Below, piece by piece: positions 1 through 52,155 of a stretch of DNA of 52,155 nt (its first letter is position 1; the number at the start of each line of letters is the position of its first letter). The notes under the pieces are model-generated. The model was given only the letters and a program-made list of their open reading frames with translations. It did no database searches and was not told the DNA's origin. The stretch lies in NCBI GenBank assembly GCA_002313255.1, contig DCBA01000127.1, positions 5,005 through 57,159 of the forward strand. The letters run 5' to 3'. Source of the stretch: Gammaproteobacteria bacterium UBA1119 (GTDB lineage: Bacteria; Pseudomonadota; Gammaproteobacteria; Pseudomonadales; Azotimanducaceae). The translations under genes were made by a program, and so were the position numbers.

Positions 1-20
1 TAACAAGGGGGAGGCAAACT

Positions 21-1277
21 ATGCCCATGAACATTAAACCGATTCCGATGTTGGACGACGAGGTCAACGAAGTTCGGCTCGCGACCGCGGAGATCGTCAA
101 TCGAGACATCGTTCCAAATGAAAGTGATCTTTACGCGTCGACTCGCGATGGGTCCAGGCCATCGAAGGAGGCGATCGCGCGGGCACAGGAATTGAGGAAG
201 GCTGTGCAAGACAAAGTGAAGAAGGCCAAGCTTTGGGCGCCCCATCTACCACCCGAATTCGGTGGTATGGGACTCTCGTTCATGCAACACGCCTACATGA
301 ACGAAATATTAGCGTACAGCCCCGGAGCAGCGCCGCTCTTTGGTGTGGTAGCGCCAAATTCGGGCAATCAAAAGATATTGGTCAAATACGGTACTCCCGA
401 GCAACATGAAAAATGGCTCATACCGCTGACAGAAGGACGCATGCAATCCGGGTTCTCGATGACGGAACCGATGAACCCTGGGTCGGACCCCCGATCGTTG
501 ACGACGCGTGCGGAACTCGATGGTGATGAATGGGTTATCAATGGCCATAAGTGGTTCACTTCGAACGGCCACGCCGCGGATTTTTATATTGTTATGTGTC
601 GGACGGCCGATTCAGACGATCCCGGTGGTGCTAACGATAAGATGACGCAAATCATCGTTCCCAGGGAGACGCCTGGTGTCAACATTCTTCGCGGCGTTCC
701 GGTCTGGGGTAAGGCTTCAAGTCATTGCGAAATCAAGTATGAAAATGTCCGCGTACCCAAAGAAAACCAGTTGGGACAAACCGGTACCGGCCATCAAGCG
801 GCGCAAGATCGTCTCGGAGCGGGCCGCGTGTACCACTGCATGAATTCGGTTGGTGCGATGTGGCGATGTTTCGATTTAATGATTGATCGGTTGATGACGC
901 GCGAAGTGCATGGAGGCGAAAAACTCGAAGCCAAGCAGTTTATGCAGGGATTTATTGCGGATTCGTACATGGATATCCAGTCGGCGCGGCTCATGGTCGT
1001 TGATTGCGCTCAGAAGATGGAATCGGGTGTCGATCCTCGCACTGACATTTCATCCATTAAGGTCTACGTGCCAGCTGCATACCATCGTGTAGTTGACCGG
1101 GCGATTCAGGTCTATGGTGCGGCCGGAGTGTCCGGGGATTTTCCGTTTGCGGGGATGTACGAAGGTGCTAGGACGTTGCGCATCGCTGACGGACCCGACG
1201 AGGTGCACAAGATTCTGATTGCGAAAAACGTTCTGCGTCGTTATCACGCAGGCGAGTCGTGGGATTTTGGAAACTAA
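21..1277 (+). CDS. Acyl-CoA dehydrogenase (ACAD10/11-like)
   Basis: A full-length (418 aa) FAD-dependent acyl-CoA dehydrogenase, expected to oxidise an acyl-CoA to the 2,3-enoyl-CoA in the cytoplasm. The N-terminal helical domain is followed by the substrate/FAD motif GFSMTEP (about residue 142) and, near the C-terminus, MYEGARTLRIADGPDEVH. That second motif holds the usual catalytic Glu (YEG) and is typical of the ACAD10/ACAD11-like branch. The ATG at 21 follows a GGGGGAGG ribosome-binding site. The next gene starts 5 bp after the stop, so the two are probably co-transcribed. The natural acyl substrate cannot be told. The family call is firm; the ACAD10/11 placement is by motif only. Confidence 0.93.
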   Translation: MPMNIKPIPMLDDEVNEVRLATAEIVNRDIVPNESDLYASTRDGSRPSKEAIARAQELRKAVQDKVKKAKLWAPHLPPEFGGMGLSFMQHAYMNEILAYSPGAAPLFGVVAPNSGNQKILVKYGTPEQHEKWLIPLTEGRMQSGFSMTEPMNPGSDPRSLTTRAELDGDEWVINGHKWFTSNGHAADFYIVMCRTADSDDPGGANDKMTQIIVPRETPGVNILRGVPVWGKASSHCEIKYENVRVPKENQLGQTGTGHQAAQDRLGAGRVYHCMNSVGAMWRCFDLMIDRLMTREVHGGEKLEAKQFMQGFIADSYMDIQSARLMVVDCAQKMESGVDPRTDISSIKVYVPAAYHRVVDRAIQVYGAAGVSGDFPFAGMYEGARTLRIADGPDEVHKILIAKNVLRRYHAGESWDFGN

Positions 1278-1282
1278 GCGGT

Positions 1283-1990
1283 ATGGAGGAACTTGTTGAG
1301 GCTATGGCGAAAGCCGTAAAAGCGCGGGAAGCGCTGCCACGTATGCCCGATGACCTCGATCTCGAGCAAGCATACGCCATTCAAAAGACGCTCGTGGGTG
1401 CGGTCGCCGGGGGCGCGATTGCAGGCTTAAAAGCCGGCATGACGGCTGCCGCCGGACAAAAACAGTTTGGACTTACGCACCCATTGATTGGTTCGTTGTA
1501 CGAATCAGGCCGTTTGTCGCCGGGAACCGATTTGGTTGCGGCAACCGGGGTCAGTCTCGAATGCGAAATTGGCGTAACGATCGATGGAGCAGGAAATCCA
1601 AAATCCGCTGGACCAGTCATCGAGGTACCACGCATGGCGTGGGGCGATCCCGCGGATGCCACCGGCATCAATTTGACGGCGTGCAACATTGCCGCTGACC
1701 GATTTATCGTTGGGACACAAAGACCGTTTCGGAACGATTACGCTGATATCCATATTACGCTGACGCGTGATGGTGAGGAGGTGTGTCAGGCTCCTGCGAC
1801 TGACGCCCTGGGCGGCCCACACGACGCTCTCGTATGGATGCTTGATGAAGCGTCTCTGCGTGGTTTGGAAATACGTGATGACATGCTCCTCATTACGGGT
1901 GCTTGCGGAGGGATCCATCCGGCACTTCCCGGTGCGTATCGAGCGGACTACGGCGAGCTTGGATCGATCGAGTTTACGGTTAAACCATAG
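1283..1990 (+). CDS. 2-keto-4-pentenoate hydratase / fumarylacetoacetate hydrolase family enzyme
   Basis: A 235-aa protein resembling the MhpD/FAH fold: an N-terminal helical part, then an acidic E-x-E metal-binding pattern (ECEIGVTID, about residues 96-104), and a C-terminal beta-rich barrel with GACGGIHPALPG. Family members hydrate or cleave short keto acids at the end of aromatic and ring degradation using Mg2+ or Mn2+. I chose the ATG at 1283, 5 bp after the dehydrogenase stop; an upstream GTG in frame would overlap that gene and lacks a better ribosome-binding site. It is probably the second gene of an operon with the dehydrogenase. The exact substrate is unknown. Confidence 0.75.
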   Translation: MEELVEAMAKAVKAREALPRMPDDLDLEQAYAIQKTLVGAVAGGAIAGLKAGMTAAAGQKQFGLTHPLIGSLYESGRLSPGTDLVAATGVSLECEIGVTIDGAGNPKSAGPVIEVPRMAWGDPADATGINLTACNIAADRFIVGTQRPFRNDYADIHITLTRDGEEVCQAPATDALGGPHDALVWMLDEASLRGLEIRDDMLLITGACGGIHPALPGAYRADYGELGSIEFTVKP

Positions 1991-2217
1991 GCCGCTGCCA
2001 TGCTTGTCGCCTGTGGCTATTAAGGTTTCGGCTGCGGTCGTGACGTACGTTTATTGAAGCGATGAAAGAGATTGACGAACCGGGTGTTGGGTATTGATTT
2101 CACACGGTGAACTTTCCAGACGCGGGGTAATTCCCGACGTTGATCAACTTGTTGGTACGATGGGTCGATTCAGATTCCGCAGAGGTGTGGCTGGCCCTAT
2201 TTAGGAGATCGTTATCA

Positions 2218-4545
2218 ATGAAACCGCTGGAAGCCTATCGGATCGTCGAACTCGGTCTCGGTCCGGTCACCGGATTAGCTGGGATGGTGCTGGCCGACTT
2301 TGGGGCTGAAGTGATTAAGGTGGATCCGCCAGAGGGCGATCGATTTGATTCAATGCCAGCGAGCCGCCTTTGGCGACGCGGCAAACGGATTGTTACAGCC
2401 GATTTAGCCAACCCCGAAGACGTCGCGCGAGTTCGTGAACTTATTGTGACGACTGCGGATGGGGTTATCACGACACTTAAGGGCGCTAAACGTGAGGCCC
2501 TCGGATTAGGCGGTTCGGAATTGACGAAGGTACGACCAGATCTGGTCTACGGGGTAGTTACCGGATTTGGCGAACGCGGTCCGTACGCACATTTGCCCGG
2601 TTACGAAGGTGTTGTAGCGGCGAAATCGGGGCGAATGTTGGGATTCGAAGGGGTCGCTGATCGCAGTGGTCCGAACTATTCCGCGTTACAGGTTGGAACC
2701 CACGCGACATCACAAAGCCTTGCAGCGGCCGTCATCGCTGCGTTGGATTGTCGCGAACGGACTGGGAACGGCGCACAGTTTGAGACGTCAATGTTACGGG
2801 GCATGATGCCGTATGAGATGGGCATCATGTCGATGGAGCAACTGCAAGACCGAGGCGTACTTGAACGGCCCAAAGTTGCTCGGGACCGTTCCCGATCGAT
2901 GCCAACGCTAAACTACCACCCGGTGCGCACGAAGGACGGACGATGGCTACAACTCGGGAATCTGTTGCCGCATCTACTTGATAATTTCTTGAACACCAGC
3001 GGGTTTGAAGAAATCCTGGCTCAGGAGCAGTTTAGATCCCCGGTTCCCACTTGGGATCGTGAGACATTGGAGTTGTTTCGGGATCAAATGCTTGGGCACA
3101 TGCAAACGCGAACGTTGGATGAGTGGATGGAACTTTACGTTGCAGACGGCGGGGTGGTTGCCCATCCATATCAGTCGACGCAAGACGCACTGAAGGACCC
3201 TGATGCGACGCGCAATGGGCACGTGGTAGAAAAAGACGGCGTGGTGCAATTGGGCTTGTTGGCGGATTTGACGGAAACGCCAGGTGAAGTCGGGGGTCAA
3301 GCCAAACCGGATGATTTCGATCAGTTGGGTGCACGGCAGGTTCGTGTATCGAAGATACAAGCGCCGGTCGCGCGACCGCTTGAAGGAATTACCGTTGTCG
3401 AGAGCGCGACGATTATCGCGGCCCCTTTGGGTGCGGCAACCTTAGCCGATATGGGTGCCCGCGTTATCAAGATAGAACCGATTGGTGGTGATCCGTTTCG
3501 CTCCATGTTTCACGGGTTCGGCGCTTCAAAGTGCAATACCGGGAAGGAGAGTATCTGCCTCGATCTAAAGACCGATAATGGTCAACGAATCGCCCAATCG
3601 CTTGCGAAGAAAGCGGATATTTGGATTCACAACTACCGCATGGGCGTTCCTGAAAAATTGGGTATCGGCTACGACGACCTTGCGGCGCTGAACCCTGGTC
3701 TGGTCTACGTGTCTGCGAATGGATACGGACCACGGGGTCCCGGTTCAAAACGGCCCTCCACGCATCCAATACCCGGTGCGGCGATGGGTGGCGTGGTGTG
3801 GCAAATTGGTGGACTTCCGGATCCGAATACACACATGGATTTAGCTGAATTGCGCGAAATGGCCCGGAAGCTTCTGCGCGCCAATGAGGTGAATCCAGAC
3901 CCCAATACGTCGATGGTGGTCGCGACCACGGCCGTTCTCGGTCTTGCTGCCCGACGAGCGAGTGGTAAAGGACAAAAAATCTTTGTCGATATGTTCGGGG
4001 CTAACGCTTATGCAAACTGGGATGATTTTTTGAGTTTCCCAGAAAAACCGGAGCGACCCCCAATTGATGCCGAAGGCTATGGAGTTGGTCCACTGTACCG
4101 ATTGTATGCGTGTAGCGAAGGATGGGTATTTCTGGGCGTGATCAGCGAGACGGAGAAAGCGACATTGGCACAAGCACTGGGTATTGAGTTGCAGTTCGAT
4201 GTGTCGAATAGATTGGAGACAATTTTTCTTAGCGAAACCGCTGACCATTGGGAACAAGAACTCGGGTCGCTTGGTCTTGGGTGTGTACGCGCTGATGGAA
4301 TGCTCCCGCAGGCGTTTTTCCTTCGGAACGAGCACTGTCTAGCAGAAAATCTAGCGGTGCCGGCGACGCATCCAGAGTGGGGCGAATATCTACGAAATGG
4401 CCCGATGGTCGAATTTGACCAGGACGGCTCGTATCCGGGAACCGGTGGCGTTGGGGGAGGGACCGTTACTCTCCTAGAGGAACTGGGGTATTCGTCAGAA
4501 AGGATCGAAGGTTTGTTAGATGCCGGAACGGTCCGAGCTGCGTGA
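2218..4545 (+). CDS. Double-length CaiB/BaiF family III CoA transferase
   Basis: A 775-aa protein made of two consecutive CaiB/BaiF domains. Each half begins with the family's N-terminal signature: a GxxLADFGAEVIKVDPP-type motif near residue 25 and TLADMGARVIKIEP near residue 413. Each half continues with a GYGPRGP or GFGERGP loop. Family III enzymes move CoA between carboxylic acids through an aspartyl-acyl anhydride. The position after the V-D-x-S-M-x stretch, normally Asp, reads Arg in the first half (ETSMLRGMM) and Gly in the second (VDMFGANAY) in my by-eye alignment. Start chosen at the ATG at 2218, preceded by TTTAGGAG, rather than in-frame codons from 2140. The desaturase gene overlaps its 3' end. 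The CoA donor and acceptor are not predictable. Confidence 0.88.
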   Translation: MKPLEAYRIVELGLGPVTGLAGMVLADFGAEVIKVDPPEGDRFDSMPASRLWRRGKRIVTADLANPEDVARVRELIVTTADGVITTLKGAKREALGLGGSELTKVRPDLVYGVVTGFGERGPYAHLPGYEGVVAAKSGRMLGFEGVADRSGPNYSALQVGTHATSQSLAAAVIAALDCRERTGNGAQFETSMLRGMMPYEMGIMSMEQLQDRGVLERPKVARDRSRSMPTLNYHPVRTKDGRWLQLGNLLPHLLDNFLNTSGFEEILAQEQFRSPVPTWDRETLELFRDQMLGHMQTRTLDEWMELYVADGGVVAHPYQSTQDALKDPDATRNGHVVEKDGVVQLGLLADLTETPGEVGGQAKPDDFDQLGARQVRVSKIQAPVARPLEGITVVESATIIAAPLGAATLADMGARVIKIEPIGGDPFRSMFHGFGASKCNTGKESICLDLKTDNGQRIAQSLAKKADIWIHNYRMGVPEKLGIGYDDLAALNPGLVYVSANGYGPRGPGSKRPSTHPIPGAAMGGVVWQIGGLPDPNTHMDLAELREMARKLLRANEVNPDPNTSMVVATTAVLGLAARRASGKGQKIFVDMFGANAYANWDDFLSFPEKPERPPIDAEGYGVGPLYRLYACSEGWVFLGVISETEKATLAQALGIELQFDVSNRLETIFLSETADHWEQELGSLGLGCVRADGMLPQAFFLRNEHCLAENLAVPATHPEWGEYLRNGPMVEFDQDGSYPGTGGVGGGTVTLLEELGYSSERIEGLLDAGTVRAA

Positions 4546-5497
4546 CAAAACACTCGATATGGGAACGACGTTGAGACAGAAACCAACGGATTATTTTTCG
4601 CGAGATCAAATTCGGGCGTTAAGGAAACGCTCGAATTGGCACGCAACCTGGCTCTTGGTGCATTGTTGGGGTGTCATATTCACGACGTGGGCCGCATGTG
4701 CGTTATGGACAAATCCAGTTGTCGTTGCCGTCGGCGTGTTGATCGTGGGGGCTCGGCAATTGGGCTTGACGGTGCTCAATCACGAAGGAGCACATCATTT
4801 GTTGTATTCGAACCGGGCGCTAAACGATTGGGTTTCTGAGTGGATACTTAATAGGCCACTTTTTGGAGCATCGGTCCACGGTTACCGCAAATCGCATCTG
4901 GAACACCATAAGCATACCCAACAACAAGGCGATCCGGATCTTGTTTTGTCAGCGCCTTTTCCAATCACGAAGACGAGCTTTCGACGGAAAGTTTGGCGTG
5001 ACCTTTCGGGTCAGACGGGATGGAAGCAACGAAAAGAACTCGTTGTTTCCGCGTTCCGTCCGGCCGGGGGGCCGATATCCGCACGGCTCAATCGGGCGGC
5101 ATACCGGCTTGGGCCAAATCTCTTGATTAATATGGCGTTTTTAGCTGGATTTGCGGCGTACGGGGTTTGGTATCTCTACTTTTTGCTTTGGCTATTGCCG
5201 TCGATGACGTGGCTTTTGTTCGTATCTAGACTGCGAAATATCGGCGAGCACGCGTGCGTTGCCGACAACGACGATCGATTGCGCAATACCCGCACCACCC
5301 ACGCAAGTTGGCTCGAACGAATGTTTATCGCCCCGTACTGGGTGAACTATCACCTCGAACACCATCTTTTGGTCTCATGCCCCTGTTATCGGTTGCGTCG
5401 GGCGCATCGTATCTTGATGGCAGGAGGTCACGGGACGGCGATGGATCTACAACCGAGTTATGCCCATGTGATCCGACTGGCGACGGCAACGGCCTGA
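4520..5497 (+). CDS. Membrane fatty acid desaturase (histidine-box family)
   Basis: A 325-aa integral membrane di-iron desaturase or hydroxylase. All three histidine boxes are visible: HEGAHH (about residue 90), HLEHHKHTQ (about 125) and YHLEHHLL (about 275). Hydrophobic segments lie before the first box and between the second and third (about residues 45-80 and 200-235). These enzymes use O2 and reduced electron carriers to place double bonds or hydroxyls in acyl chains or related lipids. The ATG at 4520 lies inside the 3' end of the CoA transferase gene (26-bp overlap), with AGGATCGAAGG upstream; a later ATG at 4559 is possible. Whether it acts on acyl lipids, carotenoid-like or other substrates is not decided by the sequence. 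Confidence 0.88.
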   Translation: MPERSELRDKTLDMGTTLRQKPTDYFSRDQIRALRKRSNWHATWLLVHCWGVIFTTWAACALWTNPVVVAVGVLIVGARQLGLTVLNHEGAHHLLYSNRALNDWVSEWILNRPLFGASVHGYRKSHLEHHKHTQQQGDPDLVLSAPFPITKTSFRRKVWRDLSGQTGWKQRKELVVSAFRPAGGPISARLNRAAYRLGPNLLINMAFLAGFAAYGVWYLYFLLWLLPSMTWLLFVSRLRNIGEHACVADNDDRLRNTRTTHASWLERMFIAPYWVNYHLEHHLLVSCPCYRLRRAHRILMAGGHGTAMDLQPSYAHVIRLATATA

Positions 5498-5503
5498 CGG
5501 AGG

Positions 5504-6040
5504 GTGCCCGGCTCGAAGTTGGTCGCCTTGAGAAACCTTGTCTGGTTGGCCCTTATCGGCCACATCAATGGATGCGAGCCTCAAAGTCCGCCGGTTGAAC
5601 GCGACGTTATGCGCAAACTATTGACCGGCTTCGTTCTGCCGATGGGGGACTTATCGATTGTGAGTCGTCCATCGGACTGCCGTACCGATGGGCAGACCAG
5701 CCTGGCGGTACCGCTGGGCCTTTTCGATGCATTTCTTAAGGCGAATGACGAACAATCGGACGATTTTGACTTGTCGGAATTTGGAGACCGAGTTACAACG
5801 ACGAGCGGTCACCCGCGGAGGTTGTATTTGCGGACCAGAAAGCCGGTTGTTTCGTTATCCCGTGCAGGAATGACAACGAACGATGCGCTGGTTTGTGTTG
5901 AAGTCTATGCCCGGGAAGAGCGGGCATTTTTCGTTTTCTTACGGCGCGAGGAGTCGACTTGGCGTCTTGCCGGCGAAGTTGTTTCTTGGGAAGAGCTCGA
6001 GGAAGAGGATCTAACCGAAGACCCTGAGGATGGGTATTGA
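5504..6040 (+). CDS. Hypothetical probable lipoprotein or secreted protein
   Basis: A 178-aa protein I do not recognise. The GTG start at 5504 follows a GACGGAGG site and lies 6 bp after the desaturase stop, so translation is probably coupled to it. The first about 24 residues form a hydrophobic stretch ending in LIGHINGC, which looks like a weak lipobox (Cys at about residue 24). This suggests export and lipid attachment. The remainder is soluble and ends in a strongly acidic tail (EELEEEDLTEDPEDG). A terminator-like hairpin sits inside the coding sequence near its 3' end. The gene converges on the aminotransferase at 6062. No function is proposed. Confidence 0.6.
   Translation: MPGSKLVALRNLVWLALIGHINGCEPQSPPVERDVMRKLLTGFVLPMGDLSIVSRPSDCRTDGQTSLAVPLGLFDAFLKANDEQSDDFDLSEFGDRVTTTSGHPRRLYLRTRKPVVSLSRAGMTTNDALVCVEVYAREERAFFVFLRREESTWRLAGEVVSWEELEEEDLTEDPEDGY
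5907..5931 (+). terminator. Intrinsic-terminator-like hairpin inside a coding sequence
   Basis: A perfect 7-bp inverted repeat (ATGCCCG at 5907-5913, CGGGCAT at 5921-5927) with a 7-nt loop is followed directly by TTTTT, CG and TTTTC. This is the form of a Rho-independent terminator read on the + strand, yet it lies about 110 bases before the stop codon of the 5504-6040 gene. It may attenuate the upstream operon (1-6 kb) or end transcription before the convergent aminotransferase gene. It could also be a chance result of the codons used there. Confidence 0.5.
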
Positions 6041-6061
6041 CGAGAAAGAGCAAGCGCTTGT

Positions 6062-7210
6062 TCAGTCGTAGAGATCGCCAAATTCCTTGGGGGCGTTGCT
6101 GGTGCGTGCCTCGCGAATGGATTGGGCAAGCAGAGGGATACCGTCGCGAATGTCTTGATCCGGGACGTGCCCGAAGGCCAATCGAAGGTAAGGACGGTCG
6201 TCGTTGTTAATGTGAAAATTTGCGCCAGGGGCAAAGTGAACGTTGCGCGCCGCCGCGAGTTCGGCAAGTTTTTTTTGGTCGACGTCTTCAGGATAACGTA
6301 ACCACACGAACAGTCCGCCGGCCGGATCCGACCAGGCACAGATATCGTGAAGTTCATTGGCAAGTCCGTTGACGACAAGATTTTTCTTGACGCGAAGCGA
6401 TTTGTTCAGGTGGTCCGTTAATGACCAGACTCCGTCTCGGTAGAGCTCGGCAACAATGGCTGCCGCCAGATAATTCCCGCCTGCATCGTGTCGCCGCTCC
6501 AGAATTTGATCAAATATAGGGGGGCGTGCTAGCAAGTACCCGAGCCTGAGACCAGGCGCTAAAATCTTCGACAGTGAGCATAGGTAGATGATCTTCGCGT
6601 AGTCGGACAGGGCGTAGAGTGCGCTCGGCTTGTCGCCATCGAAGTGGACGTCGCCGTAGCAGTTATCCTCAACGATGGGAATGTCGTAATTTTCGGCAAT
6701 GCGGATGAGTTGCGCTCGGCGCTCTAAAGACATCACCGTCCCGCTCGGGTTTTGATAGGTCGTTAACGCATAGATGAATTTGGGTTTACGTTTAGGACCC
6801 AATCGATCGAGGGTCGACTCCAAGAGATCAACGCGCATACCGTTGTTGTCGAGTGGCAGCCCGACCATTTCGATGCCCAAACTTCGATAAGCGCTGATGG
6901 TTCCTGAGTAGGTGAATTCCTCACAAATTATCGTGTCACCGGGACTTGTGAGAGCCTCTGCGGTAAGGGTGACGGCTTGCATCGAGCCGTTCATTAGTGC
7001 GATCGAGTCGGGGTTGACCGATACGCCTTCGCGTTCGGACTCTCGCGTTGCCATGATTGCCCGCAACTCCGGATGGCCTAACCGTCCGTGATAGTTGGTT
7101 AGAGCCTCGTACTCACGCTCAATCGCGATGGATGCAGCGCGTTGCATCTTGTCGACAGGAAATGTTTCGGGGTTGGTGCGACCGACCGCAAAATCGAATC
7201 TTCGAGTCAT
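6062..7210 (-). CDS. PLP-dependent aminotransferase, class I/II fold
   Basis: A 382-aa fold-type I aminotransferase of the 2-aminoadipate/valine-pyruvate transaminase-like group. The PLP lysine lies in SLSKILAPGLRLGY (Lys about 214). The Asn-Pro motif YQNPSGT and Asp in VEDNCYGD are present, as is the C-terminal carboxylate-binding Arg region (PYLRLAFG). It resembles the catalytic domain of MocR-type regulators but has no GntR helix-turn-helix domain. Start chosen at the ATG at 7210, which overlaps the stop of the upstream isomerase gene as ATGA, so the two are translationally coupled. The pairing with sugar isomerase genes suggests an amino-sugar or amino-polyol step, but the amino donor and substrate are not shown by the sequence. 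Confidence 0.9.
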   Translation of the reverse strand: MTRRFDFAVGRTNPETFPVDKMQRAASIAIEREYEALTNYHGRLGHPELRAIMATRESEREGVSVNPDSIALMNGSMQAVTLTAEALTSPGDTIICEEFTYSGTISAYRSLGIEMVGLPLDNNGMRVDLLESTLDRLGPKRKPKFIYALTTYQNPSGTVMSLERRAQLIRIAENYDIPIVEDNCYGDVHFDGDKPSALYALSDYAKIIYLCSLSKILAPGLRLGYLLARPPIFDQILERRHDAGGNYLAAAIVAELYRDGVWSLTDHLNKSLRVKKNLVVNGLANELHDICAWSDPAGGLFVWLRYPEDVDQKKLAELAAARNVHFAPGANFHINNDDRPYLRLAFGHVPDQDIRDGIPLLAQSIREARTSNAPKEFGDLYD

Positions 7211-7962
7211 TGATTGCCCGTTGCCAGCTCGTTGTGGGTGAGGTAGGTGTAGCTTTTTTGAACGGCGGTCATCATGTCGGTGTCGCAATCGTCCAGTTCG
7301 ACAATGATCCACTCGAGTATGTCTTCATCGGCTGCGTCAATAATTGCGCGGATATCCATACGCCCGTCACCGACTGCAACGTGGGCTTCGCCTTTGATTA
7401 GGGGACCGTCTTTAATATGGAGAAGCGGTACCCGGTTTCGGATTCTTTCGACCTCTGACGCTGGATCGGAATTGCCGAAGTTTGCCGCCCAGTAGGTATC
7501 CACTTCAAATAGCACGTCGGGGCATTCTTCCTGAAGAATGTGATACCCCTTCTTACCTTCGTGTTCGACAAATTCCCACCAATGGTTATGGAGAAACAGC
7601 TCAAGCCCTGCGCGACCGAGCTTATCGGTCAGATCGTTAACGGTCGCTACCGTTCGGGCGATAGCGCTTCGATCGGCAAAATCGTCGGGGCCAAAGCCTC
7701 CAGCAGCTCTTGAAAGACCCAAAGCACCAACCGTGTCGATTACCTCGTTAATCTCCGAGCGGTTCGCCCACGGAAAGTGAGTCGATGAAACCGTCATCCC
7801 TAAATCTTCAACCTGTCGTCGGAAATCCATGGGTGACTTACCGAACAGGTTAAAAGGTTCGACGCCACGGTAACCAATGGCGGCCAGCCGTTGCAAAACC
7901 GCGTCAAAATCGTTCCGGGATGCATCGCGTAAGGAGTAGAGTTGGACTGAAATGGGTTTCAC
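7207..7962 (-). CDS. Sugar phosphate isomerase/epimerase-like TIM barrel (IolE/xylose isomerase-like)
   Basis: A 251-aa protein of the AP-endonuclease-2/xylose-isomerase-like TIM-barrel family. Visible family features are QLYSLRD at the start, GYRGVEPF on the second strand, FLHNHWWEF, FEVDTYWA and LLHIKDGP. Together these carry the metal-binding His, Glu and Asp residues of the barrel mouth. Such enzymes isomerise, epimerise or dehydrate sugars and keto-polyols. The GTG start at 7962 is set by an AAAGGAGG site 6 nt upstream. It is the first gene of a two-gene operon with the aminotransferase and is divergent from the Gfo/Idh/MocA gene. Substrate unknown. Confidence 0.85.
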   Translation of the reverse strand: MKPISVQLYSLRDASRNDFDAVLQRLAAIGYRGVEPFNLFGKSPMDFRRQVEDLGMTVSSTHFPWANRSEINEVIDTVGALGLSRAAGGFGPDDFADRSAIARTVATVNDLTDKLGRAGLELFLHNHWWEFVEHEGKKGYHILQEECPDVLFEVDTYWAANFGNSDPASEVERIRNRVPLLHIKDGPLIKGEAHVAVGDGRMDIRAIIDAADEDILEWIIVELDDCDTDMMTAVQKSYTYLTHNELATGNQ

Positions 7963-7968
7963 GCAGAG

Positions 7969-7976
7969 CCTCCTTT
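7969..7976 (-). promoter_or_regulatory. Strong ribosome-binding site for the GTG-started isomerase
   Basis: The minus-strand sequence AAAGGAGG lies 6 nt before the GTG at 7962. It nearly matches the full anti-Shine-Dalgarno complement and decides the non-ATG start of the isomerase gene. Confidence 0.8.
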
Positions 7977-8202
7977 GACGGATTCGATCGGTAATTGCTG
8001 ATTGTATAGCTAGACGAGTTTGCAGCGAATGGGAAGTTCAACTTTGTGGCACTCGCTCATTTGGCACGGACATGCCCGATACTGACACCGTGGTACCTCC
8101 AAGGGGTGTTCGGTTGATTCGAGCGTCTTCATCGCGGCGAGTGACCCATAGTCAGCGCCGTACTTGACGGTATTACCTGTTCCAACGTTCAATCGAAACG
8201 AC

Positions 8203-8210
8203 GGAGGTGA
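8203..8210 (+). promoter_or_regulatory. Strong ribosome-binding site for the Gfo/Idh/MocA oxidoreductase
   Basis: GGAGGTGA lies 6 nt before the ATG at 8217 and fixes that start. The 254-bp spacer between the two divergent genes (7963-8216) must hold both promoters. I could not identify clear -35/-10 pairs or an operator in it. Confidence 0.75.
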
Positions 8211-8216
8211 GACTGC

Positions 8217-9380
8217 ATGACGCGTTTACGAATGGGACTTGTAGGGGGCGGTGAAGGCGCTTTCATCGGTGCTGTCCATCGGATAGCGGCCGAGCTCGAT
8301 GGTCGTATCGAGCTTGTCTGCGGTGCCTTTTCTAGCGATCCGTCGCGTTCTAAGCGCTTTGGACAAGAGCTCTACGACCTCCCGCCCAACAGGAGCTACG
8401 GAACGTTCAACGAAATGGTGACAGAAGAGTTGAGGCTTCCGACCGAAGAACGCATGCATTTTGTGGTGATTGCGGCACCGAACCACTTGCACTTTCCTGT
8501 CGCCGAGTCATCGCTCCAGGCAGGGTTTCACGTCGTGTCCGACAAGCCCGTCACGTTCGATCTCGGTGAAGCGAGGACCCTTCGTGCTCTCGCCGCGGAA
8601 AAGGATCTCCTCTTTGGGCTTACGCACAATTACACGGGATATCCCATGGTCAAGGAGGCCCGCGAATTAATTAAGACTGGTGCGTTGGGATCGATACGTC
8701 GAGTCATTGTCGAATACATCCAAGGCTGGCTTGCAGAAAGGCTCGAAACGCAGGGAAATAAACAGGCAATCTGGCGAACGGATCCGAGATTTTCAGGATC
8801 GGCTGGTTGCATGGGTGATATCGGGACTCACGGCGAAAATCTACTCGAATACGTCACCGGGCTGGAGATCGATTCGCTATGCGCCGACTTAACAACGTTT
8901 GTTCCAGGGCGTTTGCTCGAGGATGACGGCAACGTGCTGTTACGATTTTCCAATGGGGCACGCGGCGTGTTGCTTGCCAGTCAGATTGCGGTTGGCGAGG
9001 AAAATGGTCTGAAACTGCGGGTGTATGGTGAACGTGCCAGTCTAGAGTGGGTACAGACAGACCCTAATTCGCTGGTCGTTCGATGGCCCGATCGCCCGTT
9101 CGAGGTGCGGCGAACCGGTGGTCCAGGCGTGAGTGAGGCTGCGACCGCTGCGACGCGGCTCCCGGCAGGACACCCGGAGGGCTTTTTGGAGGCGTTTGCC
9201 GTGCTCTACCGCAATTTTGCGGCTGCGCTCGAGGCGCGCTTGGCGGGTCGTGATCCAACGTCTGAGGAACTCGATTTCCCCACGATTGACGATGGTGTAC
9301 GCGGAATGGCGTTTATTGATGCCGTGGTAGATAGTTCGAAGCGTGGTGGTGTTTGGACCGATTTTCCAACGTGGAATTAG
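8217..9380 (+). CDS. Gfo/Idh/MocA family NAD(P)-dependent oxidoreductase
   Basis: A 387-aa dehydrogenase of the glucose-fructose oxidoreductase/inositol dehydrogenase family. An N-terminal Rossmann fold begins with GLVGGGEGAFIGAVHR, a variant of the GxGxxG dinucleotide site. It is followed by VVIAAPNHLHFPVAE and the catalytic-loop motif SDKPVTFD, which corresponds to the family EKP motif. The C-terminal half carries the substrate barrel, with MGDIGTHGENL supplying the conserved DxxxH. These enzymes oxidise or reduce sugar or polyol hydroxyls with NAD(P). The gene is followed 15 bp later by another IolE-like isomerase and faces the isomerase-aminotransferase pair, so the four probably act in one carbohydrate pathway. 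Confidence 0.92.
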   Translation: MTRLRMGLVGGGEGAFIGAVHRIAAELDGRIELVCGAFSSDPSRSKRFGQELYDLPPNRSYGTFNEMVTEELRLPTEERMHFVVIAAPNHLHFPVAESSLQAGFHVVSDKPVTFDLGEARTLRALAAEKDLLFGLTHNYTGYPMVKEARELIKTGALGSIRRVIVEYIQGWLAERLETQGNKQAIWRTDPRFSGSAGCMGDIGTHGENLLEYVTGLEIDSLCADLTTFVPGRLLEDDGNVLLRFSNGARGVLLASQIAVGEENGLKLRVYGERASLEWVQTDPNSLVVRWPDRPFEVRRTGGPGVSEAATAATRLPAGHPEGFLEAFAVLYRNFAAALEARLAGRDPTSEELDFPTIDDGVRGMAFIDAVVDSSKRGGVWTDFPTWN

Positions 9381-9395
9381 GTAAGGGGGCAAGGC

Positions 9396-10457
9396 ATGAA
9401 GACACTGAAAGGCCCAGCGATTTTTCTCGCCCAATTTATGGCGGACGAAGAGCCATTCGACAGCATTGAGTCGATGGCAAAATGGGCCGCAGATCTCGGA
9501 TTTCTTGGGATCCAGGTGCCGATAGGCAATCCAGCGTTCATCGACGTTCAACGGGCGGCCGAAAGCCAAACATACTGCGATGAGTTAAATGGGATCGTGA
9601 AGTCGCAGGGCGTTGAAATTACCGAATTGTCGACCCATCTCGAAGGTCAACTGGTCGCTGTCCATCCAGCATACGACATCCTGTTTGATGGCTTTGCGCC
9701 AGAGTCTGTTCACGGCAATCCCTCGGCCCGAACGGACTGGGCCATTGATCAAGTCAAACTCGCGGCGCGAGCGAGTCATAACCTGGGACTTCGATCGCAC
9801 GTTACGTTTTCTGGTGCGTTTCTTTGGCCAATGATCTATCCATGGCCGCAACGTCCGGCAGGAGTCGTCGACGAAGGATTTCAAGAGCTGGCGCGTCGCT
9901 GGCGTCCCATTCTTGACGTGTTCGACGAGTACGGCGTGGATTGTTGTTACGAGATCCACCCAGGTGAAGACCTCCACGATGGAGTAACGTTCGAACGGTT
10001 TTTGGCGGAGGTTGACGACCACCCTCGTGCCAATATTCTTTACGATCCAAGCCACTTTATTCTGCAACAGTTGGACTATTTGTCGTTCATCGATATTTAC
10101 CATGAACGCATCAAAATGTTTCATGTCAAGGATGCAGAATTCACCCCGAGTGGGCGACAAGGTGTTTACGGTGGTTACCAGGATTGGCTTGATCGCGCGG
10201 GCCGATTTCGTTCTTTAGGTGACGGCCAAGTGGACTTTCGCTCGATCTTCTCGAAATTTGCGGCTTTCGACTTTGACGGTTGGGCTGTTCTCGAGTGGGA
10301 GTGCTGCCTAAAGCACCAAGAGGATGGCGCGCGCGAGGGCGCTCGTTTCATTCAAGACCATATCATTCGGGTGACGGATAAGGCGTTCGACGATTTTGCG
10401 TCGTCGGGCCTCGACGCCGAGACGAACCGGCGAGTTCTTGGTTTAGAGATTAAATAG
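9396..10457 (+). CDS. Sugar phosphate isomerase/epimerase, larger IolE-like TIM barrel
   Basis: A 353-aa TIM-barrel protein of the same superfamily as the 7207-7962 gene, but longer and not closely similar. Likely metal ligands are visible in YEIHPGEDLHDG, NILYDPSHF, KMFHVKDAEF and VLEWECCLKH. These give the Glu, Asp, His and Glu set usual for these isomerases. GAFLWPMIYPWPQRP is a long aromatic loop, probably over the active site. The ATG at 9396 is preceded by TAAGGGGG. Operonic with the dehydrogenase (15-bp gap). Family relatives are found in inositol and unusual-sugar degradation; the specific reaction is unknown. Confidence 0.88.
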   Translation: MKTLKGPAIFLAQFMADEEPFDSIESMAKWAADLGFLGIQVPIGNPAFIDVQRAAESQTYCDELNGIVKSQGVEITELSTHLEGQLVAVHPAYDILFDGFAPESVHGNPSARTDWAIDQVKLAARASHNLGLRSHVTFSGAFLWPMIYPWPQRPAGVVDEGFQELARRWRPILDVFDEYGVDCCYEIHPGEDLHDGVTFERFLAEVDDHPRANILYDPSHFILQQLDYLSFIDIYHERIKMFHVKDAEFTPSGRQGVYGGYQDWLDRAGRFRSLGDGQVDFRSIFSKFAAFDFDGWAVLEWECCLKHQEDGAREGARFIQDHIIRVTDKAFDDFASSGLDAETNRRVLGLEIK

Positions 10458-10539
10458 AACCGTTTCTAACGGGTGGATGCGCGGATGAATCCGATGGGGG
10501 GCTTTTCCGTCGGACTACCGATCGCGTAACATAGCCCGG

Positions 10540-12420
10540 TTGATACACCACGATCACACATCAAGAGTTGACGGACCGCGCAGGGAGCGGTCGACGTTCA
10601 AACATCTCTCACACCTAAAACGTCTCGGCCCTTATGTCCACCGATTCCGGTGGATCTTGTTGGCATCGATCGGTGGGTTGCTGCTCGCGCGGCTTTTTGA
10701 CGCCTTCGTACCGCTTTTCATGAAGACCGCAATCGATAGCCTCGCAGACCCAGACATTGAGCCAACGCTACTGGTCCCGGTGCTCTCGATCTTAGCGATC
10801 GTTGCCACTCGGTTTCTTATTTACGTAGTTTCTCAACGGGCGTTGCGCCGACTTTCAATTAGCGTTGCCTACGATCTACGCAAACGTCTTTTCAATCACG
10901 TCCAATTCCAAGGGGCACATTTCTTCAATCGATTCGGCACCGGGGATCTGATGTCACGCGCTGTCAACGATGTGAGCATGGTGCGGATGGTGGTCTCCTT
11001 TGGTGCGGTCACTATTCTTACGACGGTATTCACGCTGATCACGGGCTTGTACTTCATGATCATGTTGTCGCCATCACTCACGTTTTGGGTAGTTCTTCCA
11101 CTGCCGTTGGTCGCTGTCGCGGGGTTTGGTATGGCCCGTGCGTTATTTCCGTATTACATGGATCGACAGGAAGCCATGGCCGCGGTGACTTCGTTTACCC
11201 AAGAAAATCTCAATGGAATTCGCACAGTGCAAGCGATGGCGCAAGAAGAACAGGAGATTAACCGCTTTCGTGACGTGAGCACCCATTACGCCCAGACGGT
11301 CTACCGTGTAAATCGGTACCAAGCACTAATGAGCGTTGTGATGGGGTTTATTTCGACTGCCTCGACGGTGATCGTGGTGTTCTATGGTGGCGCGTTGGTC
11401 CTACGAGGCGACATCACGCTGGGTACATTCATGGCCTTTTTTTCGTACCTCATGATGGTGGCTTGGCCCATGCGTATGATCGGAATGTCCATAACGATGT
11501 TCACGGCTGCGGCGGCAGGAACCGAACGCATCTTCGAAATTCTAGATTACGAACCGGAAGTGGACGATGCCTCGATCGAAACAGTGCCTGCCGAATTGCG
11601 CGGGCGTATTGAGTTTCGAGACCTTGTTTATAGTCATCCAGGTTCACCTAGACCAACGATTGCCGGGGCGACCCTCAACGTCGAACCCGGTGAAACGATT
11701 GCGTTCATGGGGCGCGTTGGCTCCGGTAAATCGACGTTACTGAATGCCATCGTCCGCCTCGTTGACACTCCCGGCGGGATGATTTTTTTGGATGGTCACG
11801 ATATTCGTGATTTTCCTCTACGCCAGCTACGAGAAGCTGTCACGCTTGTCCCGCAAGATCCTTTTTTGTTTTCGATGACGCTTCGCGACAACTTGACCTA
11901 CGATGATCTAAGCCGTGACGACACCTCGATATGGGATGCCGCGGAGGCGGCCGCGTTTGCCGATCCTTTGCGCCGACAACTTGCCCAGGGACTCGACACC
12001 ATGGTGGGGGAACGCGGAGTCACGCTTTCGGGAGGTCAGAAGCAACGCGCAACGCTTACCCGTGGAATGGTTCGAGACGCAAAAGTGCTGCTGCTCGATG
12101 ACTGTTTCTCGAGTGTCGATACGGAAACTGAGGAACGGATTCTACGTGGGCTGCGACGCATGCGTGGTGGCAAAACGACTATGTTGATTTCCCACCGCGT
12201 CTCGACGGCGCGGCATGCAGACCGCATTTTCGTTATCGACGCAGGACGATTCGTTGAATCCGGGACGCACGACGAACTGATCGCGCGAGGTGGCTATTAC
12301 GCGGATCTCGCCGCCGTGCAGAGTAATCAAGATGAAGATCGCGAGCGTAAAGCGAGATTGTTGCGGGATCTCGACAGTGAAATCTCCGCGGTGCCAATGC
12401 CGGAGGCGGCGAAGCTGTGA
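10540..12420 (+). CDS. ABC exporter half-transporter, degenerate-site subunit
   Basis: A 626-aa half-transporter with an N-terminal six-helix membrane domain (about residues 35-320) and a C-terminal ATPase. Walker A is GRVGSGKST (about 391), the signature is LSGGQKQR (about 497), the H-loop is SHRVST. After Walker B the catalytic Glu is Asp (LLLDDCFSS, about 516), the hallmark of the degenerate subunit of heterodimeric exporters such as TM287/288, LmrCD or BmrCD. The partner overlaps its stop codon. The start is uncertain: TTG at 10540 is the best in-frame candidate, since the first internal Met lies after helix 1. Typical cargo is lipids or drugs, with export from the inner membrane; the cargo here is unknown. 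Confidence 0.93.
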   Translation: MIHHDHTSRVDGPRRERSTFKHLSHLKRLGPYVHRFRWILLASIGGLLLARLFDAFVPLFMKTAIDSLADPDIEPTLLVPVLSILAIVATRFLIYVVSQRALRRLSISVAYDLRKRLFNHVQFQGAHFFNRFGTGDLMSRAVNDVSMVRMVVSFGAVTILTTVFTLITGLYFMIMLSPSLTFWVVLPLPLVAVAGFGMARALFPYYMDRQEAMAAVTSFTQENLNGIRTVQAMAQEEQEINRFRDVSTHYAQTVYRVNRYQALMSVVMGFISTASTVIVVFYGGALVLRGDITLGTFMAFFSYLMMVAWPMRMIGMSITMFTAAAAGTERIFEILDYEPEVDDASIETVPAELRGRIEFRDLVYSHPGSPRPTIAGATLNVEPGETIAFMGRVGSGKSTLLNAIVRLVDTPGGMIFLDGHDIRDFPLRQLREAVTLVPQDPFLFSMTLRDNLTYDDLSRDDTSIWDAAEAAAFADPLRRQLAQGLDTMVGERGVTLSGGQKQRATLTRGMVRDAKVLLLDDCFSSVDTETEERILRGLRRMRGGKTTMLISHRVSTARHADRIFVIDAGRFVESGTHDELIARGGYYADLAAVQSNQDEDRERKARLLRDLDSEISAVPMPEAAKL

Positions 12421-14402
12421 GTGAAAACGCGATTCAGGTACCGGCCCCGGCCCGAAATTACTCTGCGTTTGATGCTGAGCTGACGCATCAGGCCCTCAAC
12501 GTTCGACTCTTCGTTCGACTGCTCGGATGGATGAAGCCATACCTGATTACGCTATTCGTCAGCATTGCGTTTGTGGTGGTGGCCGCGCTGGCTCAAGTGC
12601 TGATGCCGATCCTGACGAGCGTTGTCATTATCGACACGATCTTGGTGCCAACCGCGGTCGTAAACGACACTCAAGACTACGGACTGCTCGCGTTGGTGGG
12701 TTGGATTCAATCAACGTTTGCTTTTGAAGCGCTGACGGCGGCAGGGCTTGTATATGTGGTTGTGCTCGTGGGTCAGTCGTTATTGAGTTTTGCTCATCAG
12801 CTTACGCTTTACAGTTGTTCCCTAAAGGCGCTAAGAGATCTTCGAATCGATCTATTTGCCGCACTTGAACGAAAACCCGCCTCCTTTTTTGACCACGTGG
12901 GCGTCGGTCGCGTGATGACCCGAGTGACGAACGACGTTGAGAATCTTTTTCAGCTCTTAACGGGCTTCGGCGGTTTAGCCGGTGAATTTGTTCCGTTTTT
13001 TGTGGCGCTTTTTGCGATGCTTGCAATCAGTGGATCGTTGACCGGTGTGGTACTCGTAGCGCTGCCTGTGGCGGTGATCGCAACGATCCTCTTTCGCATC
13101 GCGATGCGGAAAATCTTTCGATTTATTCGCGACTCCGTATCGGCCCTCAATCAATACATGCAGGAAGATCTCGTTGGGATTGATGTTGTCCAGCTCTCGG
13201 GTCGCGAGAATCAAAATATCGAGGAGTACGGAGCGCTAAATCGCGCTAACCGGGGCTATGAGTTCCGTGCGATCAATTACGAGGTCCTCTACGACACCTT
13301 TAACATGAGTCTTGGGAGCGTCGTTACCGGCGGCATTGTTTGGTTCGGCGGTGGTCAAGTGATACAGCAAGACATCTCGCTAGGCTCGATGATTCTCTTC
13401 ACGTCGCTTGTGCAAATGATGATCATGCCGATCGTTTCGTTGGGTCAGCAATTCAATGTTCTGTTTAGGTCGATGGCATCCGGAGAACGCATTTTTCAGG
13501 CGTTGGACTGGGACGAGCAATTGCACGAACCCGACGAGCCAACCCTTCTGGAAGGTCGCTTGCGTGGCAAGGTGGAGTTTCGTCATGCGCACTTTGGTTA
13601 TTACGAAGGAGAAGAGATCCTAAAGGACGTTTCTTTTTCGATTGCGCCTGGAGAGAAACTTGCCATCGTCGGCCCGACGGGTTCGGGTAAAAGCACAATT
13701 ATTCGATTGCTTGTCCGTTTTTATGATATCGACGACAACATGGTTTTTGTCGATGACGTCGACGTCAACAAGTTACACAGCCGTGATTTGCGTGAACGTG
13801 TTGGCGTGGTGCTACAAGATTTCCATATCTTCTCGGGTACCGTGCGCGACAACATCACGCTTAACAATCCCGATATAACGCCGGAAAGAGCTGAATGGGC
13901 CGCGCGCTCGGTGAATGCGGACGGCTTCATTCAAGAATTAGCCGATGGCTACGACACCCAGCTTGCTGAGCGAGGACAGAACTTATCGCAAGGACAGCGT
14001 CAGCTTCTGGCTTTTGCCAGGGTATTGGCCGCCGATCCCGAGATTCTTGTGTTGGACGAAGCCACGGCAAACATCGATACCTCCACTGAACTGGTCATTC
14101 AAGATGCGGTGGCGAAGCTCACGGAAGGTCGAACTTCCATCGTCGTCGCACATCGATTGCAAACGATTCAGGAGTGCGACCGGATATTGGTTCTACACCA
14201 TGGAGTTGTGGAGGAATTGGGTACGCACGACGAATTGATAGCACAGCGTGGGATTTACTACACGCTGCATGAACTGCAGTTTCAAGACGCCGATGTGGCC
14301 CGTGAAGTTACTCGTGAGGATGAAGGCAGCGAGGGCAGGACCACGGATCCGCGTTGGGCAGAGGTACCGGACGACCCGTCTGACACCCCCGACGGAATGT
14401 AA
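12417..14402 (+). CDS. ABC exporter half-transporter, canonical-site subunit
   Basis: A 661-aa partner of the preceding gene. Its GTG start overlaps the partner's TGA, so the two are made together. The membrane domain spans about residues 30-330 and the ATPase follows. Walker A is GPTGSGKST (about 419), Walker B ends with the true catalytic Glu (LVLDEATANID, about 545), and the H-loop is AHRLQT. Its signature is altered to LSQGQRQ (LSGGQ expected). Together with the Asp in the partner this gives one consensus and one degenerate ATP site, as in TM287/288. A 40-residue polar acidic tail ends the protein. Substrate not predictable. Confidence 0.93.
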   Translation: MSENAIQVPAPARNYSAFDAELTHQALNVRLFVRLLGWMKPYLITLFVSIAFVVVAALAQVLMPILTSVVIIDTILVPTAVVNDTQDYGLLALVGWIQSTFAFEALTAAGLVYVVVLVGQSLLSFAHQLTLYSCSLKALRDLRIDLFAALERKPASFFDHVGVGRVMTRVTNDVENLFQLLTGFGGLAGEFVPFFVALFAMLAISGSLTGVVLVALPVAVIATILFRIAMRKIFRFIRDSVSALNQYMQEDLVGIDVVQLSGRENQNIEEYGALNRANRGYEFRAINYEVLYDTFNMSLGSVVTGGIVWFGGGQVIQQDISLGSMILFTSLVQMMIMPIVSLGQQFNVLFRSMASGERIFQALDWDEQLHEPDEPTLLEGRLRGKVEFRHAHFGYYEGEEILKDVSFSIAPGEKLAIVGPTGSGKSTIIRLLVRFYDIDDNMVFVDDVDVNKLHSRDLRERVGVVLQDFHIFSGTVRDNITLNNPDITPERAEWAARSVNADGFIQELADGYDTQLAERGQNLSQGQRQLLAFARVLAADPEILVLDEATANIDTSTELVIQDAVAKLTEGRTSIVVAHRLQTIQECDRILVLHHGVVEELGTHDELIAQRGIYYTLHELQFQDADVAREVTREDEGSEGRTTDPRWAEVPDDPSDTPDGM

Positions 14403-14501
14403 CTCGAGAAGTCTCCTGGAAGTGACCGAGCGGACCCACTTTTGGCCGTTCAACGTATCGTCTAAGATCTCGCTTCTTTATTAGCAACGGATGCGCTTGA
14501 G

Positions 14502-15467
14502 ATGAAAGATTTTGGGGGGAAACTCGCGGTTATAACGGGCGGTGGTACCGGTATGGGTCGGGCGCTCGCGCGTCAGCTGGTGGCGGAGGGCTGTGACGTT
14601 GCCACCTGCGACGTACTCGACGACAACCTCGCGGAAACGAGAGCCTTATGTGAACAAGAAGCACCGCAAGGGAGAGTCATTACCACGCACCATTGCGACG
14701 TTTCCGATGAAGCCGAGGTGGAACGTTTTCGCGACGCGGTGGTGTCGGATCACGGCACAGATCATATCGACCTACTCTTTAATAACGCCGGCGTCGGAGG
14801 CGGTGCGAGCATCGTCGAGGGAGATCGAGAGGATTGGGAACGTACCTTTAATATTTGTTGGTACGGGGTTTATTACAACACCCGGGCGTTCATGCCTCTG
14901 TTGGTGGCGAGTCAGGACGCGCATTTGATCAATACCAGCAGTGTTAATGGATTTTGGGCGACGCTAGGCCCTCAAAGTTCGCATACTGCGTACAGTGCGG
15001 CCAAATTCGCGGTCAAAGGCTTCTCGGAGGCTCTTATCACGGATTTGGCCAACAATGCACCCCACGTCAAGGTATCGGTCGTCATGCCAGGGCACATTGG
15101 AACGTCAATCGCGATTAATTCGGGACGTATTCTCAATGGACGTCAAGCCGATGAACTATCGGATGACGACATCGTGGCGACGCGAAAACGTTGGGCTTCT
15201 CTCGGGATGGTCAACGAAGACACCACCGATGAGCAGATTCGGGTGTTGGTGGGTGAAATGGGGCGCCGGTTTCGAGACGATGCACCGACGACGGCCGAGC
15301 AAGCAGCTTCCATTATACTGGACGGGGTCCGCGAAGAGCGTTGGCGCATTCTTGTCGGTAACGATGCGCACAGGCTTGACGAACTGGTTCGTGAGGATCC
15401 TGAAGGTGCGTACACGCCGGAATTTATGGTCCGACTGCGAGAGACGGGCGAGTGGGGCTTAGGCTGA
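14502..15467 (+). CDS. Short-chain dehydrogenase/reductase (SDR)
   Basis: A 321-aa classical SDR, longer than the usual about 250 aa. The cofactor motif TGGGTGMG (about residues 12-19), NNAGVGGG (about 92), the catalytic Ser region NTSSVNG and the catalytic YSAAK (Tyr about 165) are all present. An Asp at the end of strand 2 (TCDVLD) suggests a preference for NAD(H). The C-terminal extension of about 60 residues resembles that of SDRs in short-chain alcohol or steroid-like catabolism. ATG at 14502, about 100 bp after the ABC pair, so it may be a separate unit. Converges on the amidohydrolase (16-bp gap). Confidence 0.92.
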   Translation: MKDFGGKLAVITGGGTGMGRALARQLVAEGCDVATCDVLDDNLAETRALCEQEAPQGRVITTHHCDVSDEAEVERFRDAVVSDHGTDHIDLLFNNAGVGGGASIVEGDREDWERTFNICWYGVYYNTRAFMPLLVASQDAHLINTSSVNGFWATLGPQSSHTAYSAAKFAVKGFSEALITDLANNAPHVKVSVVMPGHIGTSIAINSGRILNGRQADELSDDDIVATRKRWASLGMVNEDTTDEQIRVLVGEMGRRFRDDAPTTAEQAASIILDGVREERWRILVGNDAHRLDELVREDPEGAYTPEFMVRLRETGEWGLG

Positions 15468-15483
15468 CGCCGCGATCGGGAAA

Positions 15484-16608
15484 CTAAACGGCGAGTTGAA
15501 ACAATTGAGCTGCATTGCCACCCATAATCGCCTGCTTTTGCCGTCGATCTAAGGTCGCCACCGATTCGCGTATCTGCTCGGGTGCATTGAGACTTGAGTC
15601 GATGTGCGGATAATCGGACCCCCAAAGGATGTTGTCGTTACCGACCAGATTCATCATGGCGCCGATGGTCCGTTCCTGGGGTTCCGCAACGAAGTAACAG
15701 TTTCGTTGCACGTATTCGCCCGGAGTGAGCGCTAGCGGTTTTGGTGACAACTCGTTAAGCAACTCGTCTTTCTCGTTGAGACGATCCATAAGGTACGCGG
15801 CCCATCCGCAGCCGGCCTCAACGCTCACGACCTTGAGCTGTGGAAAACGATCGAAGAGCCCATCGAGAATGATCGATGACAAGGCAGGAATCATTTGCCC
15901 GGGGGCACCCAGTCCAAAGCCGAAGGTCGGACCGAGCCTAGGTTGCGCGCCGTGCCAACCGGAAAAAGGGACCGCAGCACCGCTAAATCGAACGATCACG
16001 TGGAGGCAACCTGGAAGGTCGGCTTCGGCCAACTGAGCCCATAGGCGATCGAAATGTGGGCTGCCGGGACGTTCACCATCCACGACTTCGGGCGGGACGA
16101 AAATCCCCTTAAACCCGAGTTTTAGGCACCGGGTGAGCTCCAGCGCCGCGTTCTCGACGTCGCGCCAATTTACAACTGCGATAGGAACAATCCTTCCACA
16201 GCCGTCCTGGCTAAATTCGTGCTGCCATGTGTTGTACGCGCGGAAGTAGGCGTTGATCAGATCAAGGTCATCTGTCGGGATCGGCAATATGCCGATAGTC
16301 GGGAACACGACGCATGCGTCGACGCTCCACTCGTCCAGCATCGTGAGCCTCGCATGCGTGTCGTAACTCGCCGGTGGGCAGCCGTCCGCATACCGAAAAC
16401 GGCCTGCGAATATGTCGCGGCGTCGCAAGTTCGCGCCGCCTAAGCCGGCCAGGCCGCCTGGAAGCACAACTTGCTCGGCAATGATCAGGCGCTCGCCGTT
16501 GTGATCGTTCTCGATCCGTATCGCGCGATCTTGATACCGAGTTTCCAAATACCTTTGCCAGAGATCCGCTGGCTCCATTACGTGAGAGTCGCAGTCAACT
16601 ACAAACAA
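15484..16608 (-). CDS. Amidohydrolase family 2 (ACMSD-like) metal-dependent hydrolase or decarboxylase
   Basis: A 374-aa TIM-barrel amidohydrolase of the ACMSD/resorcylate decarboxylase-like group. The N-terminal metal motif appears as CDSHVMEP (residues 6-13), a mid-barrel His lies in GCLHVIV, and the terminal metal Asp lies in LWGSDYPHID. Members hydrolyse or decarboxylate cyclic or aromatic acids using Zn2+. The start is a TTG at 16608 directly before the VVDCDSH strand, and no better in-frame start is visible. It is transcribed alone and converges on the SDR gene. I cannot tell hydrolase from decarboxylase. Confidence 0.88.
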   Translation of the reverse strand: MFVVDCDSHVMEPADLWQRYLETRYQDRAIRIENDHNGERLIIAEQVVLPGGLAGLGGANLRRRDIFAGRFRYADGCPPASYDTHARLTMLDEWSVDACVVFPTIGILPIPTDDLDLINAYFRAYNTWQHEFSQDGCGRIVPIAVVNWRDVENAALELTRCLKLGFKGIFVPPEVVDGERPGSPHFDRLWAQLAEADLPGCLHVIVRFSGAAVPFSGWHGAQPRLGPTFGFGLGAPGQMIPALSSIILDGLFDRFPQLKVVSVEAGCGWAAYLMDRLNEKDELLNELSPKPLALTPGEYVQRNCYFVAEPQERTIGAMMNLVGNDNILWGSDYPHIDSSLNAPEQIRESVATLDRRQKQAIMGGNAAQLFQLAV

Positions 16609-17020
16609 AGTGAATCCTTGGCTTAAGAATTTCTATATTGGGTCCGTCCTCAATGTAAGGGTTGGCGCGAATAAAGCACACGAACACTGACGAATTTTTT
16701 TATCCAATACCGCGCACGAACTAAATGAACGATTACCGTCAACATCGACTCGCGTATCGATCGACTGGCAGAACATGCGCAAGACAGCATATTTTTGGAA
16801 TACAGCAGCTTCTACTGCGAATAAACCTCCATTTGAGACCATGTCGACAGAGTCGTAGACGAATATTCGAAAGTATAACCGCGGTTCGACGTCGCCGGTT
16901 TGGATTGTTTGTTGCGACTGCGATCGGGGAACGAGGTCGATCTGTTCAATTTCATTTGGAGTGGCATACTGACGTCATGAGAAAAGCGGATTTTGTTTTT
17001 GAGAGCGCTTAGGAGAGCCC
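16609..17020. other. 412-bp gene-free spacer between divergent genes
   Basis: This is the longest non-coding stretch of the window. It separates the divergent amidohydrolase and PhyH genes and so should hold both promoters. It is A+T-richer near 16690-16710 (a run of T followed by ATCC). Open frames across it have unconvincing composition, no ribosome-binding site and no recognisable motif. I see no RNA fold, repeat or palindrome I would defend. A good ribosome-binding site (TAGGAGAG) for the PhyH gene lies at its right end. Confidence 0.6.
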
Positions 17021-17920
17021 ATGACGCCTGAAGAAATCCTTGCTCGCCCCGCGAAGATACTTTCGCGAAGCGATCGCGAGTGCTACTTCGAGCACGGCTA
17101 CGTTGGAGCGCCATCTGTTGTGTCGGGAACGTGGCTTGATCGTATCCAATCGTGTTCACAACATTATGTTGACGAGAGTCGCCACGTAAATGACACAGAC
17201 CAAAGATTCGATCTCGAGCCAGATCACACGGCCGAACAACCGAGAATACGGCGATTAAATTCACCCGTGGATGCGGATGAACTTTTTTGGGAATTTGCCT
17301 CGGCGGGGCCCTTTGTGGATATTGCCGAAGACCTGCTTGGACCGGACATCAAGTTCCACCACTCCAAACTCAACTACAAGTGGTCCGGCGGCGGCGAAGA
17401 AGTTAAATGGCACCAAGATATTCAGTTTTGGCCGCACACGAACTATGACGTCCTGACCGTGGGTGTGTATTTAGACGATGTTGCTGCCGATATGGCCCCA
17501 ATGGGTGTCATTCCAGGTAGTCACCAAGGGCCTCTCTACGATTTATACGATCACGATAACGAGTGGACGGGGCACATCCGGAGCGAGGATGTCCCGAACA
17601 TCGCGGCCGAGACGGCGCGTTACATCGCCGGGCCGTCTGGAACTATCACCGTGCATAACTGTCGCTCAATCCACGGGTCGCCCCCGAATTGGAGTGATTG
17701 TCCGAGGCCGTTGCTTCTCTGTGCGTACTCCGCGGGCGACGCTTTGCCGATTACCGACCTCGTTGCACGAGGTCAGCACGGTGACGAGGTCGTAAGAGGC
17801 ATTCGGTCTCGTTGGGCTCGTTTCGATCCTCGACCTGTTCTGATGCCGCCGGATTGGAGCCGGACCGGCCATAAATCCATCTTTCAACATCAACAAGCGG
17901 AACAGACTCAAGGCATGTAG
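17021..17920 (+). CDS. Phytanoyl-CoA dioxygenase family (PhyH) Fe(II)/2-oxoglutarate oxygenase
   Basis: A 299-aa cytoplasmic oxygenase of the PhyH family. The iron-binding facial triad is visible: His131 and Asp133 in WHQDIQFWPH, and the distal His about 218 in SIHGSPPN. The 2-oxoglutarate-binding Arg follows in CPRPLLL (about 229). The motif MGVIPGSHQGP is the usual PhyH loop. These enzymes hydroxylate branched or methylated acyl chains and small natural products. The ATG at 17021 follows TAGGAGAG. It converges on fbiC with a 37-bp gap. It has low similarity to the second PhyH gene at 24586, so a recent duplication is unlikely. Confidence 0.92.
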   Translation: MTPEEILARPAKILSRSDRECYFEHGYVGAPSVVSGTWLDRIQSCSQHYVDESRHVNDTDQRFDLEPDHTAEQPRIRRLNSPVDADELFWEFASAGPFVDIAEDLLGPDIKFHHSKLNYKWSGGGEEVKWHQDIQFWPHTNYDVLTVGVYLDDVAADMAPMGVIPGSHQGPLYDLYDHDNEWTGHIRSEDVPNIAAETARYIAGPSGTITVHNCRSIHGSPPNWSDCPRPLLLCAYSAGDALPITDLVARGQHGDEVVRGIRSRWARFDPRPVLMPPDWSRTGHKSIFQHQQAEQTQGM

Positions 17921-17957
17921 CGAAATGCCCTGAGCGGGTATCCGCGTGACGCTGGAT

Positions 17958-20441
17958 CTAGTCCAATGAGATCACGCGGACGGAATCGTCGTTGCGCACC
18001 AACTCGTGGCTACGTTTTCTCTCATACTTTTTGGCGGGCGTATTGATGATGTCCGTCAAGATTCCTGCAGTTGAACCGCGCACGACGTCGGCATCTCGTG
18101 CGTCATCGTAGAGCGTTGTGCGTTGCCGAGCTGTACGTCCGGCCGACTCGATCATGTGCTGCATTTCCTCGGGTGAGGTCTCCTGTCCGTGTTGTGTCCC
18201 CGCAGCGCGTGAAATGCTCTCGTTCATTAATGTTCCCCCGAGATCGTTACAACCCGCATTGAGCGCAGCGCTGACTCCCTCGTGACCCATTTTCACCCAA
18301 CTTGCTTGAATGTTGGTGATGTGTGGATGTAGTGCGAGTCGAGCGACGGCGTGTACCAGAATCGTTTCCCGGAATGTCGGTCCACGCCGCGCTTTCCCTT
18401 TCAGATACATCGGAGCTTCCATGTGAACGAAGGGTAGGGGCACAAATTCAGTAAATCCGCCTGTTTTCTTCTGTAGATCCCGGACACGGATAAGGTGTCT
18501 TGCCCAGTGAATCGGCTCGTCGACGTGGCCATACATAATCGTTGCCGTGGATCTAAATCCGACACGGTGAGCGGTTTCCATGACTTCGAGCCATTGCGCA
18601 GTATTGATCTTGTCCGGGCAGATCACGGAGCGTACTTCGTCATCAAGAATTTCGGCGGCCGTTCCGGGGAGCGTATTTAGGCCGGCTTTTTTCAGTTCGG
18701 TTAAATAACCTTCAAGGGAATGATTGGATGTAGCTGCTCCTTGCCATACTTCGAGCGGTGAAAAAGCATGTAGATGCATTTCGGGAACTGCTTCTTTGAC
18801 GGTTTTGACGATATCGATGTAGGTCTGTCCGGTGTATTCAGGGTGGATGCCCCCTTGCATACAGACTTCCGTACCGCCGCGGTCCCAGGCTTCGACCACC
18901 CGCCGTTGAATTTCTTCGCCGCTCAAATCGTAGGGTCGTCCCCGTAGATTTTCCGATAACTTCCCTTTGGAAAAAGCGCAGAACTGGCACTTGAAATAAC
19001 AGATGTTGGTGTAATTGATGTTGCGATTGACGACAAAGGAAACGGTATTTCCGTTGATTTCGTCTCGTAATTGGTTTGCCGACTGGACCACAGCATTGAA
19101 GTCGTCGCCCCGGGCTTGAATAAGGCGGACGATTTCCCGCTCGTCAAGGTCATTTCCGTTACCAATCCCTTTCAAAATGGCCGCGATGTCGGTGGACACT
19201 ACAGAGGGTTCTTGGGTAATGCGTGTGAGTACCTCGGCGGGTGGAGGCGAGGTGTCGCCTGGACACCAGGGGTCGATCCGCGGAAATCCCTCACCGTCGA
19301 TGCGGTCAAGGACGCTTGCTACCATCGAATCGTCAACCCACGTTGCCGCATCAATCGCGTAATTCGGATAGATAGTGAGGCGCTCATGCAGGTGCTTGCC
19401 GGCCAGCGCAGTCTCGCGCGATAGCTCGTCGAGCTGAGGCCACGGCGCTTCCGGATTAACAAAATCTGGAGTGACGGGTGAAACGCCGCCCCAATCGTTG
19501 ATACCAGCATCGACGATTTGTGGTAAGACCCCCGGACTTAGGTTTGGGGGCGCTTGGATACTCATTGAGGCCCCAAAGAGTATGCGGGTCACGGCGATGG
19601 TCCACAGTAGGTCGTCGAGATCAGGTTCGGGCGCCAGGCGCATCTTCGTGCCTGGTTTTGCGCGGAAATTTTGCACGATAATTTCTTGAACGTGACCAAA
19701 TTCCCGATGAATGTCCCGTATCGCCAGAAGCGATTCAATGCGTTCGCGACGAGTCTCACCGATGCCAATAAGAATCCCGGTTGTGAAAGGCACGCGTGCC
19801 GCGCCAGCGTCCCGAAGGGTTTGCAGCCGCACCGCCGGTATCTTGTCGGGCGAACCGTGGTGCGGCATTCCTTTTTTGGTCAAACGTTCCGATGCGGACT
19901 CAAGCATGATGCCCATTGACGGGGACACTGGCCGTAATGTTTGGATCTCACTGGGAGTCATGTTGCCAGGATTAAGGTGGGGTAGTAATCCCGTTTCTTC
20001 ATAGACGGCGCGGGCCGCATGGGCTAGGTAATCGAGCGTTGATTGATAACCATTTTCGGCGAGCCATTCGCGCGCGACACGGTAGCGTAACTCCGGTTTT
20101 TCGCCGAGGGTGAACAGGGCTTCTTTGCACCCGATATTCGCACCCTGCTTGGCGACATCCAGAACCTGAGGGATCTCCATGAATGGGTGATCCAGTTTTT
20201 TTGGCGTCTGTGCAAAGGTGCAGTAGTGGCACACATCACGGCAAAGGTGAGTCAGCGGGATAAATACCTTCTTCGAATATGTGACAACGTTACGAAAGCC
20301 TTGATCGCGCAGGACTGAGGCAACACGAGCGAGAGCCTTTGTATCGGTAAAATCGGCGAAGGCTAACGCTTCGTTCATGCTTGGGGTTGCCCCAGCGAGC
20401 GCCTTGTCTAAAATAACTTGGACCACTACTTTATTACTCAT
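17958..20441 (-). CDS. fbiC: FbiC: fused CofG-CofH, F420 chromophore (Fo) synthase
   Basis: An 827-aa protein with two radical-SAM domains. It makes the deazaflavin Fo from tyrosine and 5-amino-6-ribitylamino-uracil. The N-terminal (CofG) half has the [4Fe-4S] cysteines in CRDVCHYC (Cys67, 71, 74); the C-terminal (CofH) half has them in CYFKCQFC at about residues 477-484. The order CofG-CofH and the length match actinobacterial FbiC. It is the last gene of the operon; its ATG lies inside cofC (8-bp overlap). Archaea and cyanobacteria use separate CofG and CofH, so the fused form points to the bacterial FbiC lineage. Very confident. Confidence 0.97.
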   Translation of the reverse strand: MSNKVVVQVILDKALAGATPSMNEALAFADFTDTKALARVASVLRDQGFRNVVTYSKKVFIPLTHLCRDVCHYCTFAQTPKKLDHPFMEIPQVLDVAKQGANIGCKEALFTLGEKPELRYRVAREWLAENGYQSTLDYLAHAARAVYEETGLLPHLNPGNMTPSEIQTLRPVSPSMGIMLESASERLTKKGMPHHGSPDKIPAVRLQTLRDAGAARVPFTTGILIGIGETRRERIESLLAIRDIHREFGHVQEIIVQNFRAKPGTKMRLAPEPDLDDLLWTIAVTRILFGASMSIQAPPNLSPGVLPQIVDAGINDWGGVSPVTPDFVNPEAPWPQLDELSRETALAGKHLHERLTIYPNYAIDAATWVDDSMVASVLDRIDGEGFPRIDPWCPGDTSPPPAEVLTRITQEPSVVSTDIAAILKGIGNGNDLDEREIVRLIQARGDDFNAVVQSANQLRDEINGNTVSFVVNRNINYTNICYFKCQFCAFSKGKLSENLRGRPYDLSGEEIQRRVVEAWDRGGTEVCMQGGIHPEYTGQTYIDIVKTVKEAVPEMHLHAFSPLEVWQGAATSNHSLEGYLTELKKAGLNTLPGTAAEILDDEVRSVICPDKINTAQWLEVMETAHRVGFRSTATIMYGHVDEPIHWARHLIRVRDLQKKTGGFTEFVPLPFVHMEAPMYLKGKARRGPTFRETILVHAVARLALHPHITNIQASWVKMGHEGVSAALNAGCNDLGGTLMNESISRAAGTQHGQETSPEEMQHMIESAGRTARQRTTLYDDARDADVVRGSTAGILTDIINTPAKKYERKRSHELVRNDDSVRVISLD

Positions 20442-21114
20442 TTCCGCGATCGTGAGCGGGGAATCTATTATCGTTAGCGAACAGCCGAGATGCTATACCA
20501 CTTTTCTTTAAGAAACGTAGGGTGGCGATATCGCGGTCTTTCCGAGCGAGTTCAATCAGTTCGTTGATCGTATCGATATCCAGACTGAATCCGGGTAACC
20601 GGAGAACTCGCGGTTGATAACCGGCTTGGGTGGCTTCCCGTCGATGCGGCTTGAAACTTTTCCCGTCAAACAAGTAACGAAACGCATTCGGAGGGCTTGA
20701 TAGTAGGCCGTTGGTTCCGACGTCGTTTCGATCGGGAATTATCGTTACGTCGAGATGATTCTTAATCGCGGTGTCGATTTCTTCGCTAGTGATGAGCGGT
20801 ACATCACCGGGAACGAAGAACGTGCCAGTAGCGCCGTACGTGTTAACGACGTGGTGGCCGGCCTCGACGACAGCACCGGAAAGATCGTCAGCCCGATCGG
20901 CGTACAGTTCCACCTCGTGCCGACGTGCAAATCCGCCGGCCTCGGACGCTCGGGATACGACCACGACGCCTTTTAGAAGCTGGGAATTTGTGAGGGCATA
21001 AAGGACATCGTCGAGCATGTTAATCACAAGCTCATGTCGCTCATCGGCCGAAAGATGGCTGGCTAAGCGGCCTTTCGCTGCAACCGAACCTTTGAATGGC
21101 ACCACAGCCCACAT
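20434..21114 (-). CDS. cofC: CofC/FbiD: phospholactate (or PEP/3-phosphoglycerate) guanylyltransferase
   Basis: A 226-aa nucleotidyltransferase of the CofC family, which activates a three-carbon phosphate with GTP for F420 side-chain assembly. The N-terminal nucleotide motif is VVPFKGSVAAKGRL (residues 4-17). The metal-binding motif VPGDVPLIT lies mid-protein and TNGLLSSPP near residue 137. Archaeal CofC prefers 2-phospholactate, mycobacterial FbiD phosphoenolpyruvate, and a Paraburkholderia enzyme 3-phosphoglycerate. The sequence alone does not tell me which is used here. ATG at 21114, 5 bp after cofD; its end overlaps fbiC by 8 bp. Confidence 0.93.
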   Translation of the reverse strand: MWAVVPFKGSVAAKGRLASHLSADERHELVINMLDDVLYALTNSQLLKGVVVVSRASEAGGFARRHEVELYADRADDLSGAVVEAGHHVVNTYGATGTFFVPGDVPLITSEEIDTAIKNHLDVTIIPDRNDVGTNGLLSSPPNAFRYLFDGKSFKPHRREATQAGYQPRVLRLPGFSLDIDTINELIELARKDRDIATLRFLKKSGIASRLFANDNRFPAHDRGNE

Positions 21115-21119
21115 TTTCG

Positions 21120-22049
21120 TCAGGAAATCTTTTCGATGAATTCCACGACCGCGTGGGCGAGTGCCACACGATCGTCCAAAGTTACCATGACTGTGGGCCG
21201 CACGTCCGTCGACAACCCAAGATCCTGAACGCTACTTTTTTCGCTGCGGTCCGCTTCGTCAAGCACGAAACCTGTGATGATGTCGTTATAGTGCTTTGCC
21301 ACCTCAATGGCAGTGCTCGGAACATTGAGTTCTTTCATCATTTTGGCAGTTGGACCCTTGATAGCTTTCCCTCCCACGATAGGCGATATGGCAACCACGG
21401 GTATTTCCGACTGTTGTATCGCTTTTTTCATTCCGGGGATCGCGAGGATCGGGTCGACGGATACAAACGGGTTAGAAGGACAGATAATGACGCCGTCGAC
21501 CTCGTTGAATTTGATGGCGGGATTTACTCGTGCGTCGGCGACACCTCGGAATTCAAACCCAGAAACGCTGGGTTTGCAGCGATCGCGGACGAAGTAATGC
21601 TGAAACAGGAGGGCGCCGTTGGATGTATTGACGAAGGTCTGCACTGGGTCGTCGCTCATTGGTAGGATTTCGTGACGTATTCCGAGCTTGGTGGCGATTT
21701 CGCGCGTGGTTTCTGTAAGAGTTAAGCCTGCGGCGAGTCGCTCACGACGATAAACGTGCAGTGCAAGATCCCGATCACCGAGGCGAAACCAAGTCGGCTC
21801 GTCAAGGTCCTTGAGTGCGTCCATAAAGTGCCAACTTTCGTTTTGAGTGCCCCAGCCAGTGTCCTGGTTGGATTTCCCGGCGAGCGTATAGGTCAACGTA
21901 TCGACATCCGGTGAAATATGGAAACCGAGATGGTTGAAGTCGTCGCCGGTATTAACCACAAAAGCCAGTTCATCGGCTCCGACTACATGTGATAAACCGA
22001 GTGCTAACTTGGCACCACCGACGCCGCCAGTGAACGCCAGATATTTCAA
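21120..22049 (-). CDS. cofD: CofD/FbiA: transferase joining Fo to the phosphorylated C3 unit
   Basis: A 309-aa 2-phospho-L-lactate transferase that attaches the activated three-carbon phosphate to Fo, giving F420-0 or dehydro-F420-0. The N-terminal glycine-rich motif FTGGVGGAKLALGL (residues 6-19) and NTGDDFNHLG (about 33) are diagnostic, as are the later CPSNPFVSVDPIL and ISPIVGGKAIKGPT. Length matches the family. The start is a TTG at 22049 overlapping the cofE stop (TTGA), with GAAGAGGA about 10 nt upstream. Third gene of the F420 operon. Confidence 0.97.
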   Translation of the reverse strand: MKYLAFTGGVGGAKLALGLSHVVGADELAFVVNTGDDFNHLGFHISPDVDTLTYTLAGKSNQDTGWGTQNESWHFMDALKDLDEPTWFRLGDRDLALHVYRRERLAAGLTLTETTREIATKLGIRHEILPMSDDPVQTFVNTSNGALLFQHYFVRDRCKPSVSGFEFRGVADARVNPAIKFNEVDGVIICPSNPFVSVDPILAIPGMKKAIQQSEIPVVAISPIVGGKAIKGPTAKMMKELNVPSTAIEVAKHYNDIITGFVLDEADRSEKSSVQDLGLSTDVRPTVMVTLDDRVALAHAVVEFIEKIS

Positions 22050-22804
22050 AGAAATAGGTCCTCTTCGATGGGTCGGTTGATCATCGCTGCGGTTTGGTCA
22101 CTGGGTTCGTAATCAAATCCGCGAACGATGGCTACAGGGATTTGCTCCGTTGTCTCACCCATGATTAATGTCGCAGCCGTTGCAATGCTGTCTGCTCGGT
22201 TAATGAGCGTTACTTTTAATTCGCGGCCGTATAGGTCGGTTCCACCGCGATGATCGTCAAGCACGGTAAATCCTGAAGCGCCAATCGCAATACCGGTCGT
22301 TCCTAGGCGCCAAGGTCGATTGCCAGAATCTGAGATAAGGACACCGATCTCTTTGCCCAAGCGATGGCGAATTGCATCGCGAAGGCTCTTGGCACTGGCG
22401 TCAGGGTCGAGGGGTAAGAGCAGGGCTGCGTCACCGTCAGCATGGTCAATGTTCGATTGATCGACGCCCGCGTGAGCACCAACGTGTCCGAGTCGATGCC
22501 GCATAATCATTACGCCGGGTTTGTGACGGACGACGGCTTCCGATTCGCGCAGGATAACTTCCACGAGGCGTGGGTCCTTCTCGGTTTCAGTGGCGAGACT
22601 AATGGCCTCCTCCGAGGGTGTGACGGACGCGAGCGATACCAGGCGACCTTCCGCCTTAGAAACGATCTTTTGAGCGATGACGACCACGTCGCCGTCTTCA
22701 AGAGGCTGTCGATTGTCGCGAAGTTGGTTTGTTATCAGGTGTGCCAGGTCGTCGCCCTCGTGGATCATAGGGAGCCCTTTGACCGGTAGCACGCGCATTT
22801 CCAT
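22046..22804 (-). CDS. cofE: CofE: F420-0 gamma-glutamyl ligase
   Basis: A 252-aa single-domain ligase that adds glutamates to F420-0 using GTP. The N-terminus reads LPVKGLPMIHEGDDLAHLI, the family's usual opening. Later motifs are VVIAQKIVSKAEGR, LISDSGNRPWRLGTTGIAIG and LYGRELKVT. It lacks the C-terminal nitroreductase-like domain of mycobacterial FbiB, which reduces dehydro-F420-0 when PEP is the precursor. Start chosen at the ATG at 22804 (4 bp after npdG, with GGAG from the npdG 3' end) rather than an upstream ORF start inside npdG. Overlaps cofD by 4 bp. Confidence 0.96.
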   Translation of the reverse strand: MEMRVLPVKGLPMIHEGDDLAHLITNQLRDNRQPLEDGDVVVIAQKIVSKAEGRLVSLASVTPSEEAISLATETEKDPRLVEVILRESEAVVRHKPGVMIMRHRLGHVGAHAGVDQSNIDHADGDAALLLPLDPDASAKSLRDAIRHRLGKEIGVLISDSGNRPWRLGTTGIAIGASGFTVLDDHRGGTDLYGRELKVTLINRADSIATAATLIMGETTEQIPVAIVRGFDYEPSDQTAAMINRPIEEDLFL

Positions 22805-22808
22805 GAAT

Positions 22809-23471
22809 TTAGTGCTCCGATTGCCCGACGATTTGAAGACCGGAATGCGCAATGTCGTGACGCCGATTGATTTGGATCAGGACGCTGGTCAAGGCCTCGG
22901 CCGCGGCTGAGTTTTCGATGGGCCCGGCGTGCCATCCTGTCAAGCCCGCTTGTTGCGCTAGTTGAATCACTTTGTCTCGAGCCGAACGTTTATTCCCGGC
23001 CACAAGGACATCGCACTCGATCGTGACGTCCTCTTTCAGCAAGTGCGCCGCCACGTTTTGGAACGCGGTCACGACGTGGACATCGTCACCGAGGAAGTCT
23101 TGTGCTCGTTTACCCGCGCTGCCTTCTGGCGGGAGCTGTACCGTACCCACTTTGGGCGGTACCAGGGGTACAGTCACATCGATCAATATTTTGCCAAAAA
23201 GGCCAGACTTAACCGTTTCCAGAGTCGATATCTGATGTTCCGCCGGTACCGTGAGCACGACGATATCGCCCTCGGCTGCTGCATCCGCATTCTCCATGGC
23301 GGCGGCGGGTGTCGTAGGACTGATCTTTTCAAGGTCGGCAACAGCAGCCTGTGCTTTCGTCAAGGTGCGTGAGCCGATTACAATTTTGTAACCTGCTTTC
23401 GACCAACGAATAGCAAGGCCGGTCCCGAGATCACCTGTACCTCCGAGGATCGCGATGGTTTCGTCTGGCAA
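22809..23471 (-). CDS. npdG: NADPH-dependent F420 reductase (NpdG/Fno)
   Basis: A 220-aa Rossmann-fold oxidoreductase that moves hydride between NADP(H) and F420. The N-terminal motif AILGGTGDLGTGLA (residues 7-20) and the NADP-binding IGSRT (about 32) are clear. VLTVPAEHQ and LIDVTVPLVPP follow as in Fno. It leads the F420 operon. Since no F420-dependent glucose-6-phosphate dehydrogenase is present in the window, it is the likely local source of F420H2. The start is TTG at 23471; there is no ATG nearby. It is divergent from an LLM oxidoreductase gene, which may share its control region. Confidence 0.93.
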   Translation of the reverse strand: MPDETIAILGGTGDLGTGLAIRWSKAGYKIVIGSRTLTKAQAAVADLEKISPTTPAAAMENADAAAEGDIVVLTVPAEHQISTLETVKSGLFGKILIDVTVPLVPPKVGTVQLPPEGSAGKRAQDFLGDDVHVVTAFQNVAAHLLKEDVTIECDVLVAGNKRSARDKVIQLAQQAGLTGWHAGPIENSAAAEALTSVLIQINRRHDIAHSGLQIVGQSEH

Positions 23472-23648
23472 CGTAATTACCCTAGTTGAGAAAGCGCGGG
23501 ATTATCTTCTTTTTCGCTTTGTTGATGCTAGACCCATGCGCATATACGAGTGATACCCGAGTGTTAGTCGAGACATGGATGTTGAAAAGTCTTGAATCAG
23601 TCTGAATCACACGACAGGATGACGGTTCACACAATACAAGGGGGCGGT
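23472..23648. promoter_or_regulatory. Shared divergent promoter region of the F420 operon and an LLM gene
   Basis: The 177-bp spacer between the TTG of npdG and the chosen ATG of the LLM gene must hold promoters for both directions. Its centre is A+T-rich (around 23500-23530). AAGGGGG at 23638-23644 is the LLM ribosome-binding site. I could not define an operator or a convincing -35/-10 pair. The placement suggests joint control of F420 synthesis and an F420 user, which is inference. Confidence 0.4.
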
Positions 23649-24560
23649 ATGCAAATTGGTGTCATGATCGGCGCGGACGGGGCCGCTAATACCATTGACG
23701 GCGTGGTGAACTTCGCACAGAACGTCGAAGCGAAGGGATTACATAACGTTTGGATGGCCAATATTTTTGGTTTCGACGCAATATCGACACTATCGATTGT
23801 GGGCCGAGAAACGCAGCGGATCGGTCTGGGGACGGCGGTTACGCCAACGTATCCCCGCCACCCAACGGCGCTTGCGCAACAGGCGATGACGGCCGCAGCG
23901 GCGACGGGGAATCGTTTCACGTTAGGTATTGGTCTTTCGCACAAAATCGTCATAGAGAACATGCTTGGATTCTCCTACGATCGTCCCGCCGCTCATATGC
24001 GCGAATACCTCGAGGTACTTATGCCGCTGTTGTCGGGGGAGTCCGTCAACCATCAAGGTGAGCAATACAATGTGGGTGGATTGCAATTATCGATCCCCGG
24101 GGCAGACCCGGTGCCGACGGTGGTCGCTGCGTTAGGACCGTTGATGCTCAAGATCGCTGGCGAACATACTGACGGGACCAATACCTGGATGGTTGGTCCT
24201 AAAACCATGGAAAATCACATCGTTGCCCGGATCAGCCGAGCAGCTGACGAGGCCGGGCGTCCTTCGCCGCGAGTGGTGGGGGGTGTACCCGTCATTCTCA
24301 CGCGTAAGGTTGAAGAGGCACGACAGCGTATTGCAGGCGGATTGGCGATGTACGGGCAGTTGCCATCTTATCGAGCGATGCTCGACCGGGAAGGGGTCGA
24401 CGGTCCTGCCGACATCGCCATCGTGGGTGATGAGAACGCGCTCCGTGGTGAGATCGACCGCTACCGGAACGCTGGCGTCACGGATTTCAACGCTGCAATC
24501 ATGGGAGTGGAGGAGGGCGCCTTTGACCGTACTTTGGACTTTCTAGCAAGCATGGTGTGA
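23649..24560 (+). CDS. LLM-class (luciferase-like) oxidoreductase, probably F420-dependent
   Basis: A 303-aa TIM-barrel protein of the luciferase-like family. It has the N-terminal strand IGVMIGADG, then VWMANIFGFDAIS, RIGLGTAVTPTYPRHP and FTLGIGLSHK. These are the usual barrel strands and the F420/FMN phosphate-binding region. It resembles actinobacterial F420-dependent LLM proteins more than FMN-dependent alkane sulfonate types. Divergence from the F420 operon makes F420H2 the likely cofactor. Start chosen at the ATG at 23649, with AAGGGGG upstream; a longer frame from 23592 has no site. Substrate unknown. Confidence 0.88.
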   Translation: MQIGVMIGADGAANTIDGVVNFAQNVEAKGLHNVWMANIFGFDAISTLSIVGRETQRIGLGTAVTPTYPRHPTALAQQAMTAAAATGNRFTLGIGLSHKIVIENMLGFSYDRPAAHMREYLEVLMPLLSGESVNHQGEQYNVGGLQLSIPGADPVPTVVAALGPLMLKIAGEHTDGTNTWMVGPKTMENHIVARISRAADEAGRPSPRVVGGVPVILTRKVEEARQRIAGGLAMYGQLPSYRAMLDREGVDGPADIAIVGDENALRGEIDRYRNAGVTDFNAAIMGVEEGAFDRTLDFLASMV

Positions 24561-24585
24561 ACAAGAACCCGAATGGTTAATCGGG

Positions 24586-25404
24586 CTAACTAGGCGGTAG
24601 CTCGTCGCGGTATTTACGGCCTCTGTATTTGGGGTCGATCAGGGCCTTTGGATGCCGTCCGTTAACGGAACCCTTAAATCCGGGATCGATGACGCTATAA
24701 CCCAATAACGCTTGGATTCTGGGGCTAAATAAAGCTGCTGTTGCCGGAGGGACCGCGAGCGACATATTTTCGAGCTGTCTCATGTTCGGATCGCAATATT
24801 GGATCGTGATACCAAGTCGATGTTGAGCGGATCGGTTGGCGCCCCCGCGGTGGAACAGATTACCGGCGAAAATTAGGACCGCGCCTGCTGGCATATTGAT
24901 CGCCGTGCTCCCGCGTTCTTGAGGTTTGCGACCTTCCGACCAGTGGTGACTCCCAGGGATGACTTCGGTCGCCCCGTTGTCGGAGGTGAAATCATCCAAC
25001 GCCCACATCGTACTGACCCCTAGCATGGCACGCGGTTGAGGAATAGGGAGCGCGTTTCCCCCGTCGTCGATATGAAAACGTTGGGAGGTTTCGCCTGGAT
25101 GTAAATTGATGGCGAGAGCAGCCGAAAGAAGATGGTTCTTTGGGAGCAGTGCATTGACGATCGCCAGAGTTTCTCGGTGCTCTACCATGGCGGCGATTTC
25201 GGGCACTTTTGCGAGCAGTGCGTAGACGCGCTCGGATCGAATCCCCTCAAAATCGTTTCGACCCATCCGAGTGCCTTGAAGCCATGGATCGAGTCCGAGG
25301 CGAATTGCAGATCTTACTTCTGGCGGCAAGGCGTCTTTAATGACTGTAAACCCGTCGCGACGGATGTTGTCGAGGGCTGTCTCGGTGAAGTTCTTCGGGT
25401 TCAT
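24586..25404 (-). CDS. Phytanoyl-CoA dioxygenase family (PhyH) oxygenase, second copy
   Basis: A 272-aa Fe(II)/2-oxoglutarate-type oxygenase. The metal triad is visible as His111 and Asp113 in FHIDDGGNALP, and the distal His about 183 in NLFHRGGANRS, whose following Arg is the likely 2-oxoglutarate ligand. VIPGSHHWSEGR is the family loop. Its termini and spacing differ from the 17021 gene, so they belong to different PhyH branches. Single gene, convergent with the LLM gene (25-bp gap) and divergent from an SDR. The substrate may be a branched or isoprenoid acid, but this is by family only. Confidence 0.92.
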   Translation of the reverse strand: MNPKNFTETALDNIRRDGFTVIKDALPPEVRSAIRLGLDPWLQGTRMGRNDFEGIRSERVYALLAKVPEIAAMVEHRETLAIVNALLPKNHLLSAALAINLHPGETSQRFHIDDGGNALPIPQPRAMLGVSTMWALDDFTSDNGATEVIPGSHHWSEGRKPQERGSTAINMPAGAVLIFAGNLFHRGGANRSAQHRLGITIQYCDPNMRQLENMSLAVPPATAALFSPRIQALLGYSVIDPGFKGSVNGRHPKALIDPKYRGRKYRDELPPS

Positions 25405-25452
25405 ATCCAGATCCTATGCTAACGTGCGGCGTTTTTCTAAGAAGGAACGAGG

Positions 25453-26232
25453 GTGAGAAATCTCAAGGACAAACTCGCGTGGATTACCGGTGCCGGTACC
25501 GGGATTGGCGAGGGATCAGCTAAGGCGTTGGCGAGGCACGGCATGCGGGTGGTGTTGTCGGGACGGCGGCGTGAAATGCTCGAAGCTGTTGCGGAAGGAA
25601 TTGAGGGCGACGTTGTTGTTGAGCCATTAGACGTGGCGGATCGCGATGCCGTGAATGACGTTGCCTCTCGGGTTTTGGCTCAACACGGACCTATTGATAC
25701 GCTCGTCCTTAGCGCGGGGATCAACGTCAAGAAACGTAATTGGCACAACGTTTCACTGGATGATTGGGACAATGTCATACGCATCGACTTGGATGGTGCG
25801 TTTTACTGTGCCAAGGCCGTCTTGCCAAGCATGATTGATAATGGTGGCGGGCTAATCGTCAATATTTCTTCTTGGGCCGGTCGTCAGGTCAGCATTGTCA
25901 CGGGACCCGCATACACGGCTGCTAAACACGCGATGAACGCGATGAACGAAAGTTTGAACATGGAGGCAGGGCTTTACGGCGTGCGCGCTTGCGCGATTTG
26001 TCCGGGTGAGGTCGCGACGCCTATTCTCGATAACCGACCGATACCCGTAAGCGACGAAGATAGGGCGCAAATGGTCCAGTCCGATGATTGCGGGGATGTG
26101 GTGGCGTTTATTGCCCAACTCCCGGAGCACGTGTGCATCAACGAGTTAACGATCAGTCCAACGTGGAATAGGGGCTACGTCGCACAAGCACAGCGTATGC
26201 TGCAGTCGACCGAAGAGCCTCAAAAAGTGTGA
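25453..26232 (+). CDS. Short-chain dehydrogenase/reductase (SDR)
   Basis: A 259-aa classical SDR. The cofactor motif TGAGTGIG (about residues 12-19), LSAGIN in place of NNAG (about 88), the Ser region NISSWAG (about 140) and the catalytic YTAAK (about 157) are present. The Arg-rich end of strand 2 (SGRRRE) indicates a preference for NADP(H). GTG start at 25453 following AAGGAACGAGG. The gene converges on the second LLM with a 5-bp gap. NADP specificity fits a keto-reductase or a hydroxy-oxidation partner of the nearby oxygenase, which is inference. Confidence 0.92.
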   Translation: MRNLKDKLAWITGAGTGIGEGSAKALARHGMRVVLSGRRREMLEAVAEGIEGDVVVEPLDVADRDAVNDVASRVLAQHGPIDTLVLSAGINVKKRNWHNVSLDDWDNVIRIDLDGAFYCAKAVLPSMIDNGGGLIVNISSWAGRQVSIVTGPAYTAAKHAMNAMNESLNMEAGLYGVRACAICPGEVATPILDNRPIPVSDEDRAQMVQSDDCGDVVAFIAQLPEHVCINELTISPTWNRGYVAQAQRMLQSTEEPQKV

Positions 26233-26237
26233 CAGGG

Positions 26238-27161
26238 CTAATTGAGCGCGGCGACGCTGGGAAGAACTTTCTCCACCAGTAGTCGCGTTTGGTCCAGCAT
26301 GTCTTCGGTCCCTGACGCGATGGGACGCAATACGAATTTGTGGACTCCCGCTTGCCGAAATTCATCGAGCAGTGCCATGATTTCCGGGGCGCCGCCGATA
26401 GCCGTGTACTTGGACGGATCCTGGCCCATACGTCCAGAGAGAACTTTGTTGTAGCGCGCAATGATCGGCTCCTCAGATGAACCAAACCGAAATCCAAAGC
26501 CAGCGCCAAAATGATCCTCATCAATCGTACGTCCGATAGCGATGGCCTTTTCCTTGATGGCTTTGATGACGGGGGCTACCTGATCGGCCGATTCGATGCC
26601 AGCTTGCCAACCCGTTCCCCAACGCGCGGTGCGTTCGATGGCTTTGAGCGAGGAGCCACCAACCCATAGTGGTAGTGGTTTCTGGACGGGTCTCGGAGTG
26701 ATCGAAGCTCCGTCCAGTTGGTAGCACTCGCCAGCGAACGACACGCTTTCCTCGGACCAGAGCCGTGAAAGGATCACCAAGCCTTCGTCCATCCTTTTCC
26801 CGCGGCCCGCAGTGGGTGTGCCTGTTGCAACGTAATCCCGCGACCGGCTACTGCCGATTCCGAAAGCGGGCAACAATCTGCCGTCTGAAAGAACGTCGAT
26901 CGTCGCGCACTGCTTTGCAGTGAGTACCGGATCGCGAAGCCCTAGACTCGCGACATTCATTCCGAACTTGATTCGTTTGGTCCTACCTGCCAACGCGGCC
27001 ATAACGCTCATGCATTCGAGGTTGGCGTCGGTACTGATGATTCGATCAGACTGCCAGATCGAATCAACACCGCTAGAATCGCAAAGGTCGATCCACTTCC
27101 AAAAACCCTTGGTGTCATCAAAATTAAAGTTTGCGATACCAATTCCAGCACTAATGGTCAT
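26238..27161 (-). CDS. LLM-class oxidoreductase, second in window
   Basis: A 307-aa luciferase-like TIM barrel. The strands GIGIANFNFDD, VDSIWQSDRI, RIKFGMNVASLGLRDP and LLPAFGIGSSRSRDY are typical, as is LPLWVGGSS in the C-terminal half. F420 is the likely but unproved cofactor given the operon 3 kb away. I chose the ATG at 27161, which overlaps the stop of the upstream permease chimera as ATGA; the longer frame from 27272 would lie within that gene. It is therefore attached to the remnant of an oligopeptide importer operon. Confidence 0.87.
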   Translation of the reverse strand: MTISAGIGIANFNFDDTKGFWKWIDLCDSSGVDSIWQSDRIISTDANLECMSVMAALAGRTKRIKFGMNVASLGLRDPVLTAKQCATIDVLSDGRLLPAFGIGSSRSRDYVATGTPTAGRGKRMDEGLVILSRLWSEESVSFAGECYQLDGASITPRPVQKPLPLWVGGSSLKAIERTARWGTGWQAGIESADQVAPVIKAIKEKAIAIGRTIDEDHFGAGFGFRFGSSEEPIIARYNKVLSGRMGQDPSKYTAIGGAPEIMALLDEFRQAGVHKFVLRPIASGTEDMLDQTRLLVEKVLPSVAALN

Positions 27162-27565
27162 AGCCGAACTCCTTTTTCTTGAGGGTCCATCGCGTCGCGC
27201 AGTTGATCCCCTGCGACATTCAAAACCAGTAGCGTTACAGCTAAAAATGTAGCGGGGAAAATGAGTTGCCATGGAGCGTGCAATCGAGTCGCACCGTCGG
27301 CGATAAGCACGCCCCAGCTCGTCTGCGGTTCTTGAATACCGAGCCCTAGAAAGCTAATGAAACTTTCTGCAATGATGACCCCAGGGATTGTAAGCGATGC
27401 ATAACCTAATGCGGGGCCCATTAGGTTGGGGATAACGTGCCTTGTCACGATCCACGGGTCAGGTACACCCAATGCTTTTGCAGCCTCGATGTACATTGCG
27501 TTTTTCACGACGAGCCACAAGGTGGCTAGGGCAAAGGCAAGTCGGCGAAAGATGAATCGGGTCAC
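27158..27565 (-). pseudogene. In-frame chimera of two oligopeptide permeases (DppB start fused to DppC end)
   Basis: A 135-aa open frame that cannot be a working permease. The first about 19 residues (MTRFIFRRLAFALATLWLV) are the N-terminal helix of a DppB/OppB permease. From about residue 20 it continues as the last third of a DppC/OppC permease: the EAA motif EAAKALGVPDPWIVTRHVIP, then ESFISFLGLGIQEP and the closing LRDAMDPQ. Intact dppB and dppC are about 310 and 290 codons, so roughly 1.4 kb appears to be missing between the two halves, and the junction (near 27505) is in frame. GTG start, 6 bp after the binding-protein gene. A small functional membrane protein is possible but unlikely. 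Confidence 0.82.
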
Positions 27566-27571
27566 GGAACG

Positions 27572-29107
27572 TTATTTCCAATGAAGGTAGCGAGCCCCGT
27601 GAACGTTCCGGGGGTTAATGTGCCAGCCGAGGAGGTGGGGATGGACCAGGCTACGTATCATGACCGAGTACAGTGGAATGACACCGAAATCCCGTAAACC
27701 TTCAATTTCGGCGCCCTTGAGTAACGTTATCCTCGTTTCAAGGTCAGCGGTGCGTTTGGCTTGGCGCATGAGTCGATCGTACTTAGGAGACATATAACGC
27801 CCATAGTTCACGTCCCCTATGTCGGACATGAGCAATTCAAGGTAGTGCTCGGGATTGTTTTCACCAAACCAACCCGCATGGGCAACCTGGAAGCTGCCCT
27901 GCCGAAGATCGGCGAAGTGTACGTTGAGCTCCGCGTGGTGCAAGCTTGTTTGGACGCCCACCGATCGCCACATCGACGCGATCGCGATTAGGATTCGTTT
28001 GTTCTCGTCCCCGGTAAAGTAACGAAGGGTGAGTTTCAGCGGATTGTCTTGAGCGAAACCTGCGGCGCGAAGCAGATCGCGTGCGAGCGCCCTGTCGGGA
28101 AGCTGGGTCGTTGCGGTTGGATAATTCGTCACCATTGAGGGTACGAGCCCGTAGCTAACTAGCTCGCCGCTTTTCAAGACCTTTTCGGTGAGAATGCGTC
28201 GGTCTATCGCGAGCGCGAGCGCCTTACGAACGCGCGCGTCATTGAACGGAGGTTCCGATACGTTAAACACCAGGTACATGATGGAAAGTAGCGGGGATAC
28301 GCGGACGTGGTCGGCCATATGTTGTCGCAACCAACGAAGTTCGCCAGCAGGGAATTCGAGGATCGCGTCGAGTTCACCGGCCCGATAACGGTTAAGTGCC
28401 GTCGTGGCGTTTTGAACGGGGATATAACGAACCCCAGGAAGGGCTACGTTAACTGCGTCATAAAAATGTTGATTCTTAGCCAGCTCGACGAATCCTTGCG
28501 GACGCCAATCCGCAAGGATAAACGCGCCGTTGGTGACCATGTTTCCGGGTTTTACCCAGGCGTCACCGTGCGCTGCGATTGCGTGAGGTGGCACGGGATA
28601 AGCTGTGGGGTAGAGCAAACGCTCGGCAAAAAAAGGAAAAGGTTTTTCTAATTCGATTGCAAGGCGATGCATGGTCAGAGCCGTAACGCCCAATGAGTTG
28701 AGCGGCGCGTTGCCCGAATTAATGGCTTCGGCGTTTTTGATCGGGTACATAAAAAAAGCGAGACTTGACGCAGTCTCGGGGTTCAGCAGACGTCGGTACG
28801 AAAAGACGAAGTCTTCGGCGGTGACGGGTTCACCGTCGCTCCATCGCGCGTTGGGCCGCAGTTCGAACGTCCAAGTCAAACCGTCGGGCGAAACGTTCCA
28901 CGAAATTGCCGCGCCTGGAACGATGTGGCCAGCCGAGTTCATGGTCGTTAGTCCGAGGTATAGGTCATTGAGGATGGTCTCCTCAAGCCTCAAGTTGTAT
29001 CGATGTGGGTCTAGGGTCGCAGGTTCGCCCGTGTTCCCGATACGAATGAAATTGGCTAGGCCGTTTACGCAACACCACAAAGCCGATAAAAGCAAAAAGA
29101 CGCGCAT
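27572..29107 (-). CDS. Oligopeptide/dipeptide ABC transporter substrate-binding protein (SBP family 5)
   Basis: A 511-aa periplasmic binding protein. The signal peptide is MRVFLLLSALWCCVNGLA. It is followed by the family-5 opening GEPATLDPHRYN and by LYLGLTT, WTFELRPNARWSDGEPVTAEDF, FNVSEPPFNDARVRKALALA and the C-terminal IPLYS. These are OppA/DppA landmarks over the full usual length. Start chosen at the ATG at 29107, since the signal peptide begins there. Only a permease remnant follows and no ATPase genes lie nearby, so the protein is probably an orphan unless it uses another transporter. Divergent from the PRISE-type reductase gene. Confidence 0.92.
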   Translation of the reverse strand: MRVFLLLSALWCCVNGLANFIRIGNTGEPATLDPHRYNLRLEETILNDLYLGLTTMNSAGHIVPGAAISWNVSPDGLTWTFELRPNARWSDGEPVTAEDFVFSYRRLLNPETASSLAFFMYPIKNAEAINSGNAPLNSLGVTALTMHRLAIELEKPFPFFAERLLYPTAYPVPPHAIAAHGDAWVKPGNMVTNGAFILADWRPQGFVELAKNQHFYDAVNVALPGVRYIPVQNATTALNRYRAGELDAILEFPAGELRWLRQHMADHVRVSPLLSIMYLVFNVSEPPFNDARVRKALALAIDRRILTEKVLKSGELVSYGLVPSMVTNYPTATTQLPDRALARDLLRAAGFAQDNPLKLTLRYFTGDENKRILIAIASMWRSVGVQTSLHHAELNVHFADLRQGSFQVAHAGWFGENNPEHYLELLMSDIGDVNYGRYMSPKYDRLMRQAKRTADLETRITLLKGAEIEGLRDFGVIPLYSVMIRSLVHPHLLGWHINPRNVHGARYLHWK

Positions 29108-29173
29108 CGGGGATACGATACGCAATGGTCGAGTGGCAAGCAAAACGGCACAATGCGTATACGCTGAGCTAAA

Positions 29174-30250
29174 TTGAGTAACTTAGTGCCGCAACAGAGG
29201 CTTCTGGTAGTCGGCGCGCGTGGGTTGGTTGGTCAGGGTGTCCTTGAGGCGTACGAGGGGGACGCTGAATGGTCTGTCACCGCATTGTCGCGCCGCCCAT
29301 TGGATTTTCCCACCGATGCGACGCACGTGTCAGTGGATCTAACAGACAGGATCCAGACGTTCGAGACGCTAGGGTTTTTGGGTGCGTATACGCATGTCGT
29401 GTATGCCGCTTTACACGAGAAAGAGGATTTGATTGCCGGTTGGCGTGATGCAGAACAAATCGAAACCAACCTCGGGATGCTTCGAAATTTACTTGACGCA
29501 GTCGAACCGTCAGAACATCTGACGTTATTACAAGGTACAAAGGCATACGGTGCCCACCTGGGGCCAATGTTGAACCCAGGGAAGGAATGGCACGATCGAC
29601 CTTCGGGGCCTAATTTCTATTGGCCGCAAGAGGATTTGGTTCGAGAACGGGCTAGTGCAGGTGGGTGGCGCTATACCGTGCTGCGACCCCAGATCGTTTG
29701 TGGTCTGGCGTTGGGAAGTCCGATGAACATGACGTTGGCTATCGGCGTATTTGCTGCGGTATCCAAAGCCTTGGGCGAACCCTTGTGTTTTCCTGGTGGC
29801 GCCGCATTCGTCACTCAGGCGACCGATGCGCGCTTGCTTGGTCGTGCGGTGCGATGGTTTGGAGACCAGTGCGGCGGTGCCAACGAGACGTACAACATCA
29901 CCAACGGCGATGAATTAATTTGGCGATCCGTATGGCCGTCCATTGCCGATTCTTTCGAGATGGAAGTCGGCGATGATCGCCCGACTTCCATCACTGAAAA
30001 GATGTCTAACGTGGCGCCGGTATGGAACGAACTGGTTCGACGACACGGATTAATGCCTTACTCGATGGATCAGCTTGTTGGAAATTCCTGGCAGTTCGCG
30101 GATGCCGTCTTCGGACTAAAGGGAGGTCAGAATACGCTCCTTTCAACGATTAAGGCGCGAAAACGCGGCTTCGTCGACTGCATCGACACCGAAGATATGT
30201 TCCGGGACCAGTTCGCAGCACTCCAGAGAGCACGGATACTGCCAATTTGA
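29174..30250 (+). CDS. NAD(P)-dependent reductase of the PRISE (progesterone 5-beta-reductase/iridoid synthase-like) family
   Basis: A 358-aa extended SDR. The N-terminal cofactor motif is VVGARGLVGQG (about residues 12-22). The diagnostic PRISE features are LLQGTKAYG (catalytic Lys) and NFYWPQEDLV (catalytic Tyr), replacing the usual YxxxK. LRPQIVCG and the NITNGD motif follow. Family members reduce enones of steroids, iridoids and other activated alkenes with NADPH. TTG start at 29174; its stop overlaps the glucokinase start (TTGA). The pairing with glucokinase has no clear metabolic reason. The family call is firm, the substrate is not known. Confidence 0.88.
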   Translation: MSNLVPQQRLLVVGARGLVGQGVLEAYEGDAEWSVTALSRRPLDFPTDATHVSVDLTDRIQTFETLGFLGAYTHVVYAALHEKEDLIAGWRDAEQIETNLGMLRNLLDAVEPSEHLTLLQGTKAYGAHLGPMLNPGKEWHDRPSGPNFYWPQEDLVRERASAGGWRYTVLRPQIVCGLALGSPMNMTLAIGVFAAVSKALGEPLCFPGGAAFVTQATDARLLGRAVRWFGDQCGGANETYNITNGDELIWRSVWPSIADSFEMEVGDDRPTSITEKMSNVAPVWNELVRRHGLMPYSMDQLVGNSWQFADAVFGLKGGQNTLLSTIKARKRGFVDCIDTEDMFRDQFAALQRARILPI

Positions 30251-31239
30251 CTTTGCTGGTTGCAGATATAGGCGGTACCCGGGCGCGGTTCGCGCTTTAT
30301 GGTCAAGGTCATGCACCAACTTTTCGCGAATTTCCCACTGCCGAATTCGACGGAGCGAGTGCTGCGACCGTCGTGTCTCGGGTACTGGAGGTCCTGGGGG
30401 TCAGGGACATCGCCGCGATTTGTTTCGCTGTTGCTGGGCCCGTTATCGACGGCAGAGCAACGATGACGAATGTGAATTTGAGCTTCGACGAACTCGAGAT
30501 TTCGAACGAGCTGGGTATACCCGTGGCGGTCATTAACGATCTGGTGGCACTCGGTCATGCGCTCAATGCGGACCCGGCCAGAGCTGTGGAAAGGATAGGG
30601 GGACCAGGCGCGATTCGTTCTGACGAAACGCGAGCGATCGTTTGTGCTGGTACTGGTCTTGGTATGGCCATTCTTCCATCCCTCGCGAACGGTTACGGTG
30701 TAGTACCCTCAGAAGGGGGTCACGCCCGGGTAGCAACCATCGACGCCTACGAACGCGAGCTGGTGGATGCGGCAGAGCAAGAACTAGATGTTCGTGCGAT
30801 CACCTGGGAACACTTCTTATCCGGCCCTGGACTCGTCAACCTATATCGCGCCGTCGCGGCATTGTGGGGAACGAAAGCCGAATTGCTCGGACCGAATGAG
30901 ATTAGCGAACTCGGTATATCGATCAGCGATCCGGTCTGTCATCGAACCCTGGAGACTTTCTGTGCATTCCTTGGCACTGCGTGCGGCTCTCTGGCACTAA
31001 CGGTTCACGCGTTTGGGGGCGTGTACGTGGGCGGAACCGTTGTAGAAGCTGTGGCGCCGATGTTCGAGGATAGTAGCTTTCGCCGTCGTTTTGTGGATAC
31101 AGGGATCCAAGCCGAAGTACTTCAATCCGTTCCAACGGTATTGTTTGCCGAAGATTCGCTTGGGCTCCGAGGGGCGGCTAAATACGCGCTGCGTGTATTT
31201 TCTTCTGTTGAGAGACTCGACGTCGATTCGAGTCTTTAG
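30247..31239 (+). CDS. glk: Glucokinase (Glk family)
   Basis: A 330-aa sugar kinase of the Glk (PF02685-type) family, phosphorylating glucose to glucose-6-phosphate in the cytoplasm. The ATP-phosphate motif DIGGTRARFAL opens the protein. FAVAGPVIDG, the catalytic Asp in VINDLVALGHAL, GTGLG and SEGGHA follow in the right order. The TTG start at 30247 overlaps the reductase stop, so it is probably translated by coupling, since no good ribosome-binding site is close. Its 3' end overlaps the convergent cfa gene by 4 bp. Confidence 0.93.
   Translation: MTLLVADIGGTRARFALYGQGHAPTFREFPTAEFDGASAATVVSRVLEVLGVRDIAAICFAVAGPVIDGRATMTNVNLSFDELEISNELGIPVAVINDLVALGHALNADPARAVERIGGPGAIRSDETRAIVCAGTGLGMAILPSLANGYGVVPSEGGHARVATIDAYERELVDAAEQELDVRAITWEHFLSGPGLVNLYRAVAALWGTKAELLGPNEISELGISISDPVCHRTLETFCAFLGTACGSLALTVHAFGGVYVGGTVVEAVAPMFEDSSFRRRFVDTGIQAEVLQSVPTVLFAEDSLGLRGAAKYALRVFSSVERLDVDSSL
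31213..31237 (+). terminator. Hairpin at the glk 3' end
   Basis: A perfect 8-bp inverted repeat (AGACTCGA 31213-31220, TCGAGTCT 31228-31235) with a 7-nt loop ends in a short TTT at 31235-31237. It lies at the meeting point of the convergent glk and cfa genes. The T-run is short, so termination strength is doubtful. Confidence 0.35.
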
Positions 31240-32408
31240 GGGCCGTCGTACAGGTAGTCCCTTGTCGTTGGCACAGATGCATTGTTAATACTTAGCTGAA
31301 GCTGGTAGACGACCAGGCTTTCAACCTCGAAGGCGGTTTGACACATAAGCAGGTAAAACTCCCAGATTCGGCAAAATCGTTCGCCTTTATCGCGTGCAAA
31401 TTCAGACCGAACTGCCTGAAACCGACGATTCCATTCCATCAACGTCAACGCGTAGTGCTGTCGCCATACCTCGATATCAGCGAAGACAAGTGGACTGCGT
31501 TCAACCGCTGTAGTGATCTCGGAGATTGCGGGGATGTAACCGCCTGGGAATATGTGTCGGCGTATCCATGGATTGGTCGCCGAGGGCCGATCCATGTGAC
31601 CGATCGTATGAATCATCGCGATCCCGTCCTTAGAGAGGAGATTGCCAACCTTGTTGAAATAACGGTCGAAATTCCGTAGACCCACGTGTTCGAACATGCC
31701 GACGGAGACAACGGCATCGTATTCCCCCTGGTGGTTTCGATAATCTTCGAGACGGAATTCGACTTGGTTGTCTAACCCGCGCTGAATGGCATGCTGTTTG
31801 GCCACACCAAGTTGCTCGTTTGACAACGTAAGTCCGGTGACTTGAACGTCTTCTCGTTCAGCAAGGTATAGACCGAGACTTCCCCAGCCCGAGCCGATAT
31901 CGAGGACCTTCTGACCGGGCTTGAGACATAGTTTTTTTCGAATGTGCTCGCATTTCGCGGACTGAGCGGCTTCAAGGGTTTGTTCCGGAGTACGAAAGTA
32001 AGCACAGGAGTAGTGCATGTCTTGGTCCAAGAACGCGCGAAAAAGAGATTCGTCAAGGTCGTAATGATGACTCACGTTCCGCATGCTCGCGTGGAGATTG
32101 TTCCACGTTTGCAGAATTGCCGCGTAGGCAGCCATGGACCCTCGCCGAACTAATTCATCCTCGAAGTTGGTTCGCAGGATGGTAAGCAGCTGAGCAAGCT
32201 TTCCATCCTCGACATCCCAGCCTTGTTCGATATAGGTTTCGCCGAGGTTAAGGAGCGGATTACGAGCGATCTTAGACAGGACCCGCGTGTCATTAATCCT
32301 CCACACGACAGACGCTGGGCCATCACCGAACACCTGCTCATCGCCGTTCGGGTAAACGAGTTTGAACGCCCCATGTTTGATGTTTTCGCGAATAAACCTG
32401 TCGTACAT
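31236..32408 (-). CDS. cfa: Cyclopropane-fatty-acyl-phospholipid synthase (Cfa family)
   Basis: A 390-aa SAM-dependent methyltransferase that adds a methylene bridge to unsaturated acyl chains in membrane phospholipids. The SAM motif I is VLDIGSGWGSLGLYLAE (about residues 166-182). HYDLDESLF, MHYSCAYF (active-site region) and SVGMFEHVG are Cfa signatures, as is RRHIFPGGYIP. Length matches the family. ATG at 32408. Divergent from the third LLM gene and convergent with glk (4-bp overlap). The family also contains mycolic and other lipid methyltransferases, but the arrangement fits ordinary Cfa. Confidence 0.94.
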   Translation of the reverse strand: MYDRFIRENIKHGAFKLVYPNGDEQVFGDGPASVVWRINDTRVLSKIARNPLLNLGETYIEQGWDVEDGKLAQLLTILRTNFEDELVRRGSMAAYAAILQTWNNLHASMRNVSHHYDLDESLFRAFLDQDMHYSCAYFRTPEQTLEAAQSAKCEHIRKKLCLKPGQKVLDIGSGWGSLGLYLAEREDVQVTGLTLSNEQLGVAKQHAIQRGLDNQVEFRLEDYRNHQGEYDAVVSVGMFEHVGLRNFDRYFNKVGNLLSKDGIAMIHTIGHMDRPSATNPWIRRHIFPGGYIPAISEITTAVERSPLVFADIEVWRQHYALTLMEWNRRFQAVRSEFARDKGERFCRIWEFYLLMCQTAFEVESLVVYQLQLSINNASVPTTRDYLYDGP

Positions 32409-32585
32409 CCGCGTGTTCTATCATGCTTCCCCGTGATCCGCCTAATGTCGTCAGCGTGCACGGTCTAATGAGAATATCCTATTCTTATCGCAACTGGCTC
32501 GAGACAAAATGCGGGTTCGATAACGTGCAGGGTCCCGAACCCTAGCGATTGGGGTAGCGGGATTTAGCAACGAGGGTGTATACGA

Positions 32586-33632
32586 ATGAAAGTTAGCATC
32601 GGGGTAGGCAGTGCGGCGTCAGGACAAGAACGCGACTTTGATCGTCAAGTCGATTATGTCGTGGAAGCTGAAAAGTTAGGCGTAGACGCCGTGTGGTCGG
32701 CGGAGGCATGGGGGCAGGATGCCGTTGCACCGCTCGCGTACCTCGCCGCGAAAACTGATCGCATCAAACTTGGTACCGGGATTATGCAAATTAGTGCGAG
32801 AACCCCGTCAATGACTGCCATGACTGCATTGACGATGGCTGCGCTTTCAAACGACCGTTTTTTACTCGGTCTCGGTGTTTCGGGACCGCAAGTGGTTGAG
32901 GGCCTTCAAGGCCGCTCATTTGAGGGCCCGTTGACACGATTACGTGAAACGATCGAAATCATTCGCCTCGCATTTCAAGGAGAAAAGCTCGCATACGAAG
33001 GTAAATACCATACCTTGCCGCTTCCAGGCGGCGAAGGTAAAGCACTGCGTTTAGCGCAGCCTGGCAACCAAGAAATACCCATCTACCTTGCCACGCTTGG
33101 GCCGCGGGCTTTGGAATTGACAGGTGAACTAGCCGATGGTTGGTTAGGGACTTCGTTCACTCCGTCCTATGCGAATGCCCATCTAGACTTTATTTCGCGA
33201 GGGGCTGAAGCTCACGGACGTTCGCTGGTTGATATCGATATTCAAGCTGGAGGCACCGTGGCTTTTGAAGCGGATATGGCAGGCGTGATGGGTTCTCTCA
33301 AAGCCGGCATGGCATTTACGCTGGGGGCTATGGGGTCAGCTAAAACGAATTTCTATAACGACGCGTACAAGCGGGGCGGATGGGAGGACGCGGCAAACGA
33401 GGTGCAAGGGTTGTGGGTGGCAGGTCGTCGCGATGAGGCCATCGCAAAGGTACCGGAGGAAATGGTTCTACAATCGAACTTAGTGGGTGACAAAAAGGCA
33501 ATACGAGAAAGGCTCCAGGCATACAAACGCGCGGGCGTTTCCACGCTGAGGGTTCAACCGGCGGGCCAGAATTTGGATGACCGACTCAAAACGTTGGGTG
33601 AGACGCTAGATCTAATAGACGACCTCGATTGA
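32586..33632 (+). CDS. LLM-class oxidoreductase, F420-dependent type, third in window
   Basis: A 348-aa luciferase-like TIM barrel. Barrel landmarks are VDAVWSAEAWGQDAV, RIKLGTGIMQISARTP and LLGLGVSGPQVVEG. The last of these resembles the F420-dependent methylene-H4MPT reductase and mycobacterial LLM pattern. PIYLATLGPRALELTGELADG closes the barrel core. ATG at 32586, in a 177-bp spacer shared with the divergent cfa gene. A small membrane protein follows after 15 bp. F420 use is inferred from family and from the operon in this window; the substrate is unknown. Confidence 0.9.
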   Translation: MKVSIGVGSAASGQERDFDRQVDYVVEAEKLGVDAVWSAEAWGQDAVAPLAYLAAKTDRIKLGTGIMQISARTPSMTAMTALTMAALSNDRFLLGLGVSGPQVVEGLQGRSFEGPLTRLRETIEIIRLAFQGEKLAYEGKYHTLPLPGGEGKALRLAQPGNQEIPIYLATLGPRALELTGELADGWLGTSFTPSYANAHLDFISRGAEAHGRSLVDIDIQAGGTVAFEADMAGVMGSLKAGMAFTLGAMGSAKTNFYNDAYKRGGWEDAANEVQGLWVAGRRDEAIAKVPEEMVLQSNLVGDKKAIRERLQAYKRAGVSTLRVQPAGQNLDDRLKTLGETLDLIDDLD

Positions 33633-33647
33633 TAATCGACATGGCGC

Positions 33648-33965
33648 ATGCAAGATAAAGTAAAGATCCAGTTGGCGTACGGACTGTATTTGGGGGTGGT
33701 CACCGCTATTGTTGGCCTCGCTCTTGCGTACACCCAACGGAATCGAGGAAACCCCTTCGTCGCGTCGCACTGTCGTTTCCAGATCAGGACTTTTTGGATC
33801 GGTGTTTTGTATGTGGGATTGTCGGCGCTTTTAGTTGGGCTGCTTCCGGGAGGCATTTACTTGTTACTTTTTCCAGCTTTCTGGTGGTTTATCCGATGTG
33901 TCAAAGGAATATTGGGTACCGTTAACGACGAATCCGTTCAAAATGAAGAGACGTGGCTTTTCTAG
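33648..33965 (+). CDS. Small membrane protein, DUF4870-like
   Basis: A 105-aa integral membrane protein with three hydrophobic segments (about residues 8-28, 47-66 and 67-85). The motif SHCRFQIRTFWIG between the first and second segments and the ending RCVKGI are typical of DUF4870-like small membrane proteins seen in many Gram-negative bacteria. Function unknown. ATG at 33648, 15 bp after the LLM gene, so probably co-transcribed. Converges on the enoyl-CoA hydratase-like gene (28-bp gap). Confidence 0.75.
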   Translation: MQDKVKIQLAYGLYLGVVTAIVGLALAYTQRNRGNPFVASHCRFQIRTFWIGVLYVGLSALLVGLLPGGIYLLLFPAFWWFIRCVKGILGTVNDESVQNEETWLF

Positions 33966-33993
33966 CACGTCGCTATTCGATTAAACCGGAATT

Positions 33994-34776
33994 TCAGACC
34001 TGCGATCGACCTCGGCGTAGAATTTCGTGGCGTCGTGCTGCGATTTTCTCCGATTTTACGTGGTTTTCGGAATGGGATTCGTTCGCGACCGCTTCAACGT
34101 TGAGTCCCTCGGCGAGCGTCGTATTCCAGCCTCTATCCATAATGTCGAGCATCGCTTCGCGCGTAGTACGGTCGGTACTGAGAATATCCTGGGCCAGCGC
34201 GCGCGCGCTCGGGAGGAGGTCGTCAGGATCGACAACCCGATTGACAAGACCCCAGTTGTACGCTGTTTGCGCGTCGAGAAAATTGCCGGAGAGCGAAAGC
34301 TCTTTGGCCCGGTTAATGCCCACCAGTCTCGGTAACCGTTGAGATAGTCCCCATCCCGGAACGACGCCCACTCTGGCGTGTGTATCGGCGAAGAGGGCCT
34401 CGGTGGAGGCAATGAGAATATCGCACATCAAGGCGAGCTCGAAACCGCCAGTGATCGCAAATCCATTGATAGCTCCGATGAGGGGTACTTTCAAGAAGTC
34501 CACGGCATCGCTTAGATCGATCACGGACGTTTCCGTCGTTTTGTTACCCGAGCTCGTTTCGCCGCCCAATTCTTTAAGATCGAGACCCGCGGTAAAGGCT
34601 CTTCCCGCTCCAGTCAGAATGACGATTTCGCAGGAACGGTCGTTGGCCAGGTTGCGGAACGTGGCGGTAAGTTCGGTGCGAAGATCAAAGGAAAGAGCGT
34701 TCATGACCTCGGGTCGATTGAGCGTGACTTCCGCGATGGAACCGTCACGAGCGCAAAGTACAAGATCACTCGTCAT
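33994..34776 (-). CDS. Enoyl-CoA hydratase/isomerase family protein, variant active site
   Basis: A 260-aa crotonase-fold protein. The oxyanion-hole strands (TAGLDLKELGG and NGFAITGGFELALMCD) are present. The first catalytic Glu lies in GGFELALMCD (about residue 115). At the position of the second Glu the sequence reads DTHARVGVVPGWGLSQ, with no Glu at the expected site by eye. This pattern occurs in several mycobacterial-type EchA proteins, so hydration may not be its reaction; isomerase, hydrolase or lyase activity are alternatives. ATGA overlap with the upstream hydrolase gene shows coupling. Confidence 0.88.
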   Translation of the reverse strand: MTSDLVLCARDGSIAEVTLNRPEVMNALSFDLRTELTATFRNLANDRSCEIVILTGAGRAFTAGLDLKELGGETSSGNKTTETSVIDLSDAVDFLKVPLIGAINGFAITGGFELALMCDILIASTEALFADTHARVGVVPGWGLSQRLPRLVGINRAKELSLSGNFLDAQTAYNWGLVNRVVDPDDLLPSARALAQDILSTDRTTREAMLDIMDRGWNTTLAEGLNVEAVANESHSENHVKSEKIAARRHEILRRGRSQV

Positions 34777-35666
34777 CGGAGTACTTCGATCGATGCCATG
34801 TGTTTGACAATCATTCCGACGAGTTCGGGGATGACTGGCTCAGAAAGGTCGTGACCGAGCTTTGGGATGATTTCTAAGTGCCCGTTACGGACGCAGTTAA
34901 TAATGTCCTTGCTCGCGGACGGATCGATTAAGGGATCTTCCTCACCGTGAACGGCAAGGACTGGCATCGATAACTTGGTTAACAATTCGGATCGATCGGG
35001 GGCCGTCAGGGTCGCGGCCATTTGTCTCGCGGACCCCGAGGGTCGATGGGCCCGAGCGTGCGCGCTTTCGATGAATCGGGCTATTCCGTATTCAGAAGAC
35101 GGATAGTAAGGTCCCGCGTTGGTGTTAGCAGCGTGAATGGATGACGCAACCGCGTCGTTGCCGTTACCCACGTGCAGCGACGTAGCCATTGCTGCAATGA
35201 CATTGTCTGAAGGTCTTGGCAGACTCGGATTACTCGTTGTCGCCATCAATGATGTGAGCGTAAACACTCGTTCGGGATGTTCGATCGCACACCATTGGGC
35301 GATCATTCCACCCATGGAACAGCCGATGATGTGAGCGCCCGATTGTCCAAGATGATCGAGCAGGTCGATCACGTCGTGGGCCATGTCTTCGAGCGTATAG
35401 GGTGGTTGCATAGATAAGGGATCGGACAATGCTGAGAATAGGTCTTCGATGCTCGGGATATCGGCGTTGACCTCGTGGCTGAGCCCTACGTCTCGATGGT
35501 CAAATACGATCGCGCGATAACCTGCGTCGACCAATGAATCGATAAACGCGTCGGGCCATTGGACGAGCTGACAACCGACGCCGTGGATTAGTATGGCCGG
35601 TGGGTTTGACCGGGCGCCTCGTTGTTGGAAGTAAATCTCGCCGGATCGGGCGCTAAATAACGGCAT
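34773..35666 (-). CDS. Alpha/beta-fold hydrolase
   Basis: A 297-aa serine hydrolase of the alpha/beta fold. ILIHGVGCQLVQW carries the oxyanion loop, FDHRDVGLS is the usual second strand, and the nucleophile elbow is GCSMGG (Ser about 117). The Asp lies in HGEEDPLIDP (about 240) and the His in KLGHDLSEP (about 268). These give a complete triad. It belongs to the ester, C-C bond hydrolase and cofactor-free dioxygenase pool and cannot be placed further. First gene of a two-gene operon with the crotonase-fold protein; ATG at 35666. Confidence 0.9.
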   Translation of the reverse strand: MPLFSARSGEIYFQQRGARSNPPAILIHGVGCQLVQWPDAFIDSLVDAGYRAIVFDHRDVGLSHEVNADIPSIEDLFSALSDPLSMQPPYTLEDMAHDVIDLLDHLGQSGAHIIGCSMGGMIAQWCAIEHPERVFTLTSLMATTSNPSLPRPSDNVIAAMATSLHVGNGNDAVASSIHAANTNAGPYYPSSEYGIARFIESAHARAHRPSGSARQMAATLTAPDRSELLTKLSMPVLAVHGEEDPLIDPSASKDIINCVRNGHLEIIPKLGHDLSEPVIPELVGMIVKHMASIEVLR

Positions 35667-35842
35667 TCGGATACTTTGGCAACAAACGCGAAATTGTATC
35701 GTGCCCGATTCGCCTTTACAGATTTATCGGGTGCGCACACCGACCGTCGAGCGCTTTAGTCCGACGTTTATACAGGGAATTCGGATAGGCGTAGGCGAGC
35801 GGCAGTGGACAACTCTTAAGTTATCGCTGTTAATGGGGCCCC

Positions 35843-36688
35843 ATGAAACGAATAGCGTTTTTGCTTGCGTCGTTGGTATTGAGTGGATGCGCGAGCATTG
35901 TTTCTTCGGTCACAGAGACGCTCGCCGGAGACCTTTCACGTGCGATACTCAATAACGACGATCTCGCTACGGTAAGAGAGGGTGTTCCCGCTTTCCTAAT
36001 TGTGCTTGACGCGCTTCTAACCTCTAACCCGGACAATCCAAATCTGTTGACCGCGGCTGCGAGACTGAACGCGTCGTACGCGACTGGGTTTGTGGCCGAC
36101 CAAGCCCGGCAGAGCAAGTTGACCGATAAGGCGATGGGGCTCTCGTACCGGGCAGCATGCAACCGTGTTGATTGGTTGTGCAACGTGCGCGAAATGCCGT
36201 TTCAGGAATTGGAAGCGCGATTGCTTGGCTCGATACAAAAAGACGTGCCGGCCATATACACGTTTGCCAGCAGTTGGGCTGGCTGGATTCAGGCGCATAG
36301 CGATGATTGGGCCGCGATCGCCGAACTCGCCAGAGTGAAAGCGTTGATGGAGAAAGTTGTTGAACTCGATGCAAATTATGATGACGGAGCGGCGGTCATG
36401 TATCTTGGTGTTTTTGAGACATTACTTCCGCCTGCTATGGGAGGACGGCCGGAAGTCGGTCGCCGACATTTTGAAAGGGCGATCGAAATTAGCGATGGAC
36501 GCTACCTCATGGCGAAGGTTCTGTTTGCTGAGAAATACGCGCGGCTCGTTTTTGATCGCCAGTTACACGATACGCTTCTCACGGAAGTAATGATCGCCGA
36601 TCCATACGGCGAAGCATTAACACTGATTAACTTGGTGGCTCAGGATCAAGCTGCTGCGTTGCTTAAGAGTGCTGATGAATATTTTTAG
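35843..36688 (+). CDS. TatT-type TRAP transporter-associated lipoprotein
   Basis: A 281-aa predicted outer- or inner-membrane lipoprotein: the signal peptide ends in LVLSGC (Cys16). The mature part is all-helical, with a TPR-like arrangement (AAARLNASYATGF, ELDANYDDGAAVMYLG, YLMAKVLFAEKYARLVFD). This matches the TRAP T-component first described for Treponema TatT, which forms complexes with the TatP binding protein and may bind hydrophobic ligands. TatP-like gene overlaps the 3' end. ATG at 35843. Confidence 0.85.
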   Translation: MKRIAFLLASLVLSGCASIVSSVTETLAGDLSRAILNNDDLATVREGVPAFLIVLDALLTSNPDNPNLLTAAARLNASYATGFVADQARQSKLTDKAMGLSYRAACNRVDWLCNVREMPFQELEARLLGSIQKDVPAIYTFASSWAGWIQAHSDDWAAIAELARVKALMEKVVELDANYDDGAAVMYLGVFETLLPPAMGGRPEVGRRHFERAIEISDGRYLMAKVLFAEKYARLVFDRQLHDTLLTEVMIADPYGEALTLINLVAQDQAAALLKSADEYF

Positions 36689-37664
36689 GATCCTTTTTTC
36701 GCTATGCGCGATGTTTGTGACGTTCCTGGCTGACGGAGCGACGAACTTTAAGATCGCAACGATTTCTCCTGATGGGTCGTCGTGGATGAAGTTACTCCGC
36801 GAAGGTGGTCGTTCGGTCGAACGCGCAACCGAGGGTCGTGTGAAGTTCAAATTCTACCCAGGTGGCGTCAAGGGCGATGACCAGACCGTGCTGAAATTGA
36901 TGCGGGTCGGGCAACTCCACGGGGGTATTGTCACGACAGGTGTGTTCAATCGGATCTACCCGGACGTTCAGGTCTACAACCTGCCAATGCACTTCCGTAC
37001 TCCTCAGGAGATCGACCGGGTCCGGGCAATGTTGGATCCGGAATTAATGCGCGGCCTTGAGAACGCGGGCTTTGTTTGCTTTGGCATTGCCGAAGTTGGG
37101 ATGGCCTATGCTATGGGTAAAAAGCGCGCGACCAGTATCGCCGGTGCCCGCCGATTGAAGGTTTGGACGCCGCAGGGGGACGAGGCGGCCATGCGGACAT
37201 TGGTCGCGTTCGGAATTACTCCTATACCTTCGTCGATTGTCAATGTTTTGCCGGGTCTTCAGACAGGTCTGTTCGACACTATTGCGACGCCACCCGTGGC
37301 GGCGGTGGCGCTTCAATGGCACACGCAGATCAGGTACGTACTCGATCTGCCGTTAATGTATGTCTATGGTTTGTTTGTGGTTTCGGCAACCCAGTTCGAG
37401 CGGCTTAGCGATGCTGATCAGACGACCTTACGATCGATCATGGCGGACGTTGTCAGACAAGCGGACCGGAAAAATCGAGCCGATGACATAGCCACATTCG
37501 ACGTCCTGCTGGCTCAGGGTATAGAGCTTCTGACGCCATCGGACGACGAACGTCGCGAATGGAGGCGCGTTGGGGAAGAGGCAGCCGAAGAATGGATTGA
37601 TAGGGGCATTGTTAGCCGAGGTCTTTATCAGCGATTCCAATCGGCGCTTGAGGCGCAGAGATAA
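36675..37664 (+). CDS. TRAP transporter periplasmic substrate-binding protein (DctP/TatP)
   Basis: A 329-aa DctP-family binding protein. The signal peptide (to about residue 22) is followed by FKIATISPDGSSWMKLLREG, GRVKFKFYPGG and QTGLFDTIATPPVAA. The last stretch supplies the second ligand-side loop. The position of the usual carboxylate-binding Arg reads RRLKVWTPQGD, in the expected region. ATG at 36675 lies inside the TatT 3' end; an in-frame GTG at 36669 is also possible. Its place after TatT suggests a ligand more hydrophobic than dicarboxylates, which is inference. Confidence 0.92.
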   Translation: MNIFRILFSLCAMFVTFLADGATNFKIATISPDGSSWMKLLREGGRSVERATEGRVKFKFYPGGVKGDDQTVLKLMRVGQLHGGIVTTGVFNRIYPDVQVYNLPMHFRTPQEIDRVRAMLDPELMRGLENAGFVCFGIAEVGMAYAMGKKRATSIAGARRLKVWTPQGDEAAMRTLVAFGITPIPSSIVNVLPGLQTGLFDTIATPPVAAVALQWHTQIRYVLDLPLMYVYGLFVVSATQFERLSDADQTTLRSIMADVVRQADRKNRADDIATFDVLLAQGIELLTPSDDERREWRRVGEEAAEEWIDRGIVSRGLYQRFQSALEAQR

Positions 37665-37680
37665 CGATTTGTTGGCGTTT

Positions 37681-38136
37681 ATGCAGCGTTTGCTCGCCCG
37701 GCTAGAAATGTATTTGTTGGGCGCACTTTTCCTCACCATGTTGGGTGTTGCCTTCTACCAAGTGATTGCTCGGAATATGTTCGGTGGTGGTCTACTTTGG
37801 GGAGATGAATTGGTCCGTAATGCTATGTTATGGGTGACCATGCTCGGTGCTACCTCGGCGGCCGGCACGAACGGTCACATTTGCATTGATATCGTCGCCC
37901 GATTCGCCGGTGACCGGGCTCGCGCGGTGATCGGTCGTTTCACGAGCCTCTTCACCTCGATTGTCTGTTTGACGTTGGGGTGGTATTCGATCGACGTACT
38001 TTATGGAGATTACCTCTACCAGACCCCGGGATTTGGTCCAATCCCGGCGTGGATCTGCGAGGTGATTATTCCGGTGGCGGCGTTTACGATGGGGCTGCGG
38101 TATTTGATACGGACCGTGAAGCCGGAAACCACGTGA
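37681..38136 (+). CDS. TRAP transporter small membrane subunit (DctQ)
   Basis: A 151-aa protein with four hydrophobic helices, as in DctQ. YQVIARNMFGGGLLWGDELVRNAMLWVTMLG is summarised by its key parts: the RNMFG and WGDELVR motifs are conserved in DctQ proteins, followed by GHICIDIV. I chose the ATG at 37681; a longer frame begins inside dctP, and in-frame TTGs at 37669/37672 are alternatives. DctM overlaps its stop as GTGA. It pairs with the next gene to form the Na+-driven membrane unit. Confidence 0.88.
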   Translation: MQRLLARLEMYLLGALFLTMLGVAFYQVIARNMFGGGLLWGDELVRNAMLWVTMLGATSAAGTNGHICIDIVARFAGDRARAVIGRFTSLFTSIVCLTLGWYSIDVLYGDYLYQTPGFGPIPAWICEVIIPVAAFTMGLRYLIRTVKPETT

Positions 38137-39404
38137 TCTGGGTTGGTATCGTGACCGTGATCATGGTGGCGCTCCTTGGTGCGCCCCTTTTCGCCGTGGT
38201 CTTGGCGGCCGCGATGTTGGGATTTCTTGCAACCGACGTGAACTTATCCGTCGTCGCGATTGAGATATACCGAATCACCGATACCCCGTTGTTGGTGGCG
38301 TTGCCGCTCTTCACATTTGCCGGATACCTAATGGCGGAGGCAAACACGTCGGAACGTCTCATGGCATTGACGCGCGCCATGTTTGGCTGGATGCCAGCCG
38401 GTCTCGCGATAGTGGGGTTTGTCGCCTGCGCCCTGTTTACAGCTCTCACCGGGGCGTCTGGTGTGACCATCGTTGCGCTCGGTGCCTTACTCCTACCCAT
38501 GTTGAAAGAGGCGGGCTATAGCGAAAGATATGGTCTCGGGCTCGTCACCACCTCTGGAAGTCTTGGCCTGCTCATCTTTCCGTCAGTACCACTCATTCTT
38601 TATGGCATTGTGGCCCAGCAACTCGATGTCGGTGAATCATTTACGATCCAACAACTCTTTTTGGCGGGATTGTTGCCTGTCATTTTGATGGTGTCGGCGC
38701 TTTCGGCGTGGACTATGTGGCGCCATGGCGACGCAAAACGAACTCGGTTTAGCTCGCGCGAGGTCTGGACAAGCTTGACGCAAGCCAAGTGGGAAGTGGC
38801 GCTCCCTATCGTTGTGCTTGGAGGCATTTACTCGGGCATATTCGCTATATCTGAGGCCGCCGCACTGACCGCGTTGTACGTTATCGTGATCGAGGTATTC
38901 GTATACCGCGATGTCGCACTCGCTAAGATCCCAACAGTCATTCGTGACGCGATGGTCATGGTAGGTAGCATCATACTCATTCTTGGTTGCGCGCTAGCGC
39001 TGACGAACTTTTTGGTCGACGCCGAGGTCCCGCAACGACTTTTTGAGGTGATTCAAGAACGCATTTCGAGTCGCGTGATGTTTCTGATACTCCTCAACAT
39101 CTTGCTGTTACTCCTTGGGGCGATACTCGATATATTTTCGGCGATCGTGATCATGGTTCCGCTGATTCTGCCGGTGGCTATTGGTTACGGTATCCATCCG
39201 TTGCATCTCGGCATTATTTTTCTCGCGAATTTACAGATCGGTTATTTCACGCCACCGATAGGTATGAATTTGTTCATCGCAAGTTATCGGTTTAATCGAC
39301 CTGTGCTCGAACTATATGCCGCATGTCTTCCTTTCATGGCGGTCTTACTTCTTGCGCTGCTCCTGATCACCTATATACCGGCACTCTCTTTGTGGTTCCT
39401 GTAA
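38133..39404 (+). CDS. TRAP transporter large membrane subunit (DctM)
   Basis: A 423-aa polytopic membrane protein, the transport subunit of a TRAP system. About 11-12 hydrophobic helices are seen. Family landmarks are ALPLFTFAGYLM, the two GASGVTIVALGALLLPM and FTPPIGMNLFIA motifs, and SEAAALTALY. GTG start at 38133 overlaps the DctQ stop; the longer frame from 37980 would run through dctQ and has no hydrophobic beginning. Driven by Na+ or H+ flow at the inner membrane. Confidence 0.94.
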   Translation: MIWVGIVTVIMVALLGAPLFAVVLAAAMLGFLATDVNLSVVAIEIYRITDTPLLVALPLFTFAGYLMAEANTSERLMALTRAMFGWMPAGLAIVGFVACALFTALTGASGVTIVALGALLLPMLKEAGYSERYGLGLVTTSGSLGLLIFPSVPLILYGIVAQQLDVGESFTIQQLFLAGLLPVILMVSALSAWTMWRHGDAKRTRFSSREVWTSLTQAKWEVALPIVVLGGIYSGIFAISEAAALTALYVIVIEVFVYRDVALAKIPTVIRDAMVMVGSIILILGCALALTNFLVDAEVPQRLFEVIQERISSRVMFLILLNILLLLLGAILDIFSAIVIMVPLILPVAIGYGIHPLHLGIIFLANLQIGYFTPPIGMNLFIASYRFNRPVLELYAACLPFMAVLLLALLLITYIPALSLWFL

Positions 39405-39418
39405 GCTGATTCGCTCGC

Positions 39419-40000
39419 GTGGTGAAGTCCATGTTTCGAATCGTATTGATAGTTCTAGCGTTCGAATTTGCGATCGGTAGCGAACCGGAGCGTGTGGTGT
39501 CCGAATTTCACGACGAGCTTCTATCTTCAATGAAATCGGATGCCGCATTCGTTGAACGCTACATGGTTCTCGACGAAGCGGTCGGAAAGGCGTTTGACGT
39601 CGCGACCATTACTCGTATCAGCCTTGGCAAATCCTGGCGCGAACAATCGGCTGAAGAACGGCTTGGTTTTAGTGCGTTATTGCGTGAACTGATCGTCGCG
39701 ACGTATACAAGCCGATTTTCGAACTTTAACGATCAGAGCTTTGAGACGATAGAAGCGACTGAAGTTCGAGATGGTCGGTGGGTAGTGAAGACGCATCTTG
39801 TGAAGAAAGACGGCGGGATCGTTCGACTTGATTACTATTTTAGAGACGGTCTTATTTTCAATGTCGTTGCTGATGGCGTAAGCGATTTGTCGTTGCGCCG
39901 TGCTGATTACGCTTCCATTATCGGATCGGAGGGACTGGGCGGGCTAAGACGGAGTATTCGGGACAGTATCGAGGAATATCGGTCTTCTGATGCGCCTTAG
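39419..40000 (+). CDS. MlaC/HpnM-like periplasmic phospholipid-binding protein (Ttg2D family)
   Basis: A 193-aa exported protein with a signal peptide (to about residue 20). FDVATITRISLGKSWREQ matches the Tol_Tol_Ttg2 family's central motif, and DYYFRDG and DGVSDLSLRRADYASII close the domain. MlaC moves phospholipids across the periplasm; HpnM is the relative found with the hopanoid RND protein HpnN. The neighbouring MlaA and RND genes agree with either. GTG at 39419 is the annotated start; GTG at 39422 or ATG at 39431 are equally possible. Starts 14 bp after dctM. Confidence 0.85.
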   Translation: MVKSMFRIVLIVLAFEFAIGSEPERVVSEFHDELLSSMKSDAAFVERYMVLDEAVGKAFDVATITRISLGKSWREQSAEERLGFSALLRELIVATYTSRFSNFNDQSFETIEATEVRDGRWVVKTHLVKKDGGIVRLDYYFRDGLIFNVVADGVSDLSLRRADYASIIGSEGLGGLRRSIRDSIEEYRSSDAP

Positions 40001-40718
40001 CTTGGTTTCTCGGGTGGTGCTTGTTGCGCTTGCATCCGGTTGTGCGCTTAGTCCCGGTCCCGAATATGCCGTCTACGATCCTGTTGAGTCGGTCAATCGA
40101 CGTTCATACGAGATCTCCGAAGCGTTGGATCGAAGCGTATTACGGCCGCTTGCGGTCGGGTACCGTAAGGTCATGCCGACATTTGCGGAGAAGGCAGTCG
40201 AAAACTTTTTTACGAATATTCGCTCGACGGAAAGTGCTCTCTCGGGTTTTTTGCAAGGAGCCCCGAAGCGCGGGTTTCGAGATACCGGTCGGTTGTTCGT
40301 CAACAGTACCCTTGGCATTGGCGGCCTACTTGATGTAGCGACGGCGCTGGGGATGGAACCGCAGGGTGAAGATCTTGGTCAAGTCCTAGCATCGTGGGGG
40401 TATACACGGTCGCGCTACTTGTACGTTCCGGTGTTGGGACCAACCACGGTACGTGACCTTCCACACCTCATTGTTCGTGCGTCACTGCCTCGATTGGCCA
40501 TGCACGAAAACTACAACGGCTGGGTAGGCACCCTTGATCTCGCCAGCACTCGTGCCGAAGTCCTTATGGATACGGATGTGCGGGACGAAACATCTCTAGA
40601 CCCGTACACGTTCACCCGCGAAGCCTTTTACCAGCGGCGGCGCGATGCCGTGTTTAATGGCGAACCACCTGTTGAGGCGGGCTTCGATCTTCTGTTAGAG
40701 GAATTCGACGAGGAGTAA
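39990..40718 (+). CDS. mlaA: MlaA/VacJ outer-membrane lipoprotein
   Basis: A 242-aa lipoprotein with a signal peptide ending in ALASGC (Cys18). YDPVESVNRRSYEISEALD (about residues 28-46) is the MlaA signature, followed by FFTNIRS, NSTLGIGGLLDVA, GEDLGQVLASWG and VLGPTTVRDLPH. MlaA removes misplaced phospholipids from the outer leaflet of the outer membrane in the Mla pathway. The ATG at 39990 overlaps the MlaC-like gene by 11 bp. No mlaFEDB genes are in the window; an RND protein follows instead. Confidence 0.95.
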   Translation: MRLSLVSRVVLVALASGCALSPGPEYAVYDPVESVNRRSYEISEALDRSVLRPLAVGYRKVMPTFAEKAVENFFTNIRSTESALSGFLQGAPKRGFRDTGRLFVNSTLGIGGLLDVATALGMEPQGEDLGQVLASWGYTRSRYLYVPVLGPTTVRDLPHLIVRASLPRLAMHENYNGWVGTLDLASTRAEVLMDTDVRDETSLDPYTFTREAFYQRRRDAVFNGEPPVEAGFDLLLEEFDEE

Positions 40719-40724
40719 TAGACG

Positions 40725-43301
40725 TTGGATCGAATACTCGCTCGATGGGTTGGTCTGGTCGCTGCATGGCCGTTAAGTACGCTGCTGTTGATTGGCATCA
40801 TAACCGCGCTGCTTGGTCAGGTATCCGTGACCCAATTCCAGATGAATTCAAATCTGAGCGATCTAATCCGTCAGGACGCCCCGTGGAAGGATGATTTTGA
40901 GTCGTTCAAATCGCGCTTCCCCCAACTCGTAGATACTGCGGTTGTTGTCGTCAGCGGCACGTCAATGCAGGGGGTGGAGGACACTTGTAAATCCATCGAG
41001 CAGCGGCTCTTGGCGCGATCCGATATTTTTTCCGACGTTTATTCACCCATGACGGACCCTTTTTTCCGCGATAACGCGTTTCTGATGATGGATCTCGATG
41101 CCTTGGAGTCGATGGTGGATCGGCTTGCGGAAGCGCAACCAATGCTGACGCGTGTCGCCGAGGACCCCAGTCTACGGTCGGTTTTTTCGTTGGTTCGTGA
41201 CGGGCTCGAAAACGAGGCAGAGATCGGTTTCGACCGCGTCCTGAGGATCTTGTCAGATTCGGCGGCATCGGTACTTGCTGGGGATAACACGCCGGTACGT
41301 TGGGCTGACGAGTTCTTTGACAGCGGTGAGAAGCGAATTGTCGGATTGATCATTTTGCGTGGCAAAGTCGATCACACGGACGCGCTACCGAACGCACTCA
41401 TCATGCAAAATCTCAGATTGGAAATAGCCTCCGCCGTCGTTCCTGAGGATATCGACGTCGCTGTAACGGGAGAAATTGCACTTTCTCACGAGGAAATTAC
41501 AGCGGCCCAAGACGGCGTCCGCATCGCTGGATTTATTTCCCTAGCCGTTCTACTCCTGGTTTTAGGCGTGGGCATTCGTTCGGTCCGTATTATCGGTGCG
41601 ACATTCGCGATGATCGGGATTGGCATTGTCTGGACAACCGGATACGCGCTGCTCACGGTGGGTGAATTTAATACTATGTCGATTATTTTCTTGGTCATGT
41701 TTTTTGGGCTTGGGGTCAGTTCAGCGGTGCATTTCTCGCTACGTTTTCGCGAGGCCATGTATCAAGAGCATTTAGCCCTAAAACCGGCGCTTGAACGAGC
41801 GGGCGCGACGGTGGGCCGGGCGATCTTGCTATGCGCGGTGACCACGGCGATTGGATTTATGGGCTTTGCTCCGACCGACTATAAGGGTCTTGGGGATCTA
41901 GGGATTATTTCCGCTGGCGGCATGATCGTCGCCTTCATTCTTACGTTTACGTTGTTACCGGCACTGTTTGTATTAGTCGGAGCGCCAGGTCGAGCGCAAG
42001 CTGCGCAGGTCGGCAGCGGCGACCTCGCCATGAAATGGTTGTCCGACCGGCGAACCCCCATTCTCGCCGGAGTTTCTCTACTGGCGATCGTTGCGACGGT
42101 TGTTGGATCAAGGATGTATTTTGACTACAGCGTTCTCGCATTGCGCGACCCAGACTCAGAGTCGATGCGTACGCTCGCCCTTCTTCAAGAAGAGGAAATT
42201 GTGACGGACTACACCCTGTCAATACTCACACAGGACGAAGACGAAACTCGGAGCCTCGATCGACTTCTGGACCTTCCGACGGTCGGTAAGATCACGACGC
42301 CGTTCGATTACGTACCGAAAGAACAAGACGATAAGCTCTTCCTGCTTGAAGATGCGCAGGCTTTTCTGCTTAGTGCTCTTGAACCAGGTATCAGTTCCAC
42401 GCCCCCGACGTCGTTAGAACTGGAAGAAGAATTTGAGCTTTTCAAGAAGGCTCTACGACAGAATTCGCTTGCAGATAGTGATTTGGATCGCGCGCGCGTT
42501 CGCCTTTTGGAGGTCGTTGCTCGAATTGAACCGATCTCGCTGGGACAATGGCAAGCGATGGTGATTACGGGTTTGGTCCAGGAACTTGATTGGCTGCGCC
42601 GGGCGATCACGGTCGGCGAAAAACAGTTTGGCGACTTACCGGAGAGTTTGCGAAATAGACTCGTAAGTACGGACGGGGAGTATCTCTCCATGGCGTTACC
42701 GGCGCTCGACATCAGCGATGTTACGGAGTTGTCGCGATTTATCGAAGAGGTTCGCGCCGAGGTACCGTTTGCCACCGGTCGGCCCGTGGTGGAATGGGGC
42801 GTTGGTAATGTCGTGGTCGATTCGTTCATATGGGCACTGGTCTTCGCCGTTATTGGGATTGGTACGGTATTAGCCATTTTTCTGCGGCGTGCACTTACGC
42901 CGGTATTGGTCCTCATCCCCTTAGCGCTAACGGCTCTTTTTACGGTTGCCGTTGCCGTATTGATCGACATGCCGCTGAACATGGCGAATATTCTCGTGAT
43001 CCCTCTAATATTTGGTTTAGGGGTCGATAACGGAATCCATGTCGTCGAACGGTTTCGTCGGACCGGTGCCGTTACAGAATTGATGCATTCGAGTACACCG
43101 CTCGCGGTCGTTCTGAGCACGCTTACAACCATCGGGACGTTTGCGGCATTGACACTTTCGCCGCATCAAGGAACCGCGTCGATCGGATATTTGTTAACGC
43201 TTGCCGTTTCATTGTTGCTGGTGTTTACGCTGTTCATCCTACCGTTATTGCTTTCTTTTCAGACGGGAAAGACGAGTGACGAGTCATTGTCTGTTTCCTA
43301 A
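40725..43301 (+). CDS. RND/MMPL-family transporter, HpnN-like
   Basis: An 858-aa RND protein with two repeats, each a large periplasmic domain followed by a helical bundle (about residues 265-410 and 715-850), plus single helices at the start of each repeat (about 12-32 and 445-465). GLGVDNGIHVVERFRR in the second bundle and GLGVSSAVHFSLRFRE in the first are the paired RND motifs. These carry the proton-relay-type Asp only in the second half. It resembles HpnN, which moves hopanoids to the outer membrane, and the broader MMPL lipid exporters. TTG start at 40725 after GAGGAG. Co-transcribed with mlaA (6-bp gap). Confidence 0.88.
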   Translation: MDRILARWVGLVAAWPLSTLLLIGIITALLGQVSVTQFQMNSNLSDLIRQDAPWKDDFESFKSRFPQLVDTAVVVVSGTSMQGVEDTCKSIEQRLLARSDIFSDVYSPMTDPFFRDNAFLMMDLDALESMVDRLAEAQPMLTRVAEDPSLRSVFSLVRDGLENEAEIGFDRVLRILSDSAASVLAGDNTPVRWADEFFDSGEKRIVGLIILRGKVDHTDALPNALIMQNLRLEIASAVVPEDIDVAVTGEIALSHEEITAAQDGVRIAGFISLAVLLLVLGVGIRSVRIIGATFAMIGIGIVWTTGYALLTVGEFNTMSIIFLVMFFGLGVSSAVHFSLRFREAMYQEHLALKPALERAGATVGRAILLCAVTTAIGFMGFAPTDYKGLGDLGIISAGGMIVAFILTFTLLPALFVLVGAPGRAQAAQVGSGDLAMKWLSDRRTPILAGVSLLAIVATVVGSRMYFDYSVLALRDPDSESMRTLALLQEEEIVTDYTLSILTQDEDETRSLDRLLDLPTVGKITTPFDYVPKEQDDKLFLLEDAQAFLLSALEPGISSTPPTSLELEEEFELFKKALRQNSLADSDLDRARVRLLEVVARIEPISLGQWQAMVITGLVQELDWLRRAITVGEKQFGDLPESLRNRLVSTDGEYLSMALPALDISDVTELSRFIEEVRAEVPFATGRPVVEWGVGNVVVDSFIWALVFAVIGIGTVLAIFLRRALTPVLVLIPLALTALFTVAVAVLIDMPLNMANILVIPLIFGLGVDNGIHVVERFRRTGAVTELMHSSTPLAVVLSTLTTIGTFAALTLSPHQGTASIGYLLTLAVSLLLVFTLFILPLLLSFQTGKTSDESLSVS

Positions 43302-43351
43302 CCCGGTGGGATGTTGGCGGTTCACGTTAACTATTCGAGGCGTTTAGACGC

Positions 43352-43756
43352 GTGAATGTTGAGCTCGAAATAGTTGTTGAACGCCCCGGCTTGTACGACG
43401 TGACTCAACAAGTTAGTGAGATCGTATCGGGCAGCGGAGTTGGTGAGGGTCTCGCGACGATTTTCATTCGTCACACGTCGGCTAGCCTCATCATTCAAGA
43501 GAATGCAGACCCTAGCGTTCTTGAGGACTTGCAAGCCTGGATGGATCGATCGGTTCCTCAAGATGCCCAGTTATACGCGCATCGAGCCGAGGGTCCGGAT
43601 GATATGCCAGCACACATCCGAGCCGCGATTACGGCATCGAGTGTCACGATTCCGGTGATGAATGGCCGTATGGCGCTCGGTACATGGCAGGGAATTTTCC
43701 TTTGGGAGCATCGCCACGGTCCAAAACAACGGCACATGATCGTCAGCGTGCAGTAA
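43352..43756 (+). CDS. YjbQ/UPF0047 family protein
   Basis: A 134-aa protein of the YjbQ (secondary thiamine-phosphate synthase-type) family. Conserved features are FIRHTSASLIIQENADP (His about 42), the HRAEGPDDMPAHIRA middle motif (His about 76) and GTWQGIFLWEHRHGPKQR (His about 122). E. coli YjbQ has weak thiamine-phosphate synthase activity, but the true role is unsettled. GTG start at 43352, about 50 bp after the RND gene. Converges on a hypothetical protein with a 7-bp gap. Confidence 0.92.
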   Translation: MNVELEIVVERPGLYDVTQQVSEIVSGSGVGEGLATIFIRHTSASLIIQENADPSVLEDLQAWMDRSVPQDAQLYAHRAEGPDDMPAHIRAAITASSVTIPVMNGRMALGTWQGIFLWEHRHGPKQRHMIVSVQ

Positions 43757-43763
43757 GTCGCGG

Positions 43764-44159
43764 TCAGCGGTCTCGAAGTTCACTCATCCATTTGCGGTGG
43801 CCGTCGGGATCGAGAATCATTGACGAGAAATACGTCAGTAGATCTTTGTGCGATTTCGACAGCTTCGCTTTATTCATTGCAGTTTCGCCCGAGCGACTCG
43901 CGATAAATCGGAACGATTCGGTAATGGCCTCGGATTCGCCGAGAATTTCATTGGCGATTTCGTTAATCACGCTGTGAGCTGTTTCGAGGTCGGTTTCAGT
44001 CAGTTCCGCTTCTTCGGGATCCATAACTAGGTTTGCCCAGAACGTCGTCAAATATAGACGGTAGGTTTCTTTGTCCACAAACGTGTCAGCCACGGCGGAT
44101 CGTTTTTCGATCTGCGACAGGATGGGATCGAGCATCTCAGCAATTTTGTCGCGGTTCAT
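43764..44159 (-). CDS. Hypothetical acidic helical protein
   Basis: A 131-aa protein I do not recognise. It is predicted soluble and largely helical, with an acidic middle (DPEEAELTETDLE) and no signal peptide or membrane segment. KLSKSHKDLLTYFSSMI is a possible amphipathic helix. The ATG at 44159 and its length make a real gene likely, and the long frame is not explained by another strand. It is divergent from the acyl-CoA dehydrogenase pair. No function proposed. Confidence 0.6.
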   Translation of the reverse strand: MNRDKIAEMLDPILSQIEKRSAVADTFVDKETYRLYLTTFWANLVMDPEEAELTETDLETAHSVINEIANEILGESEAITESFRFIASRSGETAMNKAKLSKSHKDLLTYFSSMILDPDGHRKWMSELRDR

Positions 44160-44323
44160 GGCGTGAAAGTCGAATTGGTGCTTGGGCGCTGCAAAAGGTT
44201 GTTCTCAAAGGGACCAGTGACGCCCGGAATCATAACGTTGCACCGGATTGCAATGCCATGGTTGAGCCTATACGTTCGGCAGCTGAAGAGATTCGTGTGG
44301 CGTAGCGGCAGGGGCAACATAGG

Positions 44324-45463
44324 GTGTTTTCGGGACTTGATTTTGAACCAGCGCGATTACCGCCGGAAGCGGAAGCGCTTCGTGTAGGAGTTCGGGATTT
44401 CGTCGAGCGGGAGTTACCCGGTGACTATCTGCGCAACTCGGATTTTAATGAAGGTCATTCTGCCGAGTTTTCACAAAAGCTCGGTATGCGAGGCTGGATC
44501 GGGATGACGTGGCCTAAGCAATACGGTGGTGGGGACCGCAGTTTTTTCGAACGATACGTCGTGACTGAAGAACTGCTTGCCGCTGGAGCCCCTGTAAGTG
44601 CGCATTGGATCGCAGATCGTCAGAGCGGTCCGTTGCTTCTACGCTACGGAACCGAGGACCAGAAACTCAAATATTTGCCGCCCATCACCCGCGGGGAATC
44701 TTATTTTTCCATAGGCATGAGCGAACCGGACTCCGGGTCAGACCTTGCGTCTGTGCAAACGAGAGCCAGTGCCGTGGATGGTGGGTGGATCCTGAACGGA
44801 ACGAAGCTATGGTCGACGGATGCTCATCGCAACCACTATATGGTGGCGCTAGTCCGCACCGGACCGTCGGGTGAGAGTCGCCACGAAGGTTTATCGCAAT
44901 TTATTGTCGATTTGCATGCGAATGGCGTCACCGTACGACCGATCAAGAATATTGCAGGTGACGAAGATTTTAACGAAGTGGTGTTCGAGGATTGTGTTGT
45001 GTCGGAAGAGAACCTCGTTGGCGCCGTGGGAAATGGTTGGGAACAAGTAACGAGTGAGCTGGGTTACGAGCGGAGCGGTCCGGAGCGGTTCCTTTCGGCT
45101 TTTCGTGTATTTGTCGAATTTGTTCGTTACGTGGGCGCCAGTCCGTCCGACGAAGAATCAGCCCTCATTGGGCGTTTGGCTAGTCATATCATGACATTAC
45201 GGCAGATGTCGATTTCGGTAGCGGCTATGTTGCAAGCAGGAAAAAATCCCGCGACCGAGGCGGCACTCGTCAAGTCGCTCGGCAACGATTTTGAAAAAAC
45301 CCTACCCGAATTGGTTCGTCTTTTTGCTCCGCGTCTCGGGCCGAAACATCCGTTACGGTGCAGCTTAGAACAGACCTTGTTGCATTCACCTTCCTTTACG
45401 ATTCGTGGTGGTACCCGCGAGATCCTGCGTGGAGTTATCGCCCGCGGGTTGGGACTTCGATGA
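44324..45463 (+). CDS. Acyl-CoA dehydrogenase, large subunit of a probable heteromer
   Basis: A 379-aa acyl-CoA dehydrogenase. The N-terminal WPKQYGGGDRS, the GMSEPDSGSDLAS motif (about residue 132) and the C-terminal FTIRGGTREILRGVIARGLG are present. The classic YEGT Glu is replaced by IRGGT, so any catalytic base lies elsewhere, as in several steroid-type enzymes. The gene is followed by a second, shorter ACAD gene with ATGA overlap. This is the arrangement of alpha2beta2 ACADs (FadE28/29-like, ChsE1/E2) acting on cholesterol side chains. GTG at 44324 follows a gap of 164 bp. Confidence 0.9.
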   Translation: MFSGLDFEPARLPPEAEALRVGVRDFVERELPGDYLRNSDFNEGHSAEFSQKLGMRGWIGMTWPKQYGGGDRSFFERYVVTEELLAAGAPVSAHWIADRQSGPLLLRYGTEDQKLKYLPPITRGESYFSIGMSEPDSGSDLASVQTRASAVDGGWILNGTKLWSTDAHRNHYMVALVRTGPSGESRHEGLSQFIVDLHANGVTVRPIKNIAGDEDFNEVVFEDCVVSEENLVGAVGNGWEQVTSELGYERSGPERFLSAFRVFVEFVRYVGASPSDEESALIGRLASHIMTLRQMSISVAAMLQAGKNPATEAALVKSLGNDFEKTLPELVRLFAPRLGPKHPLRCSLEQTLLHSPSFTIRGGTREILRGVIARGLGLR

Positions 45464-46395
45464 CGATCGACTTGATATTGGATACAGCAGAGCGGGTATT
45501 CACCGATCACTGCAATAAAGAAATACGCGACAGCGCTGAATCGGGATCTATAGACGATCAGAAAGGACTATTCCCAGAGGGTCTATGGACTGTCATTCAG
45601 GACACCGGTTTGCATCAAGTCGGTGGTAGGGAATCCGGCACTACGTTGGCTGATGCGTTCCGCATGATCCGCTTGGCGGGAAAATTTGCAGTACCACTGC
45701 CTTACCCGGAAATTCTCATCAGCAATCGGTTTGTTACGGGTCAGGGATTAACTACCGTCGCTGAAGGAGTGATCGCTCCATGGGCTCGTCGTGCCGAACG
45801 TGTCGTCACAGATGACGGCCAACTGGTGGACGAATTCGATGTCGTTGAAGGTGCCAATCTTGCGGGTGAGCCACGCGATGAGGTCGTCTTTGAAAACTCA
45901 AAATCGATTGAATTACCGCCGAATTTCCGAGCGATCATGGCGATGACCAGAGTTGCTGCGATGAGTGGAGCGCTCGAGAAACTGCTCGAGTTGACCATCG
46001 ACTACGTTGGCGAACGAAAACAATTTGGGCGCCCCATTTCGGGATTTCAGGCGGTTCAACATAACGTCGCGCGTATGGCGGGCGAAGTGGCTGCGTCGAC
46101 GCGCGCGAGCGACGCCGCTATTGAAGCCTTGGACACGGACCGATTTGTCATACAAGTATCCGCGGCCAAGGTTAGAGTTGGCGAAGCAGCGGGCGTTGTC
46201 GCGGAAATCGCCCACCAGGCTCACGGGGCAATGGGGTTTACACACGAGCATGAATTGCATCATTACACACGGCGTCTTTGGGCGTGGCGAGACGAGTACG
46301 GCCACGAGAAAGAATGGCAGCAACTAATTGGTCGCCAGGTTGTCGCTGTGGGAGCGGATCGCGCTTGGGAACTGATTTCGGATTGCGCGCACTAA
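45460..46395 (+). CDS. Acyl-CoA dehydrogenase, small partner subunit
   Basis: A 311-aa ACAD-fold protein, short for the family (usually about 380 aa) because the middle beta domain is reduced. The C-terminal helical domain is recognisable by YVGERKQFGRPISGFQAVQ (about residues 183-201) and HQAHGAMGFTHEHELHHYT. The FAD motif of the N-terminal half is missing. ATG at 45460 overlaps the partner's stop (ATGA); the longer frame from 45358 lies in the partner gene. The pair most likely forms one enzyme, with this subunit lending part of the active site or structure. Confidence 0.86.
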   Translation: MTIDLILDTAERVFTDHCNKEIRDSAESGSIDDQKGLFPEGLWTVIQDTGLHQVGGRESGTTLADAFRMIRLAGKFAVPLPYPEILISNRFVTGQGLTTVAEGVIAPWARRAERVVTDDGQLVDEFDVVEGANLAGEPRDEVVFENSKSIELPPNFRAIMAMTRVAAMSGALEKLLELTIDYVGERKQFGRPISGFQAVQHNVARMAGEVAASTRASDAAIEALDTDRFVIQVSAAKVRVGEAAGVVAEIAHQAHGAMGFTHEHELHHYTRRLWAWRDEYGHEKEWQQLIGRQVVAVGADRAWELISDCAH

Positions 46396-46495
46396 CAGTA
46401 GGCAAACGTTAGCCGAGAAACATCGAGGGATCGGATAAGCACAATTTCGTTGATGGCGCCCGAGCGGGGTTTGGAGCAACGGTTCTTATGAGCGG

Positions 46496-48421
46496 CTAAG
46501 CGGGGGAGGGCTCGACCAGGTCGTCTCCGCGATCGGTTTGGTTATTTGATCGGTCGGGTGACCAATCCCTAGTCGCCTCTTGCAGGCTTTGTTGGTAATA
46601 GAGCTTGGCGTAATGGCCTCCGCGTCGAATGAGCTGGGCGTGATCGCCAATTTCTGAGATTTCACCTCCATCGAGAACGACGATCCGATCTGCATTTCGA
46701 ATCGTCGACAGCCGATGAGCGATTACGAAACTGATACGGCCCGATAAGACTTGGTCGAGGCCAACTTGCATCTTAGTCTCGGTGACCGTGTCGACTGAGC
46801 TGGTTGCTTCGTCCATCACCAATATCTGTGGGTCGGCAAGAATCGCTCTTGCGAACGAGACGAGCTGTTTTTGGCCCGCGGATAACATATCGCCGTCTTC
46901 TCCCACCTCGGTCTGGTAGCCGTTCTCTAGTGCATTAATGAACTCGTGGGCCCCGATGGTTTCTGCGGCATGGATTACGTCGTTATCGGAGGCTGTTAAA
47001 CGGCCATACCGAATATTTTCGAGGACGGTTCCTCGAAAGACGTGCGCATTCTGGAGAACGACGCCGAGGTTAGACTGGAGCCAACGAAGGCTACGGTTAC
47101 GGTAGTCGATACCGTCGATAAGGACTTGTCCCGATGTTGGCTGATAGAAACGGCAGACGAGATTAACGAGGGTGCTTTTCCCGCTGCCAGTAGGACCGAC
47201 GATGGCGATGGTTTCGCCTTTGTGCGCGGTCAGATTGATGTCGCGGAGGATGGGTACGTCGGCTTCGTAGGCGAAATTGACATTCATCAGCTCGACTTTG
47301 TGAATATCAAGCGATCCACCGTCTTCGGCTCGGGTTTCGCGTTGAGGGGTAGATCGATGCATGCGCACGGCGTCCGATACGGAAACCGAATCCCTTATAG
47401 CGGGTTCAGCATCTATGAGACTTAAGACTCTTTCGGCCGATGCTTGCGCCATCTGCATTTCCGCGAACCAGTACCCCATAACTTCCACCGGTTCGAAAAA
47501 GTGTCGAGCCAACATCATGAAGGCCACTAACGTCCCGGCTTCGATAATACCGACCAGCAAGTCTGATCCGCCGATTGCGAGCGTGAGTCCAACCGCCACG
47601 CTGCTCATTATTAGGATGATTGGAATATAAATTGCCGACAAGGTGAGGTTTCGGACGGACGCGATGTACATGTCGCCAGTCAGGTGATGGAATTCGTCTG
47701 CATTGGGCGCTTCTCTCGAAAACGTTTTGCTCGTGAGAACTCCCATGATGCCCTGCGCATATGCGCCTGTGATCCTTGAATTTGTGCGGCGAACGGCACG
47801 TGCACTACCGAGAATGGTTCGTTGAAATTTAATCGACACCCAAGTAAGGATTGGGACGATGGCCAACACCAACAAAGCCAATTTCCAGTTCATCACGAGC
47901 ATCGCAACGGTCATACCCAGCATGACCGTGACGCCCCAAATGAGATCGAGAAGGCCCCACGCCAGGATGTTTGTGAGGCGTTCACAATCGGATGTCATAC
48001 GCGCCATTAACCAGCCGACGGGCCGATAGTCGAAAAATGAAAACGACAGATTCTGCAAGTTCGCGAATGCCGCTTTCCGGATGTCGTAACTCGCGTAGAC
48101 GCGAATTTTCGACGTCACCCAGATGAAACTGCCGATTGAAACTGCCATTAAGAAACAGGTGCCTAAGTAAACTATTGCCCAGAAAAATAGATCGGCTTCT
48201 TTACCGTTCGCGTTGACGTCGTCGATTAACCACTTAGTAATAAGCGGATACGCCATCTCCATGAGCGCAGTCACGCTTCCGGCGACTACCAACACCCATA
48301 ATTCGGCCTTGTAGGGGAGAGTAAACGTAAACAAACGACGCCAGAGACTGATTTGCATCGCGGCACTGGATCGTGCTTCGTCGAAGCCATCGTCATAATT
48401 CTCGTCGTCGAAGTTATCCAC
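46496..48421 (-). CDS. ABC exporter half-transporter, canonical-site subunit (second pair)
   Basis: A 641-aa half-transporter. The acidic N-terminus (VDNFDDENYDDGFDEA) precedes a six-helix domain (about 35-320). The ATPase has Walker A GPTGSGKST (about 405), altered signature LSAGQKQL (about 509), Walker B VMDEATSSVD with the catalytic Glu (about 534) and H-loop AHRLST. I chose the GTG at 48421, which overlaps the upstream partner's stop by 8 bp; the longer frame from 48601 runs through the partner's ATPase domain. With the partner it forms one canonical and one degenerate ATP site. Cargo unknown. Confidence 0.92.
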   Translation of the reverse strand: MDNFDDENYDDGFDEARSSAAMQISLWRRLFTFTLPYKAELWVLVVAGSVTALMEMAYPLITKWLIDDVNANGKEADLFFWAIVYLGTCFLMAVSIGSFIWVTSKIRVYASYDIRKAAFANLQNLSFSFFDYRPVGWLMARMTSDCERLTNILAWGLLDLIWGVTVMLGMTVAMLVMNWKLALLVLAIVPILTWVSIKFQRTILGSARAVRRTNSRITGAYAQGIMGVLTSKTFSREAPNADEFHHLTGDMYIASVRNLTLSAIYIPIILIMSSVAVGLTLAIGGSDLLVGIIEAGTLVAFMMLARHFFEPVEVMGYWFAEMQMAQASAERVLSLIDAEPAIRDSVSVSDAVRMHRSTPQRETRAEDGGSLDIHKVELMNVNFAYEADVPILRDINLTAHKGETIAIVGPTGSGKSTLVNLVCRFYQPTSGQVLIDGIDYRNRSLRWLQSNLGVVLQNAHVFRGTVLENIRYGRLTASDNDVIHAAETIGAHEFINALENGYQTEVGEDGDMLSAGQKQLVSFARAILADPQILVMDEATSSVDTVTETKMQVGLDQVLSGRISFVIAHRLSTIRNADRIVVLDGGEISEIGDHAQLIRRGGHYAKLYYQQSLQEATRDWSPDRSNNQTDRGDDLVEPSPA

Positions 48422-50237
48422 GGTCCAAGCCCTCGAGATCGTTGCGGATCGACTCGTCGAGGGCACCCTGGATTTCGCACAGGCGACGATACGGACCTTG
48501 CTCTTGCGCAAGTTGTTGATGAGGTCCTTGCTGGACGATGCAGCCGTTGTCCATGACGAGGATACGATCGGCGTTCCGCACGGTGGTAAGTCGATGAGCA
48601 ACGATCAGGGTCGTCCGCCGGCCACGACGCTGTTCCAGTGCCGTTAGGATGCGGTGCTCGGTATCCGTATCGACGGCGGATAGTGAATCATCAAGCACGA
48701 GTATGGGCGGATCTTTGAGTAGGGCTCGGGCCAAGGCGACACGTTGTCGTTGACCACCGGATAACGTCACGCCGCGTTCACCGACCATGGTGTTGTAGCC
48801 TTTCGGGAGCTTGGATATGGATGCGTGCAACGACGCGTCTTTCGCAGCTTCGAGCAAATCCTCGTGCGGCGCGGCAGGCCGGCCAACGCGGAGGTTGGAA
48901 TCAATCGTCTGGGCATAGAGGAAAGGATCTTGGAGTACCACTCCGATTTGGGAACGAATCCACGCGCGGTCCGTCTCGTTTATCTCCAAGTCGTCGATCT
49001 TTACTTGCCCTCTTTGGTAAGGGTAGAACCGAAGCAGCACGCGGATAAGCGTCGTTTTACCGCAGCCAGGCGGCCCCACCAGTGCGACGGTTTCGCCCGA
49101 GGCGACCGATAACGACATGTCCCGAAGAATGGCCTGTCCGTTGGGGTAGCTGAAATCTAGGTTGGCAACGGTAATTGCGCCGAGCCCGCGTCCTATCGTG
49201 GGTGTTGGCTCGAAACTCTCCTCGGGCGCGTTAAGGATATGATCAACCCGTCCGAGCGCCACGATAGCTTTGCCAGAGTCGGTAAGGACTCGCCCCAGGT
49301 GGCGAATCGGCCAAATGACCATCGAGACTTGGCTAATAAAGACAAACAGTTCACCGACGGTTAGCGAACCTTCGACGAGGAATACACCACCGGCGATCAG
49401 CACAATTCCAATCTGGCAGGTCGCGACAAAATCGCTGGAACACCAGTAGACGGCCATGACCTTATTTAACCGGTAGTAGTTGTCGCGGAATGCTTTATTG
49501 CGTTGGCTAAATCGGTCCTGTTCGAAGTCATGGCGAGCAAAAGCCCGAACGACTCGGATGCCGGTGAGATTTTCTTTTAGAACCGCGGTTAGAACGCCTT
49601 CCGATGCGTCGGTGATTTCGAACAGTGTCTTAATTCGACGGAAGAACACAAAGGCGCCCACACCCAGCAAGGGCATGAGACAAATCGACAACCATGCGAG
49701 TCGGTAATCACGCCAAAAGAGGACCGGCAACATGGCAGATAAGAGCAGCACGGCTCGACCGATCTCGACGACGTGGGCTTGCAGGAAGACACGGATGGTT
49801 TCAACGTCTGAAGTGCAGCGCTGGACCAAATCGCCGCTGTCGGCCGTATCAAAAAAAGTCGCGGGCAGTCGGTGGAGGTGTCGGAAAAGTTCCTCGCGCA
49901 GTCGTTTTGCTAAGGCTTCAGAAGCGATCGCTGCCCAGCGGCTTTTGAGAAAGCTAAATACCCCCACGAGAAGGGTTAGGAGCACACCGGCAGAAGCCGA
50001 CAGCCATAGATACCAAGCAAAAGAGTCCCGTCCACTCCACTCGCGGGTGAGTGAAACGAGGACATTGGTACCGAAGCTGAAATCCTGGTAGACGACGACA
50101 TCAAGGGCATACATGGCGACCAACGGAACGACAATCGTAAAGACGCTCGCCATTCCCATGGCGATTAGGGCAAGGCAGTAGCGAGCGCGTTGCCCGCGGG
50201 TAATTACCCAGAGGCTATTGTTGCCTGTGTTGCTCAC
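48414..50237 (-). CDS. ABC exporter half-transporter, degenerate-site subunit (second pair)
   Basis: A 607-aa half-transporter. The membrane domain covers about residues 20-310. The ATPase has Walker A GPPGCGKTT (about 387), signature LSGGQRQR (about 490) and VLDDSLSAVD, with Asp for the catalytic Glu (about 511). The H-loop is AHRLTT. This matches the degenerate subunit of heterodimeric exporters and mirrors the first pair at 10.5-14.4 kb. GTG start at 50237. It follows the transglutaminase-like gene by a 58-bp gap on the same strand, so the three may be one operon. Confidence 0.92.
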   Translation of the reverse strand: MSNTGNNSLWVITRGQRARYCLALIAMGMASVFTIVVPLVAMYALDVVVYQDFSFGTNVLVSLTREWSGRDSFAWYLWLSASAGVLLTLLVGVFSFLKSRWAAIASEALAKRLREELFRHLHRLPATFFDTADSGDLVQRCTSDVETIRVFLQAHVVEIGRAVLLLSAMLPVLFWRDYRLAWLSICLMPLLGVGAFVFFRRIKTLFEITDASEGVLTAVLKENLTGIRVVRAFARHDFEQDRFSQRNKAFRDNYYRLNKVMAVYWCSSDFVATCQIGIVLIAGGVFLVEGSLTVGELFVFISQVSMVIWPIRHLGRVLTDSGKAIVALGRVDHILNAPEESFEPTPTIGRGLGAITVANLDFSYPNGQAILRDMSLSVASGETVALVGPPGCGKTTLIRVLLRFYPYQRGQVKIDDLEINETDRAWIRSQIGVVLQDPFLYAQTIDSNLRVGRPAAPHEDLLEAAKDASLHASISKLPKGYNTMVGERGVTLSGGQRQRVALARALLKDPPILVLDDSLSAVDTDTEHRILTALEQRRGRRTTLIVAHRLTTVRNADRILVMDNGCIVQQGPHQQLAQEQGPYRRLCEIQGALDESIRNDLEGLDRG

Positions 50238-50295
50238 GGTCTTATCGCCACATCCTGATAACTATCTGGTAGCAGCCTCGGTAACTTGAGATGCT

Positions 50296-51681
50296 TTACG
50301 AACCGCCGTCGACGTACTTGGTTTCGAGTGTCTTGAAGTTCAGCGACGACGACTGATCCAGCGCGGCCATTGTCTCATCGGAGAGCCGCAGGTGTGTTGC
50401 ATCGGCCCTTATTTGATTCCACGTTGGATCCACGGACATCCACCGACCGTCAATTGCGATCTCATTCCACGCGTGTTTGGCGAAGACCCCGTTGCCGGCA
50501 TCGTAGGCGAGACCCACGACGGTTTTCGCAGGAAGCCTAGCGGCACGAGCTAGCGTGGTAAAGAGTTCTGCAAATTCCGAACAGTCCCCCCGTCGCCGGC
50601 TGACCGTGTCCAAAACGCTCTGAACGTGCTGGAGGTCTTCATAGACTAGATAGTCATGAACAAAATGCGTCAAAGCCTGGGCGCGTTTCAAGGGTGATGT
50701 TATATCTTGAGCCGCAGCGTTGGCGAGCGTCGTGATCGATTCGTCGGAGATCGGGTGCCTTAATGTTTCCCGAAGAAAAGATGCCCGTTCGCTCGGATCG
50801 ACCTTGATGAGCGAGATGCTGTCACCAACAAGCAACGTCCCATCGTCCCAAGGCATTTCGCCGAATGGCTTCAATACAAGCCGCGATAGTTTCGTCGGGT
50901 TGCGAAGTGGCTCCGCTGTGGCGATTGAGAAGTCTAGGCGGCGAGGAGAATTTGCTCGGTGACGCCATTTCGCGGCCACCGCTTCATCGGTGACCCGGTC
51001 GAGAAAAAAGTGTCGGTCCGTCATCGCTTTGGCCATGAAATCCAAGTCAAGTTGAATTTCGGTGAACCCGTGTTCGTTTGCGGAACGCACCACGTAACCT
51101 TGGGCGTTATGGTCGACGACAGACCAGACCTTAGTCGAAATATCCAACCGGTCGAAATCGATGTGTTTGCTTTTTCGAGATTGCTCAGGTCTCGGCAAGA
51201 CATTCTTCAACCACATCTCAATATTGAGGTAATCGGCTAGGCCATAATCGGACGACAGCGGCAACCGTGTTCCCGTCGGCGCAACGGCGTAGAGCTTGCC
51301 CCGGTCTCGCAGAACACGCGCTTCAAGGACGTCGGCGTTATGTGGTCCCGAGCGTTGAGTGTGGCGCGCGCGGATGAGCTGATACGGAGGTTCAGCCGCA
51401 AACACGCGGGTTTCTTCAATGTGCGTCTCAAACGTACTATCTAAACGGAATCGCATCTCGGTTAAGAACCGAATTGTACGATCGACGAGAACGACGGTTC
51501 GATATTGTCCGACGGGTTCCTGGTTTAACGACACGCGGTACCAGTGCTCGCCTTCCATTTGCTGGATCATCCCCGTGAGCGAGTGGTGCGTGTTTTGTTG
51601 ATAAAACCACGCTACGGCTACGGCAAGCAGTATGGCCAGGCACACCGAGGCCCATCGATTTCTTGTCTGTTTGACGTTCAT
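50296..51681 (-). CDS. Transglutaminase-like (papain-fold) protein, membrane-anchored
   Basis: A 461-aa protein with an N-terminal membrane anchor (about residues 11-27: VCLAILLAVAVAWFY) and a large N-terminal domain of about 300 residues I do not recognise. The C-terminal transglutaminase-like fold has the Cys in RRGDCSEFAELF (about 367), the His in KHAWNEIAID (about 402) and the Asp in SVDPTWNQ (about 417). Such domains usually act as proteases, amidases or peptidoglycan or peptide modifiers in the periplasm. ATG at 51681. Same strand as the ABC pair. Confidence 0.87.
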   Translation of the reverse strand: MNVKQTRNRWASVCLAILLAVAVAWFYQQNTHHSLTGMIQQMEGEHWYRVSLNQEPVGQYRTVVLVDRTIRFLTEMRFRLDSTFETHIEETRVFAAEPPYQLIRARHTQRSGPHNADVLEARVLRDRGKLYAVAPTGTRLPLSSDYGLADYLNIEMWLKNVLPRPEQSRKSKHIDFDRLDISTKVWSVVDHNAQGYVVRSANEHGFTEIQLDLDFMAKAMTDRHFFLDRVTDEAVAAKWRHRANSPRRLDFSIATAEPLRNPTKLSRLVLKPFGEMPWDDGTLLVGDSISLIKVDPSERASFLRETLRHPISDESITTLANAAAQDITSPLKRAQALTHFVHDYLVYEDLQHVQSVLDTVSRRRGDCSEFAELFTTLARAARLPAKTVVGLAYDAGNGVFAKHAWNEIAIDGRWMSVDPTWNQIRADATHLRLSDETMAALDQSSSLNFKTLETKYVDGGS

Positions 51682-51843
51682 CGTCAGGAATCAGCTTATT
51701 GCAAGACGGGACGGAGTTTACGGGGAGGCGCCTTGAATTGCGCGAGAGCATCGCCGTTTGAAAGCATGGTGATGGATGAATCAAATTCATGAAGTTGCGT
51801 GGGTGCGTTGAGACCGGTGATTCTCAATACAGTAAAATAACGT

Positions 51844-52155
51844 ATGACCGCTGATCTACGTGACTTCATACGTAACCGCATACGTCGGGATCTTGATGAA
51901 GGCGACCTTGCGGAAGGCGTGGTAACACGGTTTCCCCCAGAGCCTAACGGCCATCTGCATATCGGCCATGCGAAGTCCATTTGTCTGAATTTTGGTGTTG
52001 CGCAGGAGTTCGGCGGCAAAACCTACCTGCGATTTGACGACACCAACCCGAGCAAAGAAAGTGAAGAATTCGTTCAATCGATCCAGGAAGACGTACGTTG
52101 GCTTGGATTTGATTGGGGTGAGAATTTGACGTTTGCGTCAGACTACTTTGATCAA
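51844..52155 (+). CDS. glnS: Glutaminyl-tRNA synthetase, 5' part (cut by window edge)
   Basis: The first 104 codons of GlnRS, the enzyme charging tRNA-Gln. [19 protein letters not shown] (about residues 28-46) holds the class I HIGH motif, and [17 protein letters not shown] follows as in GlnRS and not in GluRS. The ATG at 51844 begins [13 protein letters not shown]. It is divergent from the transglutaminase-like gene. Direct GlnRS is found mostly in gamma- and betaproteobacteria and a few other groups. The frame is open to the last base of the window. Confidence 0.95.

Follow-up and report, generated by a model that had tools for sequence, protein, structure and literature searches.

A predicted coenzyme F420 operon in a gammaproteobacterial family, with a CofC lacking the residues linked to 3-phosphoglycerate use

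The window analyzed here, a stretch of 52,155 nucleotides from the marine Gammaproteobacteria bacterium UBA1119, carries five genes in a tight same-strand cluster, npdG-cofE-cofD-cofC-fbiC. We read this cluster, with a probability of about 0.7, as a working coenzyme F420 pathway that feeds luciferase-like (LLM) oxidoreductases and F420H2-quinone-reductase-type (FDOR) enzymes, and whose precursor is probably not 3-phosphoglycerate. In the proposed scheme, FO would be synthesized by FbiC, a three-carbon phospho-acid would be joined to GMP by CofC and transferred onto FO by CofD, and CofE would add the glutamate tail. NpdG would then pass hydride from NADPH to F420, and the resulting F420H2 would supply a large set of LLM oxidoreductases, including the divergently encoded LLM1, together with three FDOR-type reductases. 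The activities of all these enzymes, the precursor, and the use of F420 by the LLM genes are predictions from sequence. Grinter and Greening (PMC8498797) list the reason for F420 synthesis in recently identified producers, Proteobacteria among them, as an unanswered question, and the family of the window's genome, with near-universal genes, numerous candidate users and named strains, offers a lineage in which this can be tested.

Gene content, conservation and spread of the operon

The five genes, their order and their family membership can be read directly from the window (Table 1). By ORF coordinates, the npdG stop is followed after 4 bp by the cofE ATG (22804), cofE and cofD overlap by 4 bp, 5 bp separate cofD from cofC, and cofC and fbiC overlap by 8 bp, in agreement with the single tight operon described in the initial annotation. 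All five proteins pass their curated NCBIfam cut-offs, and catalytic motifs are present. FbiC is, as had been proposed, the fused CofG-CofH form and carries the radical-SAM motif CxxxCxxC twice, at residues 67 and 481 (CRDVCHYC and CYFKCQFC). CofE was likewise correctly described as lacking the FbiB reductase domain: it is a stand-alone protein in which a domain profile search found no nitroreductase domain. The closest solved structures to NpdG are F420:NADP oxidoreductases. For CofD, the score is 216.5 bits against the archaeal CofD 3c3d and 167.6 bits against the PEP transferase FbiA (6uvx), a likeness that does not amount to specificity. Across the divergent intergenic region, on the strand opposite to npdG, lies the LLM oxidoreductase gene already noted there, LLM1, which belongs to TIGR03564. 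We name no operon promoter, as positions 23400-23720 of the window contain no sigma-70-like match.

Table 1. Positions of the F420 operon genes and neighboring LLM genes in the window
Feature	Position	Strand	Details
fbiC (fused CofG-CofH, FO synthase)	17958..20441	-	827 aa; 1167.5 bits, cut-off 1018 (CofGH)
cofC (guanylyltransferase)	20434..21114	-	226 aa; 140.2 bits, cut-off 105
cofD (transferase to FO)	21120..22049	-	309 aa, TTG start; 277.5 bits, cut-off 257.45
cofE (F420-0:glutamate ligase, stand-alone)	22046..22804	-	252 aa from ATG 22804; 280.1 bits, cut-off 180.65
npdG/fno (NADPH:F420 oxidoreductase)	22809..23471	-	220 aa, TTG start; 192.1 bits, cut-off 149.8
Divergent intergenic region npdG/LLM1	23472..23648	.	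177 bp with ATG 23649 as the LLM1 start
LLM1 (TIGR03564 luciferase-like oxidoreductase)	23592..24560	+	334.7 bits, cut-off 234.25
LLM2 (luciferase-like oxidoreductase)	26238..27272	-	best family TIGR03854, under its cut-off
LLM3 (luciferase-like oxidoreductase)	32586..33632	+	top PF00296 match of the genome, 242.7 bits

The arrangement is not due to chance, because 41 of 60 testable relatives keep all five genes in identical order and on the same strand (60 of 80 fetched relatives were testable, with 4.8 kb or more of sequence available upstream of fbiC). Named strains with the same operon include Litorivivens lipolytica L103 and Neomelitea salexigens L107, whose CofC proteins both carry Gly at the position of Mycetohabitans S162. 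The FbiC relatives are Gammaproteobacteria, and on this ground we rejected a SAR202 Chloroflexi origin, an idea prompted by the number of LLM genes.

In genome scans, CofH matches at E 0.001 proved unspecific (11 of 14 control genomes also match), so only FbiC/CofH matches over cut-off were counted. Such matches occur in 137 of 151 family genomes and in 77 of 293 genomes of the order. F420 genes are thus near-universal in the sampled family, and the earlier remark that F420 is rare in proteobacteria does not hold for this lineage. A quick FbiC tree places the proteobacterial proteins together, set against two actinobacterial rows only; it carries a long-branch warning and can be rooted poorly. 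Read by eye, the FbiC rows of the window's family fall into two clades of 16 and 5, and the family label changes six times on the tree, partly since named loci carry no family code. Of the transfer idea raised initially, an old transfer followed mostly by inheritance appears to fit this poorly rooted tree better than a recent arrival does.

CofC site residues and the choice of precursor

Mycobacterial-type F420 synthesis has a reduction step for which the operon encodes no obvious enzyme, and the question posed in the initial annotation, whether the precursor is something other than PEP or another enzyme does the reduction, still stands. The question is a real one because CofE lacks a reductase domain and neither an FbiB C-terminal homologue nor an FGD passes its cut-off. 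A search of the 93.5%-complete genome for the FbiB C-terminal domain (TIGR03553, cut-off 249.55 bits), a check that had been suggested, returned a best score of 42.1 bits, and none of 293 order genomes holds a match over the cut-off. A separate FGD gene (TIGR03554), which had been expected to weaken the idea of a special route if found elsewhere, is also lacking at its cut-off in the same assembly (best 86.7 versus 420 bits). In some relatives, genes are inserted between cofC and fbiC; by eye, these are transporter-, GST- and PhyH-like frames, none of them suggestive as a source of the missing step.

A comparison of the CofC ligand site had been proposed as well, and the pocket residues can be aligned directly. 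The nearest solved structure is the 3-phosphoglycerate (3-PG) enzyme of Mycetohabitans, and a predicted model of the window's CofC (pLDDT 95.1) confirms the fold only. None of the four 3-PG-linked residues is found: at the sites equivalent to M91, C95, H145 and S162, the window's CofC has L, V, V and D. The last of these, Asp149 (codon 20668-20670), aligns with Mycetohabitans S162 and with G163 of Mtb FbiD. Across 72 CofC proteins this site is Asp in 44, Gly in 26 and Asn in 2, and Ser or Thr occurs in none of the 72 and in none of 34 further CofC. Among the mutants described by Hasan 2022 (PMC8764529), those at S162 other than S162T (with E, Y, G and A named) prefer 2-phospholactate, with PEP next; mutation of H145 by itself has no effect. 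Judged by these residues, the three-carbon acid is probably not 3-PG, and is probably 2-phospholactate or PEP. The pathway displays neither of the two best-described precursor solutions, 3-PG residues or an FbiB-type reductase.

Between the two remaining acids, we lean slightly, at somewhat under even odds, towards 2-phospho-L-lactate, which would need no later reduction. PEP, which we rank a close second, would be carried by CofC and CofD into dehydro-F420-0, with the reduction left to a stand-alone, FbiE-like nitroreductase or another flavoenzyme encoded elsewhere. Mycobacteria and Thermomicrobia use PEP, and the CofC/D pair of Ca. Entotheonella is described as having gained a PEP preference (PMC8764529). 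The window's genome encodes five PF00881 proteins that could be candidates. Their matches to TIGR03553 are weak throughout, at 34-48 bits (best whole protein 48.3), all five stay below the cut-off, and one of them, compared with solved structures, scores 53 bits with other nitroreductases and 31.6 bits with FbiB 4xom. Grouping 132 nitroreductases from 22 genomes (18 F420-positive ones of the family and 4 without FbiC over cut-off) gave a broad subfamily at a 42% link that is present in 17 of the 18 F420-positive genomes, and also in all 4 of the others. Three of the five nitroreductases of the window's genome, on contigs C17, C45 and C138, belong to this subfamily. At 45, 50 and 55% identity links, however, the best orthogroup reaches 12 of the 18, and no orthogroup at 45% or above exceeds that number.

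A 3-PG route as in Mycetohabitans, in which reduction is not needed, would account simply for the missing reductase; the 3-PG enzyme is the nearest solved CofC, and both proteins are proteobacterial. Against it stand the differences at all four specificity-linked sites, the absence of Ser and Thr from the diagnostic site throughout the CofC proteins compared, and the inclusion of the acidic S162E among the changes reported to lose 3-PG preference (PMC8764529); we consider this route very unlikely. The Asp residue itself might instead mark a clade that builds on an as yet undescribed precursor, or that keeps unreduced dehydro-F420 as its final cofactor. Asp occurs only in certain genera of the family (12 of 18 labelled family CofC, plus the window), Gly occupies the site in the remaining 6 and in all 16 from other families, and the FbiC tree maps two changes between D/N and G; the reductase searches described above are in keeping with such a cofactor. 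But the side chain at site 162 makes no ligand contact in the 3-PG structure as described (PMC8764529), so Asp may change nothing, and the other ligand contacts checked are conserved or almost conserved across the 72 proteins, with Ser in place of T147 in 8 of them and Gly in place of S165 in 1. We regard the Asp-clade explanation as improbable. Equally doubtful is the broader picture in which F420 is core metabolism of a marine gammaproteobacterial family and one clade may build a chemically different F420, its CofC having changed between Gly and Asp, in either direction, at the residue known to set the precursor, with neither an FbiB-type reductase over cut-off nor a closely shared nitroreductase. 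If true, F420 in the Asp clade would derive from an undescribed precursor or retain the double bond, and it would serve an LLM set as large as that predicted for M. smegmatis from a genome of less than 3 Mb.

Comparison with known F420 systems

This gene order, again with a stand-alone CofE, has already been annotated in Paraburkholderia sp. PGU19, another proteobacterium, whose plasmid PPGU19_p3 (NZ_AP023183.1) holds all five genes in that order, with fused FbiC and overlapping cofE-cofD-cofC-fbiC junctions. That locus differs in being plasmid-borne, in an FbiC 61% identical to the window's, and in having a TIGR03619 LLM gene 5 kb downstream, with no divergent TIGR03564 gene annotated. Sinorhizobium meliloti pSymA (CP130049.1) keeps npdG and, further on, cofD-cofC-fbiC in the same order, but its annotation table, which is incomplete, has no cofE between npdG and cofD, and transhydrogenase genes lie ~4.5 kb downstream of fbiC. 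The mycobacterial and actinobacterial Fbi pathway shares with the window's genome a fused FbiC (about 49% identical), homologues of CofC/FbiD, CofD/FbiA and the N-terminal part of FbiB (CofE), and many LLM and FDOR candidates. It differs in that the window's genome has no FbiB reductase domain or FGD over cut-off and carries NpdG within the operon. The 3PG-F420 pathway of Mycetohabitans shares a Gram-negative host, a stand-alone CofE and the nearest solved CofC, but not the CofC site residues; its genome reportedly has no homologues of the F420-dependent enzymes known so far (PMC8498797), in contrast to the many candidates here. Tens of LLM paralogues are also described in marine bacteria of the SAR202 group, which belong to another phylum and whose LLM proteins are read as FMN/F420 monooxygenases, or FMNO (PMC5395668, PMC6946804); here, the LLM expansion accompanies F420 genes across the order.

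Candidate F420 users

As initially described, three Bac_luciferase genes lie within 15 kb, at 23.6-33.6 kb of the window. The longest LLM1 frame begins with TTG at 23592, but the ATG at 23649, which follows a GGGGG stretch, is more likely to be the start and gives 303 aa. Among solved structures, the F420-dependent methylene-H4MPT reductase 1z69 is the closest relative of LLM1, and LLM1 is likely F420-dependent. The 2.78 Mb genome encodes 50 LLM genes, of which 47 were taken into the family scan (LLM2 was scanned separately and two contig-end genes were left out), and three PF04075 (FDOR) genes, a family with no member in 14 control genomes. By family, these 50 LLM and three PF04075 genes are likely F420 users.

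PF04075 and F420 genes do not coincide in every genome. PF04075 gave no match in two F420-positive genomes (G209 and G207) and only a weak one in a third (G014). Three others (G039, G053 and G065) keep strong PF04075 genes without an FbiC over cut-off, so these three assemblies may be incomplete. At least five strong LLM matches were found in 55 of 77 F420-positive versus 12 of 214 F420-negative order genomes, a count based on at most 7 scored PF00296 matches per genome, or on unscored first-look candidates, and made without the two genomes of ambiguous FbiC (G226 and G248). The genomes are related by descent, so P values for this comparison call for caution. We dropped the idea that LLM number always tracks F420, since LLM genes are few in the F420-positive genomes of families f5, f14, f24, f35 and f41. 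In the loci fetched from f5, f24 and f35, CofG and CofH are encoded as separate frames of 382-489 aa.

The F420 operon and its distribution

The junctions from npdG to fbiC in the window's open reading frames are a 4-bp gap, a 4-bp overlap, a 5-bp gap and an 8-bp overlap, and together with the model scores (see the table) these spacings bear out the initial annotation of a tight five-gene operon. Both CxxxCxxC motifs are present in the window FbiC, as in 37/37 full-length relatives checked, and the base composition of the operon is the same as that of the remainder of the window. We conclude that this F420 operon is real, complete and of a known proteobacterial kind. Its architecture is already known: a Paraburkholderia plasmid has all five genes annotated in this order, and the annotation of S. 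meliloti pSymA shows npdG-cofD-cofC-fbiC. Among the best 80 of 586 FbiC relatives, 60 of the fetched loci extended 4.8 kb or more beyond fbiC on its upstream side; the full order was found in 41 of these, cofE-cofD-cofC-fbiC without npdG in 10, and other arrangements in nine.

Divergent from npdG is a luciferase-like (LLM) oxidoreductase gene matching TIGR03564 (334.7 bits vs. a cut-off of 234.25), whose top solved relative is 1z69, an F420-dependent methylene-H4MPT reductase. Two further LLM genes lie within 10 kb in the window. The operon neighbourhood looks catabolic and is in part kept among relatives; its flanks encode PhyH-type dioxygenases, an SDR, an amidohydrolase, a second LLM and an oligopeptide-type binding protein.

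The genome itself is a gammaproteobacterial MAG of 2.78 Mb in 139 contigs (completeness 93.5%). The titles of the best 80 of 586 FbiC relatives are mostly Gammaproteobacteria or Pseudomonadales and include a K189A-clade single cell, Litorivivens strains and Neomelitea strains, the closest named being Gammaproteobacteria bacterium SP3050 (95% identical). A quick FbiC tree with 57 rows set the two actinobacterial rows apart with a support of 100, and the family rows formed, by eye, two clades of 16 and 5. Gammaproteobacterial-type F420 genes were also found in MAGs titled Klebsiella pneumoniae or Verrucomicrobiaceae (L085, L089, L099). L099 and one genome in the window's order have identical FbiC, and these three titles are probably wrong.

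F420 had been described as rare in proteobacteria, which does not hold for this lineage. The CofH/FbiC model scored over cut-off in 137/151 family genomes (any match, 148/151) vs. 77/293 genomes drawn evenly across the order, so the trait is close to core in the family and patchy across the order. The near-universal F420 genes in the sampled family, their tie to LLM expansion and the precursor question are worth following.

Locations of the features discussed (L, fetched locus; G, genome; C, contig)
Feature	Location	Strand	Remark
npdG, cofE, cofD, cofC, fbiC (5'->3')	window:23471 down to 17958	minus	all over NCBIfam cut-offs
Operon flanks	window:15484-17920 and 24586-29143
Nitroreductase near weak PF04075-like gene	G036:C1:667132-668098; G133:C87; G102:C51
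cofC-fbiC single frame	L188:6321-9491	+	NCBIfam: all three parts over cut-off
cofC-fbiC single frame	L191:820-4038	-	NCBIfam: all three parts over cut-off
cofC-fbiC single frame	L187, L193, L195, L197, L204		open frame about 1000-1110 aa
F420 genes and transhydrogenase	L212:4739-13461; L213:4852-17868		Leisingera caerulea and Sinorhizobium meliloti plasmids

Choice of precursor

According to PMC8498797 and PMC8764529, mycobacteria use PEP and reduce the dehydro intermediate with FbiB, Thermomicrobia reduce it with a stand-alone nitroreductase, and the 3-phosphoglycerate (3-PG) of Mycetohabitans makes reduction unnecessary. At sites M, C, H and S of the 3-PG enzyme the window CofC has L, V, V and D. 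In 72 CofC sequences (the window and 71 of the 80 fetched loci), the last of these, the position of Mycetohabitans S162, is D in 44, G in 26 and N in 2; in 34 more with family labels it is D in 12 and G in 22, and Ser or Thr occurs in 0/72 and 0/34. The metal-binding Asp residues are retained in 72/72, T147 is Ser in 8/72 and S165 is Gly in 1/72. Family members carry Asp in the window and 12/18 labelled CofC and Gly in 6/18; other families have Gly in 16/16. Asp is a clade-specific change at a precursor-switching site; D/N vs. G needs two changes on the FbiC tree, a count that does not distinguish gain from loss. In PMC8764529, mutants with E, Y, G or A at this position preferred 2-phospholactate (2-PL), then PEP, and the side chain does not contact ligand in 7p97. 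The Asp-type CofC would therefore most simply be a 2-PL/PEP-type enzyme.

For PEP, a reductase was sought. The search for a homologue of the FbiB C-terminal domain (TIGR03553), proposed initially, returned none over the cut-off of 249.55 bits in the genome (best 42.1 in the genome search, 48.3 as whole protein), and the cut-off was passed in 0/293 order genomes with at most 10 candidates scored per genome; matches of 60-75 bits occurred in 14/293, six of them F420-positive. The genome has five nitroreductases. When all 132 nitroreductases from 22 family genomes (18 F420-positive, 4 without FbiC over cut-off) were clustered, the widest group at 45-55% identity links reached only 12/18 F420-positive genomes, and at 42% a broad group, taking in three of the five, covered 17/18 but also 4/4 without FbiC over cut-off; we therefore saw no dedicated, closely conserved FbiE in this set. 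The single-contig, F420-positive G036 has two nitroreductases only, one with a close counterpart here. A diverged FbiE-type nitroreductase may nonetheless serve the family. In three places the 12/18 group, which does not include the window's genome, has a weak PF04075-like gene as a neighbour, at a distance of about 2 kb or less.

The predicted CofC structure (pLDDT 95.1) does not decide, because its Z scores are similar across 7p97 (27.1), 6bwh (25.8), 6bwg (25.4) and 2i5e (25.0). The window CofD is nearer the archaeal enzyme than FbiA (216.5 vs. 167.6 bits). The precursor is probably not 3-PG; we lean narrowly to 2-PL, with PEP a close second.

Likely users, F420 reduction and other locus types

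The genome has 50 LLM (PF00296) genes; M. smegmatis has 45 predicted, according to the review PMC8498797. An NCBIfam scan (E 1e-50) of the 47 proteins extracted yielded 35 memberships across ten families whose names mark them as F420-dependent and another 5 in families not so named, these being names rather than tests and members possibly counting repeatedly. Across 291 order genomes (two ambiguous dropped), at least 5 strong LLM matches occurred in 55/77 F420-positive vs. 12/214 F420-negative genomes, one family (f19) supplying 8 of the 12; 22/77 F420-positive genomes had fewer. In another, f11, first-look counts among the genomes listed were 22 and 22 with F420 vs. 1, 1, 3 and 2 without. PF04075 (F420H2-quinone reductase type) has three genes in the genome and matches in 29/38 genomes tested: 22/22 family members (G102 and G014 weakly), and outside the family 7/9 F420-positive and 0/7 F420-negative genomes; 0/14 control genomes match. 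Of two F420-reducing enzymes searched for, NpdG is present and no FGD scored over cut-off in the genome, so the F420 pool is most likely fed by NADPH.

At 7/34 cofC loci, all in other families of this order, a single open frame some 1000-1110 aa long joins cofC to fbiC as a CofC-CofG-CofH fusion, the three parts being confirmed by NCBIfam in the two checked; on fusions, the available text of PMC8498797 names FbiC and FbiB alone. Separate CofG and CofH frames occur in F420-positive L194, L196 and L205 (f5, f24, f35), with best matches 47-51% identical to the window FbiC. Neither cofC, cofE nor npdG was found in the 13 kb fetched, and LLM counts in these genomes are low; this is a second F420 locus type inside the same order. 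On the Leisingera caerulea and Sinorhizobium meliloti plasmids, NAD(P) transhydrogenase genes adjoin the F420 genes or lie within about 5 kb, which suggests a co-located source of NADPH for NpdG.
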